Source: Alphaproteobacteria bacterium (GTDB lineage: Bacteria; Pseudomonadota; Alphaproteobacteria; DSM-16000; Inquilinaceae). From it: a stretch of DNA of 64,000 nt. The notes under the pieces are model-generated. The model saw only the letters and a program-made list of their open reading frames with translations. It did no database searches and was not told the origin of the DNA. Below, one piece after another: positions 1-64,000 of the stretch (position 1 is the first letter of the stretch; each line of letters starts with the position of its first letter). The stretch lies in assembly GCA_028281925.1 (NCBI GenBank), contig JANQIX010000034.1, positions 62,001 through 126,000 on the forward strand. The letters run 5' to 3'. Position numbers and translations under genes: made by a program.

Positions 1-40
1 CGCTGGATCGACCGACCCTGGAACGGAAGGCGCAAACGCG

Positions 41-712
41 ATGACACCGGCGAAGAGCTTCGATCTCTCCCTGTACCTGGTCACGGACCCCGCCATGACC
101 GCGTCAAAGGGATTGCCGGCGACGGTGGCCGAGGCTGTGGAGGGTGGCGCCACCTTGGTCCAGCTGCGAGATAAGGACGGCTCGACCAGAACATTGATAG
201 ATGCCGCCAATGCGCTGATGAACTTACTGAAACCGCTTGGCGTTAAACTGATCATCAATGATCGGGTCGACGTCGCCATGGCGATCGGTGCGGATGGTGT
301 GCATCTGGGGCAGGACGACATGCCGGTGACCATGGCGCGACGCCTGCTGGGCCCGGAGGCCATCATCGGTGTCTCGATCTCCGAGCTTGCGCATGTCCCG
401 ACCGCCGATCCCGACATTGTCGATTATGCCGGCATCGGCCATGTCTTCCCGACACGGACCAAGGCCAAGCTGGGACCCGCCCTAGGCATCGACGGGTTCC
501 GCGCGCTGCGTGAGCGCGTGGCAATGCCGGTCGTGGCAATCGGCGGTATAGATCCCGACACCGCCGGCCCGGTAATGGCTGCCGGCGCAGATGGTGTCGC
601 GATCGTGTCCGGCATCGTCGCAGCGCCCGATCCAAAGGCGGCGGCCACCCAATATGCCCTGGCTGTTGCGGCGGCACGCCTTTCCCATTCCAGTACCGGA
701 GGCAATCTATGA
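41..712 (+). CDS. thiE: Thiamine phosphate synthase ThiE
   Basis: Cytoplasmic TIM-barrel enzyme that couples HMP diphosphate to thiazole phosphate, giving thiamine monophosphate. The 223 residues match the family length. Visible motifs in order are QLRDKD (about residue 40), INDRVDVA (about 71), GVHLGQDD (about 85), the phosphate-binding HVFPTRTK (about 133) and AIGGI (about 165). The ATG at 41 follows a GGAAGG stretch. Its stop overlaps the thiD start (ATGA), so the two are probably translationally coupled. Only 40 bases lie upstream in the window, so a TPP riboswitch cannot be judged. Confidence 0.95.
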   Translation: MTPAKSFDLSLYLVTDPAMTASKGLPATVAEAVEGGATLVQLRDKDGSTRTLIDAANALMNLLKPLGVKLIINDRVDVAMAIGADGVHLGQDDMPVTMARRLLGPEAIIGVSISELAHVPTADPDIVDYAGIGHVFPTRTKAKLGPALGIDGFRALRERVAMPVVAIGGIDPDTAGPVMAAGADGVAIVSGIVAAPDPKAAATQYALAVAAARLSHSSTGGNL

Positions 713-1533
713 TCCCCAATGTGCTGACCATCGCAGGGTCCGACCCAGGTGGCGGTGCCGGCATTCAGGCCGACCTGAAGACGTTCTCTGCACTCGGCAC
801 GTTCGGCATGGCGGTGATGACGGCGCTGACGGCCCAGAACACGCAGCGCGTCAGCGGCGTGCACGCCGTGCCGCCGGACTTTGTGGGCGAGCAGATCGAC
901 ACCCTGATGGAAGACATCCGCGTCGATGCTCTGAAGATCGGGATGATCGCGACCGCAGAGATTGCACGGACGGTGGCGGATCGCCTCTCTCGATCCAAAC
1001 CACCGGCTGTGGTTCTGGACCCCGTGATGGTGGCCAAGAGCGGGGACCGCCTGCTGGACCCCAGCGCCATCGACACGGTGCGTACGGCTCTGGTGCCTCT
1101 GGCAACGGTCATCACGCCTAACCTGCCTGAAGCCGCCGTTCTGCTTGATCGGCCCGAACCGGCCAGTCTCGCCGAGATGCGCGATGCGGCGCAGGCCCTG
1201 GCGGATCTCGGCCCACGTTGCGTCATGCTGAAGGGCGGGCATTTGAGCGGTGGCGAGAGTCCGGACCTTCTCTATGACGGCAACCGCATGATCGAGCTGC
1301 CGGGCCGGCGGATCGACACGAAGAACACCCATGGCACCGGCTGCACGCTGTCGGCCGCCATCGCTGCCCTGATCCCGCAACGCGACGACATCGCAGCCGC
1401 GATCACGGACGCCAAAGCCTACGTGACCGCCGCCATCGCGAAGAGCGGCACACTTACCGTCGGCTCGGGTCATGGGCCGGTGCATCACTTTCACGCCCTG
1501 TGGGCAACCGCCGATACGAAGGAGACAGTCTGA
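709..1533 (+). CDS. thiD: Hydroxymethylpyrimidine/phosphomethylpyrimidine kinase ThiD
   Basis: Ribokinase-fold kinase that phosphorylates HMP and HMP-P to HMP-PP, the partner substrate of ThiE. At 274 residues it has the usual length. The N-terminal IAGSDPGGGAGIQADLKT substrate-binding segment is at residues 7-24, DPVMVAKSGD is near residue 104, and the anion hole/catalytic NTHGTGCTLSAA is near residue 206. It overlaps thiE by four bases and is followed three bases later by tenA, so the three form one transcription unit. Confidence 0.95.
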   Translation: MIPNVLTIAGSDPGGGAGIQADLKTFSALGTFGMAVMTALTAQNTQRVSGVHAVPPDFVGEQIDTLMEDIRVDALKIGMIATAEIARTVADRLSRSKPPAVVLDPVMVAKSGDRLLDPSAIDTVRTALVPLATVITPNLPEAAVLLDRPEPASLAEMRDAAQALADLGPRCVMLKGGHLSGGESPDLLYDGNRMIELPGRRIDTKNTHGTGCTLSAAIAALIPQRDDIAAAITDAKAYVTAAIAKSGTLTVGSGHGPVHHFHALWATADTKETV

Positions 1534-1536
1534 CCC

Positions 1537-2211
1537 ATGGCCCGGTTCACCGAACGCGCCTGGCAGGACACCGCCGCACTGAGACAGCGCATCCTCGACC
1601 TGCCCTTCAATCAGGAGCTTACGGCAGGTACGCTGAGCCGTGAACGGTTCCAGACCTACATGATCCAGGACGCGCTCTATCTGGAGGCGTACAGCCGGAC
1701 CCTCGCGATCGCCTCGGCCCGTTCGCCGGAGCCGGACGCCATGGTGCAGTTCGCCCGTGCGTCGGAAGAGGCGCTGGTGGTCGAGCGGGCACTGCATGGC
1801 AGCGTCTTCGAACAGTTCGGGGTCAGCCCCGCCGAAGCGGCAGCGACAGAGCCGTCGCCAACTTGCGCGGGATACACGAACTTCCTGCTGGCGACCGCGC
1901 AGACCGGGACTTACGGCGAACTGGTCGCCGCGATCCTGCCCTGCTTCTGGATCTATTGGGAGGTGGGCCATCACATTTCGGACCGAGCGGCGCCGGACAA
2001 TCCCTATCAGGCCTGGATCGACACCTATTCCGACAAGGCATTCGAAGAGGCGGTCGAAGCGGTGATCGCGATAACCGACCGTGCCGCCGCCGCCACAACG
2101 GACGCCGATCGCGAGCTAATGTTGCGGGCCTTCCGGCGCTCGACCCGGTACGAATGGATGTTCTGGGACGCAGCCTACCGGCTGGAAGGCTGGCCGGTCC
2201 TAATGGGCTGA
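1537..2211 (+). CDS. tenA: TenA family protein (aminopyrimidine aminohydrolase, thiaminase II)
   Basis: All-helical TenA protein of 224 residues. The family hydrolyses aminomethyl-pyrimidine breakdown products of thiamine to HMP, feeding ThiD. Family residues are present: Asp in MIQDALYL (about residue 45), the nucleophile-type Cys in LPCFWIYWEVG (about 135), and the C-terminal YEWMFWDAAY segment (about 205) where the catalytic acid is expected. It follows thiD after only three bases. The combination thiE-thiD-tenA suggests salvage of degraded thiamine, not only de novo synthesis. Confidence 0.92.
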   Translation: MARFTERAWQDTAALRQRILDLPFNQELTAGTLSRERFQTYMIQDALYLEAYSRTLAIASARSPEPDAMVQFARASEEALVVERALHGSVFEQFGVSPAEAAATEPSPTCAGYTNFLLATAQTGTYGELVAAILPCFWIYWEVGHHISDRAAPDNPYQAWIDTYSDKAFEEAVEAVIAITDRAAAATTDADRELMLRAFRRSTRYEWMFWDAAYRLEGWPVLMG

Positions 2212-2336
2212 TCTGAACGCACAATCGCCCCTTGCGGGCCCTGGTCGCGTAGAATGTGCGCCCCTTGCCCTGGTAACATGGACCATCGCCACCATATATG
2301 AGCGAGCACCCACTCACTTAGCCCGGTGCCCTTCGG

Positions 2337-3641
2337 ATGGATGTGACGCAGTCCACGGCTCGCGAAACACCGGCGCGCCCCTTGGCAAAGGGACGCATCG
2401 CCGCCTGGTTCTTCTATGACTGGGCCAGCTCCGCCCCGCCGGCAATCATCATCAGCTTCGTCTTCGCCACGTTTTTCACCGAGTCCGTCGCTGCCGACAC
2501 CACCACCGGTACCGCGCTGTGGGGCAATATGATGTCGGCATCCGGCATCACGATTGCGGTGCTCGCGGTCCTGCTGGGCCCCGTGGCCGATGCCGGCGCC
2601 GGCCGCAAGATCTGGCTCGGCGCCTTCAGCGGCCTTGCCATCGTCGCCGGCGGATTGATGTGGTTCGTGCAGGCCGACACGTCATGGATCGTCACGGCCC
2701 TGGTGCTGGCCTTCCTGGTGAATGTCGGGCTTGAGGTCAGCATGGTGTTCTACAACGCCATGCTGCCTGGCCTGGCACCGCCGCACATGGTGGGCCGTAT
2801 GTCTGGCTGGGGGATCGGCTTCGGCTATGTCGGCACGATCTTCTGCCTGGCCATGGCGCTCGCCCTGGTGATGGCGGACCCGCCGCCCTTTGGCCTTTCA
2901 TCCGAGACGGACGAGGCGGTGCGGATGACGTCCGTACTGGCATCGGCCTGGTTCCTGGTGTTCGCGCTGCCCCTGTTCCTGGGCGTCCGTGAGCCGCCGC
3001 ACAAGGTGAGCATCGGCCGGGCGATCATCACCGGCGTCACGTCGCTGGCTGACACGGTGCGCATGCTGAAGACCCACGGCAATACGGCCCGGTTCCTGAT
3101 CGCGCACATGATCTACCGCGACGGCATGAACACCATGTTCTATTTCGGCGGCGTCTACGCCGCGGGCACGTTCGGCATGGATCAGGAGCAGATCCTGCTG
3201 TTCGGCGTGCTGATCTACATCACCGCCGGCCTCGGTGCCTTTGCCTTCGGCTGGCTGGACGACCGCATCGGCGGACGCAAGACCGTGTTGCTGGGGATCG
3301 CGGGCCTGCTGGCCTTCGGCCTTCCCCTGCTTCTGGTGGAAACGCAGACGGCGTTCTTCGTGCTGGGTGTGGGCATCGGCATCTTCTTCGGGCCGGTGCA
3401 GTCCGCCAGCCGGTCGCTGATGGCCCGCCTCACCCCGCCCGGCCATGAGGGGCAGATGTTCGGGTTGTTCGGCCTTTCCGGAAAGGCCATATCGCCGCTG
3501 GGACCGCTGCTTGTCGGCTGGGCAACGCTGATCGGCGACAGCCAGAGGGTCGGCATGGCCACGGTCATGGTGTTCTTCGTCGTCGGCGGCCTGCTGCTCT
3601 TGGCTGTACGCGAACCTGTGGGTGGAAAAGAGGTGTCTTGA
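2337..3641 (+). CDS. MFS transporter, UMF1/Atg22-like
   Basis: Polytopic permease of 434 residues with about 12 hydrophobic segments. The N-terminus (IAAWFFYDWASSAPPAIIIS) resembles the FYDWANSA motif of the UMF1/Atg22-like MFS group, often annotated as amino-acid or vacuolar-type exporters. The substrate is unknown. Lying just after the thi genes it could carry a thiamine precursor, but that is only positional inference. Its stop overlaps the next ATG (TGATG), so it is probably co-translated with the Ntn-hydrolase gene. Confidence 0.8.
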   Translation: MDVTQSTARETPARPLAKGRIAAWFFYDWASSAPPAIIISFVFATFFTESVAADTTTGTALWGNMMSASGITIAVLAVLLGPVADAGAGRKIWLGAFSGLAIVAGGLMWFVQADTSWIVTALVLAFLVNVGLEVSMVFYNAMLPGLAPPHMVGRMSGWGIGFGYVGTIFCLAMALALVMADPPPFGLSSETDEAVRMTSVLASAWFLVFALPLFLGVREPPHKVSIGRAIITGVTSLADTVRMLKTHGNTARFLIAHMIYRDGMNTMFYFGGVYAAGTFGMDQEQILLFGVLIYITAGLGAFAFGWLDDRIGGRKTVLLGIAGLLAFGLPLLLVETQTAFFVLGVGIGIFFGPVQSASRSLMARLTPPGHEGQMFGLFGLSGKAISPLGPLLVGWATLIGDSQRVGMATVMVFFVVGGLLLLAVREPVGGKEVS

Positions 3642-4639
3642 TGACCACGCATCCCCTGCCGCCCATTCCGACGACGCGCCTGGGTCGCGAAGGACTGCCG
3701 GAGCTGGTATCGCGCTATCCCGACCGGCTGGCCGTCATTCTGCGGGCGGCGCGGCGGCGCTACACCGGACCCGGCGTCAGCCTCGGCGACAAGCTGACCC
3801 GGCGGTGGGCAGAGCGCACGGGCCTCGCCGAGACCGGCGAGATCGACGAGGTCGCACGCCGCGTGGGCCGGCCGGGCGCCTGGCTCTTGAACCTCAGCTA
3901 TGAATGGGCCTGTACTTCCGCCGTGCATGTGCCGGAAGACGGGCACCCTCGCCTGCTCCGCACGCTCGACTGGCAGCTGCCGACCCTGGGTACAGCGATC
4001 GTGGTGACTGAAATCGACGATCCTGCGGGATCGTGGCTGAACCTCACCTGGCCGGGGTTCGTCGGCTGTGTGCAAGGGCTGGCGCCTGGGCGGTTTGCCA
4101 TTGCCATCAACCAGGCGCCCGGCCCGGCGACGCGGCTGGGCCTTCCGGGCGACTGGCTGGTCGCCCGGCGCATCGCCTGGCGATCGGACGCCAGGCCGCC
4201 GGTCATGCTGCTGCGCGACGTCTTCCGCCGCTGCCGGGATTTCGCCGAGGCGAAGCAGCGGCTCACCGAAACCGCGGTAACGCTTCCGGTCATCTTCACG
4301 ATCGTTGGCGTGCGCCCGGGGCAAAGCGCCATCATTGAGCGGATGCCCACCCGCGCCCGCGTGCACGACACTGCGCCTTCGGTTACCAACCACTGGCTGA
4401 ATACCGAGTTCCCCGGACGCACGCATTCCATCCTGTCACCCGAACGCCTGGAGATGGTCCGGGCCGTGCTGCCGGGCGAGGCCCGGGATTTGGCCTGGGT
4501 GCGCCCGCCGATCCTGAACGAGCGGACGCGCCTCGCCTTGGAGGCATCGCCGGCCGACGGGTCGCTGATCGTGGAAGGCTACGAAGGCGAAACCAGGGTA
4601 ACCGACCGGCTGAGCTTGCAGCCGGCCATGGCGGCCTAG
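3641..4639 (+). CDS. Acid ceramidase/NAAA-like Ntn hydrolase
   Basis: 332-residue protein. The ATG at 3641 is preferred over TTG 3638 because AGAGG lies seven bases ahead. After an N-terminal segment of about 90 residues comes WACTSAV with a candidate nucleophile Cys91, followed by RTLDW (Arg107, Asp110). A later TNHWLN (about residue 248) resembles the TNYDHW of acid ceramidase and N-acylethanolamine acid amidase. These Ntn hydrolases mature by cleavage just before the Cys, which would free the first 90 residues here. No signal peptide is evident, so a cytoplasmic amidase is possible. Placement before an acyl-activating/acyltransferase fusion suggests an N-acyl lipid or amide substrate. C45 or choloylglycine-hydrolase kinship is also possible. 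Confidence 0.65.
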   Translation: MTTHPLPPIPTTRLGREGLPELVSRYPDRLAVILRAARRRYTGPGVSLGDKLTRRWAERTGLAETGEIDEVARRVGRPGAWLLNLSYEWACTSAVHVPEDGHPRLLRTLDWQLPTLGTAIVVTEIDDPAGSWLNLTWPGFVGCVQGLAPGRFAIAINQAPGPATRLGLPGDWLVARRIAWRSDARPPVMLLRDVFRRCRDFAEAKQRLTETAVTLPVIFTIVGVRPGQSAIIERMPTRARVHDTAPSVTNHWLNTEFPGRTHSILSPERLEMVRAVLPGEARDLAWVRPPILNERTRLALEASPADGSLIVEGYEGETRVTDRLSLQPAMAA

Positions 4640-4697
4640 GATCTGGCCGCAGCCAAACCGAACCGGACACGGTGAATCCGGCAGGAGAAATGCCACC

Positions 4698-7373
4698 ATG
4701 CGTGATGACGGCCCAATTCAATGGCCGACACTTCGGGAGTTGATTGAGGATCTCGCCCGGCACGGGGAACGCACTGCCGTCATGGCCGTCCACGGCGACC
4801 GGACGACCGAGATCACCTTCTCCGACCTTGCCGATAGATCGCTGCGTCTCGCCTCCGGCATGGTGGCCGCAGGCATCGGCCCCGGAACGCCGGTGCTGCT
4901 GTTCGGCCCCAACAGTATCGACTGGATAGTGGTGCGGTTCGCCCTCGCCTCCATCGGCGCGCTGACGGTGGCACTCGACGATCTGTTGACGGATGAGGAA
5001 GTCGCGACGTTGGTCCCCGACAGTGGAGCCAACCACGCCTTCGTCGCCATGCGCCATATTCCGCGCGTTGAGGAAAGCGCCGGGAACCAGGATCTGCAGA
5101 TCCTTCGGCTGGACGACGATGGCGACGGCACGGCCTCTGCCCTGCCACACTGGTCGTCGCTGCTGGCGGATACGGTGGCGCCGCTTCCTGCGATCGATCC
5201 GCAAGCGCCGCACATGCTGGTCTATACGTCCGGAACGACCGGCCGGCCCAAGAGCTTCCTCTTGTCGCATGCCAACAACCTGCACAACGTCCGCGCCCTG
5301 ATGGCGCAAAGCGTCGTCGGCGAGGCCGACCGCATCCTGCTGCCGCTGCCATTTCACCATGTCTATCCGCTAACCGTCGGCATCCTCACCTGCCTCGCCT
5401 CCGGGGCCATGCTTGTCCTGCCGGAAGCCGTGGATGGGCCGCGCCTGGCAGCCGCCATGCGGCACGGCCGCATAACGGTGATTGTCGCGGTGCCGCGCCT
5501 CTATGCTGCGTTGATGACCGGCATCGAATCCCGTGCCGCTGCACGGGGCTGGCTCGCCAGCCGCGCCTTCAAGACCCTGTTCGCCTTCAGCTTGATGGCG
5601 CATCGGCGGTTCGGCTGGCGGATCGGGCGTAAGCTGTTCGCCTCCGTCCATCGGCAGATCGCACCAGACTTGTGGCTGCTGGCGTCAGGTGGTGCGCGGT
5701 TCGAGGCGGACCTGATCTGGAAGCTGGAGGCTTTGGGCTGGGACGTCCGCTCCGGCTGGGGGTTGGCCGAGACGGCCTCGATCCTGACCAACAACGGCGG
5801 CGGCGCGGGCAAACGGATCGGCAGCGAAGGCAGGCCGCTGCCAGGCATGCAGGTGCGCGTGGCCGACCCCGATGCAGACGGCGTCGGCGAGCTGCAGGCG
5901 CGGGGCCCGTCGGTGTTCCTCGGCTATCAGGACAATGCGGAAGCCAATGCCACTGCCTTCACGGAGGACGGCTGGTTTCGCACCGGCGATCTCGGCCGCG
6001 TCGACGCCGATGGGTTCGTGCACATCGCCGGGCGCGTGAAGGAGATGATCGTGCTCGGCGGCGGCAAGAACGTCTTCCCCGAAGAGGTGGAGAAGATCTA
6101 TGCCGCAAGCCCACTGATCGAAGAGATCGCCGTGCTGGAGGACGGCGGGGCGCTGGCGGCATTGATCGTGCCGGATATGACAGCGATCCGGGACGCCGGC
6201 CACATGCAAACGGTGGATGCCGTGCGCGTGGCGCTGATGGAGCACGCGCGCGGCCTGGCGTCGTTCCAGCGTGTCAGCGGTTTTACGGTGACCAGCGAGA
6301 GCCTACCGCGAAACCGGCTTGGCAAGTACCAGCGCTTTCTGATCCCCGACCTCTACCGTCGTGCGAAGGATGGCCTCCCGTCCGGCCGCAAGCGTAAGCT
6401 TTCGGACGCCGACCGGGTCCTCTTGGACGCGTCGCCGGCGCGGGAGCTTTGGGCCTACCTCAAAGGGCGCTACCCGGCGGCTGACCTGCATCCTGATCTC
6501 TCGCTGCAGCTCGATCTCTCAATCGATTCCCTGGAATGGGTGACCCTGTCTTTGGAGATCGCCGAACGCCTGAATGTGCGGTTTTCCGAAGACGATGCAG
6601 CAACCCTGTTCACCGTCCGCGACCTGATTGAGCGGGCGGCGGAACGCGTGGGTGACGGCACATCCGTCGCCACAATCGGGGATGGCGGCGTGATCGCGCC
6701 GCTCACCGACGCGCAGGCGCAGTGGCTGCGGCCGCTTCCCGCAAGCTACCGGCCACTGCGCTGGCTCATCTACGCCGTCAACACCTTCCTGATCCGCGGA
6801 CTGTTCGGCCTGCGCGTCAAGGATCTCGACAGGGTCCCCATGTCGGGCCCGGTGATCATTGCCTGCAACCATGTCAGCGACATCGACGCCTTCATCGTGG
6901 TCGCGTCCTTAGGCATGAAGCGCCTGCGATCCACCTGGTGGAGCGGCGATGTGAACAGGCTGTTCGGCAGCAGGATCTTCCGTCTGTTCTCCAGGGCGTC
7001 GCAGATCTTCCCAGTGGACGAGCGCGCTGCCGGGGCCACGCTCGCCTCCGGCGCCGAAGTCCTGAAGCGGGGCAACATCCTGGTCTGGTTTCCTGAGAGC
7101 TGGCGATCGCCTGACGGCGAGCTGCAACGGTTCCTTCCTGGCGTGGGACACCTGATGCTGCAGTCGCAGGCCACGGTGATCCCGGCGCGGGTGACCGGCG
7201 CATTCGAGGCCTGGCCGCGCGATCGGCATTGGCCGCGCTTCACCCGTCTGGGAATCACCTATGGTCGTCCCCTGGACACAGCGGCGCTGATCGCCGAAGG
7301 CTTCAGCGATCCGGCCGAACTGGCCGATCGGGTGCGCACGGCCGTCGGCGATCTGTCGTCTCAGCGCCCGTAG
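4698..7373 (+). CDS. Trifunctional acyl-activating enzyme / acyl carrier domain / PlsC acyltransferase fusion
   Basis: 891 residues in three blocks. Residues 1 to about 560 are an AMP-forming acyl-activating enzyme, with the P-loop YTSGTTGRPKS at 174-184 and a C-terminal part with GRVKEMIVLGGGKNVFPEE near 445. Around 585-650 is an acyl carrier domain with SIDSLEWV, whose Ser (about 609) would carry phosphopantetheine. From about 690 is a PlsC glycerophospholipid acyltransferase with NHVSDID (the HX4D motif, about 723) and FPESWRSPDG (about 798). The protein could activate a free fatty acid, hold it on its own carrier and pass it to a lysophospholipid or other acceptor. E. coli Aas has the acyltransferase first and no carrier domain, so this is the reverse order. 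An AGGAGA precedes the start. Confidence 0.85.
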   Translation: MRDDGPIQWPTLRELIEDLARHGERTAVMAVHGDRTTEITFSDLADRSLRLASGMVAAGIGPGTPVLLFGPNSIDWIVVRFALASIGALTVALDDLLTDEEVATLVPDSGANHAFVAMRHIPRVEESAGNQDLQILRLDDDGDGTASALPHWSSLLADTVAPLPAIDPQAPHMLVYTSGTTGRPKSFLLSHANNLHNVRALMAQSVVGEADRILLPLPFHHVYPLTVGILTCLASGAMLVLPEAVDGPRLAAAMRHGRITVIVAVPRLYAALMTGIESRAAARGWLASRAFKTLFAFSLMAHRRFGWRIGRKLFASVHRQIAPDLWLLASGGARFEADLIWKLEALGWDVRSGWGLAETASILTNNGGGAGKRIGSEGRPLPGMQVRVADPDADGVGELQARGPSVFLGYQDNAEANATAFTEDGWFRTGDLGRVDADGFVHIAGRVKEMIVLGGGKNVFPEEVEKIYAASPLIEEIAVLEDGGALAALIVPDMTAIRDAGHMQTVDAVRVALMEHARGLASFQRVSGFTVTSESLPRNRLGKYQRFLIPDLYRRAKDGLPSGRKRKLSDADRVLLDASPARELWAYLKGRYPAADLHPDLSLQLDLSIDSLEWVTLSLEIAERLNVRFSEDDAATLFTVRDLIERAAERVGDGTSVATIGDGGVIAPLTDAQAQWLRPLPASYRPLRWLIYAVNTFLIRGLFGLRVKDLDRVPMSGPVIIACNHVSDIDAFIVVASLGMKRLRSTWWSGDVNRLFGSRIFRLFSRASQIFPVDERAAGATLASGAEVLKRGNILVWFPESWRSPDGELQRFLPGVGHLMLQSQATVIPARVTGAFEAWPRDRHWPRFTRLGITYGRPLDTAALIAEGFSDPAELADRVRTAVGDLSSQRP

Positions 7374-7504
7374 ACGCGCGCGCTCGTTGGAGGCATCAAG
7401 TTTCGCTAGACGGCACAATCCCCTGGATGAGAAAGATATTGCGCTGACCACCGGGATCCGATTAGCGGTGATGGGTAGAGTGAATTGCAGTTCGAAGGTG
7501 TGCG

Positions 7505-7900
7505 ATGGCAGCCGTGCTGATAATTGACGACGTAGAACACGTCCGATTGCTGCTCCGCAGCCTGCTTGAGACGGCCGGCCATGAGGTAACGGAGGCGGGC
7601 ACAGGCAATGAAGCGCTGGCTCAGATGCGCTCAGCACCATTCGATCTGATCGTCACCGACGTGATCATGCCCGATGTCGATGGTATCGCTGTGATCAAAG
7701 AGGCACGCGAAGTCTGCCCTACCGCCAAGATCCTTGCGATCTCAGGCGGCAGTGCAGACCTCTCAGCGAACCTGTCCCTAAAGATGGGCGAAATGTTCGG
7801 TGCCGATGCCGTGTTGTTCAAGCCGTTCGACAACAAACACTTTCTGCAGACGGTGAGCCGCCTGCTCAGCCAACATCCTTTCGTTTGGCATGACGCTTGA
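7505..7900 (+). CDS. Single-domain response regulator (CheY-like receiver)
   Basis: 131 residues, only a receiver domain. The acidic pair IIDD is at residues 7-10, the phosphoacceptor Asp is in IVTDVIMPD (about residue 56), and the conserved Lys is in FKPFD (about 106). No output domain follows. No histidine kinase is nearby, so its partner is elsewhere. The last 35 bases overlap the 3' end of the convergent MarR gene. Confidence 0.9.
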   Translation: MAAVLIIDDVEHVRLLLRSLLETAGHEVTEAGTGNEALAQMRSAPFDLIVTDVIMPDVDGIAVIKEAREVCPTAKILAISGGSADLSANLSLKMGEMFGADAVLFKPFDNKHFLQTVSRLLSQHPFVWHDA

Positions 7901-8363
7901 GCATCAGCCTCAGCAGTTCCTCCAACCGCTCGGCCAGCTGGAACCGGTTGTCGTCTGACATGTCGGCTATCGAAAGCTCCAGCTCGCGCAACGGATCATT
8001 GGCCAACAGGGTCTTTGCCTGATCGGTCAACTCCAGGCGATGGGTCCGCCGGTCACTGGGGATCGGCCGGCGCACCAGCAGCCCGCGTTTGACCAGGGCG
8101 TTGACCGTCTGCGAGGCACTGCTGCGCGACGTCAGATTATGCTCGGCGAACGCGCTGACGGTGCATGCCCGTTCTTCCGCCCTGCCGAAGAAACGCAAGG
8201 CGGTCCATTGGGCCGGCCTGAGATCGCCAGCAAAGCCGAACCGATACGCTAACTGCGCAATCTGTTCCATCACCTCCGCTGTGGCGCGAGACGATGTCCG
8301 CGGTTGATCTGCAAGCGGCACGTTGAGACCCGGCCTCGTTTCTTCTTCACGCCATGTACGCAT
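7866..8363 (-). CDS. MarR family transcriptional regulator
   Basis: About 165 residues. A winged-helix core is visible: SAFAEHNLTSRSSASQTVNALVKRG covers the recognition helix region, and RRPIPSDRRTHRLELTDQAK is the wing with the typical D-R-R. ATG 8363 is used; a GTG directly before it (8366) is equally possible. It is transcribed away from a 435-base gap and converges on the response regulator. Its target is unknown; MarR proteins commonly control their own promoter or a neighbour. Confidence 0.88.
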   Translation of the reverse strand: MRTWREEETRPGLNVPLADQPRTSSRATAEVMEQIAQLAYRFGFAGDLRPAQWTALRFFGRAEERACTVSAFAEHNLTSRSSASQTVNALVKRGLLVRRPIPSDRRTHRLELTDQAKTLLANDPLRELELSIADMSDDNRFQLAERLEELLRLMLKRHAKRKDVG

Positions 8364-8798
8364 CACTCTCTACCATTCCTCTTGCAAACTGAAACGGTGG
8401 TCTTCCTCGAACCCCATGTCTCCTGTGAAGATGACCACTGTCCAGTCCCTTCCTTGGGTGCGTCGCGGCCCCACCGACCCTCGACATCGATACGCGCGAT
8501 CCCCTGCCGTTTCGGCGCCACGGTCCGGCAACCCGACATCACGGGGACGGCTCGCTCGAACGGCAAACCGATGAAGCGCGCTAAAGTTGAACTTACTTTA
8601 TCATCGCCGGTGGGGATGCGAAATGGAAAGATAATTCCTTAATGGGAACAAGATAATTTTGTCTCAGGTAGATGGTCACCGTTGTAGATGGTCGCCGTTT
8701 AAGCATCCTGCGAATCGACTGGCAGACGCTACGCAAAGACTCAAGTTTTCCGAACCTTCGCAGGGACCTATCGGCTACGGGACCGCGTCCGTCCCCAT
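8364..8798. other. Intergenic region upstream of the MarR gene
   Basis: A 435-base gap between two minus-strand genes. I see no convincing gene. Positions 8585-8670 are clearly richer in A+T than the surroundings and could hold a promoter for the MarR gene, but I could not fix clear -35/-10 boxes. A tandem 16-base repeat sits at 8668-8699. Confidence 0.5.
8668..8699. repeat. Tandem 16-base direct repeat
   Basis: Two head-to-tail copies of GTAGATGGTCaCCGTT / GTAGATGGTCgCCGTT (15 of 16 identical) lie in the non-coding gap upstream of the MarR gene, next to an A+T-rich stretch. They could be paired sites for a regulator; two copies alone are weak evidence. Confidence 0.5.
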
Positions 8799-9707
8799 CT
8801 AATCCACGGCTGGCCAGCGCCTTGGGTCCAGTAGGTGCGGCGGAATGCCTGATGCGATTCGACGCGCCTGCTCGGCCACAGCATTTTCCGGCATGGATCG
8901 AAGGACCGCGAGGTTCTCCTGCAGTTCCTCGCAATTGGCGACTCCGATGACCGCAGATGCAACCCCAGGTGTCAACAACACACCCGCAAGGGCCAGCGAC
9001 TGCAACCCGCATCCCGATTCGGCCGCCAAGCCGCGAAGCCGATGAATGGTAGGCTTGAGGGGCAGCAGATGGCCGGGCAACTCATCATCCGATAGCAGCA
9101 GGGCGCCCTGAAGGAACAGACTGCGGGCGAACACCACGACCCCCTGCTCCACACATCGGTCGATCAACCCGCTTTCGGCGAACCTCTGATCCAGCAGACT
9201 TGCAGGGAGCTGAACCAAGCCGACGCCGGGCACAGCAAGCGCGTCGGCGAGCTGCTGCGGTTCATAGACCGAAACGCCGAACGCGCCGATGCGGCCCGCA
9301 TCAACGGCCCGCTGCAGCGACGCGACGACCCCGGGGCGGTGCAGGTCCGACGCACGGTGGACAAGGTATCCGTCAAGCCGCTGAAGGCCCAGCGCGGTGA
9401 GGCTGGCCATCACGCACCTTTCCACATAGTCGGCAATCTCGCCGTCGCCAATGTCGATCGGCGGCAGCTTCGACACGATCAGCGGCTTTCGTTCGCAGCC
9501 GGCCAACCAGCCTCCGATGCGGATTTCGGCGTCGCCATAGTTGCGGGCGGTGTCCAGGCAGGTGATGCCGGCGCGCTTTGCGGCGTCGAGAGTGTCGGTC
9601 AACCCGCGATCGCCTGGCGGCTGAGTCCGCCTGGCCTTGCCATAGGGCATGCCGAACTGGACGGTGCCGAGTGTGATGCGGGACAGCGCATCGGCCGGAA
9701 AGGGCAT
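8799..9707 (-). CDS. Aldo/keto reductase
   Basis: 302-residue NAD(P)H-dependent oxidoreductase. The tetrad residues are visible: Asp and Tyr in CLDTARNYGDAE (about residues 48-55), Lys in IVSKLPP (about 79) and His in GYLVHRASD (about 110). ATG 9707 is chosen because GAGGAG lies nine bases upstream; an upstream ATG at 9731 lacks one. It is divergent from the sugar gene cluster. Aldo/keto reductases of this kind occur in sialic-acid-like sugar clusters, where they may reduce a keto sugar, but the substrate is unknown. Confidence 0.88.
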   Translation of the reverse strand: MPFPADALSRITLGTVQFGMPYGKARRTQPPGDRGLTDTLDAAKRAGITCLDTARNYGDAEIRIGGWLAGCERKPLIVSKLPPIDIGDGEIADYVERCVMASLTALGLQRLDGYLVHRASDLHRPGVVASLQRAVDAGRIGAFGVSVYEPQQLADALAVPGVGLVQLPASLLDQRFAESGLIDRCVEQGVVVFARSLFLQGALLLSDDELPGHLLPLKPTIHRLRGLAAESGCGLQSLALAGVLLTPGVASAVIGVANCEELQENLAVLRSMPENAVAEQARRIASGIPPHLLDPRRWPAVD

Positions 9708-9864
9708 ATTCGGATGCTCCTCGATCAGCATCTTGATCGACAAGGGGGCCGCGCCGGGATCTTGGCGCGTTCGCATGGCTGATCTAGAAACATTGGCAAC
9801 GATCATGCAGCAAGGGCTTGTCGTCGCGAACCGGACGGACCGGCCGAGCCGCAGCGGTGAAGAC

Positions 9865-11271
9865 ATGCCCGATAAGCCAATCGTCTGCATCCAGGGACTG
9901 GGATTCGTCGGCGCTGCCATGGCGGCCGCCGTTGCGGATGCGGTCAATGGTTCGGGCGAGCGTTTGTTCAGCGTGATCGGCGTCGAACTGGATACGCCCG
10001 CCGGGCGCAGCCGGGCGACCGCCATTAACGAAGGTCGCTTCCCGTTCCACTGCCCGGACGACAGGCTGCAGACGGCCATAACTGAGGCGTACAGGGCCGG
10101 CAATCTGCGGGCGACAACCGATGAGCCAGTCTACGAGCAGGCGGATATCGTGGTGGTCGATGTCCCGTTGGACGTTCGGGATGACAGCGACGACCCAACC
10201 TGCGACCTGTCCGGATTTGAAGCCGCGATCCGCACGCTGGGTCGGCGGCTGCGGCCCGGTTCGCTGGTGATGATCGAGACGACCGTGCCTCCGGGAACCT
10301 GCGCCAATGTGGCCGCGCCGTGCCTGGCGGCGGAGCTTCGGGCGCGAGGGTTGCCCCCGGAGTCGGTGTTGCTGGCACATTCCTATGAGCGCGTGATGCC
10401 GGGGCCGGACTATTTCGAGTCCATCGTCAACTACTGGCGCGTCTATGCCGGCCACACGGATGAAGCGGCGGATGCCTGCGAGGCGTTCCTCTCCAAGGTG
10501 GTCAATGTCGCCGACTATCCCCTCCGTCGGCTGCGGTCAACCACGGCATCGGAGACCGCGAAGGTACTGGAGAACAGCTATCGCGCCGTCAATATCGCTT
10601 TCATCGAGGAATGGGGCCGTTTGGCCGAGGCCATGGACGTCGACCTGTTTGAGGTAGTGGAAGCCGTGCGGGACCGGCCGACGCACAGCAACATCCGCCA
10701 GCCCGGCTTTGGCGTCGGCGGGTATTGCCTGCCGAAGGATCCGCTCTTTCCCGCCGTTGCCGCGCGGCTCTTCCTCGATAACGACCGGATGGCCTTCCCC
10801 TTCAGCCGCAGCGCGGTTGAGATCAACCGGCGGATGCCGGTGACCAACCTCGACCGCTTGGAGGCCGTGTTCGGCCCGGTCGGCGGCAAGACGCTGCTGC
10901 TTCTCGGCATAGCCTACCGGTCGGATGTGGACGACACGCGTTCGGCGCCGGCTGAGCTGTTCTATCGGGAAGCGTCGGCGCGTGGCGCCCGGGTAATCTG
11001 CCACGATCCGTATGTCCGCCGCTGGGAAGAGACCGGGTTGGAGATCCCGTCGGCGCTGCCGAACCCGGCGCATGCGGACGCGATCGTCTTCGCTGTCCCG
11101 CACCGGATGTACCGCGAGATGGATGTCGCCGAATGGCTCTCGCATGCCAGCCCCTTCGTCGCCAACCCCTTCGTCTACGACTGCGACAACGTTCTGGAGG
11201 ATGACATGCGCGAACGCCTGCGCGGCCTGGGCTGCCGGGTGGAGAGCACCGGCCGGGGGCTTGGGCTATGA
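9865..11271 (+). CDS. Nucleotide sugar dehydrogenase (UDP-glucose/GDP-mannose dehydrogenase family)
   Basis: 468 residues; oxidises C6 of a UDP- or GDP-sugar to the uronate with two NAD+. Motifs: N-terminal Rossmann GLGFVGAAMA (residues 11-20), ETTVPPGT, the central helix ETAKVLENSYRAVNIAF, the active-site Cys in GFGVGGYCLPKDP (about residue 292), and the C-terminal NAD domain GIAYRSDVDDTRSAPA. The frame stays open upstream; the ATG at 9865 is preferred because homology begins there (9775 is possible). It starts the long sugar cluster and overlaps the next gene by ATGA, so product and epimerase are probably linked, as for a uronic acid. Confidence 0.88.
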   Translation: MPDKPIVCIQGLGFVGAAMAAAVADAVNGSGERLFSVIGVELDTPAGRSRATAINEGRFPFHCPDDRLQTAITEAYRAGNLRATTDEPVYEQADIVVVDVPLDVRDDSDDPTCDLSGFEAAIRTLGRRLRPGSLVMIETTVPPGTCANVAAPCLAAELRARGLPPESVLLAHSYERVMPGPDYFESIVNYWRVYAGHTDEAADACEAFLSKVVNVADYPLRRLRSTTASETAKVLENSYRAVNIAFIEEWGRLAEAMDVDLFEVVEAVRDRPTHSNIRQPGFGVGGYCLPKDPLFPAVAARLFLDNDRMAFPFSRSAVEINRRMPVTNLDRLEAVFGPVGGKTLLLLGIAYRSDVDDTRSAPAELFYREASARGARVICHDPYVRRWEETGLEIPSALPNPAHADAIVFAVPHRMYREMDVAEWLSHASPFVANPFVYDCDNVLEDDMRERLRGLGCRVESTGRGLGL

Positions 11272-12260
11272 GCCGCGCACTGATAACGGGCGGAACAGGC
11301 TTCATCGGGCTGCACCTCGCAAAGGCGCTCGCCGGCCGCGATGTGCGCGTGGACCTGCTGGACCTCGCACCGCCGGATCCGACCGACACTGATCTGTCCA
11401 CGCTGATAGCCGGCGGTACGGTCACGCACATCGTGGGCGATCTTCGCGACCGGGCGACGTGGAACCATCTCGGCCGCGACTACGACCTGATCGTTCATCT
11501 TGCGGCCATGCTGGGGGTGTCGGCGGTGGCCTCGGCGCCCTACCGGGTGCTGAGCGAGAATGTCGAGACGACGGCCGCGGCGATCGAGCTTGCCCGAGGC
11601 CAGCCGCAGCTCCGGCGATTCGTTTTCGCATCGACCAGCGAAGTCTATGGCGGCACGCAAGAACAGCTGGATTTGCCCATTCCGACACCGGAGGCCGCGA
11701 TCCTGGCCTTGCCGGACCTGGACCGGCCGCGCACCTCCTACATGCTCTCGAAGATCTACGGCGAGGCCCTGACCCGCCATTCCGGCCTGCCCTACACGAT
11801 CATCCGCCCGCACAACGTCTACGGCCCTCGCATGGGCATGCGCCATGTCGTTCCCGAGATGCTGAAGCGGGCCCGGGGCCTGTCCGAAGGGCAGCCCTTC
11901 GCCGTCTATTCGGCCGACCACACCAGAACGTTCTGCTACGTCGACGATGCTGTGGAGATGATCTTGCGTGCGGCCGAGGCGCCCGCCGGCGACGGTGCTG
12001 CGATCAATATCGGCGCAGCGGCGCCGGAGATCACCATGGCCGCGCTGGGCCGTATGGTGTTGCAGATCGTCGGGCGGTCGGCGCCGATCGATCCCCAGCC
12101 GGCCACACCAGGGTCTCCGGCGCGGCGCTGCCCGGATATGGCGCGGTGCGTCGAGATCAGCGGTTTTCGTGCCGAAACCCCGCTGGAGGACGGAATTCGC
12201 CGGACCTACGACTGGTACCGCACACATCACTTTGACCGGAATGTCTCGGCCGACGCATAG
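11268..12260 (+). CDS. NAD-dependent epimerase/dehydratase (extended SDR)
   Basis: 330-residue extended short-chain dehydrogenase acting on a nucleotide sugar. TGGTGFIG at residues 8-15 binds NAD, STSEVYGG carries the catalytic Ser, and YMLSKIYGE carries the Tyr and Lys. The RPHNVYGPRMG segment is typical of UDP-sugar epimerases and decarboxylases. Coupled by ATGA to the dehydrogenase, it probably acts on the uronate made there. I see nothing that marks it as PseB or LegB (UDP-GlcNAc 4,6-dehydratase), though this cannot be excluded by eye. Confidence 0.87.
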   Translation: MSRALITGGTGFIGLHLAKALAGRDVRVDLLDLAPPDPTDTDLSTLIAGGTVTHIVGDLRDRATWNHLGRDYDLIVHLAAMLGVSAVASAPYRVLSENVETTAAAIELARGQPQLRRFVFASTSEVYGGTQEQLDLPIPTPEAAILALPDLDRPRTSYMLSKIYGEALTRHSGLPYTIIRPHNVYGPRMGMRHVVPEMLKRARGLSEGQPFAVYSADHTRTFCYVDDAVEMILRAAEAPAGDGAAINIGAAAPEITMAALGRMVLQIVGRSAPIDPQPATPGSPARRCPDMARCVEISGFRAETPLEDGIRRTYDWYRTHHFDRNVSADA

Positions 12261-12293
12261 GCCTTTCGCACTGCGGGGAAAGCGCTTGACACT

Positions 12294-12340
12294 GCGTGTT
12301 CAGACGATGAACAGTGCGCGAGTTCATCGTCTGAACACGC
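12294..12340. repeat. Perfect 19-bp inverted repeat with 9-base loop
   Basis: The left arm (12294-12312, GCGTGTTCAGACGATGAAC) is exactly complementary to the right arm (12322-12340), with AGTGCGCGA between. It lies between the epimerase and NeuD-like genes. No T-run follows on either strand, so it is not a standard intrinsic terminator. A TTGACA lies just left of it (12286-12291), so it could be an operator over a promoter, or an RNA hairpin that protects or attenuates the transcript. Confidence 0.8.
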
Positions 12341-12477
12341 GCTGAGGCGTTCGGGCGAGCGGGCATTCGGCGACCGGACGGCTGCAGGGGATCTGCTTCA
12401 CCTGCAGTGCGGTAGCATGCGCGGATCGGGGTTCACCGACCTCGCCCATCGAACTCTGAAGACATCGGTCCCACTTC

Positions 12478-13068
12478 ATGGCACGGCTGCTGCTGGCCGG
12501 GGCAAATCACGAAACCCTTGTCCTGGCTCGGCACCTTGGCCACACCGTCGTGGCCGTGGCGGACCCCGGGGTGGGCGACGGGGATTGGCACGGATTGCCG
12601 GTCCATCGCAGCGATGCCGACGCACTTCAAAGCGATGGCTATGAGGGGACCATCCTTGCCATCGACGATCCTGAAAACCGTCGCCGGGCGTTCGGGACCT
12701 ACGCAGGGGCCGGCTGCCCTCTCCCGCCGCTGATCGGCGGTGACGCGGCTGAGGGCTTGTGCCATGGCCATGGCCTGCTTGTGCAAAGGCATGCCGTGGT
12801 CTCCGTCGACTGCCGGTTCGGCATGGGGGTCAGGATCAATATCGGGGCGACGGTGATGCATGACGCCGCGGTCGGAGACTTTGTGACGATCGCGCCTCGC
12901 GCCGTTCTGTTGGGGCGCGTGACTGTCGGTGACGGCGCCTATATCGGAGCCAGTGCAACGGTCATGGGCGGTGTCACCATCGGCCAGAGGGCCGTTATCG
13001 GCGCCGCGGCGGTGGTCACGCGTGACGTTGACGACGGCGCCGTCGTCAAAGGCAACCCGGCGCGCTGA
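12478..13068 (+). CDS. NeuD/PglD-like sugar O- or N-acyltransferase
   Basis: 196 residues. An N-terminal Rossmann-like part (LLLAGANHETLVLARHLGH) precedes a left-handed beta-helix of hexapeptide repeats (for example VRINIGATVMHDAAVGDFV and YIGASATVMGGVTIG), ending with the usual VKGNPAR. This architecture is that of NeuD, PglD and LegH, which acetylate a UDP-amino sugar or sialic acid. In this context it may be the LegH-type N-acetyltransferase or an O-acetyltransferase. It begins a new sub-block after the inverted repeat. Confidence 0.85.
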   Translation: MARLLLAGANHETLVLARHLGHTVVAVADPGVGDGDWHGLPVHRSDADALQSDGYEGTILAIDDPENRRRAFGTYAGAGCPLPPLIGGDAAEGLCHGHGLLVQRHAVVSVDCRFGMGVRINIGATVMHDAAVGDFVTIAPRAVLLGRVTVGDGAYIGASATVMGGVTIGQRAVIGAAAVVTRDVDDGAVVKGNPAR

Positions 13069-13071
13069 GAC

Positions 13072-14052
13072 ATGGCGCAGATCCTGTTCAGCACCCATGC
13101 AACCGCGAATACCGGGTTCGGCCACGCGGCGCGCTGCGCACGGCTTGCCGGCCTGCTGGCCGCACGGAGACCGAGTCTCGACATCGCCCTCGAGGGCGCG
13201 TTTTCCGACAGCGCGCGGGCCCGGCTCGCCGCCATGTCCGGCTTCCGGCTGACCGCGCCCGGCGAACCCGCGGACGTCGCCATCTACGATCGGATGGACG
13301 ATGTCCAGGCCCCAGAGGTCTGGGATCCCGCCCATCTCGACGATCTCCGCCGACGCTGCCGCAGCGTGCTGTTCATGGCGAACGGCCGGCGCGACCCGGA
13401 AATGCCCGCAGAGGTGACCGCCATCGGCTACAAGCCAGGGGGCCCGCCGGCCCGGCCGCCGCGGCTGCTCTGGGGCCTGGAGTTTGCGCCGGTGGCCGGG
13501 GACATGGTGCCGGCACTGCCCATGGTGAGACAGCACGACAGCGCCCTGGTCGCGCTGGGGGGTGCACAAGGCTCGGATGGATTGCTGGCCGTGCTCGACG
13601 CAATGTCACGGATCGACGCTCTCCGCCATGTCGACGTCATCGACTCACCGGTCAATCCGATCGCAGCACCCCTGCCCGGCCTTCGGGCAAACCAAAGCCA
13701 ATCAGTCCATCGCGGTGTGCCGTCGCTGACCCCCTTTCTCGCGTCGGCCGCGGTGGTCATCGCAAGCTATGGCCACCTGGGCTACGAGGCCATGGCCTGC
13801 GGCGCGCCGCTGTGTCTTGTCGGTCAGAAGCCGTTTCAGGCCGACTACGCCGACCGGCTCGCCGAACGCGGCCTTTGCATCTCCGCAGGACTTCTGGCGG
13901 ACAACGGACCCGAGGGGCTGACTGAGGCAATTTCCGCGACGCTGTCGGCCGGCGACCAGCTAGGCCGGGCGGCGTCGGCAGCCGTGGACGGCCGCGGCCT
14001 CGACCGGATTGCGGACCTCATCCTCAGTGCCCTGGGCAGGGCCGCGGCATGA
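13072..14052 (+). CDS. PseG/SpsG-like nucleotide-sugar hydrolase or glycosyltransferase
   Basis: 326-residue GT-B-fold protein. GFGHAARCARLAGLL at residues 15-29 has the GxGHxxR signature of PseG, whose His removes UDP from 2,4-diacetamido-2,4,6-trideoxy-L-altrose; His18 is the equivalent here. The C-terminal ASYGHLGYEAMACGAPLCLV resembles the UDP-binding half. It is the more divergent of two PseG-like proteins in the window. The next gene is SpsF-like, matching the spsF/spsG pairing of spore coat polysaccharide clusters. It could make a different free sugar from the PseG at 38367. Confidence 0.72.
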   Translation: MAQILFSTHATANTGFGHAARCARLAGLLAARRPSLDIALEGAFSDSARARLAAMSGFRLTAPGEPADVAIYDRMDDVQAPEVWDPAHLDDLRRRCRSVLFMANGRRDPEMPAEVTAIGYKPGGPPARPPRLLWGLEFAPVAGDMVPALPMVRQHDSALVALGGAQGSDGLLAVLDAMSRIDALRHVDVIDSPVNPIAAPLPGLRANQSQSVHRGVPSLTPFLASAAVVIASYGHLGYEAMACGAPLCLVGQKPFQADYADRLAERGLCISAGLLADNGPEGLTEAISATLSAGDQLGRAASAAVDGRGLDRIADLILSALGRAAA

Positions 14053-14774
14053 CGGCCGCTGTGCCGCGCTGCGTCGGCGTGATCCAGGCGCGGATGAATT
14101 CCACCCGGCTGCCCGGCAAGATCCTGTTGCCGCTTGCCGGCGCCCCGATGCTGGAGCGGCTGATCGAGCGCATCCGGACCTCGCGCAGGCTGGCCGCAGT
14201 CTGCGTCGCCACAACGGACACGCCGGCCGACGATCCGGTCGTAGACCTGTGCCGGCGGGTTGGCGTACCGGCCCACCGCGGCAGCGAGGCGGACGTCCTG
14301 GGCCGCATGCTCGGCGCTGCGGACCAGCATGGCGCCGACATCATGGTGCGGCTGACGGCAGACAATCCCATCGTCGACGGGGACCTGATCGACCTGGTGC
14401 TGGACCGGATGCTGGCCGAAGACCCCGCCCCCGATTACGCGCATACTGTCGACGGTACCGGGTTTCCGTTCGGCCTGTTCGTTGAGGCCGCAACGATGCA
14501 GGCACTTCGCTACGCGGCCGCCGGTGCCGACGCGGAAGAGCGCGAGCACGTGACCCTGTTCCTGCGTCGCCGGCTAGACCGCTTCCGCATGCTGGCGGTG
14601 CCAGCCCCGGGGCCGTTTGCCGTCGATCGCGTCTCGGTCGACACGCAAGACGACTATGACGCAGTGCTCACCCTGTTCGAACATCACCACGCGCGGGACC
14701 CGCATTTCACGTTTCGCGCCCTGCTGCACAGCACGACGACAGCGATGCCCCAAGACATGACTGCCGGACAATGA
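14049..14774 (+). CDS. SpsF-like cytidylyltransferase
   Basis: 241 residues, nucleotidyltransferase A fold. VIQARMNSTRLPGKILLPL (residues 9-27) is the nucleotide-binding loop of the SpsF/NeuA relatives, and RLTADNPIVDGDLID holds the metal-binding Asp. It is coupled to the preceding PseG/SpsG-like gene by ATGA and to the following methylase gene by ATGA. It probably activates a nonulosonic or related sugar with CTP, but the substrate is uncertain because two further cytidylyltransferases lie at 27186 and 27896. Confidence 0.8.
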   Translation: MTAAVPRCVGVIQARMNSTRLPGKILLPLAGAPMLERLIERIRTSRRLAAVCVATTDTPADDPVVDLCRRVGVPAHRGSEADVLGRMLGAADQHGADIMVRLTADNPIVDGDLIDLVLDRMLAEDPAPDYAHTVDGTGFPFGLFVEAATMQALRYAAAGADAEEREHVTLFLRRRLDRFRMLAVPAPGPFAVDRVSVDTQDDYDAVLTLFEHHHARDPHFTFRALLHSTTTAMPQDMTAGQ

Positions 14775-15424
14775 CCAAGCAAACCGACACCTGGACCGGC
14801 GAATTCGGCGCCGCCTATACCCGCCGCAACACCTTCGATGCGGAGGGACTGAGGGGACTCTATCTCGACCTCTACGGCGTAGAACGGCCGGAGATGAACC
14901 GGCGCTTTCTCGATGGGCTGGACCGCGATCTGGCGGTTCTTGAGGTCGGCTGCAATATCGGCAATCAGCTCGAGTGCCTGCACGATGCGGGCTTCACCAG
15001 GCTCACGGGCATCGAACTCCAGCCGAACGCGGCCGCCCAGGCGCGGCAACGCCTGCCCGTGGCCGATATCCACGTGGGGTCAGCGTTCGCGCTGCCCTGG
15101 CCGGACGCCAGCTTCGACCTGGTCTTCACGTCCGGTGTCCTGATCCACATCGCGCCGGATGACCTGCCGCGGGCCATGACCGAGATACATCGGGTCAGCC
15201 GCCGGTGGATCTGGGGGTTTGAGTATGATGAGGAGAGCTTTCAGGAGATCCCCTATCGCGGGCATGATGCCCTGATGTGGAAGGGCCCCTATGTCCGGCT
15301 CTGGCAGGAGACCTGCCCCAATCTCACCCTCACCCGCGACGAAAGGTTTCCCTATCGCGCCCAGCCCGGCAACCGCGATGTCATGTACCTGTTTGAGAAG
15401 CCCGCGGTCTCGGATGAAGCTTAG
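14771..15424 (+). CDS. Pseudaminic acid biosynthesis-associated methylase
   Basis: 217-residue class I SAM methyltransferase. VLEVGCNIGNQL (about residues 56-67) is the SAM-binding loop, and SGVLIHIAPDDLPRAM is the region after strand 4. The N-terminal TWTGEFGAAYTRRN and central EDALMWKGPYVR-type segment (here HDALMWKGPYVR) match the family of methylases found with pseudaminic acid genes. It may methylate a hydroxyl of the sugar. It overlaps the cytidylyltransferase gene by four bases. Confidence 0.85.
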   Translation: MTKQTDTWTGEFGAAYTRRNTFDAEGLRGLYLDLYGVERPEMNRRFLDGLDRDLAVLEVGCNIGNQLECLHDAGFTRLTGIELQPNAAAQARQRLPVADIHVGSAFALPWPDASFDLVFTSGVLIHIAPDDLPRAMTEIHRVSRRWIWGFEYDEESFQEIPYRGHDALMWKGPYVRLWQETCPNLTLTRDERFPYRAQPGNRDVMYLFEKPAVSDEA

Positions 15425-15436
15425 CGTGACCTCAAT

Positions 15437-16528
15437 GTGCGACCGGCGGATGCCCGCCGAACGGCTATGGCGTCCATGACGGCAATGCCTGAAACCGCAG
15501 GCGCGACGATGAAGGTCGATGCCATCCGGCCGGATCGTCTGATGGCCGGCCAGCGTGAGGCGATGGCCCGCGACATCGCCATGCTCGCGTCCTGGCGGGA
15601 CGGGTTCGTGGACGTCGATTGCCCCGCCTGCGACAGCGACGGTCGTATCGATCTCTACGAGAAGTACGGGCTACAGCATCACCGCTGCACGAACTGCGGA
15701 ACGCAGTACATCTCTCCGCGGCCGACGGACGAGATGCTGGGCCGTTTCTATGCCCAGTCTGAGAACTATGCCTATTGGGCGGCGCATATCTATCCGGCGA
15801 GTGCGGAAACACGGCGGGTGCAGGTGTTCCGGCCACGCCTGGAACTGGTGCGCCGCGTATTGGCGGATCGCGGTCGGAAGGGCGGCACCCTGGTTGAGGT
15901 CGGTGCCGGCTATGGCATCCTGCTGGAGGAAGCGGCAGCCACTGAGCTATTCGATCGGTGCGTCGGTCTGGAGCCGTCGCCGCGGTTGGCGGAGATCTGC
16001 CGCAACCGCGGCATCGAGGTGATCGAGCAACCATACGAGACCACCGCCCTCGATCAGCCGGCTGACATCATCGTTGCCTTCGAGGTGATCGAACATCTGT
16101 TCCGGCCGGCAGACTTCACGGCCTGGCTGTTTCGCTCCGTGCGGCCCGGCGGCCTGATCCTGCTGACCTGCCCCAACATCTGCGGCTTCGACACGCTGTT
16201 GCTAGGCCGCCACTCAACGGCGGTTGACCACCAGCACCTGAACTATTTCACGCCGGCCAGCATCGCACGGCTTCTCGAGCGCTTCGGCTTCGTTGACGTG
16301 ACGGTCACGACGCCCGGACGGCTTGATGTGGACCTGGTGCGCCGCGCTTGGCGTGAAGGCGTGGTGGACGAGGCGGCCCTCGGCCCCTTCGTGGCGCATC
16401 TTCTGGACGCCAGCGACGATGCGCTCGACCAGCGATTGCAGCAGTTCCTGCAACAGGCGGGACTGTCCTCGCACATGATGGCCGTCGCTCGCCGGCCGGA
16501 TGCGTCGGGCGAAAAGGCAGCGCCTTGA
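15437..16528 (+). CDS. Class I SAM-dependent methyltransferase with N-terminal zinc-type motif
   Basis: About 330-363 residues; start uncertain (GTG 15437, or ATGs at 15467, 15476, 15485, 15509, none with a good ribosome site). An N-terminal C-x2-C pair (VDCPACDSDG) and a second (CTNCGTQYISPRP) form a likely zinc ribbon, then the methyltransferase domain with LVEVGAGYGILLEEA and FEVIEHLFRPADF. This arrangement is common in sugar methyltransferases of polysaccharide clusters. Its stop is overlapped by the TTG start of the next gene. Target sugar unknown. Confidence 0.82.
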   Translation: MRPADARRTAMASMTAMPETAGATMKVDAIRPDRLMAGQREAMARDIAMLASWRDGFVDVDCPACDSDGRIDLYEKYGLQHHRCTNCGTQYISPRPTDEMLGRFYAQSENYAYWAAHIYPASAETRRVQVFRPRLELVRRVLADRGRKGGTLVEVGAGYGILLEEAAATELFDRCVGLEPSPRLAEICRNRGIEVIEQPYETTALDQPADIIVAFEVIEHLFRPADFTAWLFRSVRPGGLILLTCPNICGFDTLLLGRHSTAVDHQHLNYFTPASIARLLERFGFVDVTVTTPGRLDVDLVRRAWREGVVDEAALGPFVAHLLDASDDALDQRLQQFLQQAGLSSHMMAVARRPDASGEKAAP

Positions 16529-17700
16529 TTGCGGTCTTCCTGAACAACAAGCTGATAACGGCCGACACCATCCTGCCGCTTATGGTCTCGGTCGGTCGCC
16601 GCGCGCCCGGACGCCGCATCCGCTACTACTGCTTCGACCGGGCCACGGAAGCGGAGATCAAACGCAACACTGTGCTTCACGACGCCGCAGTCGAGACCGG
16701 ACGGATCGTCTGCCTTGGTCGACCTGCCGGTGCGGGCCCGTTGCGGATCTTCATCCATCGCCTCGGGGTCCTCTGGCATCTGGCTGGCCTGTTCTTGCAG
16801 GCACTGCGGCCGCGCACCGTCTTCATCCATTTCAAGGCCTTGAACTTTCAGCCATTTCGGCTGCTGGCAAAGCTCAGGCCACGCGCCACCCTATTCGTTG
16901 AGGCCAATTGCTGGGGGTATCACCCCGTGATGATGGAAAAGGTTGGCAATCTGGGGCGGCCACCGCGCCGCCTGCCACCGCCCGGCGCCGGCGGTGTGAT
17001 TGTCGGGTTCGCCAAAGACTGGCCTGAACTCACCCGCGAGGAGAGTGCCGGAAAACAGCGGCTGGTCGTGCCGTCGACCCATCTCAATCGTGACTGGCTC
17101 GACTGGGTGCGCAGCCGTGCCGACAGGTATTTGGCTGCAGATCTGACGGCAGCCGGCCATCCGACGGACGCCCCGATCCTGGTCTACATTCTGTCGTATT
17201 TCGGGGAGCTCGGCTTCCTGCGCAGCCCCGACAGCATGCTCACCCTCTTCGACGAGACTATGGACGCTTTGGCCGAGGTGTCGGACCGGGCCGTCATCCT
17301 GTTGAAGCCGCATGCGATTACAGACCGGGCCGTTGTGGACGCCGCCATCGCCGCGCGCCCGCAGGCCCGATTTGCGGTCACCAATCTGCACCCGGCGGTG
17401 CTCGCGACCAGGGCTGCGGCGTTCGTTGGCAACTACTACAGCACGACCTTCGGCGATGCGACGGCGTTCGGCGTGCCCACGGTCGAGTACACGGACTATT
17501 CGGACGAGACGCTGGCCGTCACCGAAGGCGGCTCGATGCGCGGCGAGTTCGTCCGGCATTTCCTGCTGCGCAATGCGGACGATCCGACGGAGATCCATCG
17601 TCTGCTCTCCAAACTGGTCGACGTGGATCGCGGCGAGCGGGTTCCGACGCCGGCCGATGAGGATCGCCTGAGGCCCATGCTTGAGCTTTTGGCGGCCTGA
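16525..17700 (+). CDS. Putative GT-B/capsule-type surface carbohydrate transferase
   Basis: 391 residues from a TTG start that overlaps the previous stop (TTGA), with AAGG eight bases ahead. No clear single family by eye. The C-terminal half has ILLKPHAITDRAV and GNYYSTTFGDATAFGVPTVEY, which resemble the nucleotide-binding half of capsule polysaccharide/CDP-glycerol-type transferases (basic-Pro-His and Ser-Thr-Thr-x-Gly-Asp-Ala). The N-terminal half has a hydrophobic stretch near residue 80. It is one of three candidates in the cluster to attach the finished sugar. Confidence 0.6.
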   Translation: MIAVFLNNKLITADTILPLMVSVGRRAPGRRIRYYCFDRATEAEIKRNTVLHDAAVETGRIVCLGRPAGAGPLRIFIHRLGVLWHLAGLFLQALRPRTVFIHFKALNFQPFRLLAKLRPRATLFVEANCWGYHPVMMEKVGNLGRPPRRLPPPGAGGVIVGFAKDWPELTREESAGKQRLVVPSTHLNRDWLDWVRSRADRYLAADLTAAGHPTDAPILVYILSYFGELGFLRSPDSMLTLFDETMDALAEVSDRAVILLKPHAITDRAVVDAAIAARPQARFAVTNLHPAVLATRAAAFVGNYYSTTFGDATAFGVPTVEYTDYSDETLAVTEGGSMRGEFVRHFLLRNADDPTEIHRLLSKLVDVDRGERVPTPADEDRLRPMLELLAA

Positions 17701-17734
17701 TCGGCAGACTTCGGACTAAGGAAAGCAGGCACCG

Positions 17735-18817
17735 GTGCATTCCCATCCCCGGATCCTCGACCGGTTTGAAGAGTTCGTCTGCCCAGTCAGCCTGGCGCTG
17801 CGCGATGTCATGGCGCGGATCACGTCGCACCGGGACCTGTTCCAGGTGGTGGTGGACGCGGCGGGCCGGGTGGTTGGCACCGTCACGGATGGCGACATCC
17901 GCCGGGCGCTTCTCGCCGGTCACAGCCTTGACGAGCCGATCGAACGGTGTATGGCGCGGCATCCGCTGCTCGGCCGGATCGGTGACGACGACGGCAATCG
18001 CCGGGCCCTGGATAGGCTGCGGACCAACAGCCCGCACGCCATCTTCCTGCCTGTGGTCGACGATGACGGGCGGCTGCAGCACATCCTGCTGGGCAGTCCC
18101 GACGACCATGCCCCACCGGTTGCCTTGGTGATGGCCGGCGGTTTCGGCCGGCGCCTTGCCGAACGCACGCGGGAGACGCCGAAGCCGCTGTTGACCGTCG
18201 GTGACCGGCCGATTCTCGAGCACATCTTAAGGCAGCTCGAAGAGACCGGCTTTCGCCACATCTACATCTCCGTCCACTACCTGGCCGATCAGATCGTCCG
18301 CTTCGTCGAAACACGCAAAAGCCTGGCGGATATCACCTGCCTTCACGACGGAAGCCCGCGCGGGACGGCCGGTGCCATCGCCGGTCTGCCGGACCAGCCG
18401 GAGGGCAGCGTGGTGGTGTTGAACGGCGATCTGATCACCAATGTGGACTTTGGCGCGCTGGTTCAGTTCCACAACCGCAACGACGCCGATGCGACGCTGG
18501 CGGTGGCGCAGCATGAGTTCGAAGTGCCCTACGGCGTCGTTCGCCACGGGCCCGACGGCCAGTTCCATGGGATCGACGAAAAGCCGACGGTTCGCCACTT
18601 CGTGTCCGCCGGCATCTATTGTCTTTCGCGGGAGATCTGTGCCCTGGTCCCGGGCGATCGACCCATGGACATGCCCGATCTGATCAACCGGGGGCGCGAG
18701 ATCGGGCTGAAGGTGGGACTGTTTCCGATCCACGAGTATTGGACGGATATCGGACGTCCGGCCGATCTGGACGAGGCGCACGCCCGCGCCAACGCTAGCC
18801 TTGCGGCATCGCGATAG
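17735..18817 (+). CDS. CBS-domain nucleotidyltransferase, PtmE-like (hexosamine-1-P guanylyltransferase candidate)
   Basis: 360 residues from a GTG preceded by AAGGAAAG. Residues 5-125 are two CBS repeats (GRVVGTVTDGDIRRALLAG is typical). From about 127 is a sugar-phosphate nucleotidyltransferase with ALVMAGGFGRRLAERT, PKPLLTVGDRPILEHI, and VVLNGDLITNVDF. Campylobacter PtmE has this layout and makes GDP-glucosamine at the start of legionaminic acid synthesis. With the PtmA-like SDR at 28600 this suggests a GDP-linked legionaminic branch. Mannose-1-P or glucose-1-P substrates are alternatives. Confidence 0.8.
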   Translation: MHSHPRILDRFEEFVCPVSLALRDVMARITSHRDLFQVVVDAAGRVVGTVTDGDIRRALLAGHSLDEPIERCMARHPLLGRIGDDDGNRRALDRLRTNSPHAIFLPVVDDDGRLQHILLGSPDDHAPPVALVMAGGFGRRLAERTRETPKPLLTVGDRPILEHILRQLEETGFRHIYISVHYLADQIVRFVETRKSLADITCLHDGSPRGTAGAIAGLPDQPEGSVVVLNGDLITNVDFGALVQFHNRNDADATLAVAQHEFEVPYGVVRHGPDGQFHGIDEKPTVRHFVSAGIYCLSREICALVPGDRPMDMPDLINRGREIGLKVGLFPIHEYWTDIGRPADLDEAHARANASLAASR

Positions 18818-18855
18818 CCGTGCGGCGCGAGCCGAGCTGAAGGAGACTGGGGTTC

Positions 18856-19662
18856 ATGAGGTTGGGGGGACGTCGCGGGCTGCGCTGGCGCCTGCTGCCG
18901 GCGGTGCGTGTCGCATTTCGCATCTTCGGCCGCGGCTGGAACGACTTCTACGCCTGGATGCTGGACCGCCAGGAGCGGCACAACAACATCAACCGAATAC
19001 TGGCGCGGGACCGTCATGTGGAGGGCAAGGACAAAGGGCTCTATGACATCTCCCGCGGGCCCATCCACGCCGCGTTCCTCAAACGCCACGGCTTGCGGCC
19101 GACGGACCGGTTCCTTGATTTTGGATGCGGCTACGGACGGACGGCCGTCGCCATCCTCGACTATCTGGAACCCGGCCACTATGTGGGTGTGGACCTTTCG
19201 GCCGAGCGCATCCGAATGTGCCATGAATATGCGGACCTGGAAGGTCTGAGCGAACGGCGTCCCCGGTTCGTCGACAGCACCGACAACGCGATGCCCTATC
19301 TTGAGGACGGCAGCATCGATGTCATCTTCGCCACCTCGGTGTTCTCGCACATGCCGATGGATCAGTGGCATGAAGTCCTGGAGGCGGCGCGGCGCGTCCT
19401 CGCCCCAGGCGGCGCCTTCATCCTCAACTACCACACCTCCGGCACGACCGAGCGAAACGTGAGTGACCTGAAGGACTATTACTATCCGCAGAGCGAGGTC
19501 GATGCGGCGTTCGCTCGGTTCGGCTTCGAGGCTGAGTTGCTGGACGGGTGGCACGACGATCTGTCGCCTGAAAACCGGGACCCATTGCTTCGCATGGTCC
19601 GCCTGCGCCTCGCCGAGGGAGCAGGCGCGCGCGCCGCGGCGGCGAGCGAGGCCGCCGTCTGA
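18856..19662 (+). CDS. Class I SAM-dependent methyltransferase
   Basis: 268 residues, AAGGAG ten bases before the ATG. The SAM loop is FLDFGCGYGRTAVAIL (about residues 93-108), then GVDLSAERI and FATSVFSHMPMDQWH. The N-terminal 50 residues are basic with a hydrophobic patch and may associate with the membrane. Its stop overlaps the next ATG (TGATG). It belongs to the sugar cluster; the substrate is unknown. Confidence 0.82.
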   Translation: MRLGGRRGLRWRLLPAVRVAFRIFGRGWNDFYAWMLDRQERHNNINRILARDRHVEGKDKGLYDISRGPIHAAFLKRHGLRPTDRFLDFGCGYGRTAVAILDYLEPGHYVGVDLSAERIRMCHEYADLEGLSERRPRFVDSTDNAMPYLEDGSIDVIFATSVFSHMPMDQWHEVLEAARRVLAPGGAFILNYHTSGTTERNVSDLKDYYYPQSEVDAAFARFGFEAELLDGWHDDLSPENRDPLLRMVRLRLAEGAGARAAAASEAAV

Positions 19663-20609
19663 TGTCTGAGGCCGTGTCCGAACTGCCCCAGACCCAGCCG
19701 CTCTGCTATTGCTACGGCATAACCAAGGACGACGTCCGGGAGCATTTCCGCAGACCCGGATCGACCTATGAGAGTCTGGTCGACGAGACGCGCATCGCGA
19801 CCAAGTGTACAGCCTGCCGGCTGGACCTGGATCTGCTGCTGTCCGAGCTGCACGCCGTGCCGGGCGGCCCGTCGGCAAATGTCCGCTCCCCGGAAACGTC
19901 CGACCAAGGAAGCGGTCTCGGGTCGTGGGCTCGGCCGCAAGACCTCAGTGACGCCGGGTTCGTCCATGTCGACGGCGACATCACGACCGTGCTGCGGGTG
20001 GCCAATCAGGGGCTGCTGTTCGACGACACGACGCGGGTCGTCCCGTACAAATGGACGTTGCGCGTCTTCACCGGTGCCGGTCGCCTCGCCGCCAAGCGGG
20101 GCGGTTCGCTGGCGGTGGAGCAGGATGTCTCGATCGACTTCGCGGATCTGGTGGACCCGCCGTTTTCCGGCTGGTTCCTGATCAGCCTCTATCCGCGTGG
20201 TGAGGGCCTTTGTGGCACAACGCGGCCCCAGTTGATCGTGCTGGGTGCGGGCTGGGCAAGCCCGGTCCATACGCAGTTCCTGTCAATGGCCTGCCGACAC
20301 AAGGCAGCGTTGCTGTTCAGCGAAGGCGGCCGCACGGGGGCGATGATCTCGCTGATCAATGCGTCGCGGGCATCGAACGCCGTCACCATCTCGCTCGCCA
20401 CCGAAGTCGGGCGCGCTGTCGCGAATACGGAGATCCGCCTCGTCGGCTATGGCTCCCGCCTGGCCAACCTCGACGAGCTGTTCGGTCCCCTCGACGCCGA
20501 GGGCATTTTGACGGTCTCCGTGCGGAGCCGCGAGCCGGTGGCCAAGCATCTCATTCTGCGGAACCGGGACGGCTCCTGGAGCCAGAACCATTTTCCGAAC
20601 GTGAAGTGA
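19662..20609 (+). CDS. Unclassified protein with N-terminal BFD-like [2Fe-2S] domain
   Basis: 315 residues. Residues 14-64 carry a C-x-C-x31-C-x2-C pattern (LCYCYGITKDDVREHF ... KCTACRLDLDLLL), matching the [2Fe-2S]-binding domain of bacterioferritin-associated ferredoxin (BFD, Fer2_BFD). The remaining 240 residues are beta-rich and I cannot assign them; they show a loose resemblance to the next protein, including an SLINAS / LLINPY segment after a glycine-rich turn. No signal peptide is seen. It is sandwiched between methyltransferase genes and overlaps the next gene by GTGA. The function is unknown; a redox- or iron-responsive component of glycan synthesis is one speculation. Confidence 0.6.
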   Translation: MSEAVSELPQTQPLCYCYGITKDDVREHFRRPGSTYESLVDETRIATKCTACRLDLDLLLSELHAVPGGPSANVRSPETSDQGSGLGSWARPQDLSDAGFVHVDGDITTVLRVANQGLLFDDTTRVVPYKWTLRVFTGAGRLAAKRGGSLAVEQDVSIDFADLVDPPFSGWFLISLYPRGEGLCGTTRPQLIVLGAGWASPVHTQFLSMACRHKAALLFSEGGRTGAMISLINASRASNAVTISLATEVGRAVANTEIRLVGYGSRLANLDELFGPLDAEGILTVSVRSREPVAKHLILRNRDGSWSQNHFPNVK

Positions 20610-21430
20610 CACAGAATATCGCCCACTACCTGTCGCCGATGATCTTCCCCCTGTTTCCGGAGGAGGCAGGGACGGTCTACATCGACTACAACCTGAACCA
20701 CATCTTCGACGTCCGTGGCGGTGGAGGCTTCAACGGCCAGGTCACCGTCACGGTCCGCCAGTTCGTCGAAGGCGACTGCGGAGTCGATGACGTCTGGACG
20801 GTGGAGGTGACGGATAACCGCGTCGCACAGCCGGTTATCCAGAGGCGGCTTTCGGGCCAAGGATACGGCTATGTCGAGATCCACATCGAAGCCGACGCGC
20901 CGGCGTTCCGCAAGATCCTGGCACCGCCCGGCTACGCTCTCCTGCGCACCCGTTCGGGCAGCGCCATCGTCCTGGTATCCGATCAGAAATACGCCAATCC
21001 CCGCGTGGTCGACGAGATCCGCGAGACTGGAACGTTCTGCATGGTCCACACCGCCGGATACGTCGATCCGTCCACCGGGTTCGGCAACTCTCTGCTGCTG
21101 ATCAATCCCTACGAGCAGACGGTGGTGACCCGCATCCACGGTGAGAACGGCCGCCGCGTGACGGAGCGGTTGCCAAGCCGCAGCGTGCGCCAAGTTCCCT
21201 TGGATCCGGTTCTGACACCCGGTCAATGGGGCACCTATATGGTCACGGGCAACAACCGGATGATCACCTACGACATCCGTCACGCATACGGCCAGCCCAC
21301 GGCCATCACCAGCCTCGACCATCTGGACGTGTTCAGCGGCATGCGGACGCATCGCGAACATGGTGCGGTGGACTGGGCGCGCTCTGCGTCCCGCCGTTTC
21401 CTTCGCGAACGCGGCCTGCGCTACAGCTGA
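20606..21430 (+). CDS. Unclassified beta-rich protein, possible paralogue of the preceding gene
   Basis: 274 residues from GTG 20606, which overlaps the previous stop; ATG 20639 is the alternative. The frame is open further upstream but that part lies inside the preceding gene. The protein is rich in predicted beta strands, with NSLLLINPYEQTVVTRIHG near the middle and GTYMVTGNNRMITYDIRHA near the end. No domain is recognised. The layout and several segments resemble the C-terminal part of the preceding protein, so the two may form a pair. It lacks the Cys motif of that protein. Confidence 0.55.
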   Translation: MTQNIAHYLSPMIFPLFPEEAGTVYIDYNLNHIFDVRGGGGFNGQVTVTVRQFVEGDCGVDDVWTVEVTDNRVAQPVIQRRLSGQGYGYVEIHIEADAPAFRKILAPPGYALLRTRSGSAIVLVSDQKYANPRVVDEIRETGTFCMVHTAGYVDPSTGFGNSLLLINPYEQTVVTRIHGENGRRVTERLPSRSVRQVPLDPVLTPGQWGTYMVTGNNRMITYDIRHAYGQPTAITSLDHLDVFSGMRTHREHGAVDWARSASRRFLRERGLRYS

Positions 21431-21452
21431 CGGCCGCCAACGAGGACTCACG

Positions 21453-22535
21453 ATGAAAGCAGCGTTCACCACCTGTTTTGATGACGCCATCGCGTTGGAT
21501 GCGCAGTACCGCGAGATCGTCGGCAAACCCGTTCGCACGGATTCGCCGACGCACCTTTACGAGGTGCAGTATGCCACGGCCGCGCCGCCCCTTACGCTCG
21601 GCGCCTTTAGCTACAAGCACTACGAAGGCTGCATGATTTACGATGCGCTGCGCCGTGCGGGCATCGGCCTCGGTTTTGAGTCCATGCTGGACATCGGCTC
21701 GGGCTTCGCCGCGATGCCTCGGATCACATGGGTGCGAAACTACTCCCGCGACGTCACGGCGCTGGATCTCTATCCCTACGGCGTCAGCGCCCTGACCAAC
21801 GGCATGGTGCGGCGCCGGCTGGCGCAGCTGGCAGCCATTCAGGCCAGCGGCGTGCGGAACCTGCGCGGCCCGATGGGCAAGTGGGAGTGGGTCGTGGAGC
21901 GTCAGAACTTCCGTATGCCACCTCTCCAACCGTCTGGCCGGTTCGACTACAAGGTCGCGAACGTCTTCGAACTTGAGGGACAGTACGACTGGATAAACTC
22001 CAGTCTCACGCTCACGCATTTCGACCACAAGATCCTGTTCGACAAGGTTTCTTCTCTCTTGGCCGACGGCGGCATCTTCACGTTCACCGTTGAATGCTGG
22101 TGGTATCCGGTGAACTCCACACAGATCACCGGTGCGGCACCTTGGATGTGCCAGCGCCTGACGCGCGACGACCTGTTGCGCTACTTCAAGGAGTGCGAGC
22201 CCGAGGTCGATGTGGATCATGTAGCCTCCGTCTACGACTATTACGCCGATCCTGAACACCCGACGGCGTCCGACTACATCGCCACGGCGGTCGCCAACGA
22301 CCTTCACCCGGTCATCGTGGAGCGGCACATGAACGCCCGCAGCTGGAGCAAGCGCGCCTCGCTGGCGCCACCCTGGCTGAGGCGGGACACGGGCCACAGT
22401 GCGCTCGACGCCCTGGCCAACATCCACCGCTTCAAGCCCAGCGTGACGGTGGAGGACCTGTACACGTCCCACTACCTGCTCGGCTTCCGCAAGGTGGCCC
22501 GCCCGGCGGCCTCGGTCGCAGCGCGCAACGCCTAG
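21453..22535 (+). CDS. Class I SAM-dependent methyltransferase-like protein
   Basis: 360 residues from the ATG at 21453, with GAGG upstream. SMLDIGSGFAAMPRITW (about residues 74-90) is a SAM-binding loop, followed by TALDLYPYG; a helix-rich insertion follows before DWINSSLTLTHFDHKILFDK, where the after-strand-4 motif is expected. FTFTVECWWYP is strand 5. Long for a methyltransferase because of a C-terminal extension of about 100 residues. It directly precedes the first NeuB-type synthase gene, 20 bases away. Substrate unknown. Confidence 0.7.
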   Translation: MKAAFTTCFDDAIALDAQYREIVGKPVRTDSPTHLYEVQYATAAPPLTLGAFSYKHYEGCMIYDALRRAGIGLGFESMLDIGSGFAAMPRITWVRNYSRDVTALDLYPYGVSALTNGMVRRRLAQLAAIQASGVRNLRGPMGKWEWVVERQNFRMPPLQPSGRFDYKVANVFELEGQYDWINSSLTLTHFDHKILFDKVSSLLADGGIFTFTVECWWYPVNSTQITGAAPWMCQRLTRDDLLRYFKECEPEVDVDHVASVYDYYADPEHPTASDYIATAVANDLHPVIVERHMNARSWSKRASLAPPWLRRDTGHSALDALANIHRFKPSVTVEDLYTSHYLLGFRKVARPAASVAARNA

Positions 22536-22555
22536 ACGTCGACGGAGCCGGGCCC

Positions 22556-23641
22556 ATGACGGACCGCACCCTTTTGCCGCGCTTCGAGCTGGCCGGCCGG
22601 CCCATCGGAGCGGATGCGCCCGCGTTCATTACCTTTGAGGCCGGCCCCACCCATGACGGGGAAGCAACGGCCTGCGCGCTTGTCCGCCTGGCGAGCGAGG
22701 CCGGTGCGGATGCCGTCAAGTTCCAGGTTCTGGATCCGGACCGGCTTGTCGCCGACAAGGCGATGCCGTTCTCTTACGACGTGCTGCTCGACCGCGCGAG
22801 CGGCGCCACCGAGACGGTCAGCGAGCCGCTTTACGACATTCTCTGCAGGCGCGTGCTGTCGCGCGATGCCTGGCGCCGGGTAAAGGCGGAAGCCGACCGG
22901 CTGGGTCTGGCCTTCTTCGCAACGGCGCTGTTCGACGACGAGGTGGAGTTCCTCGCGGAACTCGGGTGTCACTCCATCAAGATCGCTTCGGGCGACGTCA
23001 ACCATCTGCCGCTGATCCGCCGCGCGGCCGGCACCGGCATGTGCCTGCAGCTCGATACCGGGAACGCGACGTTGGGCGAGATCGAAGCCGCGGTGGATGC
23101 CGCCTTGGATGTGGGGTGCGGGCGCATCGTCGTGCATCAGTGCCCGTCGGGCTACCCGGCGCGGCTGGAGAGCATCAATCTCAACATCATACCGACGCTG
23201 GCGCGGCTGTTCGGTTGTCCGGTCGCCTATTCCGACCACACGCCGGGTTGGGAGATGGACGTCGCTGCCGTGGCGCTGGGTGCGCATATGGTTGAGAAGA
23301 CCATTACGCTCGACCGCACGACGCGGAGCTGCGAGCACATGTTCTCGCTTGAGCCGTCCGACATGGCCGCGTTCGTGCGGGTGATCCGGGATGTCGAGAC
23401 GGCGCTGGGCGGACCGCGGCGGATCTTGCACCCCGAGGAACGCCAGCGCCGCAACGCCGTGCGCCGATCAGCCTGGCTGGTTGACGGCGCCCAGTCCGGC
23501 GACCGGCTGGGGGACCTGAAGGTGGAGTTCCGGCGTCCGGGTGACGGCGTTGCGCCCGATCTGTTCGAGCGCTTGGCGGACGCGCGATTGGCCCGGAACG
23601 TACCGCCCGGCCACCGCCTAGAGCTTGGCGATCTGGGCTGA
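22556..23641 (+). CDS. NeuB-family nonulosonate synthase (first copy, SpsE/LegI-like)
   Basis: 361 residues; condenses phosphoenolpyruvate with a six-carbon amino sugar to a nine-carbon nonulosonic acid. The barrel begins with ITFEAGPTHDGEA where relatives have IAEIGxNHNG; then AVKFQVLDPD, IKIASGDVNHLPLI, and YSDHTPGWEM, a family hallmark. The last 60 residues form the SAF (antifreeze-like) domain, ending with the GHRLELGDL segment. It differs strongly from the PseI-type copy at 25545 and probably serves a second sugar. GGAG lies upstream of the ATG. Confidence 0.87.
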   Translation: MTDRTLLPRFELAGRPIGADAPAFITFEAGPTHDGEATACALVRLASEAGADAVKFQVLDPDRLVADKAMPFSYDVLLDRASGATETVSEPLYDILCRRVLSRDAWRRVKAEADRLGLAFFATALFDDEVEFLAELGCHSIKIASGDVNHLPLIRRAAGTGMCLQLDTGNATLGEIEAAVDAALDVGCGRIVVHQCPSGYPARLESINLNIIPTLARLFGCPVAYSDHTPGWEMDVAAVALGAHMVEKTITLDRTTRSCEHMFSLEPSDMAAFVRVIRDVETALGGPRRILHPEERQRRNAVRRSAWLVDGAQSGDRLGDLKVEFRRPGDGVAPDLFERLADARLARNVPPGHRLELGDLG

Positions 23642-23667
23642 AGGCGAAGCGGGGGCGCAGAGAAGCC

Positions 23668-25548
23668 TTGCACCTGGACCCACGCGACTTCTTCGACTGG
23701 GTGAGGCCACTCCGGCGCCTGGCGTCGCTGCGTCTCGTCGGGCGCCGGCAGGTGACCGGTATCGCCTTGCTCACCGTGCTGGCCGTGCTGTTCGAGAGCT
23801 TCAGCATCGCCCTTCTGATCCCCGTCCTCGACTACATCCAGGCCGACGGCGACGTCGCCGGCCTGGCGGCCGAAGGCTGGCTGTGGGCGACATTGGTCGA
23901 TGGGGCGAACTGGCTTGGCGTTCCGATCACGCTCGCCTCGCTGCTGCTCGGCATCTTCGTGCTGGTCTGCCTGCGCCAGGTGACGGCCTATGCGCGGACC
24001 GTCTATCTGGCCACGGTTCGCCAGCGGTTGGGCCAGCGAATGTCGGTGTCGCTGTTCAGCAGCGTGCTTGCGGCATCGTCACAGTACATCCGCAACTTCA
24101 ATGGCGGGTCCTTCGTCTTCCTGCTGGGCCAGCAGGTGCAATCGGCGAATGCGCTGGTCTACTCCTTCGCCAATCTGGCCTCACTTGCGGTGACGTTCCT
24201 GGCCTACGGCGCGGTCACCTTTGCCGTGGCGCCGCTGCCTGCCCTGAGCGGCCTTATCCTGGGGGCCTTCGCGCTCTTGGCGGCGTCGTATTATGTGCGC
24301 CGCGCGCGGTCGATCAGTCGCCGGCTGGTGGTCGGAGGCGAAGCGTGGACCAGCTTTGCCGCAGAGCGCTGGCGCGCCTGGCGGCTGCTGAAGATGGGCG
24401 GAATGCTGGAGCGCGAGGAAGCCGAGGCCGATCGACTGGCCGGGCGGATCTGCAGTCTCTCCATCGGTCTTGCCCGGGTGATGGGCCGGCTGGAGCTGGC
24501 GCTGTCTCTTTTCATTCTGGGAGCGATCCTAGCAGCGCTCTATGGCGCCGTGGAGTTCCTCTCGGTGTCGGTCAGCGTCGTCACCGTGTTCGTACTGGTG
24601 GCGCTGCGCCTGGCACCGCTGCTGCGCCAGTTCGCCAATCTGCGGCAGTCGATCGCGGTCCAGGGCGCAAATCTCGACCGGATGATCACTGCCTTCGAGG
24701 AATGTCGGGCGGCACGCGAGTGCGACGACGGCACCACGGACATGCCCAGCCTGCGCCGCGGCATTACCTTTCGCGGCGTCCACTTTGCCTATGGCGATGG
24801 CAGTATACCGGCGCTGAACGGGGTCGACGCACATATTCCGGCCGGCCGGATGACCGCCATCGTCGGCCCCTCGGGCTCCGGAAAGTCGACCATGGTCGAC
24901 CTTGTCCTGCGCCTGTTGAGGCCGACATCGGGCGACATCCTGATGGACGACGTGCCCATCGGGGAGATCCGACTGCGGCCTCTGCGCGAGCGCATCGCTC
25001 TGGTGATGCAGGATCCGATCCTGTTCGACACCACCATCGCTGAGAACGTGCGCTATCTTCGCCAGTCCGCATCGCTCGATCAGGTACGCGAGGCGTGCCG
25101 GCGCGCCCATGCAGGAGAATTCGTCGAGGCTATGCCGGACGGCTATGACACGGTGATCGGCGAAGGCGGAACTCGCTTGTCCGGTGGCCAGCGCCAGCGT
25201 CTGGTAATCGCCCAGGCGCTGCTCGCCGATCCGGAGATCCTCATCCTCGACGAGCCGACAAGCGCGCTGGATTTCGAAAGCGAACGCAAAGTCCAGGAGG
25301 TGCTGGAGGCCTTGGCACGCGAGCGGACGGTCACCATCATCGTGATTTCCCATCGACCGTCGACCGTCGCGAGGGCCGACCATATGATCGTGCTGAACGA
25401 CGGCCATGTGGCCGAAACGGGCCCCCCGGGCCGCCTACTGGAAAATGGCGGCTGGTTCGCCGCGATGATGCGGCTGCCGGAGAACCATGCCCTCGGCGGC
25501 GCCTCGACGCCGGCTGAGGCCATGCCGGAGAAGGAGGTCGCATCTTGA
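23668..25548 (+). CDS. ABC exporter, fused permease and ATPase (MsbA-like)
   Basis: 626 residues from a TTG start. Residues 1 to about 330 hold the transmembrane domain with six hydrophobic segments; the ATPase follows, with Walker A GPSGSGKST (about 400), signature LSGGQRQRL (about 505), Walker B LILDEPTSALD (about 525) and the switch His in VISHRPS. Such half-transporters flip lipid-linked sugars or lipids. Its place between the two NeuB-family genes suggests export of a lipid-linked glycan or its building block. It overlaps the next gene by TTGA. Confidence 0.9.
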   Translation: MHLDPRDFFDWVRPLRRLASLRLVGRRQVTGIALLTVLAVLFESFSIALLIPVLDYIQADGDVAGLAAEGWLWATLVDGANWLGVPITLASLLLGIFVLVCLRQVTAYARTVYLATVRQRLGQRMSVSLFSSVLAASSQYIRNFNGGSFVFLLGQQVQSANALVYSFANLASLAVTFLAYGAVTFAVAPLPALSGLILGAFALLAASYYVRRARSISRRLVVGGEAWTSFAAERWRAWRLLKMGGMLEREEAEADRLAGRICSLSIGLARVMGRLELALSLFILGAILAALYGAVEFLSVSVSVVTVFVLVALRLAPLLRQFANLRQSIAVQGANLDRMITAFEECRAARECDDGTTDMPSLRRGITFRGVHFAYGDGSIPALNGVDAHIPAGRMTAIVGPSGSGKSTMVDLVLRLLRPTSGDILMDDVPIGEIRLRPLRERIALVMQDPILFDTTIAENVRYLRQSASLDQVREACRRAHAGEFVEAMPDGYDTVIGEGGTRLSGGQRQRLVIAQALLADPEILILDEPTSALDFESERKVQEVLEALARERTVTIIVISHRPSTVARADHMIVLNDGHVAETGPPGRLLENGGWFAAMMRLPENHALGGASTPAEAMPEKEVAS

Positions 25549-26615
25549 CGACGCCAGGCGCGTTTGCCAGCGAGGTGGTCATTGCCGGACGCCCCATCGG
25601 GCCGGGGCACTCGCCGTTCATGATTGCGGAGATGTCGGCGAACCACGGCGGCGACCTGGACCGTGCACTGCGCATCATCCGCCAGGCTGCGGCGGCCGGC
25701 GCCGATGCCATCAAGTTCCAGGCCTATACGGCCGACATGCTGACGCTCGATCACGATGGGCCGGGCTTCGTCATTGAATCCGACAGTCCCTGGAAGGGGG
25801 AACGGCTCTACGACCTCTACAAGCGCGCGGCCACGCCCTATGAGTGGTTTCCCCAGTTGTTCGCTGCGGCGCATGAGGTCGGCCTGATCGCCTTTGCCAG
25901 CCCGTTCGATGCGGGTGCCGTGTCCATGCTGCAGGCGCTGGACGCACCGGCGTACAAGATCGCCTCGTTCGAGGCGGTCGACACCGAGCTGATCGCTTGC
26001 TGCGCCGCGACCGGCAAACCGCTGATCATCTCCACCGGCATGTCGGATGAAGCGGAGATCGGGGACGCTCTCGATGCCGTTCGTGGTGCCGGCGGGCGTG
26101 AGGTTGTGCTGCTGAAATGTACCAGTGCCTACCCCGCCGACGCCGGTGAGGCCAATCTGCGCACCATTCCCGCCATGGCGGCGCGCTTTGATGTGCCTGT
26201 CGGCCTGTCCGACCACACGCTGGGCACGGCAGTCTCGGCCGCAGCCTGCGCGTTGGGGGCGTGCGCGGTCGAGAAGCACGTGATCGACGCGCGGCAACCG
26301 GCGACGGCCGACAGCGAGTTCTCGCTGCTGCCCGACGAGTTGAACCGTCTTGTCGCCGACTGCCGCGACGCTGCGTCGGCGCTGGGCGCGGTGCATTTCG
26401 GCCCGGCGGAGCGGGAACGCCAGAGCCTGGCCTTTCGCCGGTCGCTCTATGCGGTACGGCCGATCGCCCAGGGAGAGGCCATCAGCGCGGACAATGTGCG
26501 CAGCGTCCGCCCGAGCTTCGGCCTGCCCGTGAAGACCTTCCGAGAGTTGCTGGGACGCCGGGCGCGCGCCGCCATCGATGCCGGCACGCCCATGTCCTGG
26601 GATCTGGTGGAGTAG
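25545..26615 (+). CDS. pseI: Pseudaminic acid synthase PseI (second NeuB-family synthase)
   Basis: 356 residues. TTG 25545 is chosen because AAGGAGG (25531-25537) lies at ideal distance and the codon overlaps the previous stop. MIAEMSANHGGDLDRAL, AIKFQAYTADML, SPWKGERLYDLYKRA, and the aromatic PYEWFPQLF are PseI-like; KIASFEAVDTELI and LSDHTLG follow, with a C-terminal SAF domain (RRSLYAVRPIAQGEAIS). It would join phosphoenolpyruvate to 2,4-diacetamido-2,4,6-trideoxy-L-altrose, the PseG product. Confidence 0.9.
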   Translation: MTTPGAFASEVVIAGRPIGPGHSPFMIAEMSANHGGDLDRALRIIRQAAAAGADAIKFQAYTADMLTLDHDGPGFVIESDSPWKGERLYDLYKRAATPYEWFPQLFAAAHEVGLIAFASPFDAGAVSMLQALDAPAYKIASFEAVDTELIACCAATGKPLIISTGMSDEAEIGDALDAVRGAGGREVVLLKCTSAYPADAGEANLRTIPAMAARFDVPVGLSDHTLGTAVSAAACALGACAVEKHVIDARQPATADSEFSLLPDELNRLVADCRDAASALGAVHFGPAERERQSLAFRRSLYAVRPIAQGEAISADNVRSVRPSFGLPVKTFRELLGRRARAAIDAGTPMSWDLVE

Positions 26616-26658
26616 ACATTGAGGGCGTCCGTGCGAAGCGCCGGCGCCCGATCGTTCC

Positions 26659-27189
26659 ATGCAGCAGTATACGTTGAGAGATGTTCGCCGTCGGGAAGAC
26701 GATGCCCGGCTGGTCTTCCAGTGGCGCAACGATCCGGTCACGCGCGAAGGGTCGTTTCACACCGGCAAGCGAGAGTGGGCGGAGTTCTGGCCGGGGTTTC
26801 GTGACGGCTTCCCCCTGGCCGGATCGCCGCTGCCGCAGTTCGTCCTGTGTGACGGCAGCCCGGTTGCCTTCCTGCGCTTCGACCCGCCGCGCCCCGGTGC
26901 CGGGCATGACGAACTGATCGAGGTGTCGATCAACGTGGCGCCGGAGGCCCGCGGTCGCGGCATCGGCGTGTCGGCGCTGCTGTTGGCGGAAGACTACCTC
27001 AGGCGTTTCGGCCATGACGCCATCCTGGCGCTGGTGAAGGCCGACAACGCGGTGTCTCGGCACGTGTTCGAGAAGGCGGGATACGAGGCGACCGGGGAAG
27101 TGAGCATCACACCGGCGGGCGAGCAGGTTCCGACCCTGGCAATCCGCTATATCCGCCGGCTCGGCAATGGGCCTGGAGGGTCGGCATGA
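26659..27189 (+). CDS. GNAT N-acetyltransferase, PseH-like
   Basis: 176 residues with the GNAT core: VFQWRNDPVTREGSFHT at the N-terminus resembles PseH and related UDP-4-amino-sugar acetyltransferases, and the acetyl-CoA loop is VAPEARGRGIGVSALLL (about 94-110), followed by VKADNAVSRHVFEKAGYEATG. It probably acetylates the amino group of a dideoxy sugar nucleotide. It sits between pseI and a cytidylyltransferase gene and overlaps the latter by ATGA. A second GNAT at 35789 could do the same step on the other sugar. Confidence 0.8.
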   Translation: MQQYTLRDVRRREDDARLVFQWRNDPVTREGSFHTGKREWAEFWPGFRDGFPLAGSPLPQFVLCDGSPVAFLRFDPPRPGAGHDELIEVSINVAPEARGRGIGVSALLLAEDYLRRFGHDAILALVKADNAVSRHVFEKAGYEATGEVSITPAGEQVPTLAIRYIRRLGNGPGGSA

Positions 27190-27899
27190 CCAGCGGCGGC
27201 CGTGTCGCCGTGATCCCGGCCCGCGGCGGCTCGCGCCGGCTGCCGCGCAAGAACGTCATGCCGGTGCGCGGACGGCCGATGATCGCCTGGACGGTTGCCG
27301 CCGCCGTCGACAGCAGCGTGTTCGAGCGGATCCTTGTGTCGACGGACGACGCAGAGATTGCTGCGGCTGCGGATCTGGACGGAGCCACGGTGCTGGATCG
27401 GCCGCCCGAACTTGCCGGAGATGATGTCCCCCTGGTGAGCGTTCTGCACCACGTGCTGTCCAAAGACAGCATGGGCGCAACGGCCGCCTGCCTGCTGATG
27501 CCCAATTGCCCCTTTCGCACCGCCGATGACATTGGCGCATCGGCCCGCCGTTTCGAGCAGGCCGGCGTGTCTTCGCTCATGTCCGTGGTGGCCTATGACT
27601 GGCGACGGCCGGACTGGGCACTGACCATGGCGGATGATCGCCAGGTGGCCTTCGCCTATCGGGATCTGGCGCCCACGCCGACGGAACGCTCGCCGCGCCT
27701 CGTCTGTCCGTCCGGTGCGATCCGCTGGGTTGCGGTCGATAGATTCCTCGCCAATCCGCGGTTCTATGCGGAAGACACCGAAGGGTTCGAACTGCCCTGG
27801 CATCGGGCTCTGGATATTGACGAACCAAGTGATCTTGTGTGGAGCGATCTGATCACGCTGGCCCTGGATCAGGGCATGTCGCTGGGTGAGGTCACGTGA
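27186..27899 (+). CDS. pseF: Acylneuraminate-type cytidylyltransferase PseF
   Basis: 237 residues. The CTP-binding loop AVIPARGGSRRLPRKNV is at residues 8-24, followed by RILVSTDDAEIAAAA and LLMPNCPFRTADDI (metal-binding region). It activates a nonulosonic acid to its CMP form. Position two genes after pseI makes CMP-pseudaminate synthesis likely, though it cannot be told from its paralogue next door by eye. It overlaps both neighbours by four bases. Confidence 0.87.
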   Translation: MTSGGRVAVIPARGGSRRLPRKNVMPVRGRPMIAWTVAAAVDSSVFERILVSTDDAEIAAAADLDGATVLDRPPELAGDDVPLVSVLHHVLSKDSMGATAACLLMPNCPFRTADDIGASARRFEQAGVSSLMSVVAYDWRRPDWALTMADDRQVAFAYRDLAPTPTERSPRLVCPSGAIRWVAVDRFLANPRFYAEDTEGFELPWHRALDIDEPSDLVWSDLITLALDQGMSLGEVT

Positions 27900-28603
27900 C
27901 CCGGCCCCGCTGCATGATCCCCGCCCGTGGCGGGTCGAAGCGCCTGGCGCGCAAGAACATCCTGCCGTTGGCCGGCCGTCCCATGCTGGCCTGGACGATC
28001 GAGGCCGCCGCCGAGAGCGGAATCTTCGATCGCGTGCTGGTGTCCACCGAAGATGCGGAGATCGCCGCAATTGCCAAAGCCGCCGGCGCCGAGGTTCCGG
28101 ATATGCGCGACCCGGCGCTGGCGGGCGATACCGTGACCAATGTCGCCGTTGCCCTGGACCTCGTCCGCGTCATGGCGTGGTCGGACGAAGATGCCGTGGT
28201 CTGCCTGCAGCCGTCGTCACCGTTGCGCACGGGGACCCAGATTGCCGATGCATGGCGGCGGTACTGCGATGCGGCGGCAGACTTCCTGGTCAGCGTCTCG
28301 CCGGTCGACCCGCACCATTTCCACTGGGCTATGCAAGAGGTCGACGGACGCTGGGGAATGGTCTTCGGCGACCGTTACATGACCGTCCGCCAGGCGCTGC
28401 CGGAGATCTACGGCCCGAACGGTGCCGTCAAGATCGCGCGGATCGGGGCATTGCGGCGGAAGGGCGATTTCTTCGGCGAGCCGCTGGCGGTATCCGTGAT
28501 GCCCCAGGCAGCATCGCTGCACGTGGCCACCGCCACCGACCTCGCGGTTGCCGAGACGCTTATGGGACAGCGCAGCCTGGCCGCAGCGGACGCCAGCGCA
28601 TGA
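27896..28603 (+). CDS. Acylneuraminate-type cytidylyltransferase (second, NeuA/LegF-like)
   Basis: 235 residues from a GTG that overlaps the previous stop. The loop MIPARGGSKRLARKNILPL, the RVLVSTEDAEIAAIA segment, and VCLQPSSPLRTGTQI match NeuA and LegF. It is clearly paralogous to the gene just upstream, yet the two differ throughout, so this is an old duplication or separate recruitment. Being next to the PtmA-like SDR, it is the better candidate for CMP-legionaminate. Confidence 0.86.
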   Translation: MTRPRCMIPARGGSKRLARKNILPLAGRPMLAWTIEAAAESGIFDRVLVSTEDAEIAAIAKAAGAEVPDMRDPALAGDTVTNVAVALDLVRVMAWSDEDAVVCLQPSSPLRTGTQIADAWRRYCDAAADFLVSVSPVDPHHFHWAMQEVDGRWGMVFGDRYMTVRQALPEIYGPNGAVKIARIGALRRKGDFFGEPLAVSVMPQAASLHVATATDLAVAETLMGQRSLAAADASA

Positions 28604-29376
28604 GCGGCACGGTGGTCGAGGGGCCTGCCGATCTCGCCGACGCGGTCGCGGTGGTCACGGCCGGCTGCGGCGGCATCGGTCTGGAGATCGCGCGCGCCCT
28701 CGTCCGCGCCGGTGCGCGCGTGGTGGCCACCAGCCGCAACCCCGGTGAGCTCGACGGCGATACGTCCGCAGAGGCGCTGACTGCCGAGAGGCTGGACGTA
28801 CGCGCCCTCACCTTCGGCGAAGTCGAAACGGCAGCGTTCTTCCGCACTGTGGCGGAAGACCACGGACGCCTGGACATCCTGATCCATGCCGCCGCGGGCC
28901 GGTCGCCGGGACTGGCGGTGGATCAAGTAACAGCTGAGGCGTTTCGCGAAGAGCTCGACGACGGACTGGTCAGCGCCTTTCTGTGCGCCCGCGCCGCAGC
29001 GGACGCCGGCGCGCGATCGATCGTTACCATCGGCTCGATCTACGGCGTGCTGGCGGTCGATCACAGGATCTACACCGATCCCGGCAGGCAGACGCCGATC
29101 ACCTATGCCTGCGCCAAGGCAGCACTGGTGCAGATGACCCGCTATCTTGCCGCCCTCTGGGCACCGCACGGGGTGCGCGTGAACTGTGTCAGCGTCGGTG
29201 GCATCCGCCGCGCACAAGATCCCCAGTTCCTCACGAACTACAGTCATCGCGTCCCGATGGGCCGGATGGCGGAACCGAATGAGGTGGCCGGAGCCGTTCT
29301 GTTCCTGGCGTCGCCGCAGTCGGGGTACATCACCGGCGAGAACCTGATGGTGGACGGCGGCCTGCATGTCTGGTGA
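28600..29376 (+). CDS. Short-chain dehydrogenase/reductase, PtmA-like
   Basis: 258 residues, ATG 28600 overlapping the previous stop. TAGCGGIGLEIARALV (residues 20-35) is the cofactor loop; IVTIGSIYG carries the Ser and YACAKAALVQMTRYLA the Tyr and Lys. The end GYITGENLMVDGGL is classical SDR. The YGVLAVDHRIYTDP region and overall form resemble PtmA, which acts early in Campylobacter legionaminic acid synthesis. Other sugar reductions are possible. Confidence 0.82.
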   Translation: MSGTVVEGPADLADAVAVVTAGCGGIGLEIARALVRAGARVVATSRNPGELDGDTSAEALTAERLDVRALTFGEVETAAFFRTVAEDHGRLDILIHAAAGRSPGLAVDQVTAEAFREELDDGLVSAFLCARAAADAGARSIVTIGSIYGVLAVDHRIYTDPGRQTPITYACAKAALVQMTRYLAALWAPHGVRVNCVSVGGIRRAQDPQFLTNYSHRVPMGRMAEPNEVAGAVLFLASPQSGYITGENLMVDGGLHVW

Positions 29377-29415
29377 CCACAGCGCCAGGGAGGCCGCATT
29401 CGCGGTGCTGAGCCG

Positions 29416-30045
29416 ATGATCGGGGTCATCGACTATGACGCCGGCAACATCCGCTCGGTGCTGAACGCGTTGGAGTGGGTCGGCGCCTCCGCCCGCCTGA
29501 TCGGACAGACGGCAGAGATGGACGAGTGCCGCGGCCTGGTGCTGCCGGGCGTCGGCGCTTTCCGCTCCGCGATGGACGAACTGGAAGCCACGGGCCTGGC
29601 TGACGGCCTGCGGGAGTGGGCGTCGCATCGCCAGCGACCACTGCCCGGCGTGTGCGCCGGCATGCAGCTCTTGGCCGCCCGCGGCGAAGAAGGCGGCGCG
29701 TGCGACGGGCTGGGGCTGGCAAATGCCGAAGTCATTCGCATCACGCCAGTCGCTCCGGCCCGCGTGCCGCATATCGGCTGGAACGAGGTGGTGCGATACC
29801 GCGACGCTGTGTTGTGGGGGCCGCGGCAGCAGGCCTTCTGCTATTTCGCCCACAGCTATGCCATGACGTTCGGCGACCCGGCGGAGCGGTCGCGCTGGGT
29901 GGTCGGCGAGACCGATCACGGCGGGGCCATCGTGGCCATGATCGAACACGGCAACGTCATGGGCGCCCAGTTCCACCCGGAGAAGAGCCAGAAGGACGGG
30001 CTTGCCATCCTCCGGAACTTCGTCGAGGCGGCTGAGCGATGGTGA
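29416..30045 (+). CDS. hisH: HisH-like glutamine amidotransferase of sugar amidination
   Basis: 209-residue class I glutaminase. The nucleophile is in LPGVCAGMQLLA (Cys about residue 81) and the His-Glu pair in FHPEKSQ (about residue 188). HisH normally supplies ammonia to HisF in histidine synthesis. Here it lies with hisF and a PseA/WbpG family amidotransferase, the trio known from Pseudomonas O-antigen and pseudaminic acid amidination, so ammonia is probably channelled to an acetamido group. The usual hisA, hisB and hisIE neighbours are absent. Confidence 0.87.
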   Translation: MIGVIDYDAGNIRSVLNALEWVGASARLIGQTAEMDECRGLVLPGVGAFRSAMDELEATGLADGLREWASHRQRPLPGVCAGMQLLAARGEEGGACDGLGLANAEVIRITPVAPARVPHIGWNEVVRYRDAVLWGPRQQAFCYFAHSYAMTFGDPAERSRWVVGETDHGGAIVAMIEHGNVMGAQFHPEKSQKDGLAILRNFVEAAERW

Positions 30046-30797
30046 GAAAGCGCTTGGTCGTCAGCCTGCTCTGGCGCAACGGCGTCATCGTGCAGAGCGT
30101 GGGCTTCCGCCATACGAACGTGGTCGGCGACCCCAAGGTGGCGATCGAGTTCTTCAACGCCTGGGATGCCGATGAAATCGTGCTCTTGGACGTCACGCGC
30201 GACGCGGGCCGGCCGGAACGGTTCCTGGCCATGCTGCACCATGTCTCCAAGCACTGCTTCCTTCCGCTGACCGCCGGCGGCTGGGTCGCCGATGTGGCAA
30301 GGGCGCAGCTCTTGCTGGAGAATGGCGCCGACAAGGTGGTCGTCAACACGCGTGGGTTCGATGAGCCCGCGTTTCTGGGAGAACTGGCCGACAAGTTCGG
30401 CGCCCAGTGCGTGGTCGCCTCGATCGATGTGCGCGGGCAGGATCGCGAGACCTGGCAGGTCGCGGTCGACCGCGGCCGTCGGCCAACCGGCGTCGATCCG
30501 GTCTCGGCGGCCCGCCGGGCGGCCGAACATGGCGCCGGCGAGATCCTGCTGACCTCGATCGACCAGGACGGATCACTGAAGGGCTACGATCTCGACCTTG
30601 TCCGGACGGTTGCCGACGCAGTAGACATCCCCGTGATCGCCTTCGGCGGCGTCGGCGACTGGCGCCATCTGAAGGACGGCATCGATGCCGGTGCCGATGC
30701 CGTGGCCGCCGGAAACATCTTTCACTTCACCGAGCAGAGCACCCGGGCGGCCAAGACCTATCTGATCGACGCCGGCGCTCCGGTGCGGCCCCGTTAG
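30039..30797 (+). CDS. hisF: HisF-like cyclase subunit of sugar amidination
   Basis: 252-residue TIM barrel overlapping the hisH stop by seven bases. EIVLLDVTRDAG, ITAGGW-type LTAGGWVADVARA, VVASIDVRGQ, and SIDQDGSLKGYD follow the HisF pattern, and AFGGVGDWRHL near the C-terminus is in the second phosphate-binding loop position. In WbpG/PseA systems the HisF homologue passes ammonia from HisH to the sugar amidotransferase. It may be specialised away from histidine synthesis; the second half is conserved enough that catalysis cannot be ruled out. Confidence 0.86.
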   Translation: MVRKRLVVSLLWRNGVIVQSVGFRHTNVVGDPKVAIEFFNAWDADEIVLLDVTRDAGRPERFLAMLHHVSKHCFLPLTAGGWVADVARAQLLLENGADKVVVNTRGFDEPAFLGELADKFGAQCVVASIDVRGQDRETWQVAVDRGRRPTGVDPVSAARRAAEHGAGEILLTSIDQDGSLKGYDLDLVRTVADAVDIPVIAFGGVGDWRHLKDGIDAGADAVAAGNIFHFTEQSTRAAKTYLIDAGAPVRPR

Positions 30798-30821
30798 CCC
30801 AGACAGTGGGAACCTGACCCG

Positions 30822-32087
30822 ATGCGATACTGCGCGCGCTGCCTCTATCCGGAGAACGCCAAACCCTACATCATCTTCGACGACGAAGGCGTGTGCAGCG
30901 GCTGTCGCGTGGCCGAAGCCTATGACCGCGTCGACTGGGACCAGCGGTGGAAGCGGCTGGGCGAGATCCTTGCTGACTACAAGGCCAGGGCGCGCGCCGC
31001 GGGGGCACACTATGACTGCATCATCCCCGTCAGCGGCGGCAAGGACAGCCACTTCCAGGCCCATATCATCAAGCACATCCACGGGCTGAACCCGCTGTTC
31101 GTCACTTACAACCATCTGTTCAACGCGCCGCTGGGCTTGCGCAACCTCGAGAATCTGTTCTCGAAGTTGAACTGCGACCTGATCCGGTTCTCCAGCAACC
31201 CGGACACGGTGCGCCGCATCTCTCGCTACATGCTGAAGACCTGCGGCGACCTGACCTGGCACTACCATTGCGGCATCCTGACCTTCCCCATCCAGATTGC
31301 CGCGCGTTTCCGCATCCCGCTGATCATCTGGGCGGAGAACAACTTCTCCAACCTGGTCGGCACCTTCAATCCCGAAGACATGGTCGAATTCAGCCGCAAG
31401 CACCGCAAGGATTTCGGCCTGCGCGGCATCGAGGCGGACGAGCATCTGGGAGAGGCCTCCGGCCTCACCTGGCAGGACATCGGGCCCTTCCGCTACCCCG
31501 ACGACGACCTGATCGAAGAGGTCGGCGTGCGCGGCATCTATCTCTCGAACTTCGTGCGCTGGGACGAACATGCCCAGGCTGAAGAGATGCGGCGGCTCTA
31601 CGACTTCCAGCCCAGCGCGGAGGAGCGCGAACGCACGTTCAACCGCTATGCAAAGCTGGACGACCTGCACGCCAACGGCACGCACGACTACCTGAAGTAC
31701 CTGAAATTCGGCTACGGCCGGGCGACCGACGATGCGAGCACGCTAATCCGTGCCGGGCGCATGACCCGCGAGGAAGGCATCGAGATGGTCGCCCGCTATG
31801 ATCACGTCCGGCCCTCCGACCTCGATGTCTGGCTCGATTTCGTCGGCATGGGCGAAGAGGAGTTCATGACCTCTGTCGATCCGCTGCGCGACCCGGAGAT
31901 CTGGGAGCGGGACGCTGCAGGCCGCTGGCAGGTGACTGACAGCGTGGTCAACCATCGCGACGACCCGGGCGTCGAGGCTGCGCGCCAACCGCTGAAGGCC
32001 AATGCGGGCTGGGAGTTCCCGGCCGGACGCTTTGGCCTGACCGATCGTCGCTGGCTGACGGAAGCCGATGGCTACAAGTACCTCTGA
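30822..32087 (+). CDS. N-acetyl sugar amidotransferase, PseA/WbpG family
   Basis: 421 residues. The zinc-type Cys pairs MRYCARCLYP and GVCSGCRVAE lie at the N-terminus, then the PP-loop IIPVSGGKDSHFQA (about residues 67-80), which binds ATP. The family turns an N-acetyl group of a sugar into acetamidino with ammonia from HisH/HisF. The substrate here is probably a pseudaminate or legionaminate, or its CMP form. The C-terminal half (YGRATDDASTLIRAGRMTREE) is typical of the family. Confidence 0.92.
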   Translation: MRYCARCLYPENAKPYIIFDDEGVCSGCRVAEAYDRVDWDQRWKRLGEILADYKARARAAGAHYDCIIPVSGGKDSHFQAHIIKHIHGLNPLFVTYNHLFNAPLGLRNLENLFSKLNCDLIRFSSNPDTVRRISRYMLKTCGDLTWHYHCGILTFPIQIAARFRIPLIIWAENNFSNLVGTFNPEDMVEFSRKHRKDFGLRGIEADEHLGEASGLTWQDIGPFRYPDDDLIEEVGVRGIYLSNFVRWDEHAQAEEMRRLYDFQPSAEERERTFNRYAKLDDLHANGTHDYLKYLKFGYGRATDDASTLIRAGRMTREEGIEMVARYDHVRPSDLDVWLDFVGMGEEEFMTSVDPLRDPEIWERDAAGRWQVTDSVVNHRDDPGVEAARQPLKANAGWEFPAGRFGLTDRRWLTEADGYKYL

Positions 32088-32118
32088 TGGCTCGGCAGAA
32101 CAACGGACACGCCCGCCT

Positions 32119-33720
32119 ATGAGCGACCTCGACCGCATTCTGCCGTTGTGCCCGGACGGGCCGGTGCCGAAGACGGTTCTGCTATTCTCGCGGATCGACT
32201 TTGCCTGGCTCAATCCCATCCTGATGGCCGGCATGCGCGCGCGTTGGGGGACTCGATTCATCGTTGTGGCGCCCGCGGAGACCTGGCGCGCCTTCTACAC
32301 GCCGCATCTGGGCCCTGACGATCGGCTGCTGGTCGCAGCGGATCTGGATGGCCAAGCGGCCGAGGTACCGCTGGAAGACGAGTCAACGGTCTTCGCGCGG
32401 GCCCGCGCACTCGAGGACCGCTTCAGCATCGCCCTGATGCGCGACGTGTTGCAGCAGGCGCGCCACCTCGCCTGCTCTTGGCTGACCTTCGCGCCGCAGA
32501 GCGCCTTTGCCCATCAGACGCCGCCACCCTACTCCGAGGTGCTGAAGCGGGCGATCTTCTTTGTCGAGTACTTCCAGACCCTGATCGCCGATGAAGAGGT
32601 CGACCTGGTCGTAGAGCGGCCCGGCGATCTCTTGTCCACCTGCTGCCTGATGGTGGCCGAGGCGGCCGGGCTTGCCACGACTTTCTGGCTACCGGCGCGC
32701 AACGGCAGCTTCGTGATGTTCTCCGACGGCCCCTATCTCGGTCACCGGCTGATCCGCACCGCCTACGATCGGCTGGAAGATCCCGAGCCGCTGCCGCTGG
32801 AGGGTCTTATGCCGCCGGACGACTCCCGGCGGAACTTCGCGCGGGCCAACGAATTGCGCTCGCTGCGGCATCTCGGCCGTCGGGTCTGGGAGGTCTCGCG
32901 CGACCATGCAATCTGGGGCGCGCAGCGGCTCCTGCGCCGACGGAAACACAGGGGGCTGACCTATGGTGCCGTGCTGCGCCAGCAGTTCGCCGTGTGGCGC
33001 CTGCACAACGCGCTGGCGCGCCGCGTGGTGAGTGATGAGCAGGAGATCCGCCGGCAGCCTTTCGTGCTGTTCCTGCTGCAGTACGAGCCGGAGTACACCA
33101 CCCTTTCTCTGGCCCGTCAGTTCAACGACACCCGGGCCATCGTCCAGCAATGCGCCCTGTCGTTGCCGGCCGGCGTTCGGCTGGTGGTAAAGGAGAACGT
33201 GAACTCCATCGGAAACCGGGCGCTCTCGTTCTATGACGACTTGCTTAGGATGCCGAACGTGATCCTGGCGGATCACCGCATCCGAGGCCTCGACCTGATG
33301 CCGCACGCCGCTGCCGTGGCGACGGTCAGCAGCACGGGCGCGCTGGAAGCGAACCTGTTCGGGCGGCGTGCCGTCATCTTCGCCCAGCAGGTGGAGTATG
33401 GGTTTCTGCCCGACATCCACACCGTGACCGGCTTCACCGATCTGCCCGCAGTGCTGCGCCACGCGATCGAAGATCTGGACGCGGCAGAACGGCAGGCGAT
33501 CCGGATCCGCGCCACACGCTATCGCCAGGCGCTGGAGGCGGTGTCATTCCAGGCACCGGGAACGCGGCCGTTCCGCGGCACGGAGACCACGCTGCCCGAG
33601 GGTGAGGCGGACCGTGCTGTCGACCGACTGCTCGACTGCTTCCGGCTGCAGGATGCGGCTCGCAGACGGGCAAGCGCCGAGGCGCAGCCGCCCGTGCTGC
33701 TGGAAACAGGGACGGAGTGA
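32119..33720 (+). CDS. Capsule polysaccharide biosynthesis-like (KpsC/KpsS-type) protein
   Basis: 533 residues from ATG 32119; the frame is open upstream but the part before lies in the pseA gene. The C-terminal half carries RLVVKENVNSIGNRALSFY, then PHAAAVATVSSTGALEANLFG, the Ser-Ser/Thr-x-Gly-x-Glu-Ala motif of KpsC/KpsS-like GT-B enzymes. The N-terminal half has VDLVVERPGDLLSTCC. It is a good candidate for attaching the nonulosonic acid to its acceptor. No signal or membrane segments seen. Confidence 0.72.
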   Translation: MSDLDRILPLCPDGPVPKTVLLFSRIDFAWLNPILMAGMRARWGTRFIVVAPAETWRAFYTPHLGPDDRLLVAADLDGQAAEVPLEDESTVFARARALEDRFSIALMRDVLQQARHLACSWLTFAPQSAFAHQTPPPYSEVLKRAIFFVEYFQTLIADEEVDLVVERPGDLLSTCCLMVAEAAGLATTFWLPARNGSFVMFSDGPYLGHRLIRTAYDRLEDPEPLPLEGLMPPDDSRRNFARANELRSLRHLGRRVWEVSRDHAIWGAQRLLRRRKHRGLTYGAVLRQQFAVWRLHNALARRVVSDEQEIRRQPFVLFLLQYEPEYTTLSLARQFNDTRAIVQQCALSLPAGVRLVVKENVNSIGNRALSFYDDLLRMPNVILADHRIRGLDLMPHAAAVATVSSTGALEANLFGRRAVIFAQQVEYGFLPDIHTVTGFTDLPAVLRHAIEDLDAAERQAIRIRATRYRQALEAVSFQAPGTRPFRGTETTLPEGEADRAVDRLLDCFRLQDAARRRASAEAQPPVLLETGTE

Positions 33721-33774
33721 TCATGCCGCAGAGCCCCTTGGGCCTGAGCGACCGAAACGGGATGGTGTGCTGAC

Positions 33775-34476
33775 ATGGCGGAACGTGAACCGACCAACGT
33801 CGCGGTGATCGTCGCACACCCGGACGACGAAGTGCTGGGTTTCGGCGGTACGATGGCGCTGCATGCCGAAAGGGGCGACACGGTCTCGGTGCTGTTCCTG
33901 GCCACCGGCCTTGCTTCGCGGCTGCCACCGAACGAGCCGCCGACGCCGGAGGCGATCTCCGCGCTCCGCGCAGATGCGCGTGCGGCCGGCACGATGCTCG
34001 GCGTCGGGCTGATGGAATTCGCCGATTTTCCCGACAACCAGATGGACTCGGTTCCTCTGTTGTCGGTGGTCAAGGTGATCGCCGACTTCGTCGAGCGCAC
34101 CGGTGCGCGGCTGATCTACACCCACCATATGGGCGACCTGAACATCGACCACGGGATTACAGCGCGCGCTGTCCTGACCGCCTGCCGGCCGCTGCCGGGG
34201 GCTCAGGTCACCAAGATCTATGCCGGCGAGGTGCTCTCTTCTTCCGAGTATGGCGTGCCGGAGGACCGGTTCCGGCCCAACACCTATGTCGACATCACCG
34301 AGAAGCTGGAGATCAAGCGCGAGGCCCTGGCTCGGTACACCAGTGAGATCCGGTACTGGCCCCATCCACGCTCGGTGAAGGCCGTCGCCATGCTGGCCCG
34401 ACTGCGTGGCGCGGAAGTGGGTCTCGACGCGGCAGAGGCACTGGTCCTTCTGCGCGACGTCCGGTCCGGCGTCTAG
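33775..34476 (+). CDS. PIG-L family N-deacetylase
   Basis: 233 residues. The zinc motif AHPDDEVLGFGGT is at residues 15-27 and THHMGDLNIDHG at about 117-128, both complete. PIG-L/LmbE enzymes remove acetyl groups from N-acetyl sugars. Placed straight after the amidination trio and the capsule-type transferase, it could deacetylate a nonulosonic acid so that another group can be added. The substrate is not known. Confidence 0.88.
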   Translation: MAEREPTNVAVIVAHPDDEVLGFGGTMALHAERGDTVSVLFLATGLASRLPPNEPPTPEAISALRADARAAGTMLGVGLMEFADFPDNQMDSVPLLSVVKVIADFVERTGARLIYTHHMGDLNIDHGITARAVLTACRPLPGAQVTKIYAGEVLSSSEYGVPEDRFRPNTYVDITEKLEIKREALARYTSEIRYWPHPRSVKAVAMLARLRGAEVGLDAAEALVLLRDVRSGV

Positions 34477-34607
34477 CGGTCCTAACGCGCCCCTGCATCG
34501 GCAAGATCTCCACGTGCGTCCACTTCCTCCCCTTGGTTGCCCAAGCCGCCGTCGCACCTTGGTCGGTTACAAGCCTGACCGATGAGCTTCGGCCTGAAGG
34601 AGCCTGC

Positions 34608-35786
34608 ATGATCCGCTACCCCTATTGCCGGCCGGATATCCGCCAGGAGGATCGCGCTGCCGCCGAGGCGGTGTTGAACGGCGGCTGGCTTACCCAGGGG
34701 CCGGCCGTCCGTGACTTCGAGGCGGCATTGGCCGAGACCCTTGGGTGCCGCCATGCGGTGGTCGTCAACTCGGGCACAGCCGCTCTGCATCTGGCTTATC
34801 ACGGAATTGGCCTGGGGCCCGAACGGGGCCTATTGACCTCGCCGGTCACGTTCCTTGCCACCACCAATGCCGCCAGGCTGTGCGGCGCACCAGTCGTCTT
34901 TGCCGACGTCGATCCGGCAACCGGGAACCTCACGCCGGAGACTGTGGAAGCGGCGCTGGCCGCCTCCCCCCACCCGATCGGCGCCATCGCGCCGGTCCAT
35001 CTCGCGGGCCGACCCTGCGACCTTGCCGGCCTCGCGACCCTGGCCGAGGCGCACGGCATCGACGTGATCGAAGATGCCTGTCACGCGCCGCTCGCCCGTT
35101 ATCCCGATGGCGCCAACAGCACATCAGCGGTCGGCGCCTGCGCCCACAGCCGGGCCGCCACCTTGAGCTTCCATGCCATCAAGCACATTGCAGCCGGCGA
35201 AGGCGGGGCGATCCTGACGAACGACGATGCGCTGGCGGACCATGTGCGCGTCTTCAGGAGCCATGGCATGGTGCGCGACGCGGCCGCCTGGCAGTCTCCA
35301 CCCGAGCCCGACGCGCCCTGGTACTACGAGATGGACGAGCCCGGCTGGAACTACCGGCTGAGCGACATCAACTGCGCCATCGGGCGATCGCAGCTCACCC
35401 GGTTGGCTGCGGGTATCGCCGAGCGTGCGGCGCTGTCGGCACGCTATGATGAGCTTCTGGGCAACCATGCCTGGCTCGGATTGCCGCCGGCGCCTGAGGT
35501 TCCGGGCGGGCATTCCTGGCACCTCTACGCCGTCGCCATCGACTTCGACGCGCTTGGCCTCACCCGCGGTCAAGCCATGCGACGACTTGCCGAGCGGGGC
35601 ATCGGAACCCAGGTGCACTACATCCCGCTCTACCACCAGCCTTACTATGCCCGTGAAGGCCACCCGCCACTGCCCGGGGCAGAGGCGTACTACGCCAGGA
35701 CCCTGAGTCTGCCGATGTATCCCGGACTGTCCGAGGGTGCGGTAGCCGAGGTCGCCGACGCCGTCTTGTCCCTGGCCGAGGGCTGA
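34608..35786 (+). CDS. pseC: PseC, UDP-4-keto-sugar aminotransferase
   Basis: 392-residue PLP enzyme of the DegT/DnrJ/EryC1/StrS group. ATG 34608 follows AAGGAG. Motifs: GGWLTQGPAVRDFEAA, NSGTAALHLAYHG, DACHAPLARY, and the PLP Lys in FHAIKHIAAGEGGAI (about residue 191). The final region FVWK-type HYIPLYHQPYYA matches PseC closely. It converts the 4-keto sugar nucleotide to the 4-amino form for the following GNAT. The gene for the dehydratase that supplies its substrate (PseB) is not in the window. Confidence 0.9.
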   Translation: MIRYPYCRPDIRQEDRAAAEAVLNGGWLTQGPAVRDFEAALAETLGCRHAVVVNSGTAALHLAYHGIGLGPERGLLTSPVTFLATTNAARLCGAPVVFADVDPATGNLTPETVEAALAASPHPIGAIAPVHLAGRPCDLAGLATLAEAHGIDVIEDACHAPLARYPDGANSTSAVGACAHSRAATLSFHAIKHIAAGEGGAILTNDDALADHVRVFRSHGMVRDAAAWQSPPEPDAPWYYEMDEPGWNYRLSDINCAIGRSQLTRLAAGIAERAALSARYDELLGNHAWLGLPPAPEVPGGHSWHLYAVAIDFDALGLTRGQAMRRLAERGIGTQVHYIPLYHQPYYAREGHPPLPGAEAYYARTLSLPMYPGLSEGAVAEVADAVLSLAEG

Positions 35787-35788
35787 CA

Positions 35789-36340
35789 GTGGGGGACGGG
35801 ACGTTGCCGCCGCTGCCCGTCCGGCTGCGACCGCTGACGGAGGCGGATTTCACCGAGGGCTATCTGGCGTGGTTCCGTGACCCGGAGGTGACGCGGTTCC
35901 TCGACGCCCGCAACATTTCCCGGACGGATGCCATCGACCACTTGCGCACGGGCCATGACGGCGGCCGCTGGCATCTCTATGCCATCTGCCGGACCGATAC
36001 CGATGCCCATGTCGGCAACCTCAAGATCGGGCCCATCCACGCCCGCCATGGCGTCTCCGATATGGTCACGGTGATCGGCGATCATGCCGTCTGGGGCCGG
36101 GGTGTTGCCCGATCGGCGATTGCCCAGGGGATTGGGCTCGCCTTCGACCAGTTTCGTATCCGTAAGCTTTCGGCCAGCATCGACAGCCGCAATACGGGCT
36201 CGCTGAAGGCTTACTGCGCCGCCGGCTTCGCTGAAGAGGCGCGGCTGAAGGACCAATTCCTGGAGATGACGCCAAGCGGGCCAGTGCTGTCGGACAAGGT
36301 GTTCGTCGGCTGCTGGAATCCCGATTGGCGGCCTGACTGA
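35789..36340 (+). CDS. GNAT N-acetyltransferase, PseH-like
   Basis: 183 residues from a GTG two bases after pseC. VRLRPLTEADFTEGYLAWF is the N-terminal GNAT beta-hairpin; the acetyl-CoA loop is around IGDHAVWGRGVARSAIAQG, and SIDSRNTGSLKAYCAAGF is the C-terminal helix. Its position after pseC is that of PseH, which acetylates UDP-4-amino-4,6-dideoxy-N-acetyl-altrosamine. It belongs to the RimJ/RimL-like branch, unlike the GNAT at 26659, so the two may serve two sugars. Confidence 0.78.
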   Translation: MGDGTLPPLPVRLRPLTEADFTEGYLAWFRDPEVTRFLDARNISRTDAIDHLRTGHDGGRWHLYAICRTDTDAHVGNLKIGPIHARHGVSDMVTVIGDHAVWGRGVARSAIAQGIGLAFDQFRIRKLSASIDSRNTGSLKAYCAAGFAEEARLKDQFLEMTPSGPVLSDKVFVGCWNPDWRPD

Positions 36341-36367
36341 CCCAAACGCGCCGCGACCGCAGTTTCA

Positions 36368-38332
36368 ATGCCTGCCGCTGTGCCCACCCTTGCCTATGTT
36401 GACAGCCCCGAAGCCCTGAGCCTTGCGCGCACCGGTTGCGGGCACGCCTTGATCGGTACGGACAATCCGTGGCTGGAGGCGGCGGCGCAGAAGGACGGCG
36501 CTGCCATTGTGAACATCGAGCGGTTGCTGGAACCGGCCGATGTGCTGGCGTTAGGCCAGGTGTCCATCCGCCTGGCCAATGCGATAGACCGCGCCCTGCC
36601 AGAGGCGGTCGGCACGACCGCAACGGGTCTGGCACCGGAACACCTGCGGCTGGCGGGCACGACATCGCGTCTGATCGCGAGCCTCGTTCATCGCGCGGCA
36701 GCCATGGCTCGCGCGCTGGACGCACACCAGCCCAATGGCATCCATCTCCACATCGTCGACACGCAAGACTGGGCCCCGACCACGCCGTTCCCGCTCACCC
36801 GTTTTGCGTCGCCCTATCCGCTCTTGGCGGACGCAGGCTTCTTCGGCGATCGGCAACTGCGGACGATTCGGGTGGCGACGACGCTGCCCAAGACCGTCAA
36901 CCAGACCGCCAGCAAAGACCTGGCTCAACGTCTGGCGATGCTGCCATCGACCCTGCTGCTCCACGAAGCGATGCGCAGACTTGCGCCCTGGCGGAGGATA
37001 CGCGGCCCTCGGATCGGGATCGGTGGCGAGAACGAGGGCTTGCGCGAGGCCTTGCCGCATCTTGTCGCGGCCGGGCTTCATCCGCTGCCCCTCGGTCGCT
37101 TGACCGCTGCCCCGACGGTCGAAGGCTCCGATCCAACTGCTGCAAGCTTGCTGCCGACACTCCGGAGAGCGCTCGACACCACTCTGGCCGGCGGCCTTGC
37201 CGACCTTCGCACATTCACGGCGGAGCAGACGGCGGCGCTGACGGAGGCCCTGCTGGGCCGGCTTTCGCGCGGGCTCGCGACGATCGCCGTTCAATGGGCG
37301 CAACTGCGCGATCACCTCGACCGGGTCACGGCCGCCATTGACCGGCCAGGCGTCGTTTTGACAAACGGTCTGTTCGGACCGCTGGGCGGGCAGGTCTACC
37401 ACCATCTCCATGGCCGCGGCTTCACGATCGTCGATGTCGAACATGGCGTGACGACCGGACTGGCGGCGCTGTCAGCCTCGCGCGTGCACTGCTCGGAAGC
37501 GGCGGTATCAGACGTGCTGCTGGTCTCAAGCGACCGCGCCCGAACCCGCTTCGAAACGGCGCAGGAGGGCGGACGGCCGGTCGTGGAAACGGTGGGGCTG
37601 GCGGATCAGACCCGGCGGCTATTCCGCCCGCGCCTGCAGCGGTGGCTTGCCCGCCGCCGGCTCGGTGTGCGGAAGGACGAAACCACGATCATGCATGTCT
37701 CCACCTGGACGCAGTCGGGAAACATGCGTCCGGGCTGGGGCACGCCCTCGGAAACGGCGGTGTACGATCTGGAACGCCGGCTGGTCGAGGAGGTCTATGC
37801 CGGGCTCCGCCACAAGGTGCTCTACAAGCCCTATCCGACGCAGCGGCTTGCGTACGAGCCACCGCATCACGAAGCGATCCCGCCCCTGCCGCCGGTACAG
37901 TATCTGCCCGATGACGATTTCCGATACCTGCGTGCCGCCGCAGACGTGATCGTCACCGGCACGCCCACCAGCACACTCGGCTGGTGCGTCGGCACGGACC
38001 GGCCGCTTGTCTACCTCGACAGCCGCCTAATCAATCCACTGGAGGATGAGGACCTGCGGCGCCGCTTTGCCGAGAGCTTCCTGGTCATCGACCTGGACAG
38101 CCCAGACTGGCAGGCGGACCTGCGGCTGATGCTGAACCGCCCGTTGCCGGACATCGCGGCAGATTGGCAAGACCGGGCTCCGGCGCGGCGGGCGCTGCTG
38201 GCCGACAGCATTTCAGGTCCGGCCGGCTGCACCGGCCGCCGCATTGCGGACGTCGTGGCCGGTCTCATCGCCCGAGGCGCAAAGGCTGGCCTCGAACGCC
38301 CCGCCGCTCCCCCACTGGCACGGACCCCTTGA
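36368..38332 (+). CDS. Surface carbohydrate biosynthesis GT-B-like protein
   Basis: 654 residues. The N-terminal third is variable. Around 355 is QVYHHLHGRGFTIVDVEHGV, with the E/Q-H-G turn seen in capsule and CDP-glycerol-type transferases, and around 480-545 are VLYKPYPTQRLAY and VTGTPTSTLGWCVGTDRPLVY, which resemble the nucleotide-binding half. It ends just before pseG. I regard it as the third candidate transferase for a nonulosonic acid in this cluster; its exact family was not fixed by eye. Confidence 0.65.
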   Translation: MPAAVPTLAYVDSPEALSLARTGCGHALIGTDNPWLEAAAQKDGAAIVNIERLLEPADVLALGQVSIRLANAIDRALPEAVGTTATGLAPEHLRLAGTTSRLIASLVHRAAAMARALDAHQPNGIHLHIVDTQDWAPTTPFPLTRFASPYPLLADAGFFGDRQLRTIRVATTLPKTVNQTASKDLAQRLAMLPSTLLLHEAMRRLAPWRRIRGPRIGIGGENEGLREALPHLVAAGLHPLPLGRLTAAPTVEGSDPTAASLLPTLRRALDTTLAGGLADLRTFTAEQTAALTEALLGRLSRGLATIAVQWAQLRDHLDRVTAAIDRPGVVLTNGLFGPLGGQVYHHLHGRGFTIVDVEHGVTTGLAALSASRVHCSEAAVSDVLLVSSDRARTRFETAQEGGRPVVETVGLADQTRRLFRPRLQRWLARRRLGVRKDETTIMHVSTWTQSGNMRPGWGTPSETAVYDLERRLVEEVYAGLRHKVLYKPYPTQRLAYEPPHHEAIPPLPPVQYLPDDDFRYLRAAADVIVTGTPTSTLGWCVGTDRPLVYLDSRLINPLEDEDLRRRFAESFLVIDLDSPDWQADLRLMLNRPLPDIAADWQDRAPARRALLADSISGPAGCTGRRIADVVAGLIARGAKAGLERPAAPPLARTP

Positions 38333-38366
38333 TGGCGGAAGGCCGCCGTATCCCGCCAGATTGACC

Positions 38367-39383
38367 ATGCGTTGGGGGCTTCGCGTCGCCACCCGGCCGG
38401 AGGTCGGGGCCGGTCACGTTCTCCGCTGTCTGGCCCTGGCCAATGCCATGCGGGATCCGGTGACGATCTTCACCGATCCCGGTCATGGCTGGACTGGCAA
38501 GATCGCCGCCGCCGGATGCGGCGAGGTCTGTGAGCCCGAGGCCGGCAGCATGGCTGCCTGCACGACGGCGGCGCAGACCGGCGCGGTCGATGCTGTGCTG
38601 ATCGACGGATACGGCTTCCAGGACGCCGACATCCGTACCGTTGCGGCGTGCGTCTTCACGGCGGAGATCGACGATCTGCTGCAGCCGCCGCGCACCGCCG
38701 TTGTGATCAATCCCAGCGCGGATGACGACGCAGCTCCGTACGGCCCCACACAAAGCCTGATCCTCTGCGGGCCTCGCTATGCCCTGTTGGGGCCGCCGTA
38801 CTCGCCAGCCCATGTGCGGGCCCGTGCTGCGATCCCGTCCGACACAGTCCGCGGCGTCCTGGTGTCGATGGGGGCACGCGACAGCGCCGATGCAACGTCC
38901 ATGGCGGTGGACGCGTGCCGCGATGTCGACCGGCAGATGCCAGTGACCGTCGTTATGGGCACCGCCGCCACCCACCTGCCGAAGATGCGGTTGCGCGCAC
39001 AGGACGATCCGGCCCTCACGCTGCTCGTCGACCACTACGATATGGCGTCGCTCTACCTCGCCCACGATCTGGCGATCGGTGCAGGCGGTGTGTCGCTGCT
39101 GGAGCGCATGTGCTGCGGACTGCCGACGATCGCCGTGCTGCAGGCCGACAACCAGCGGCGGAACATCGAAGCGACGGTCGCCGCTGGCGCTGTCCACGCC
39201 GTAGGATGCCTCGACAGCACGACGACCGTTGCCTTGGCCGAGGCACTGGGCGTCCTGATCGACGACCGAGAACGGCGCCACACCATGCGCGATTCCGGCC
39301 TCGCCATGGTGGACGGAAACGGCGCCCATCGGGTTGCAGAAGCGTTGGACTGGGCTTTACGCGGTCGCCTGCAGCACGCTTAG
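38367..39383 (+). CDS. pseG: PseG, UDP-2,4-diacetamido-2,4,6-trideoxy-altrose hydrolase
   Basis: 338 residues from ATG 38367. RPEVGAGHVLRCLALANAM (residues 10-28) contains the catalytic-type His at position 17, as in known PseG. The C-terminal LAIGAGGVSLLERMCCGLPT (about residues 232-251) matches the UDP-binding region. It removes UDP so that PseI can act. It is the last gene of the plus-strand sugar cluster. It is a much closer match to PseG than the related protein at 13072. Confidence 0.87.
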   Translation: MRWGLRVATRPEVGAGHVLRCLALANAMRDPVTIFTDPGHGWTGKIAAAGCGEVCEPEAGSMAACTTAAQTGAVDAVLIDGYGFQDADIRTVAACVFTAEIDDLLQPPRTAVVINPSADDDAAPYGPTQSLILCGPRYALLGPPYSPAHVRARAAIPSDTVRGVLVSMGARDSADATSMAVDACRDVDRQMPVTVVMGTAATHLPKMRLRAQDDPALTLLVDHYDMASLYLAHDLAIGAGGVSLLERMCCGLPTIAVLQADNQRRNIEATVAAGAVHAVGCLDSTTTVALAEALGVLIDDRERRHTMRDSGLAMVDGNGAHRVAEALDWALRGRLQHA

Positions 39384-39588
39384 CGCGTACCGTCATCACC
39401 GCGTAAAGAATACCGTCGGATTATGTGTATATGCATTTATCAGCGACCGATGATGTAGTGAATCCGTTTCGGCATGGGGAACTAGGGGCCCAGCGCAGCC
39501 GTTCGGGCCGATCCGGCCGGCCAACTGGATGAATTCTTCGTTGGTCGCACGCCCCTCGTGTATGTTTCTGGGTATTCGGAACCTGGGG

Positions 39589-40881
39589 CTAAAGTTCCTT
39601 GCTGCCGACCGACGCAGCGACGATGTCGATTGCCTCCATCAGTTCGGCGGCCTCGATGACAAGTGGCGGCGAGAGGGTGAGGAACCGACCCTCCGACGCG
39701 GTCAGGTTGACGCCTCGCCGCAGGCAGTCGCGCTCAATCAACGCAGCCATCGAGCGGGCCGAAGCGTCGAGTTCGAGGGACATCAGCAACCCCAGCCCGT
39801 TGGCACCGCATAGCAGAGCCGAATCCTGCGCCATGCGAGAAAGGCGATTTAGCGCATCAGCGCCCAGTTCCCTGCTGCGGGCGACCAGTCCCTCGCCCTC
39901 CAGGACCGCCAAAGTCACCAAGCCCGCTGCCGCAAGCAGCGGGTTCTTTTCGTGCGTGTAGTGGCCGATGGCCAGACGGCCAGCCACGTTCAGATCGGCC
40001 CGCGCAATCACGGCTGACAGCGGAACAACACCACCACCCAGTGACTTGCCGAGCACCGTGATGTCGGGACGCACGGAGAAATGCTCGGACGTGAACAGGC
40101 ATCCCGTCTTCCCAAGCCCGGTCGCCACTTCGTCGAAGATCAACAGAGTGCCGGTCTGGTCGCAGAGCTCGCGGATCTCAGGCCAGAACCAGTCTGGCGG
40201 CACGTGCGGTGTCGAACGCACCGGTTCGGCCAAGAAGGCTGCAAATCCCCCGCATCGGTCGAACAGATCCTTCACCGCCTGCAGGCATGCCATAGCAGCC
40301 GCCTCGCCCGCCAGCGTACCGGTAGCCCGGCGCCAGTATGGCGGCACATGCCAGCATCCCTGGAACTGAGGAAACCCCTGGCGCTCGGCAGCCCGTCCAC
40401 CGATCCACAACGCGCCTAGGGCCGCGCCGTGCCAGGTGTCTTCGAAGGCCAATGTCGTCTTGCGGCCGGTCGCGACATAGGCAAGTTTCACCGCCATTTC
40501 GATGGCGTCTGTGCCCGACGTGCCGAACAGAACGCGTGCTGAGCCGTATGGCCAGAGAGATGCGAGCCGCTCGGCCAGCGCCGTTGCAGGATCGTTGGTG
40601 AAGCGGCGCGGGCAGAACGCCAGCGTGTCGAGTTGCGCCTTGAGGGCCGCGATCACGCGCGGATGGGCGTAGCCCAGGTTGTGACAGCTGTTGCCATGGA
40701 GATCCATGATGCGGCGGCCGTCGGCATCTTCCAGCCAGATGCCTTCCACGGCCCTCAGGGCCGACACGACAGGCGTCGAGCCTACCTGATGCAGAAACGC
40801 GGCGGCATCACGGCGAACAAGGCTGCTGCTTTCAGGGCCGAGCCATTCCGGCTGCCGGCCGATGGATGCAGGATCGGTCAC
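39589..40881 (-). CDS. Class III PLP aminotransferase-fold enzyme of a phosphonate-type locus (PbfA candidate)
   Basis: 430 residues. PLP contacts: GTSGTDAIEMAVKLA, LLIFDEVATGLGKTG (Asp), and the Lys in TVLGKSLGGGVVPLSA (about residue 276). Enzymes of this fold occur in 2-aminoethylphosphonate loci, where PbfA cleaves ammonia from (R)-1-hydroxy-2-aminoethylphosphonate and others are transaminases. It overlaps the permease gene by four bases, so uptake and turnover look coupled. No phnW, phnX, phnY or phnA gene is in the window, so the phosphonate reading rests on context. Confidence 0.75.
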   Translation of the reverse strand: MTDPASIGRQPEWLGPESSSLVRRDAAAFLHQVGSTPVVSALRAVEGIWLEDADGRRIMDLHGNSCHNLGYAHPRVIAALKAQLDTLAFCPRRFTNDPATALAERLASLWPYGSARVLFGTSGTDAIEMAVKLAYVATGRKTTLAFEDTWHGAALGALWIGGRAAERQGFPQFQGCWHVPPYWRRATGTLAGEAAAMACLQAVKDLFDRCGGFAAFLAEPVRSTPHVPPDWFWPEIRELCDQTGTLLIFDEVATGLGKTGCLFTSEHFSVRPDITVLGKSLGGGVVPLSAVIARADLNVAGRLAIGHYTHEKNPLLAAAGLVTLAVLEGEGLVARSRELGADALNRLSRMAQDSALLCGANGLGLLMSLELDASARSMAALIERDCLRRGVNLTASEGRFLTLSPPLVIEAAELMEAIDIVAASVGSKEL

Positions 40882-42965
40882 GCCGGCCGCCGCGCGGGGA
40901 CCAGCACGCCACCACGCGCCCGCGCCGCCCCCTCGAACAGGCCCATAGCCCCCATGACCATCGCAACGGTGGCGAGGATGGCGACGCTCTTGGCGCAGGC
41001 CAGGCCGTAATAGGCATTGGACGCGTGGTTGAAGATCGCCACCGAGGCAAGGTCGTGGTCGGGGCTGACCAGGAAGACAACGGCCGAAAGCGTCGTCATG
41101 CCGTCAACGAACACATAGAGCGCGCCCAACAGGATGGCGTGGCGCATCATCGGCATTGTCACCCGCACGAAGCGCTCTACGGCGGACGCGCCGAGGCTGG
41201 CCGCCGCCTCCTCTATCGAGGCGTCATAGCGCTGAAGCAGGGCCCGGCCGGCCAGAACGCCCACGAACATGTTGCCGAAGAGGATGTTGGCCACAAGGAT
41301 CGCTCCGGTCCCGGTCAGCGCCAGGTCCGGTAGGCCGAAGGGGGCGTTGAAGAACACCAGGTAGCCGACGCCGAAGATCACCCCGGGCAAGATCGCGGGG
41401 AGCAGCACGACGAAGTTCAACAGATTGCGGCCGGGCGGCCTCAACCGCTCCACGATATAGGCGACAATCAACGCCAAGAGACCGCCGAGCGGCGCGGCGA
41501 CAGCGGCAATCTGGATGCTCTGCCACACCGTCCCCAGTCCCTGCTCCGTCGACACGAAGCCGTAGACACTTGAGGTGTCGCTGAAATGGTCGAGCGTCAG
41601 GCCGAAGTCCTGCCCCCAGACGCGTGTGACCGATCCGACGCCAACGGCCAGGTAGAGCAGCCCCACAAGGCCAAGATAGGCATAGGTTACGACGGTAATG
41701 CCGAGCCGGGCCGGACGCGGCACCGGCAATTCCGTTGCAACGCCGGTGTCACCGGCGCTGGTGTAGCGCTTGCGGCCCATGATCGCTTCGAGCAGCAGAT
41801 AGGCCAGCACCGCCGGCAGGATCATCCAGACACAGAGCGCAGCAGAGAGCGGCGTGTTGGAGAAGCCGATCATCTCATTGTAGACAACCCCGGCGATCGC
41901 CGAGATATCCTTGCCGATGACGAGGGGATTCCCGAAATCCGTCATCGACAGGATGAACACCAGGATCGTGGCCCGCACCAATCCCGGCCCTGCCAAGGGC
42001 AGTGTCACGCGGGAAAAGACGACCCAGGGGCCCGCACCCTGGCTTGCCGCAGCCTCTTCCAGCCGGCCGTCCTGCCGCGAGAGCGCATTGTCCAGGATGA
42101 TGAAGGCCGGCGGCGTGAAGCTGAGGATCTGGGCGAGTACGACGCCACCAACGCCGTAAAGGTTGTCGGTGTTGGAGTCGATCAGCCCGAGCGTCTGATC
42201 GAGCAGATCGTTCGTGATCACCCCCTGACGCCCGAACAGCAGCACGGCGGCAAAGGCCATGATCACCGGCGGGGATACAAGCGGCACCAAGGCGGCAAAC
42301 CGGACCGTCTGGGCGAACGGTACGGCGCCGCGATTGACGCCGTAGGCCAAGAGGAAAGCGATCGGAATCACGAACAGGCAGGCCAGCCCTGCCAGCATCA
42401 GACTGTTCCGTGCCGCATGGCGCAGCCGCGGTTCCTCAAGGAAGGCGCGATAATGGTCTAACGCCAACCGCTCCTCTTCGCCCGTACGCAGCGTTGCAAA
42501 GGCGGCTTCGTCCAACCGGTCGCGTACGGCGAACGCCAGCGGGATGCGCTTGTGCAGCATGATGATGCCGACAGGCAGTTCCGCCTCCAGAGCGGTGCGT
42601 TGGTCTGCCGACAGGGCGGCAACCGCAGCGGCGGCGGCAGCAATCTGGTCGTCGTAATTCGCGGTGCGGTCCCACGGAACGGTCTCGCCGATAAGCTCAA
42701 GTGCCGCCGCCGTCCCTTCCATCCGCTGGCGTTCGTCGGCGCTGTCCACCCAACCGTCGATCTGAGCGTCGCGCTCGTCCGCCGGAATCAGGCCGAGGGC
42801 CTCCGACGTGATCCGCTTCAGCCCCTCCAGCGGCAACGGGCCGGCGACCCGAATGCTCTCCAAGAGGACGGCGCCCAAGGGCAGCACGATGAAGATCAGC
42901 ACAAGCGCCGTGGCCAGGAGGGCCGTGGTCCGGCCGGCGAGGTCACGCACCGGCGGCCTCGCCAT
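40878..42965 (-). CDS. ABC transporter permease, two fused halves (2-aminoethylphosphonate or ferric iron type)
   Basis: 695 residues from ATG 42965, overlapping the ATPase gene by 23 bases. Two permease halves are joined: EEAAASQGAGPWVVFSRVTLP in the first and EEAAASLGASAVERFVRVTMP in the second are the two EAA loops that contact the ATPase. After the first membrane helix (ALLATALVLIFIVLPLGAVLL) comes an unusual hydrophilic stretch of about 130 residues, presumably periplasmic, rich in Asp, Glu and Ala. Such double permeases occur in PhnU/V-like and FbpB-like importers. Confidence 0.85.
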   Translation of the reverse strand: MARPPVRDLAGRTTALLATALVLIFIVLPLGAVLLESIRVAGPLPLEGLKRITSEALGLIPADERDAQIDGWVDSADERQRMEGTAAALELIGETVPWDRTANYDDQIAAAAAAVAALSADQRTALEAELPVGIIMLHKRIPLAFAVRDRLDEAAFATLRTGEEERLALDHYRAFLEEPRLRHAARNSLMLAGLACLFVIPIAFLLAYGVNRGAVPFAQTVRFAALVPLVSPPVIMAFAAVLLFGRQGVITNDLLDQTLGLIDSNTDNLYGVGGVVLAQILSFTPPAFIILDNALSRQDGRLEEAAASQGAGPWVVFSRVTLPLAGPGLVRATILVFILSMTDFGNPLVIGKDISAIAGVVYNEMIGFSNTPLSAALCVWMILPAVLAYLLLEAIMGRKRYTSAGDTGVATELPVPRPARLGITVVTYAYLGLVGLLYLAVGVGSVTRVWGQDFGLTLDHFSDTSSVYGFVSTEQGLGTVWQSIQIAAVAAPLGGLLALIVAYIVERLRPPGRNLLNFVVLLPAILPGVIFGVGYLVFFNAPFGLPDLALTGTGAILVANILFGNMFVGVLAGRALLQRYDASIEEAAASLGASAVERFVRVTMPMMRHAILLGALYVFVDGMTTLSAVVFLVSPDHDLASVAIFNHASNAYYGLACAKSVAILATVAMVMGAMGLFEGAARARGGVLVPARRPA

Positions 42966-44082
42966 CGGGGAAGACCGCGATGTCCTCGGCCGCGACCGAG
43001 ATCGGCACATGGCCCTCTGCGTCGATACCCGCCCCAATCCATTGCGCCGACGGACAGAGGGCGACCAGTTCGGCTTGGCTACCGATGGCGATGCGAAGCC
43101 GCACGGCGGGGCCCAGGAAATCGGCGGCAACCAAACGCCCGGTCGTCAGGGCTTCGCCGTGCCCGTTACCCAACATGACGTTTTCCGGGCGGATCGACAC
43201 GGCATAGTGCTCCGCCTCAGGAAGTTCGGCAGGCCGCGCGATGCGAGTTCCCAGTCCGTCGATCACGACAGCGCCATTGCCGTCGGACCGCGCCCCGAGA
43301 ATGTTCGACTCGCCCACAAATTCGGCGACGAAACGGGTGCGCGGGCGCCGATAGAGCGAAACCGGATCATCTTCCTGAACGATCCGGCCGTGATCCATCA
43401 CGGCGACCCGGTCTGAGATGGACAGGGCCTCTTCCTGATCATGGGTCACGTAGATGGCCGTGACACCCGTCTGATTGGTGATGCTGCGGATTTCCGTTCG
43501 AAGATGCGCGCGGATCCGCGCATCCAGCGCCGACAGCGGCTCGTCCAGCAGCAGCAGCTTCGGCCACGGTGCCAAAGCGCGCGCCAGGGCCACGCGTTGC
43601 TGCTGACCGCCGGAGAGCTGATGCGGATAGCGGTCCGTGATCTCTTCCAAGCGCACCAGCGCCGCCAGTTCGGCCACCCGGCTCGCGATCTCAGCCGACG
43701 ACTTGCGCCTCAGGCGAAGGCCGAAGGCGATGTTCTGAGCGACCGTCTTGGTGGGAAACAGCGCGTAAGACTGGAAGACGAAGCCGATCTCGCGACGGTG
43801 CGGCGCCAATGCATCGATCCGCGCACCGTCCACCGTCACCGTGCCGGCGTCACTCCGCGTGAACCCGGCGACGATGCGCAAGAGCGTGGTCTTGCCGCAT
43901 CCCGACGCGCCGACCAGCGATACGAACTGGCCGGACCGCACGTTGAGCGACACAGAGTCCAGCGCGGTCGTCGTCCCGAACCGCTTTGTCAGGTCGATGA
44001 CGGCGAGATCGGCCAACGGCTTGGTCCTCGAAGCCCGCAGGCCGGATCGCACCGACTGAAACCGGTGCCGATCCGGCCTCAT
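42943..44082 (-). CDS. ABC transporter ATP-binding protein (PhnT/FbpC-like)
   Basis: 379 residues from ATG 44082. An apparent extension of the frame upstream runs through the binding-protein gene and is not real. Walker A is GASGCGKTTLLRI (about residue 64), signature LSGGQQQRVALARAL, Walker B LLLLDEPLSALDARIR, switch His in VTHDQEEAL. The C-terminal 130 residues form the TOBE-type regulatory domain (YAVSIRPENVML). It starts 10 bases after the binding-protein stop. Confidence 0.88.
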   Translation of the reverse strand: MRPDRHRFQSVRSGLRASRTKPLADLAVIDLTKRFGTTTALDSVSLNVRSGQFVSLVGASGCGKTTLLRIVAGFTRSDAGTVTVDGARIDALAPHRREIGFVFQSYALFPTKTVAQNIAFGLRLRRKSSAEIASRVAELAALVRLEEITDRYPHQLSGGQQQRVALARALAPWPKLLLLDEPLSALDARIRAHLRTEIRSITNQTGVTAIYVTHDQEEALSISDRVAVMDHGRIVQEDDPVSLYRRPRTRFVAEFVGESNILGARSDGNGAVVIDGLGTRIARPAELPEAEHYAVSIRPENVMLGNGHGEALTTGRLVAADFLGPAVRLRIAIGSQAELVALCPSAQWIGAGIDAEGHVPISVAAEDIAVFPDGEAAGA

Positions 44083-44092
44083 TAGGGATCGC

Positions 44093-45070
44093 CTAGCTGC
44101 CTTCGTATCGCGACGCCCACTCGCGCTTAAATTCATCGGCGTCGAGCGGCCGCCGCCGCTCCCACAGCGACAGGCCCGAAAGGTCGAAGTTGCCGTAGCC
44201 GGGCACGGCCGTGGCGCCGACGAATTCCGCCAGGACCTCCGCCGCGGATTCGCTCGCCACGAAGTCCAGGAACAGGCGAGCCTCGTCCGGGTTCGGCCCG
44301 CCGGCCACCAGGCCACCGCCCTCGATCACATTCGGGACAATCCGCGGCATCACCAGTTCGACCGGCAAGCCGGCGCGTACTTGGCTGATCACGGCCGTGT
44401 CGTAGGTCAACCCGACAATGGTCTCGCCGGACCCTGCCTGGCGGCCAGCCTGACTGCCGCTTTCGTTGTACTGGAAGATGTTGCGGTGCAGGTTGTCGAT
44501 ATAGTTCCAGCCATACATGTCGAGCATCGTGGAGAAGATCGACAGCCCCGTGCCCGACTTCGTCGGCGCAGCTACGGTGACGAAGCCCTCGTACTCGGGC
44601 CGGATCAGATCTTCCCAGCTCACCGGCATGGGAAGGCCCTCCTCCTCCAGTCGCTCAGTGTTCACCGCCATGACCATCAAGGTCGCGAAATGGCCGACAT
44701 AGAAGCCGTCGGGATCGCGAAACGCGTCCGGGATCGGCGATGCTTCCGGCGAATACGGCTCGAACACGCCGGCGTTCTTCAGTTGCTCCAACGCGATGTC
44801 GTTCACGCCGTAGACAACGTCAGCCTGCGGGTTAGCCGCTTCGGCGATGGCGCGCTCTGTGATCGGTCCCGTCGACATGTTGACGTCACGGACCGTAATA
44901 TCCGGATGTTGCTCCTGGAAAGCAGCGACAATCGCCTGGTGAAGTTCGTTGTTGGCCGCCGTGTAGACGACCACCTCTGCCGCTTGGACTTCGCCGGCCG
45001 TGGCCGCCATCGTCAGTGCCGCCGCGGCTGCCAGCGCGCCGCGCCGGGTCATTGTGTAGATATCGACCAT
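44093..45070 (-). CDS. Extracellular substrate-binding protein (PhnS/FbpA-like)
   Basis: 325 residues; GAGGAGGG precedes the ATG at 45070. An N-terminal MTRRGALAAAAALTMAATAG stretch is an export signal with an RR pair (possibly Tat), cleaved near VQAAEV. The mature part starts VVVYTAANNELHQAIVAAFQE, typical of the FbpA/PhnS group, and GLTYDTAVISQVRAGLPVEL lies in the hinge region. It captures the ligand in the periplasm for the permease. Iron binding would need two adjacent Tyr; I do not see an obvious YY pair near the C-terminus, which leans against ferric iron. Confidence 0.83.
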   Translation of the reverse strand: MVDIYTMTRRGALAAAAALTMAATAGEVQAAEVVVYTAANNELHQAIVAAFQEQHPDITVRDVNMSTGPITERAIAEAANPQADVVYGVNDIALEQLKNAGVFEPYSPEASPIPDAFRDPDGFYVGHFATLMVMAVNTERLEEEGLPMPVSWEDLIRPEYEGFVTVAAPTKSGTGLSIFSTMLDMYGWNYIDNLHRNIFQYNESGSQAGRQAGSGETIVGLTYDTAVISQVRAGLPVELVMPRIVPNVIEGGGLVAGGPNPDEARLFLDFVASESAAEVLAEFVGATAVPGYGNFDLSGLSLWERRRPLDADEFKREWASRYEGS

Positions 45071-45226
45071 GTTGCCCTCCTCTTCCCGATCTCAGAAAAG
45101 CAGGCCACCTCCCGCCTTAAGGTGATATAAACTACGCTAATCTCATGCTGGCGCACGTGAAACATTTGTTATGAGAAACAGGGAATGGAGCGGACCGTGA
45201 GCTCACGCCGAAATGGAGGTTTCGCC

Positions 45227-46099
45227 GTGAATTTCGTTCAACTGCGCGCCTTCTACGCGGTCGCGAACCGCGGCAGCTTTTCCGCCGCTGCCCAGTTCCT
45301 CGGCGTGAGCCAGCCGGCTGTCACGGTCCAGATCAAGGCCTTGGAAGAAACCCTGGGGGCAAAGCTGTTTCACCGGGGCGGAAACACCATCGAGTTGACG
45401 GACTACGGCCGCGAATTGCTGCCGGACGCCCAGAAGATCACGAAGATCCTGGAGACGATCGAAGCTCGCTTTGCAGCCAGCCGGACAGTGAAGTCGGGTT
45501 TCTTATCGATTGGTGCCTGCGCACCCTACCTGCTGGTGCCGCTCTTGCGTCAGTTCTGCGTCAATCACCCTGGCGTCAGGCTGGATGTCCGGTTGGACAA
45601 CTCGCGTAACCTGATCGACGCCGTACTGGCGCATCAGATCGACCTCGCCATAGCCACGCTCAAGGCCCCGCGCGACGACTTAACCTGCCTGAAGTTGGTC
45701 ACACAGACGGTGCACGTGCTGGTCCCGCACGGCCACCCGTGGTGCGGTCGCACGTCCATTCCGGTCGCCGAGCTGGAAGGCAAGCCCTTCGTCCTGCGCG
45801 AAGAGGGATCCATGACCCGAACGCTGTTCATCGATGGACTGGCCGAAGCCGGAGTGACGATCACGACTGCGTTGGAACTGCAAAGCCGCGAGGCGGTGAA
45901 AGAGGCGACAGCCGGTGGGCTTGGTCTGGGCATCGTCTTGGATCATGAGCTGGGCCAAGATCCGCGGATCGCCGGTATCCCGGTGGCCGGCGCGGACATG
46001 TCCGCTGGAGAATTCATCCTTGGCCGACAGGACTATTCCGACCTTGGCACTGTAAAGGCCTTCATCGACTTAGCGCGTGAGGTGTATGTCGAACGTTAG
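45227..46099 (+). CDS. LysR family transcriptional regulator
   Basis: 290 residues. GTG 45227 is preferred over ATG 45185 because TGGAGG lies seven bases ahead and LysR proteins start like MNFVQLRAFYAVA. The winged helix covers residues 1-60 (SFSAAAQFLGVSQPAVTVQIKALEE), then the effector-binding domain. It is divergent from the transporter genes across a 156-base gap, the usual layout for a LysR protein controlling them, probably in response to the transported compound or phosphate-containing metabolite. Confidence 0.9.
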   Translation: MNFVQLRAFYAVANRGSFSAAAQFLGVSQPAVTVQIKALEETLGAKLFHRGGNTIELTDYGRELLPDAQKITKILETIEARFAASRTVKSGFLSIGACAPYLLVPLLRQFCVNHPGVRLDVRLDNSRNLIDAVLAHQIDLAIATLKAPRDDLTCLKLVTQTVHVLVPHGHPWCGRTSIPVAELEGKPFVLREEGSMTRTLFIDGLAEAGVTITTALELQSREAVKEATAGGLGLGIVLDHELGQDPRIAGIPVAGADMSAGEFILGRQDYSDLGTVKAFIDLAREVYVER

Positions 46100-46141
46100 C
46101 CGGCGGCGGTCCGGCACACGCCAGGCCAATCTCGCCGAACG

Positions 46142-47167
46142 TTAGACGCCCGCACGCACCATGACGTCGTTCAGCGATGGGTCGATACGCGGCGAGTTCG
46201 CCTTGACGAAGGCCAAGAGCGCGCGCTCGTTGTCGTCCAGCACTCCGTCCCGGCCGATCCGGCCGGCCAGCCAGGCGCATTCGCCGGCGTCCACAGCCTC
46301 ACGCGCCATGGCCTCGCTGGTGCGCCGGGCCTCCGCCTCGGCCAGTTCGCGCGCCCGGTTGCGCCGAAGCACATCCGCGTCGCGCCAGGCTGCCTCGAAC
46401 GGCACATCACGCCTGCCGAGCGCCCGGGCAATGCCCCAGAGCAGGCCGCCGGCGCCGCGGCGCTCCTCTAGCCATTCCTCGCGGCGCATCGCCTCGCCCG
46501 CATCGGCCACATGCGGCGCGGATCGGGGGAACATCAGGTGGTTGGCGACCGCCCGCACGAAGAAATCCTTCCATTCCGGCGCGTTTGGCCGATCGCGGGT
46601 GGCGTCGTTCAGGTCGAACAGCAACTCCGCCTCGCGTCGCGTGACGGTGATACCGCCTTCGCTCGCCGGCCCAAGGACGGCCTGGTGAAGGATCGCAACG
46701 TCGCCCGATGTGATCGTACCGGGCAAACGGTCGTTGCCAAAGAGGGCGGTGTCCGGCGTCAGAATGCTGTCGCGCACGGCGTCGAGCACGAACAAGACGA
46801 GGCGTTCCGGACAGGCCGTCGCTCTGCGCAGGATGTTGATCAAGAGCTCCAGCTCGCTCAGCCGGTCAAGCCGCCCATCTCCTGTCACACGGTCGATCAG
46901 CCGCTCGGCCTGCGCGTTGCTTACGTAGCCTTTGGGCGTCGACTGACGCACGAAGTAGTCAGTCAGCACCTCGACATAGAAGGCATGCCAGGCCGGGTCT
47001 CTGTCGGGACACGCATCATTCAGGCGGAATACGCTGTCGGCTTCCGCCTCGCTGCACACACCGTCGGCATAGACGGTGCGGCGCAACGTCAGCACATCAT
47101 CCGCCGTGATGTACCTCTTGGCGCAGAGCTCGCCCACCACGTCGACCAGTCCCAGGTCTCCGGCCAT
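46142..47167 (-). CDS. Uncharacterised protein with internal duplication
   Basis: 341 residues from ATG 47167, which has GGGGGAG six bases ahead; the frame runs further upstream without a supporting site. Two similar blocks: residues 20-73 (ITADDVLTLRRTVYAD ... RLNDACPDRDPAWHAFYVE) and 152-211 (ITSGDVAILHQAVL ... DLNDATRDRPNAPEWKDFFV). A third, weaker, one near the end has GRIGRDGVLDDNERALLAFV. The acidic helix-turn pattern is reminiscent of TerB-like or EF-hand-like repeats, but I cannot assign it. No signal peptide. It is divergent from a cytochrome c gene. Confidence 0.7.
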   Translation of the reverse strand: MAGDLGLVDVVGELCAKRYITADDVLTLRRTVYADGVCSEAEADSVFRLNDACPDRDPAWHAFYVEVLTDYFVRQSTPKGYVSNAQAERLIDRVTGDGRLDRLSELELLINILRRATACPERLVLFVLDAVRDSILTPDTALFGNDRLPGTITSGDVAILHQAVLGPASEGGITVTRREAELLFDLNDATRDRPNAPEWKDFFVRAVANHLMFPRSAPHVADAGEAMRREEWLEERRGAGGLLWGIARALGRRDVPFEAAWRDADVLRRNRARELAEAEARRTSEAMAREAVDAGECAWLAGRIGRDGVLDDNERALLAFVKANSPRIDPSLNDVMVRAGV

Positions 47168-47440
47168 CACGCGCTCCCCCAATCCGTCGCAATACTCGCC
47201 AACTGGTGGAACGTCTATCAACGTAGCCTTAAGAAAACCTGAAACAACGCCAAGCCGAAGCCCGTCACCTCGCAAGGCCACCGAAGGGTCACGATCCATC
47301 CCTATGCGCCGTTCGGATCGGACCATAAGGTCGCGGCCCGGTTGAAGCTGCGCTTGGCCTTGCGGTACCGTCTGCCCATTCTCCGGACCCGGCATCGGTC
47401 CGCGTCCAGAACTGCACCGACACTGGAAGGGGTGGCTGGA

Positions 47441-47845
47441 ATGACGAGAGCAATCACCGTGTCTGCAATCGCCGCTGTCATGATGACGGGATCGGCCTGG
47501 GCGACCGATGGGGATCCGGCGGCGGGCGAGCAGAACTTTCGGCAATGCCAGGCTTGCCACATGGTGGGGCCCGATGCTGCCAACAGGGTAGGCCCCCAGT
47601 TGAACGGTCTTATCGGCCGCCAAATGGCCGGTGTCGAAGACTTCAACTATGGCCCAGCCAACGCCGCCCTGGGCGAGGACGGAAGCGTCTGGACCGAAGA
47701 AGCGCTGTTTGAATACCTGGCCGACCCCCGCGCCTTCGTCGGTGGCGCTACGCGCATGACGACCCGCTATCCCGACGAGCAGTTCCGCTGGGACGTGATC
47801 GCCTATCTCTCGCAGTTCAACGCCGACGGCGAGCGGACCGAGTAG
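47441..47845 (+). CDS. Class I c-type cytochrome
   Basis: 134 residues from ATG 47441. MTRAITVSAIAAVMMTGSAWA is the signal peptide (written here as its 21-residue extent at 1-21), so the protein is periplasmic. The haem motif is CQACH (Cys36, Cys39, His40). A Met in the GGATRMTTRYP segment (about 107) is the likely sixth ligand; this is not the usual KM spacing but is seen in cytochrome c2/c-552 relatives. It probably carries electrons. The frame continues upstream but without a start signal. Confidence 0.87.
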   Translation: MTRAITVSAIAAVMMTGSAWATDGDPAAGEQNFRQCQACHMVGPDAANRVGPQLNGLIGRQMAGVEDFNYGPANAALGEDGSVWTEEALFEYLADPRAFVGGATRMTTRYPDEQFRWDVIAYLSQFNADGERTE

Positions 47846-48022
47846 CGCCGCCGCTGGATCTCCCAGGAAAGATCGGCGGCACGATTTTTCCTGCGACGGA
47901 TCTCGTTCGTCCATGCGTTAGACCTGACGACTGGCGGCCATGACCGTGGCCGCCTTCGCCAGGCAGTCGAAGGACCGAGCGATGATGCGCAACCTGAGCC
48001 GTGCCCCCGCCGGAGCGCTATC

Positions 48023-49363
48023 ATGAGCCGCCGCGATGCCGCCGTCGCCGCCGGCCGTTTTGGCTATGGACCGAAGCCGGGGGAACTGGACCAGATCGCC
48101 AGCGACCCGCGCGGCTGGGTCATCGAACAGCTGTCAAAGTCACCCGAGCGCCCTGAGGGGCTGCGCGCTATCCCCGACTCAGTCGACCGTGCCGCGCAGG
48201 TGCTGGTGGCGCTGAACCAGGGCGCCGACAATCTGGCCCAGATGATGCGGCAGGAAGGGCGGCGGATCTATATCTCCGACGTCGCGGCGCGGACACTGGC
48301 CGCGGCCCGAACGGAAGACGCCGTGATCGAGCGACTGGTCCATTTCTGGTCCAACCACTTCACGGTGTCCGCTAGCCGTCCGATCGTCCTGCCGGTGGCC
48401 CTGCCGTTTGAGCAAGAGGCGATCCGCCCCCACGTTCTGGGCCGCTTCACGGACATGCTGCTGGCGGTGGCGCGCCATCCGGCCATGCTGGCCTATCTCG
48501 ACAACGCGGTCTCGGTGGGCCCCAATTCTTGGGCCGGCCGTCGACGCGATCGCGGCCTGAATGAGAACCTGGCCCGCGAGATCCTGGAGCTGCATACGCT
48601 GGGCGTGGACGGCGGCTACACGCAGGACGACGTCCGCCAACTCGCCCTGATCCTCACCGGCTGGACGGTCCGGCGGCCACAGGACGGCGATCCGGGCCGC
48701 TTCCGTTTCCTACCGGCCATCCACGAACCCGGCGACAAGCGGCTTTTGGGTGTGGTCTATGCGGAAGACGGACAAGCCGAGGGCGAGCGCGCCCTGGCCG
48801 ATCTTGCCCGGCATCCGTCCACCGCGCGGCATATCGCGGTAAAGCTGGCGCGCCACTTCATCGCCGATCAGCCGCCAGGGACAGCTGTCGACCGCCTGGC
48901 GGCGGCGTTTCAGGCGAGCGATGGCGACCTGCACGCCGTCAGCCGCGAGCTGGTGCAGATCGACGCCGTCTGGGCCGATCCGCTGCCCAAGTTCAAGTCG
49001 CCGAACGATCTCGTCATCTCCGCCCTCCGGTCGATGGGCGGTGCGCCCGGTAACTCGGAGGTTGGCACCGGCGCCGTTGCGTCGCTGGATATGCTGGGCC
49101 AAGCGCCGTTCACCGCCCCCTCGCCTGCTGGCTGGCCCGACACTGCAGAGGCCTGGGCAACGCCCGAAGCCATGGTGCGGCGCGTGGAATGGGGGTTGGA
49201 GGTGGCGCAACGCATCGGCGGCAGCATCGATCCGCGCCGTTTCGTGGACTGGACCATCGCACCGGTGGCGGCCGATGACACGCTGATCGCCATCGACCGC
49301 GCCCCGAGTGCCGAGGAGGGCCTGGCCCTGGCCTTCGCGAGCCCTGCCTTCCAGAGGAGGTGA
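48023..49363 (+). CDS. DUF1800 family protein
   Basis: 446 residues. AAGRFGYGPKPGELDQI at the N-terminus is the family's RLGFGxxPGE segment, and LVHFWSNHFTVSA, LNENLAREILELHTLG, and YTQDDVRQLALILTGW are hallmark stretches. DUF1800 genes are nearly always paired with a DUF1501 gene, as here. The biochemical function is not known. No clear signal peptide is seen. Confidence 0.92.
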   Translation: MSRRDAAVAAGRFGYGPKPGELDQIASDPRGWVIEQLSKSPERPEGLRAIPDSVDRAAQVLVALNQGADNLAQMMRQEGRRIYISDVAARTLAAARTEDAVIERLVHFWSNHFTVSASRPIVLPVALPFEQEAIRPHVLGRFTDMLLAVARHPAMLAYLDNAVSVGPNSWAGRRRDRGLNENLAREILELHTLGVDGGYTQDDVRQLALILTGWTVRRPQDGDPGRFRFLPAIHEPGDKRLLGVVYAEDGQAEGERALADLARHPSTARHIAVKLARHFIADQPPGTAVDRLAAAFQASDGDLHAVSRELVQIDAVWADPLPKFKSPNDLVISALRSMGGAPGNSEVGTGAVASLDMLGQAPFTAPSPAGWPDTAEAWATPEAMVRRVEWGLEVAQRIGGSIDPRRFVDWTIAPVAADDTLIAIDRAPSAEEGLALAFASPAFQRR

Positions 49364-49367
49364 CCTC

Positions 49368-50579
49368 ATGCCGCTCTCCCGACGGTCCCTGATCGGTTCC
49401 GCCGCCGCCGGCGCAGCACTTGCGGCCGGCCCCTGGCGCCTCGCACTTGCCGACGGCGTGACAGACAAGCGCCTCGTACTGGTCGTGCTGCGCGGCGGGC
49501 TCGACGGTCTCGCCGCGTTTGCCCCCTATGGTGACCCGAATTACCGCTCACTGCGCAACCAGCTCGCCCTCGACGAGCCGGGGCGTGACGACGGCTTGGT
49601 CGATCTCGGCGGCTTCTTCGGCCTGCATCCGGCGTTGGCGCCGCTGGCACCGTGGTATCAGGCCGGCGAAATGCTGGCGGTGCACGCCGTCGCCACGCCC
49701 TATCGCGAGCGGTCGCATTTCGATGCGCAGGACCTGCTGGAGAACGGCACGGCGCGGCCGCATGGCAGCGACGACGGCTGGCTGAACCGCGCGTTGGCCC
49801 AGCTGGGCGCCAGCGACCGCAGACTGGGGCTGGCCGTCGGCCACGGCGTACCGCTGGTGCTGCGCGGCGATGTCGATGTGGCCAACTGGCAACCGTCTCA
49901 GCTTCCGGCTGCCGACCCGTCTTTCCACAGCCTGGTCGCCGGCCTCTACCGCAATGATCCGATGCTGGCCCATGCCTTTGAGGAGGGCTTGCGCGCCACC
50001 GCCATGGCCGAAGAGACGCTGGATGAGGCGACCATGCGCCCCGGCCGGCGCATCGGCCGGCAAGAGGCGGCGACCCTGCTGGCCGAAACGGCGGGCCGCA
50101 TGCTGGCCGATCCGGCCGGCCCGCGCGTCGCCGTGCTGGAGGTCCCGGGCTGGGACACCCATGCCGGCCAGGGCACGGTGAACGGCCGCCTCGCCACGGC
50201 CCTGCGGCGGCTGGCGGAAAGCCTGACCCGGCTTCGCGAGGGCCTGGGCCCTGTGTGGTCGGATACCGCGATAGCGGTCGTAACCGAGTTCGGTCGGACC
50301 GCGGGACCGAACGGCAGCGGCGGTACCGATCATGGCACGGGGACCGTGGCCATACTGCTGGGTGGTGCGGTCGCGGGCGGCCGCATGATTGCCGACTGGC
50401 CGGGCCTGTCGACGGGAGCCCTCTACGAAGGCCGCGACCTTGCGCCGACCCAGGACCTGCGAGCCTTTCTGAAGGGCGTACTGCGCGACCACCTGAACCT
50501 TCCCGAAAGCAGCCTGGCTGCCGGCGTGTTTCCCGGAAGCAGCGGGGTTGCCGCCATGAACGGTCTGATTGCCGTCTAG
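49368..50579 (+). CDS. DUF1501 family protein, Tat-exported
   Basis: 403 residues; GAGGAGG seven bases before ATG 49368, four bases after the DUF1800 stop. The N-terminus LSRRSLIGSAAAGAALAAG is a twin-arginine signal followed by a hydrophobic run. The rest has LVLVVLRGGLDGLAAFAPYG and DTAIAVVTEFGRTAGPNGSGG, marks of the alkaline-phosphatase-like DUF1501 family. It is exported folded to the periplasm, presumably acting with its DUF1800 partner. Confidence 0.92.
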   Translation: MPLSRRSLIGSAAAGAALAAGPWRLALADGVTDKRLVLVVLRGGLDGLAAFAPYGDPNYRSLRNQLALDEPGRDDGLVDLGGFFGLHPALAPLAPWYQAGEMLAVHAVATPYRERSHFDAQDLLENGTARPHGSDDGWLNRALAQLGASDRRLGLAVGHGVPLVLRGDVDVANWQPSQLPAADPSFHSLVAGLYRNDPMLAHAFEEGLRATAMAEETLDEATMRPGRRIGRQEAATLLAETAGRMLADPAGPRVAVLEVPGWDTHAGQGTVNGRLATALRRLAESLTRLREGLGPVWSDTAIAVVTEFGRTAGPNGSGGTDHGTGTVAILLGGAVAGGRMIADWPGLSTGALYEGRDLAPTQDLRAFLKGVLRDHLNLPESSLAAGVFPGSSGVAAMNGLIAV

Positions 50580-50719
50580 GCACCGCCTCGTCCATCGGTT
50601 GGGGCGCCATGCAGGCTATCGCCGGCTGGCCTCGCCCGCGCTCTGGTAGACTGACAGAATGTCGCAGTCACTCATGGCTGCGCGAGCGTCGGAGGTCGCC
50701 CGGTAGGGCGAACAGACCC

Positions 50720-51355
50720 ATGACCGAAACCTATACGGCCAAGGTGCGCGAGGCCGTTGCCATCTTCCAGGACGAGGCCTCGCTGGATGCCGCCATTGAC
50801 GATCTTGAAGAGCACGGGTTCGACCGGAACGACATAAGCCTGATGGCCAGCGAGCAGGCCGTCCGCCAGAAGCTCGGCGACCGATATGAACAGGTGGCCA
50901 ACGCGGCCGACGATCCGTCGACACCGCGGCGCCCGGTGGTGATGCCCGAGGACGTCGGGGCGGGCGAAGGGGCGCTGGTCGGCGGCCTCGCCTATGTCGG
51001 AGCGGTCGCTGCAATCGGCGCAGCGGTTGCGTCGGGTGGTGCCCTGGTGACGGCCGCCATTGCCGGAACTATGGCCGGCGTCAGCGGCGGCTTGGCCGGA
51101 GGCTGGCTCGCCCAGCGGATCGGAGATAAGCGCGCCCGAGAGGTGGAAGATCACCTGAAGCATGGCGGGCTGCTCTTGTGGGCGCATATCCGCGATCCCC
51201 AGCATGAGCAGACGGCTGTCGAGGTGCTGTCGCGCCATACGGCGGAGCCTGTGCGGGTCCACGACATCGCAGCCAGGGACCCTCATGCACCGCCGCCGGA
51301 AAGCCCGGAGAAGCACGACGTCGGCATTCCGTGGCTATTCCGGCTGAAAGCCTGA
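50720..51355 (+). CDS. Uncharacterised protein resembling general stress/DUF1269-like membrane proteins
   Basis: 211 residues. The N-terminal part VREAVAIFQDEASLDAAIDD is a ferredoxin-like fold typical of general stress protein 17M/DUF1269 relatives, followed by a glycine- and alanine-rich hydrophobic stretch (residues 93-135, LVGGLAYVGAVAAIGAAVA onward) that could span the membrane. A second helix-rich piece with LLLWAHIRDPQHEQTAVEVL follows. The role is unknown; a stress response is only inferred from the family. Confidence 0.68.
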   Translation: MTETYTAKVREAVAIFQDEASLDAAIDDLEEHGFDRNDISLMASEQAVRQKLGDRYEQVANAADDPSTPRRPVVMPEDVGAGEGALVGGLAYVGAVAAIGAAVASGGALVTAAIAGTMAGVSGGLAGGWLAQRIGDKRAREVEDHLKHGGLLLWAHIRDPQHEQTAVEVLSRHTAEPVRVHDIAARDPHAPPPESPEKHDVGIPWLFRLKA

Positions 51356-51371
51356 CGGCAAAGCGATCGGC

Positions 51372-51836
51372 TCAAGGCCGCTCCGTCACCGCAGCGCAGA
51401 CGAGCGCCATGGCTTCCTTCAGCGCATCCGCAACAGCCGGAGTAAGCCCGTCGCCGAAACCGAAGCGCTCTCCCTCCACACCGACGACCGTAAGGCGCCG
51501 AGGCAGGCGGCCGAGCACGCGCGCCATCTCAATGGCGGCGGCGAGCCCGAACTGATGGCTGGAATGCCGGAAGGTGTCTGCCGGACATGGTTCGACGACC
51601 GCATCCAGCCTCACTAAGGCGCCGGGCGGACGGCCGGATCTCATAGCGTCAATCACCACCACCGCTTCGCGGCCGTCCCACGCTTCGATCAGCGCCGCCC
51701 CTTCCCCGCTTAGTTCCAGCAGATCCATCCGCCCGCCGGGCTCCGTTGCGCGCAACCGGTCGATCACCATCGGGCCGATGGCATCATCCTGCCGCAGCCG
51801 ATGACCGATGCCGATGACCAGGGGCGGTCGTCTCAC
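51372..51836 (-). CDS. NiFe hydrogenase maturation protease
   Basis: 154 residues from GTG 51836, which overlaps the large-subunit stop (GTGA). HyaD/HybD-type endopeptidase, which clips the C-terminal tail of the large subunit after nickel is inserted. [15 protein letters not shown] (residues 6-20) has His where the family has Asn in the GNxxxxDD motif. Further candidate nickel ligands are the Asp in VVVIDAM and the His in SSHQFGL. The Asn-to-His change is uncommon but leaves the acidic pair. Confidence 0.9.
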
Positions 51837-53176
51837 TCGCGATCGATGGTTAGGGTCAGGAAATGGGTGGCGCAGGAGATGCAGGGATCGTAGTTGCGGA
51901 TCGCCTGCTCGCAGCGCCATTTCAGCGCCTCATCCTCCAGCTGCAGGCTCGCCTCCACAACGCCCAGCAGGTCGCGCTCGATCCGCGGCTGGTTCTGCGA
52001 CGTGGGCGGCACGATCTGCGCGGCCGTGATATGGCCGGTGTCGTCCAGCGCATAGCGGTGCCAGCACACGCCCCGCGGCGCCTCGGTGCAGCCGGTCCCC
52101 TCGCCTTCGCCGATCACCGGCTCTATCGCCGGCGGATCAGGCGGCTGGTAGATTTCGACCAGACGGATCACTTCCTCGACCGCGTAGAAGGACTCCACCA
52201 TCCGCACCAGAATGCTCTGGAACGGATTGCGCACCACGCGGGGCAGGCCGCAGTCGGCCGCCACTGCCTTTGCGTTGTCGCTCAGCTGGTCGAAGTTGTT
52301 GTTGTAGCGGGCAATCGGCCCCACCAGATAGGGCACGCTGTCGGCCTTACGCACGCCGTGCAGCGCATTGGAATGGGCGACGTGCTGCTCCTCGAAATGG
52401 TCCGGAAACGCCTCGATTGGGATATCGAGACCGCGGTTGTCGATCAGCCGGCCGCGGTCGATTGCATAGATGTCCGGATGGTGCAGCGATACGCACAGAT
52501 AGTCGTCTTCGAAGCGTGGGAAGTCGAACCCGCCGAAGACGCGGGCCAGGCGGGCCGCCGCCTCCAGCCCCCAGCGGAGTTCGGGTAGCAACTCCGTCAG
52601 CGCTGACCGAGTGGGTGCCTTGTAGAAGCCGCCGACGCGGGTGTTGACCGGATGCACGGCACGGCCGCCGATCACCTCCATCAACGTGTTGCCAAGCTTC
52701 TTCAGCCGCAGGGCGTCGACCACGACGTCGGGATTCTGCTTGGCAAGCTGCAGCGAGTCGTCCAGCCCCAGGAAATCCGGCGCATGCAGCATGGCGGCAT
52801 GCAGCACGTGGCTCTGGATCCATTCGCCGCAATAGAGGATCCGCCGCAATTGCTCGATCGCCGCGGTCGTCTCGATGCCGAGCGCGTCCTCCATCGCATG
52901 GCTAGCCCCCATGATGTAGGCAATGGGGCAGATGCCGCAGATCCGGGCCGTGATGTCGGGGGCTTCGGCGTGGTAACGGCCCTGCAGAAAGGCCTCGAAG
53001 AACCGCGGCGGTTCGAAAATCCGGAATTTGATGTCCTGGACGACGTTGTCCTTGACCCGGACATAGAGCGCGCCTTCGCCCTCCACCCTGGCCAGCGCGT
53101 CCACCTTGATGACGCGGGGCGGGGCCGATGCTTTCCTGCGCGCCGGCTTGCGGCTGCCTGCCCTAGGCCCGGTCAT
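51833..53176 (-). CDS. NiFe hydrogenase large subunit, group 3b-type
   Basis: 447 residues from ATG 53176. Four Cys hold the NiFe site: RICGICP (about 78-84) and C432 and C435 in DPCISCATH. The protease should cut after His438, releasing nine residues. [10 protein letters not shown] at the start matches the class. The pattern of C-terminal DPCISCATH and the companion subunits fit group 3b, NADP-linked and bidirectional, known from sulfhydrogenase of Pyrococcus. The next gene upstream is the small subunit, with a 14-base overlap. Confidence 0.93.
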
Positions 53177-53990
53177 GGCTCTCGCTCTCCCGCCGGAAGT
53201 CTTCATCGTTGGCGTTGAAGGTCCGGAAGAGGTCTCGGACCTCGGGCCTTGCGAGGCCGATATGCTGCAGCTGGCCGGCGAGGCTGGTCGTATTCGGCGT
53301 CTCTTTAGAGCCGAAGCAGCCATAGCATCCGCGATCGACGCGCGGACACAGATTGCCGCAGCCGGCCTGTGTAACCGGGCCCAGGCAGGGGCGGCCTCTG
53401 GCCACCATGACGCAGACGGTGCCAGCCGCCTTGCATTCCACACATTCGCTGTGGCGCGGGATGTTGGGCCGGCGATCGTTCAGATAGGCGTTTACCACCT
53501 CAAGCAGCTGATGGCGGTTGATGGGGCAACCGCGCAGCTCGAAATCCACCGGCACATGGTCCTGAATGGCGGTCGACGTGGTCAGCGTGTCAATGAACTC
53601 CGGATGGGCATAGACCGTCTGGATGAAGTCTTTGACATTGCGGAAGTTTTTCAGGGCCTGAATACCGCCCGATGTTGCGCAGGCCCCGATGGTGATCAAC
53701 GTCTTCGACTGTTTGCGGATCTTGCGGATCCGCACGCTGTCTTCGACGGTGGTGACAGAGCCCTCGACCAGGGAGATGTCGTAAGGCCCCTTTACCTCAG
53801 CCCTGGTGGCTTCCAGGAAGTATGCGATTTCCACCGCGCCGGCCACCGCCAGCAACTCGTCCTCGCAGTCGAGCAGGCTCAACTGGCAGCCGTCGCAGGA
53901 GGAGAACTTCCAGACCGCCAGCTTGGGCCGGCGCCGCGCGGCCGGTGGCTGCGGTCTCGCCGGCTTGCCGGCGACCGTCTTGGTGGCCAT
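53163..53990 (-). CDS. NiFe hydrogenase small subunit, group 3b-type
   Basis: 275 residues, ATG 53990. It binds three Fe-S clusters: Cys32 and Cys35 in [14 protein letters not shown], then [18 protein letters not shown], and a Cys-rich tail ([38 protein letters not shown]) for the other two. The small subunit passes electrons from the NiFe site to the flavin subunit. It lacks a Tat signal, as expected for a cytoplasmic enzyme. It begins four bases after the stop of the reductase gene. Confidence 0.93.
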
Positions 53991-53994
53991 GGCC

Positions 53995-54849
53995 CTACAG
54001 CTCCCAGATCGACAAGAGCGGCTCCGCGCGGTCGTAGCTGAACACCGGACCGTCCTTGCACACGAAGTTGGCACCCCATTGGCAGTGGCCGCAAAAGCCG
54101 ACGGCGCATTTCATATTGCGCTCCATCGACACGTGGATGTTCTGCTTCGGCATGCCGCGTTCGCCCAGCGCTTCTGCAGCATAGCGCATCATCACTTCCG
54201 GCCCGCAAACGAGGGCCACGGCGTTGTGACGATCGAAGCCGCCGCCTTTGATCAGCTGCGTGACCACGCCGACCTTGCCGCTCCACGCCCCCGTCGCCCG
54301 GTCGACGGTGACATGAACGGTCATGTCGAAACGGCCCCGCCACTGCTGCACCTCGCGCCGGAACAAGATGTCCTCCGGCGTTCTGGCACCATAGAAGATC
54401 GCCACATTGCCGAATTCCGCCCGGTGGGCGAGCACCCAGTAGATCGCGGGCCTGAGCGGCGCCAGGCCGACACCGCCGGCAACGAACACGACGTCCATGC
54501 CGTGCACATCGGCAACCGGCCACGGGGCGCCATAGGGGCCGCGCACACCCACCACGTCGCCCGGCTGCAGCGCATTCAGGGCCGCGGAGACCTTGCCGAC
54601 GGACCGCGTGGTGTGGGAGATGCCGGCCGTAACCTTGCTGTCGCCGCTGATGCTGATCGGCACCTCGCCGACCCCGAAGACATAGAGCATGTTGAACTGA
54701 CCGGGCTCGAAGCGGAACGGCAGGCCGTCCCGCGGCACCAGATCCATGGTGTAGGTGTCCGACAGCTCTTTGCGCACCCGCTCGATCACGAACGAGCGCG
54801 GCACCATCGGGTCTTGCCCGACCGTCCGGTTCGGGGCCAGCACGTTCAT
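53995..54849 (-). CDS. Hydrogenase FAD/NAD(P)-binding subunit (HydG/HyhG-like)
   Basis: 284 residues from ATG 54849. A ferredoxin-reductase-like module: FAD-binding [17 protein letters not shown], then the NAD(P) part [19 protein letters not shown] and [15 protein letters not shown]. Near the end, Cys248, Cys253, Cys256 and Cys264 ([11 protein letters not shown] ... FVC) hold a [2Fe-2S] cluster as in PyrK-like reductases. It moves electrons between the small subunit and NAD(P)H. Confidence 0.92.
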
Positions 54850-54853
54850 GCGC

Positions 54854-55330
54854 TCACGCCCGCCCCGGCAGACCGTAGAGGTCAAGGAGCTGCACGGTCG
54901 TGGCATGCAGCCGTTCGGCCAGAACCGGCACGAAGCGCTGCATCAGGCGATAGCCCAGCTCGTGGTCGTCCTCCATCTTCTCGCGCAGACAAACGGCATC
55001 CAGGCTGATCGCCCGCACCAGCGATATCGCCTTGGCGTCGGCCCACCAGCGGTAAGGCGGCACCAGCCAGGACCAGCCCAGCGTCTCATGCTCGCCGACC
55101 GTCTGCAGCGTGATCCTGCCACGGCCCGGCACCGGCAATTCCACGGACACGTTACCGTGCCGGATGATGTAGAAATGGGTGGCGTCAGAGTTGCTCTTGA
55201 AGATGTACTCGCCCGCCCGGAAGGATTCGTTGCGGGCACAGCCCGCCATCAGTTCAAGTGCCTCTTTATCGAACCCATCGAAGAAGTTGTGCTCCTTCAT
55301 CAGTTCGTCGAGGCCTACGACATCCACCAT
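54854..55330 (-). CDS. Cyclic nucleotide-binding domain protein of the hydrogenase operon
   Basis: 158 residues; a single cNMP-binding beta-barrel ([20 protein letters not shown], then [14 protein letters not shown]) with a C-terminal helix and no DNA-binding domain. It lacks the classical G-E-L/R-AL phosphate cassette, since [11 protein letters not shown] replaces it, so the ligand may not be cAMP. It sits four bases upstream of the reductase gene and three after the iron-sulfur subunit gene, so it is probably a regulatory part of the enzyme. Confidence 0.85.
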
Positions 55331-55333
55331 GGG

Positions 55334-56467
<1,134 letters not shown>

Positions 56468-56526
56468 CGGCGCAATCCCGCCCATGTCTCCTCGATCAAG
56501 GATGGTCCGAGGCTGACGCAAGATCC

Positions 56527-56540
56527 TTGTTCCAGATCAA
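56527..56540 (-). promoter_or_regulatory. Candidate FNR/FixK/DNR-type binding site of the hydrogenase operon
   Basis: TTGTT-CCAG-ATCAA differs from the consensus TTGAT-N4-ATCAA at one position. Its centre (56533.5) is about 67 bases from ATG 56467 and 49 from ATG 56485. A class II activator site at -41.5 would put transcription start near 56492. Oxygen-controlled expression fits a hydrogenase, but a single mismatch match of ten positions could still be chance. Confidence 0.55.
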
Positions 56541-56705
56541 CGACCGGTGCACGGTAGGTTAGACTAAAGCCAGATTCGCCGAGCGGGCGCCTTCCAATCG
56601 GCCGTCCTGTCAAGAGTACAAGAACCATACCGCGACTGAATGGCAGGACAAGACGCCGCAACCCGCGGGCGGCGGCGTCGTTCGAATCCGGCACGGAGGC
56701 TGGGG

Positions 56706-57320
56706 ATGAGAAGAACTGCGCTGACCATTCTGGCCTTATGCGCGCTGACGGGCAATGCGACCGCCGGCCAGGTCATGCTCTATGACGATGAAGGCTGCGA
56801 AGGCAGCCACCGGCTGCTGGTCGACAGCGAACCCGATCTCGACCGGCTCGACTTTCTCAACGATGCGGAGGCCGTGCGCGTGGTCTCAGGCGTCTGGACG
56901 TTCTTCCGCGATGTCAACTTCTCCACCCGCAGCGGCCCCTCGCTCACGCTGGGCCCGAGCGGATGCGTGACCCTCGGTGAAGGCGTGGCGGAGGCCTTTC
57001 CCGGCGACGGCATGGATTCGGTCCAACGGGTCGAAGCTGGACGTCCGCCACCGGGATTGATCCTGCTCTATGACGAGCCCCATCTGATGCCGCCCTATCG
57101 CGTGATCATCGGCAACGAGACAGAGTTGGATCGCCAGGATTTCAATGATCGGGTCGAGTCCGTTCGTGTGGTCAGCGGCCGCTGGCGCCTCTATCGGGAC
57201 TCCGGCTTCGGCACCGGCGATGGCCCCCCGGCACTGCTGGAGCCGGGCTCGTACCCCGACACCGAGTACCTGGACTTCCCGCACGACGAAGCGTCGTCCG
57301 TCATGCGTCTGCCCGACTGA
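56706..57320 (+). CDS. Secreted tandem beta/gamma-crystallin-like protein
   Basis: 204 residues from ATG 56706. MRRTALTILALCALTGNATA is a signal peptide. The mature part holds two similar repeats, each a Tyr-Asp start (QVMLYDDEGCEGS and GLILLYDEPHLMPP), then DFLNDAEAVRVVSGVW and DFNDRVESVRVVSGRW, and FFRD/LYRD. These resemble the calcium-binding beta/gamma-crystallin motif pairs, with N-D-R-V-x-S retained in the second repeat. Role unknown; possibly a structural or calcium-binding envelope protein. Confidence 0.75.
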   Translation: MRRTALTILALCALTGNATAGQVMLYDDEGCEGSHRLLVDSEPDLDRLDFLNDAEAVRVVSGVWTFFRDVNFSTRSGPSLTLGPSGCVTLGEGVAEAFPGDGMDSVQRVEAGRPPPGLILLYDEPHLMPPYRVIIGNETELDRQDFNDRVESVRVVSGRWRLYRDSGFGTGDGPPALLEPGSYPDTEYLDFPHDEASSVMRLPD

Positions 57321-57383
57321 TCGGGCAAGCCGGCGTGGCGAACACCCGTCAGGGTAACGTCACGCTAGGCACTGGCATTTGCG

Positions 57384-57965
57384 TTACCCGCAACCGCCCT
57401 GCTGGGCGTGCAGGCGACCGCCGAGGTCGTTCAGATACTCCTGAATGCTGTCGGGAGAAGCACCGATCAGGCTCTCGAACCGGGCCTGCCGGCTTCGGCA
57501 ATATCCCGTGGTGCCCAGATCGACCATCAGCTGGCTCTCTTCGTTGGCGATCACCGTGCGGTAATCGTCGAACCCGCGATCGCCCAGCTGCGCTTCGATG
57601 ATGCCCTGGTACGACAACAGCATGCCGGCGTGGTCCGCGGTGAACTGCCGATAGCTGTTATAGGCATCGCCAAGACCATAGGACGAACCGCAACCGAGGC
57701 TCGCCATCATCAGCTGCGTGTGCACACGCATGGTCTCATAGGCCGTCGCCTGTTGGCGATTGTAGCAAGTGCCGCCGCCGAGGCTGCCCGTCAGGCGGTT
57801 CAGCTCCTGCAAGCTGGGAGCCGAGGTCGGCGCGGTCGCGTCTTGCGCAGACGCCGCGGGCGACAAGGCCGCAGCGAAGCCAAGGACAACCGCACCGATC
57901 AGCGAGGCCAGCGGGCGGCCGACGAGGCGGGCCGAACCGCCGGAGAGAGAATTCGAACGCATCAT
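57384..57965 (-). CDS. Uncharacterised secreted protein
   Basis: 193 residues. AAAGGAGGG lies five bases before ATG 57965, which fixes the start. A signal peptide (ASLIGAVVLGFAAALSPAA, ending near ASAQDA) precedes a Cys-containing helix-rich protein with GGGTCYNRQQATAYETM, ASLGCGSSYGLGDAY and GYCRSRQAR; the final residues are QQGGCG. Four or five Cys suggest disulfides in the periplasm. No family recognised. Confidence 0.65.
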   Translation of the reverse strand: MMRSNSLSGGSARLVGRPLASLIGAVVLGFAAALSPAASAQDATAPTSAPSLQELNRLTGSLGGGTCYNRQQATAYETMRVHTQLMMASLGCGSSYGLGDAYNSYRQFTADHAGMLLSYQGIIEAQLGDRGFDDYRTVIANEESQLMVDLGTTGYCRSRQARFESLIGASPDSIQEYLNDLGGRLHAQQGGCG

Positions 57966-58293
57966 CGCCACCCTCCTTTCTTTAGGGGTCAAGTTGCAGG
58001 GAAAGTTCATAGCCGAAGAGATCCGGTTTCGAAGTGACTCGCCTCACATTGCCGCCGTGAAGACCGGCAGACGCGATCCGCCCACCGACGGCTGGGTCAT
58101 GGAACTGAGGCCGGCACTTCGCACAAATCAGATCAGAAAGCTACCGTAATAATTTGACGTTAAATGCATTTACAAGTGCGCTTTAACGAACACCTTGTCC
58201 CGAACCCCGCTGCTGCGCTAGCGAAACGGCTGGGTACATGGCCGCCCCCATCCAATGCTCCCGGCGCCGTTCCCCTCACTCGGAGACCCATCA
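57966..58293. other. Intergenic region with A+T-rich promoter candidate
   Basis: A 328-base gap between divergent genes. Positions 58120-58190 are A+T-rich (TAATAATTTGACGTTAAATG), in contrast to the surroundings, and probably hold the promoter of the SGNH hydrolase gene; TTGACG at about 58152 is a possible -35 box. I see no gene and no stable hairpin. Confidence 0.45.
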
Positions 58294-59508
58294 ATGTCGG
58301 AATTCCGGCGCATCACTCTGATCACGCTGATCCTGATCGTCGCCGTCAATCTGCTGATCTTCCTCGGCTATCGCGTCGATGTGTGGATCGAGGCATGGAC
58401 GCGCGATCCTGAGGCGGCGCAAGACAACGTGATCGTAGAGAGGCATGACGTGCCGCTGGACGCCGTCTACCCGGAAATGGGCGATGGCGAGATTGACGCT
58501 CTGCTGGACGAGATCTGGAGCCGCGGCATGACATACGATGCCGACGCGTTCATCCGCGAGGCGCCGTTTGCGGGCCGGTATGTCAACGTGGACGCGGCTG
58601 GCTTTCGCCGCTCGCAGGACCAGGCGCCCTGGCCGCCGGCCGACAACAGGCCGGTCGTCTTCGTCTTCGGCGGATCGACCACATTCGGCTATGGCCTGCC
58701 GGACGATCAGACGGTCGTTTCGCATCTGACGCGCCTGATCAGAGCCTCAGATGCCTATGCCGACGCCCAGGTCTACAACTTCGCCCGCGGCTTCTACTTC
58801 TCAGCGATGGAACAGAGGACCTTCACCGGCCTTGTCGGCCGCGGGATCGTCCCGGATCTCGCTATCTTCATCGATGGGCTGAACGAGTTCGCGTTCACCG
58901 GCGAAAGCTACCCGGGTGAAGGCTATCTGCAGGCCTGCGTCCAACAGTCTGCGGCGCCGGAGAGTCGCCAGAGCCTGATCGAGATCGACTTCGACCGCCT
59001 GGGCCATCACATCCCGATGGTCCGGCTGGCGCGGGACCTCAATGCGCCATCGTCTGCTCCAGCGCCCGCCGGCGACGAGGCAGAAGAGGCGTTTGACGGT
59101 TCGGCCTATAACAATCCGCCGGTGCTGCGGGGCGTGATCGACCGTTATCTGCGCCAGCAACGCCTGATCCATGCCATTGCCGAAGCCCATGATGTGCGAT
59201 CGGTCTTCGTTTGGCAGCCGGTTCCGACCTACGCTTACGATCTGTCGCACCATCTGTTCGCCGGGTCCCAAGCCGACGGCCATACCTCGCCGATGTTCAA
59301 CGACCATAACTATTCGGCCTTCGGCTATCCGATGATGGCGGCGCAAGTGGCCGAAAGCCCCCCCGACGGCGAATTCATCTGGTGTGCCGACATCTCCGAA
59401 GATGCCGAACGCCCCCTTTATGTCGATGCGGTCCACTACACGGCGGAAATGTCGGACATGCTGGCGCAGTGCATCTGGCAGGGGATGAACGGCACGAATC
59501 CGATCTGA
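58294..59508 (+). CDS. Membrane-anchored SGNH/GDSL-type hydrolase
   Basis: 404 residues from ATG 58294, CGGAG nine bases ahead. One N-terminal membrane helix (ITLITLILIVAVNLLIFLG) anchors it, with the rest outside the cytoplasm. FVFGGSTTFGYGLPDDQ carries the block I Ser, FIDGLNEFAF resembles block III, and DAVHYT near the end has the Asp-x-x-His. This pattern fits SGNH esterases that remove or add acyl groups on cell-surface polymers. The substrate is unknown. It starts a run of envelope-related genes. Confidence 0.78.
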   Translation: MSEFRRITLITLILIVAVNLLIFLGYRVDVWIEAWTRDPEAAQDNVIVERHDVPLDAVYPEMGDGEIDALLDEIWSRGMTYDADAFIREAPFAGRYVNVDAAGFRRSQDQAPWPPADNRPVVFVFGGSTTFGYGLPDDQTVVSHLTRLIRASDAYADAQVYNFARGFYFSAMEQRTFTGLVGRGIVPDLAIFIDGLNEFAFTGESYPGEGYLQACVQQSAAPESRQSLIEIDFDRLGHHIPMVRLARDLNAPSSAPAPAGDEAEEAFDGSAYNNPPVLRGVIDRYLRQQRLIHAIAEAHDVRSVFVWQPVPTYAYDLSHHLFAGSQADGHTSPMFNDHNYSAFGYPMMAAQVAESPPDGEFIWCADISEDAERPLYVDAVHYTAEMSDMLAQCIWQGMNGTNPI

Positions 59509-59674
59509 GCCGCAAGCCACTCATGCGCAGCCCCGGGGCGGCGACGTCCGTGGCGGCAATGATCGACTTCGTTAGGCCCCTTGATCAAACCGTTTGAGTT
59601 GGCGACCGGCACGCCCATAATCCCGGTGCCAACAAACACGGCCCCGAACGCCGTAACTTGGGGAGAGAACACCA

Positions 59675-60343
59675 ATGGTGAACTGGAGCAGCCGCCACTA
59701 TGGGCGCGGGTTCGTGGTCTCGGCTATCGCGGTTACCCTGATGGCGCCGGGTATGCCGGATGCCTTGGCGCAGGAGACCTGCCCTGGCGACTTCACCAGC
59801 TTCCGCGGGACCGATACGACCCTGACCTGCGATTGTCCGGAAGGGGCCGCGGTGGGTTCGGTCTGGGGCTCGGGACCTTACACGGATGATTCTTCAGTCT
59901 GCGCCGCCGCGCAGCATGCCGGCGTGATCGGCCCCAAGGGCGGCCAGGTGACGGTGACCGCGTCGCCGGGTCTAGACGCCTACACCGGATCAGACAGCAA
60001 CGGCATCCAGACGCAGGACTACGGCTCATGGTCCGGCAGTTTCGCGTTCGTCGGGGTCGCTGAGCCCTGTCCGTCGAACTTCACCGACTATCGCGGTACC
60101 ACCGACGCCGTGACCTGCAGCTGTGCTACCGACAGTTTCGGCGGCAGCGTCTGGGGGTCGGGGCCTTACACCGACGACTCGTCCGTATGCACGGCCGCCC
60201 TTCACAGCGGACATGTCGGACAGGAAGGCGGGGTCATTACGGTCCGCCCGGCGGCGGCACTGGAGGCCTACCCCGGCTCAACCCAGAATGGCGTGACCTC
60301 CGCCGATTGGGGGCCGTGGGATGGCGCCTTCGACTTCAAGTAG
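59675..60343 (+). CDS. Secreted protein with two LCCL domains
   Basis: 222 residues. GGGGAGAG precedes ATG 59675. A signal peptide (FVVSAIAVTLMAPGMPDALA) is followed by two repeats of about 88 residues: CPGDFTSFRGTDTTLTCDC ... YTDDSSVCAAAQHAGV ... and CPSNFTDYRGTTDAVTCSC ... YTDDSSVCTAALHSGHV. The YTxDSSVCxAAxHxG core is the LCCL hallmark. Found in eukaryotic extracellular proteins and in bacteria; binding of lipids or carbohydrates has been suggested. Both repeats keep the four Cys of the fold. Confidence 0.88.
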   Translation: MVNWSSRHYGRGFVVSAIAVTLMAPGMPDALAQETCPGDFTSFRGTDTTLTCDCPEGAAVGSVWGSGPYTDDSSVCAAAQHAGVIGPKGGQVTVTASPGLDAYTGSDSNGIQTQDYGSWSGSFAFVGVAEPCPSNFTDYRGTTDAVTCSCATDSFGGSVWGSGPYTDDSSVCTAALHSGHVGQEGGVITVRPAAALEAYPGSTQNGVTSADWGPWDGAFDFK

Positions 60344-60364
60344 GAAGGATGACAAGACACCGCT

Positions 60365-61072
60365 ATGGGGATGATCGGACCAGCAGCGGGCGTTTCCGGG
60401 CCTGCGGCCGGCAAGGCTGCGGGGCTTCTGGAAGCGCCGGTTGCCGACTATCTGGCATCGCTCGGCACGCGCGAGCCTGATGTTGCAAGGCGTCTACGTC
60501 AGGCGACCGCGACCTTGCCCGAAGCCCATTATCAGATGGCGGCCGACTCGGGGCAGTTCCTGGCCTTCCTGATTGCCGCTACGGACGCGCGCCGCGTGCT
60601 CGATATCGGGACCTTCACAGGATACAGCGCACTGATCGCAGCCCTTTCCCTGCCATCGGACGGGATCGTCGAGTCGCTGGATGTGACTGAGCGCTTCCAG
60701 GAGATCGCGCGCTCACATTGGTCCGACGCCGGCGTTGCGGATCGCATCCACTTCCGCCTCGGCCCGGCGCACGAGACGCTGCAGGCGATGATCAAATCCG
60801 GCCCGGGCGGCTCCTTTGACCTCGCGCTGATTGATGCCGACAAAGAGCGGTACGAACAGTACTTCGAACAGTGCATGACGCTCGTCCGTCCGGGCGGGGT
60901 CATCGCACTGGACAACACGCTCTGGCGCGGGCGCGTCGCAGATCCGTCCGACGAAGGGCCGAAGGTGCGGGCGTTCCGGCTGCTCAACCGAAAGATTCAG
61001 GACGATCACCGAGTCGCGCCGTGCCTGTTGCCCTTGGGGGACGGTCTGACCGTCGTCTGCAAACGCGGTTAA
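60365..61072 (+). CDS. CCoAOMT-like O-methyltransferase (first copy)
   Basis: 235 residues. SAM loop VLDIGTFTGYSALIAALS (about residues 79-96), VESLDVTERFQEIARSHW, then the metal-binding ALIDADKERYEQYFEQ and GGVIALDNTLWRGRV. This is the cation-dependent catechol/caffeoyl-CoA type O-methyltransferase. About 28 bases separate it from a paralogue, suggesting a tandem duplication. Substrate not known. Confidence 0.88.
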   Translation: MGMIGPAAGVSGPAAGKAAGLLEAPVADYLASLGTREPDVARRLRQATATLPEAHYQMAADSGQFLAFLIAATDARRVLDIGTFTGYSALIAALSLPSDGIVESLDVTERFQEIARSHWSDAGVADRIHFRLGPAHETLQAMIKSGPGGSFDLALIDADKERYEQYFEQCMTLVRPGGVIALDNTLWRGRVADPSDEGPKVRAFRLLNRKIQDDHRVAPCLLPLGDGLTVVCKRG

Positions 61073-61100
61073 CCGGTTCCCGTGCATTCCGGAGGGGCCC

Positions 61101-61766
61101 ATGTCGAGACGGACCATCGGTCTGGATGACGACCTGCATCGTTACCTGTTGGACGTCTCACTCAGGGATACGCCGCTGCTGGCCCGGCTGCGCGCCGAGA
61201 CGGCCGAACTCGGCGACTCCGCCAGGATGCAGATCTCTGCGGAACAGGGCCAGTTCATGAGCCTTCTGGTCCGGCTGACCGGCGCCCGACGGATCGTGGA
61301 GGTGGGGACATTCACCGGCTACAGCGCGCTTTGCATGGCATCGGCCCTGCCGCCAGACGGTTGCTTGATCGCATGCGACATCAGCGACCAGTGGACATCG
61401 ATCGCCCGCCGGTACTGGGCGGAAGCCGGCATTGCCGACCGCATCGACCTGCGCCTGGGACCAGCAGCGGAGACGCTTGAGTCGTTGCAGGCGGGGGACT
61501 TGGCGGGTCGTGTCGACCTGGCATTCATCGACGCCGACAAATCGAACTACCGCGGCTATTACGAGGCCATGCTGCGTCTGGTGCGCCCGGGCGGGCTGAT
61601 CATGGTGGACAACGTGCTGTGGGGCGGCAGCGTCCTGGAGACGGAGACGTCCGACCCGGACACACGGGCCATCCAGGCGTTCAATCGCTTCGTGCATGGC
61701 GACCAGCGGGTCGATATCAGCCTGCTGCCGATTGGCGACGGTCTGAGCCTGATACGGTGCCGCTGA
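61101..61766 (+). CDS. CCoAOMT-like O-methyltransferase (second copy)
   Basis: 221 residues. IVEVGTFTGYSALCMASALP is the SAM loop, and AFIDADKSNYRGYYEAM with GGLIMVDNVLWGGSV carry the metal ligands. It resembles the preceding gene over its whole length (for example RxxGTFTGYSAL and LRLGPAxETL in both). The two pairs share about half their residues in the core by eye, so they may have separate substrates. Confidence 0.87.
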   Translation: MSRRTIGLDDDLHRYLLDVSLRDTPLLARLRAETAELGDSARMQISAEQGQFMSLLVRLTGARRIVEVGTFTGYSALCMASALPPDGCLIACDISDQWTSIARRYWAEAGIADRIDLRLGPAAETLESLQAGDLAGRVDLAFIDADKSNYRGYYEAMLRLVRPGGLIMVDNVLWGGSVLETETSDPDTRAIQAFNRFVHGDQRVDISLLPIGDGLSLIRCR

Positions 61767-62023
61767 ATCCCAGGTCGCTCAGTCCGGTGCCGCCGAGTGT
61801 ATGTGTCAGATCGGAGCGCGTCGATTTGCCCCTCGAGACGCTTTCTTGCGGATTGTTTGCCTTTCCTTAATAAGCTCTGGCTTTCCTAAGCAAGACGCGC
61901 AATCATCGCTTAGTAACCGATCGGATTTGAGCGTCGGTTGATCGGTGTTGCCGTTCGGTCCCCATCCTGTGGCGCTGGATGAGGTCAAGGGTCGAAGTCC
62001 GCACCGGCTGAAGGATAGTTGCA

Positions 62024-62344
62024 ATGCTGCGATATGGTGCCGGCCTGCTGATCAGCCTGCTCACTGCGACAAGCGCGTGGGCACAGGACATCTGCCCGCC
62101 GCGCCATGAAATTGAGGATTACCTGGCTTCCGAGTATCAGGAACTGCCGGTGGCCAGCGGAATCGCAAACAATGGCGGCGTGATTGAAGTCTTTGCCAGC
62201 GATGAACTGGGGACCTGGACGATCATCATTACGATGCCGAGCGGTGAAAGCTGCATGATCGCCGCCGGACAGGACTGGGAGAACCAGCCCATCATCGTGC
62301 CGACCTCGGACGCAGAGCGAGCGGTCGACGAACCGGAGGCCTGA
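62024..62344 (+). CDS. Small secreted uncharacterised protein
   Basis: 106 residues. A signal peptide (LLISLLTATSAWAQ) precedes a short mature domain with ICPPRHEIEDYLASEYQELP and TWTIIITMPSGESCMIAAGQ; two Cys could bond. Resembles small conserved alphaproteobacterial exported proteins of unknown role. The ATG at 62024 lies after an A+T-richer gap; no clear operon partner. Confidence 0.65.
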   Translation: MLRYGAGLLISLLTATSAWAQDICPPRHEIEDYLASEYQELPVASGIANNGGVIEVFASDELGTWTIIITMPSGESCMIAAGQDWENQPIIVPTSDAERAVDEPEA

Positions 62345-62391
62345 CGCCCTGAGCGTTTCAGTGCGTTGCGATGTGGGGTTCGGCTGGAGCG

Positions 62392-62892
62392 CTATCCATC
62401 GCTTTCGGCTGTCGAATCGGCATCTGTCTCAAACGCTTCGTGAAGCACCCAATCTCCCGCTGAGATCCCCAGCAACGCCGACAGTCCCCCATTGATCTCC
62501 AGCACTGCGCTGGCCGCGCCGGCAGAGGGATGGCTGTCGTCGGTCTCTGGCACCGTCTGCTCGGCGATGTTGAGGATCCGGCCGTCCGGCGCGATGAACA
62601 GCATGTCCAGCGAGATCAGCGTGTTGCGCATCCAGAACGAACGGGGCTGTGCCGTGCCGAAAAGGAACAGCATGCCCTCGTCCATCGCCATCTCTTCCCG
62701 GAACATCAGCCCCTGCCGCTGCTGGTCGCGCGTCAGCGCGAGCTCGACCGTGAACCGCAGTTCCGCGCCCCCTTCGGTCCGAACGATCACCTCGTCCAGT
62801 TCCAGACCGGCCGGCGACAACGCGGGCGCCGGCTCGTCCGCCCACGCCGCCGCGGCGATCAGCATCAGCAACCCTGTCGTCAACCCCCGCAT
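62392..62892 (-). CDS. Secreted DUF192 family protein
   Basis: 166 residues from ATG 62892, with GGGGAGAG seven bases ahead. A signal peptide (GLTTGLLMLIAAAAWADEP) is followed by a DUF192 domain: ALTRDQQRQGLMFREEM, EGMLFLFGTAQPRSFWMRNT, DMLFIAPDGRILNIAE and AVLEINGGLSALLGI are the family stretches. Function not established. It is convergent on the small protein at 62024. Confidence 0.9.
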   Translation of the reverse strand: MRGLTTGLLMLIAAAAWADEPAPALSPAGLELDEVIVRTEGGAELRFTVELALTRDQQRQGLMFREEMAMDEGMLFLFGTAQPRSFWMRNTLISLDMLFIAPDGRILNIAEQTVPETDDSHPSAGAASAVLEINGGLSALLGISAGDWVLHEAFETDADSTAESDG

Positions 62893-62944
62893 CAGGTCTC
62901 TCCCCAAGTGCAGCCGTCCCCAACGGCCCAGTGTTGCCGCCCAT

Positions 62945-64000
62945 TCATGGCCGCATGGCGGCATCGACGACACCCCTCACCTCTTCGCGCACCGGACCCG
63001 GCCTGGGCCGGTCCGCCAGGGTGGTGAACCAATGCTGCGGCGGATTGCGGCCCTGTGACCGCTGCCAGGTGAGCGAGCTTAGAACAGTTTCGGCTTCTGC
63101 CGTCGGCGCACGGTCAGGATCCCACCCGTTCAACACCGCCCAGACGCCGGCCCAGCAGCGGCCGACGCTCCACGGGTTGTAACCGCCGCCGCCCAAGACC
63201 AGCAACCGCGGTGCCAGCGGCAGGAGATCCCGCAAGACCGCCCAGAGCGCCCGGTTGGAGAGGGAAAGGCGGCTCAAGGGATCGTCCTCCAGCGCATCGG
63301 CCCCGCATTGAAGCACGATCGCCGCCGGCCGGTGGCGCTCGACGAGCGGAACGATCGCGCCTTCGCGGACGCAATCCATCTCGCTGTCATTGAGCCCCGC
63401 TGGTACCGGCAGGTTGCGGACGGCCGGCCCCGCCCGTTCTCCGGCTGCGCCGGTGAACGGCCAGCGCCCCGATTCGTGAACCGAGATCGTCATCACGCGG
63501 TCGTCGGTGGCAAACGCCGCCTCCACACCGTCGCCATGATGCGCATCGATGTCGACATAGGCGATCGGGTGGATGCCGCGGTCCAGCATCCTGAGGATCG
63601 CCAGCACCGGATCGTTGAAATAGCAGAAGCCGCTGGCGCGATCCGGGCGGCCGTGATGCGTGCCGCCGGCAGGGTTGTAGACGATGCCAGGTGCCGCCAG
63701 CAGTTCCGCGGCCAACAGCGAACCGCCACAGGCCGTCGCCGGCCGGCGGAAGATCTCTCCGTAGATCGGGTTTTCCAGCTTGCCGATGTTGAACCGCTCG
63801 CGGCGCTCGGCATCCAACGCCTGGTCCCGTTCGGCATCCATGATGGCACGCACATAGTCCGGCGCGTGGAACCGGGTCAGCTGCGCGGGCGTGGCCATGG
63901 GGCTGTCGATGTAAACGTCGTCGGCAAGCCATCCCATGGCACGGACAAGATCGATGACCGTCGACACCCTGGGAATGGCCAGAGGATGCCGGCTGCCGTA
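62945..64000 (-). CDS. Histone deacetylase family protein (AcuC/acetylpolyamine amidohydrolase-like), 5' end outside the window
   Basis: At least 351 residues; the start is beyond the right edge. The frame reads on to base 64000 as YGSRHPLAIPRVSTV, the conserved start-proximal HPxxIPRVS of bacterial deacetylases, so a GTG at 63967 is not the true start. Catalytic and zinc motifs are intact: GGTHHGRPDRASGFCYFND, DIDAHHGDGVE and LQCGADALEDDPL (zinc and substrate Asp). The enzyme removes acetyl groups from a small molecule or protein. Confidence 0.9.
   Translation of the reverse strand, partial: YGSRHPLAIPRVSTVIDLVRAMGWLADDVYIDSPMATPAQLTRFHAPDYVRAIMDAERDQALDAERRERFNIGKLENPIYGEIFRRPATACGGSLLAAELLAAPGIVYNPAGGTHHGRPDRASGFCYFNDPVLAILRMLDRGIHPIAYVDIDAHHGDGVEAAFATDDRVMTISVHESGRWPFTGAAGERAGPAVRNLPVPAGLNDSEMDCVREGAIVPLVERHRPAAIVLQCGADALEDDPLSRLSLSNRALWAVLRDLLPLAPRLLVLGGGGYNPWSVGRCWAGVWAVLNGWDPDRAPTAEAETVLSSLTWQRSQGRNPPQHWFTTLADRPRPGPVREEVRGVVDAAMRP

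What the first reader, a model, noticed from the sequence alone, without database searches (positions are those of the whole stretch)
19662..21430. BFD-like [2Fe-2S] domain protein and an adjacent similar protein inside a glycan cluster
The 19662 product begins with C-x-C-x31-C-x2-C, as in bacterioferritin-associated ferredoxin, joined to an unassigned beta-rich domain. The following gene product resembles that domain. An iron-sulfur module in a sugar cluster is unexpected, and I know no described protein with this architecture. It may be a redox-sensitive enzyme or regulator, or a scaffold.
Basis: partly seen in the sequence, partly recalled or inferred. Interest (0 to 1): 0.65.

Follow-up and report, generated by a model that had tools for sequence, protein, structure and literature searches.

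The report
Iron-sulfur/beta-sandwich protein pair in glycan clusters
Two neighbouring genes that no database describes, one carrying a ferredoxin-like iron-sulfur domain, travel together through scattered alphaproteobacteria and nearly always sit among genes that build unusual surface sugars, so they look like an unrecognised two-protein part of surface-sugar synthesis whose exact reaction is unknown.

Summary
Gene A (19662-20609, 315 aa) has a BFD-type [2Fe-2S] domain (Pfam PF04324, E 2.9e-6, above cut-off) joined to two predicted beta-sandwich domains that match nothing. Gene B (20606-21430, 274 aa, overlapping A by GTGA) matches no family. The same A-B pair occurs in ten further distinct alphaproteobacterial loci. 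In all 11, A and B are adjacent and all four cysteines are present, though most relatives keep only 15-50% identity. No A without B, no B without A and no A lacking the cysteines was seen. A's last domain is weakly but significantly related to B's last domain; the rest of the claimed resemblance was not detected. The pair is patchy (9 of 385 class genomes; none outside the class in a phylum sample). It lies in surface-sugar clusters: nonulosonate synthases (6/11), HisH-HisF amidation genes (7/11), a methyltransferase directly beside it (6/11). Most likely A and B form a cytosolic complex acting late in assembly or tailoring of these glycans, using the Fe-S cluster for electron transfer; a non-catalytic glycan-binding complex is almost as likely. 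Structure prediction was too poor to decide. No paper describing it was found. A new family built on a known domain; function inferred.

The parts
19662..20609 (+). gene A, 315 aa: BFD-type [2Fe-2S] domain + linker + two predicted beta-sandwich domains
   Evidence: homologues; dN/dS about 0.1-0.14 against the same-genus copy
19701..19844 (+). BFD domain (residues 14-61); Cys codons at 19704, 19710, 19806, 19815
   Evidence: PF04324 E 2.9e-6; profile aligned to bacterioferritin-associated ferredoxin 6e6s, E 0.0033
19947..20606 (+). A C-terminal region, two beta-sandwich-like domains (about residues 96-214 and 215-315); invariant N115, R188, H203, Q205, N233, H310; H296 in 10 of 11
   Evidence: alignments; strands in a low-confidence AlphaFold2 model; no Pfam or PDB sequence match for this region
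20606..21430 (+). gene B, 274 aa, beta-rich, no known family; invariant D154, N167, R218, H226, H239; K128 nearly so
   Evidence: pair conserved in 11 loci
21047..21355 (+). B last domain, weakly homologous to A's last domain
   Evidence: hhalign with shuffled and reversed controls; alignment
18856..19662 (+). SAM methyltransferase directly upstream (its last base is A's first); a relative lies beside A-B in 6 of 11 loci
22556..23641 (+). NeuB-type nonulosonate synthase (context)
25545..26615 (+). pseudaminic acid synthase PseI, 436 bits against a cut-off of 340 (context)
30039..32087 (+). HisF2/WbuZ-like protein and WbuX N-acetyl sugar amidotransferase (glycosyl amidation; context); a HisH-like match starts near 29416

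Best explanation
A and B are the two subunits of a cytosolic complex that acts on a nonulosonate-type (often amidated) surface glycan or its activated precursor, at a late tailoring or assembly step. A's N-terminal BFD domain holds a [2Fe-2S] cluster that passes electrons (from a general cellular ferredoxin reductase or ferredoxin) to a site formed by the beta-sandwich domains of A and B, where the conserved His, Asn, Arg and Gln residues lie. Shown here: the BFD domain, the four invariant Cys, the conserved co-inherited gene pair, the glycan-cluster context. Inferred: cluster binding, complex formation, electron transfer, substrate, and that the site is catalytic.
For: BFD domain by Pfam and by alignment to solved Bfd. 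Four Cys in 11 of 11 sequences at mostly 15-50% identity. A always beside B, with 4-base overlaps in three of the eight junctions listed and gaps of 4-22 bases in the other five; pairwise distances of A's C-terminal part and B correlate at r = 0.91, BFD against B r = 0.85. Several polar residues invariant in otherwise diverged proteins. WbuX is associated with the pair at genome level: 6/7 pair-bearing against 66/365 other genomes, Fisher P 2.6e-4. In known fusions of this domain (NirB, NifU, CopZ, Bfd; own knowledge) the cluster carries electrons or is held permanently.
Against: No flavin or NAD(P) ferredoxin reductase was recognised among the neighbouring genes looked at. The C-terminal domains look like Ig/FN3-type sandwiches, more often binders than enzymes. 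No homologue of known function; structure models are of low confidence, so no active site could be located. The WbuX association may only reflect the kind of cluster or shared ancestry.
Confidence: 0.38

Rival explanations
1. A-B is a non-catalytic glycan-recognition or assembly complex: the beta-sandwich domains bind the growing or finished glycan or its synthases (as the Wzt C-terminal domain recognises capped O-antigen), and the [2Fe-2S] cluster is structural or makes binding redox-dependent.
For: Tandem beta-sandwich layout; the best Foldseek matches of the weak models are FN3 pairs, glycosidase sandwich domains and carbohydrate-binding modules. Methyltransferase beside the pair in 6 of 11 loci and ABC transporters in 4 of 11, reminiscent of capped-chain recognition.
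Against: Foldseek TM-scores are about 0.2 on models of mean pLDDT 42-49, so the matches say little beyond 'beta-sandwich'. Invariant His, Arg and Gln residues suggest more than a scaffold. A redox cluster is not needed for binding.
Confidence: 0.33
2. A is a redox or iron sensor that adjusts glycan synthesis to oxygen or iron supply through B.
For: A small [2Fe-2S] domain at the N-terminus and no catalytic domain recognised; one copy in the window's genome.
Against: No DNA-binding or known signalling domain; strict linkage to one kind of biosynthetic cluster; invariant polar residues in both proteins.
Confidence: 0.12
3. The cysteines bind zinc rather than a [2Fe-2S] cluster, and A is a structural partner of B.
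For: Four-Cys sites can bind Zn, and nothing here measures the metal (general knowledge; the motif itself is).
Against: Spacing and surrounding sequence match the BFD family, aligned to a solved Bfd.
Confidence: 0.1

Closest known systems
Bacterioferritin-associated ferredoxin (Bfd) and other Fer2_BFD domains (PF04324)
   Same: CxC-x(about 31)-CxxC pattern and surrounding sequence; domain length about 50 residues
   Different: Bfd is a free small protein acting on bacterioferritin; the fusions known to me are to flavin enzymes, Fe-S scaffolds or a copper chaperone, not to beta-sandwiches in glycan clusters
DUF5719 (PF18986)
   Same: Weak matches from one B and one A family member (E 0.011 and 0.11)
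   Different: Below any useful threshold; could be general beta-sandwich similarity; the window's own A and B do not match it
Wzt C-terminal carbohydrate-binding domain of ABC O-antigen exporters (own knowledge)
   Same: Cytosolic beta-sandwich in glycan clusters with a methyltransferase nearby
   Different: No sequence match found; A-B is not fused to an ABC protein; Wzt has no Fe-S domain

Membership tests
Fer2_BFD domain (PF04324) | Profile score above the curated cut-off | tested here: met
   27.9 bits against 26; 9 of 11 family members match at E <= 0.01
Fer2_BFD domain (PF04324) | Four cluster-binding Cys conserved | tested here: met
   11 of 11
Fer2_BFD domain (PF04324) | Binds a [2Fe-2S] cluster | not testable with these tools
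   needs spectroscopy
Bacterioferritin-associated ferredoxin (functional Bfd) | Stand-alone small protein | tested here: not met
   domain fused to about 250 further residues
Bacterioferritin-associated ferredoxin (functional Bfd) | Linked to bacterioferritin | tested here: inconclusive
   no ferritin gene recognised among the neighbours looked at, but neighbours were not all scanned
DUF5719 (PF18986) | Significant profile match | tested here: not met
   best E 0.011 in 1 of 10 B family members; the window's B gives none
Wzt C-terminal domain | Significant match to a known carbohydrate-binding domain family | tested here: not met
   no Pfam match and no PDB sequence match

The most novel reading that the evidence does not exclude
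A two-subunit [2Fe-2S] enzyme of a new domain combination (BFD domain driving a metal or substrate site between related beta-sandwich subunits) that carries out an undescribed redox modification of nonulosonic acids or of the glycans that carry them.
Probability: 0.22. Interest if true: 0.78.

Novelty: new variant of a known kind. Interest (0 to 1): 0.52.

Why it matters
Nonulosonic acids and amidated sugars decorate flagella, capsules and lipopolysaccharide, and their pathways are thought to be well mapped. A conserved iron-sulfur protein pair tied to such clusters would mean either an unknown redox step in sugar tailoring or redox control of surface-glycan assembly, and one knock-out plus glycan mass spectrometry would test it.

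Tried and rejected
Foldseek against PDB: only general beta-sandwich matches with TM about 0.2, not used as evidence of function. PHM/PNGase F-type oxygenase or hydrolase fold: one match at E 0.25, treated as chance. Sulfation link: APS-kinase genes lie near the pair in 4 of 10 genomes, two of them divergent CysC-like copies; not general, so not adopted. Plasmids: no relatives of A or B. Viral contigs: none for A by single-protein search; alignment searches could not run because no stretch was conserved enough. Papers: no description found. Full-length homology of A and B: not supported outside the last domain.

Full report
Observation. Gene A occupies 19662-20609 and gene B 20606-21430, with a GTGA overlap. 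B's GTG start agrees with the starts of its relatives (M..HYLxPxI); the long TTG frame from 20210 listed by the ORF finder is the same frame extended upstream. A's residues 14-61 match Pfam Fer2_BFD above the curated cut-off, and a profile of 11 sequences aligns CxC...CxxC with a solved bacterioferritin-associated ferredoxin. Chance is made very unlikely by shuffling. A has a third-position GC bias like that of its neighbours, and dN/dS against the same-genus copy is about 0.1-0.14 for A and 0.1-0.17 for B, so both are real genes under purifying selection.

Relatives. A genome-contig scan gave a same-genus copy (96%) and a 49% homologue in another alphaproteobacterial MAG. Whole-genome searches of the class with A and with a profile of B gave eight more genomes, and a search of one order a further one. 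That makes 11 non-redundant loci: the window, L003, G271, G129, G395, G096, G177, G198, G391, G348 and G756. In every one, reading the DNA showed A directly before B on the same strand. A separate class search with A's C-terminal region alone found only loci already known, so no BFD-less A was seen. A phylum sample of 398 genomes gave only the window's own genome. Distribution is patchy even within families, consistent with transfer or loss along with glycan clusters.

Conservation. Over 11 sequences A's invariant residues include the four Cys, N115, R188-P189, H203, Q205, N233 and H310, with H296 in ten; B's include D154, N167-P168, R218, H226 and H239, with K128 nearly so. The four Cys are the only Cys columns shared by all; B has none. 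The distances of A's C-terminal part, its BFD part and B correlate (r 0.85-0.91), as expected of co-inherited genes, although any genes sharing a history would do so.

A and B resemblance. BLASTP finds nothing. Profile comparison gives a clear link only for the last domains, where A N233 and B N167 align. A-D1 against B-D2 also exceeded its shuffles slightly (19.6 against 16.5), as would be expected if all are related sandwiches. The conserved His pairs near both C-termini look alike by eye (A: H..SxDH; B: KH..ISDHEH), but the profile alignment does not place them reliably; this is inference.

Setting. In the window the cluster holds NeuB- and PseI-type synthases, PseF-like cytidylyltransferases, a NeuD-type acetyltransferase, WbuX and WbuZ/HisF2. 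Across the 11 loci, within the stretches read: NeuB/PseI in 6, HisF2 in 7, HisH in 7, WbuX in 8, DegT aminotransferase in 6, a methyltransferase relative beside the pair in 6, an unnamed 550-aa family in 6. Of the WbuX count, the G271 hit in its stretch is a below-cut-off, asparagine-synthetase-like protein, but a full WbuX lies about 11 kb from its pair. L003 is a 3.9-kb contig and cannot show most of these genes. G096 is an exception, with PEP mutase and a phosphonopyruvate-decarboxylase-like enzyme, so the link is to surface-glycan clusters in general rather than to nonulosonates alone. At genome level WbuX is over-represented among pair-bearing genomes (6/7 against 66/365, Fisher P 2.6e-4); phylogeny and cluster type are uncontrolled confounders.

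Function. No solved or curated family covers the beta-rich parts. AlphaFold2 models had low confidence with three-sequence alignments. The model of A shows helices in the BFD part and two groups of strands after it, and supports no more than that. I therefore commit only moderately to a redox tailoring complex, with a binding/assembly complex nearly as likely.

Verdict. Real, conserved, undescribed in the sources searched, and probably functional. Novel as a protein family and domain architecture, built on a known Fe-S domain; the biochemical novelty is unproven.

Noticed in passing
window 22556-23641, 25545-26615, 27186-27899, 27896-28603: Two different nonulosonate synthases and two adjacent PseF-like cytidylyltransferases in one cluster, suggesting two different nonulosonic acids.
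   Followed up: partly
window 32068-33720: A 550-aa protein without Pfam or PDB match, with relatives in 6 of 11 A-B loci; possibly an unrecognised glycosyltransferase family.
   Followed up: partly
window 16525-17700: A 391-aa protein in the cluster with no family match; found only in the same-genus copy among the loci held.
   Followed up: no
L034 5803-6675 and L014 12231-12977: Related proteins with no Pfam match (47% identical) in two A-B clusters, sulfotransferase-like by eye.
   Followed up: no
G198 contig C33, 203607-209954: Three WbuX amidotransferase genes close together near an A-B pair.
   Followed up: no
L002 (JANQQD010000073.1): Record titled Anaerolineae carries the same cluster at about 96% identity; a contig of the same length is placed in the window's own genus, so the title's taxonomy is probably wrong.
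   Followed up: partly
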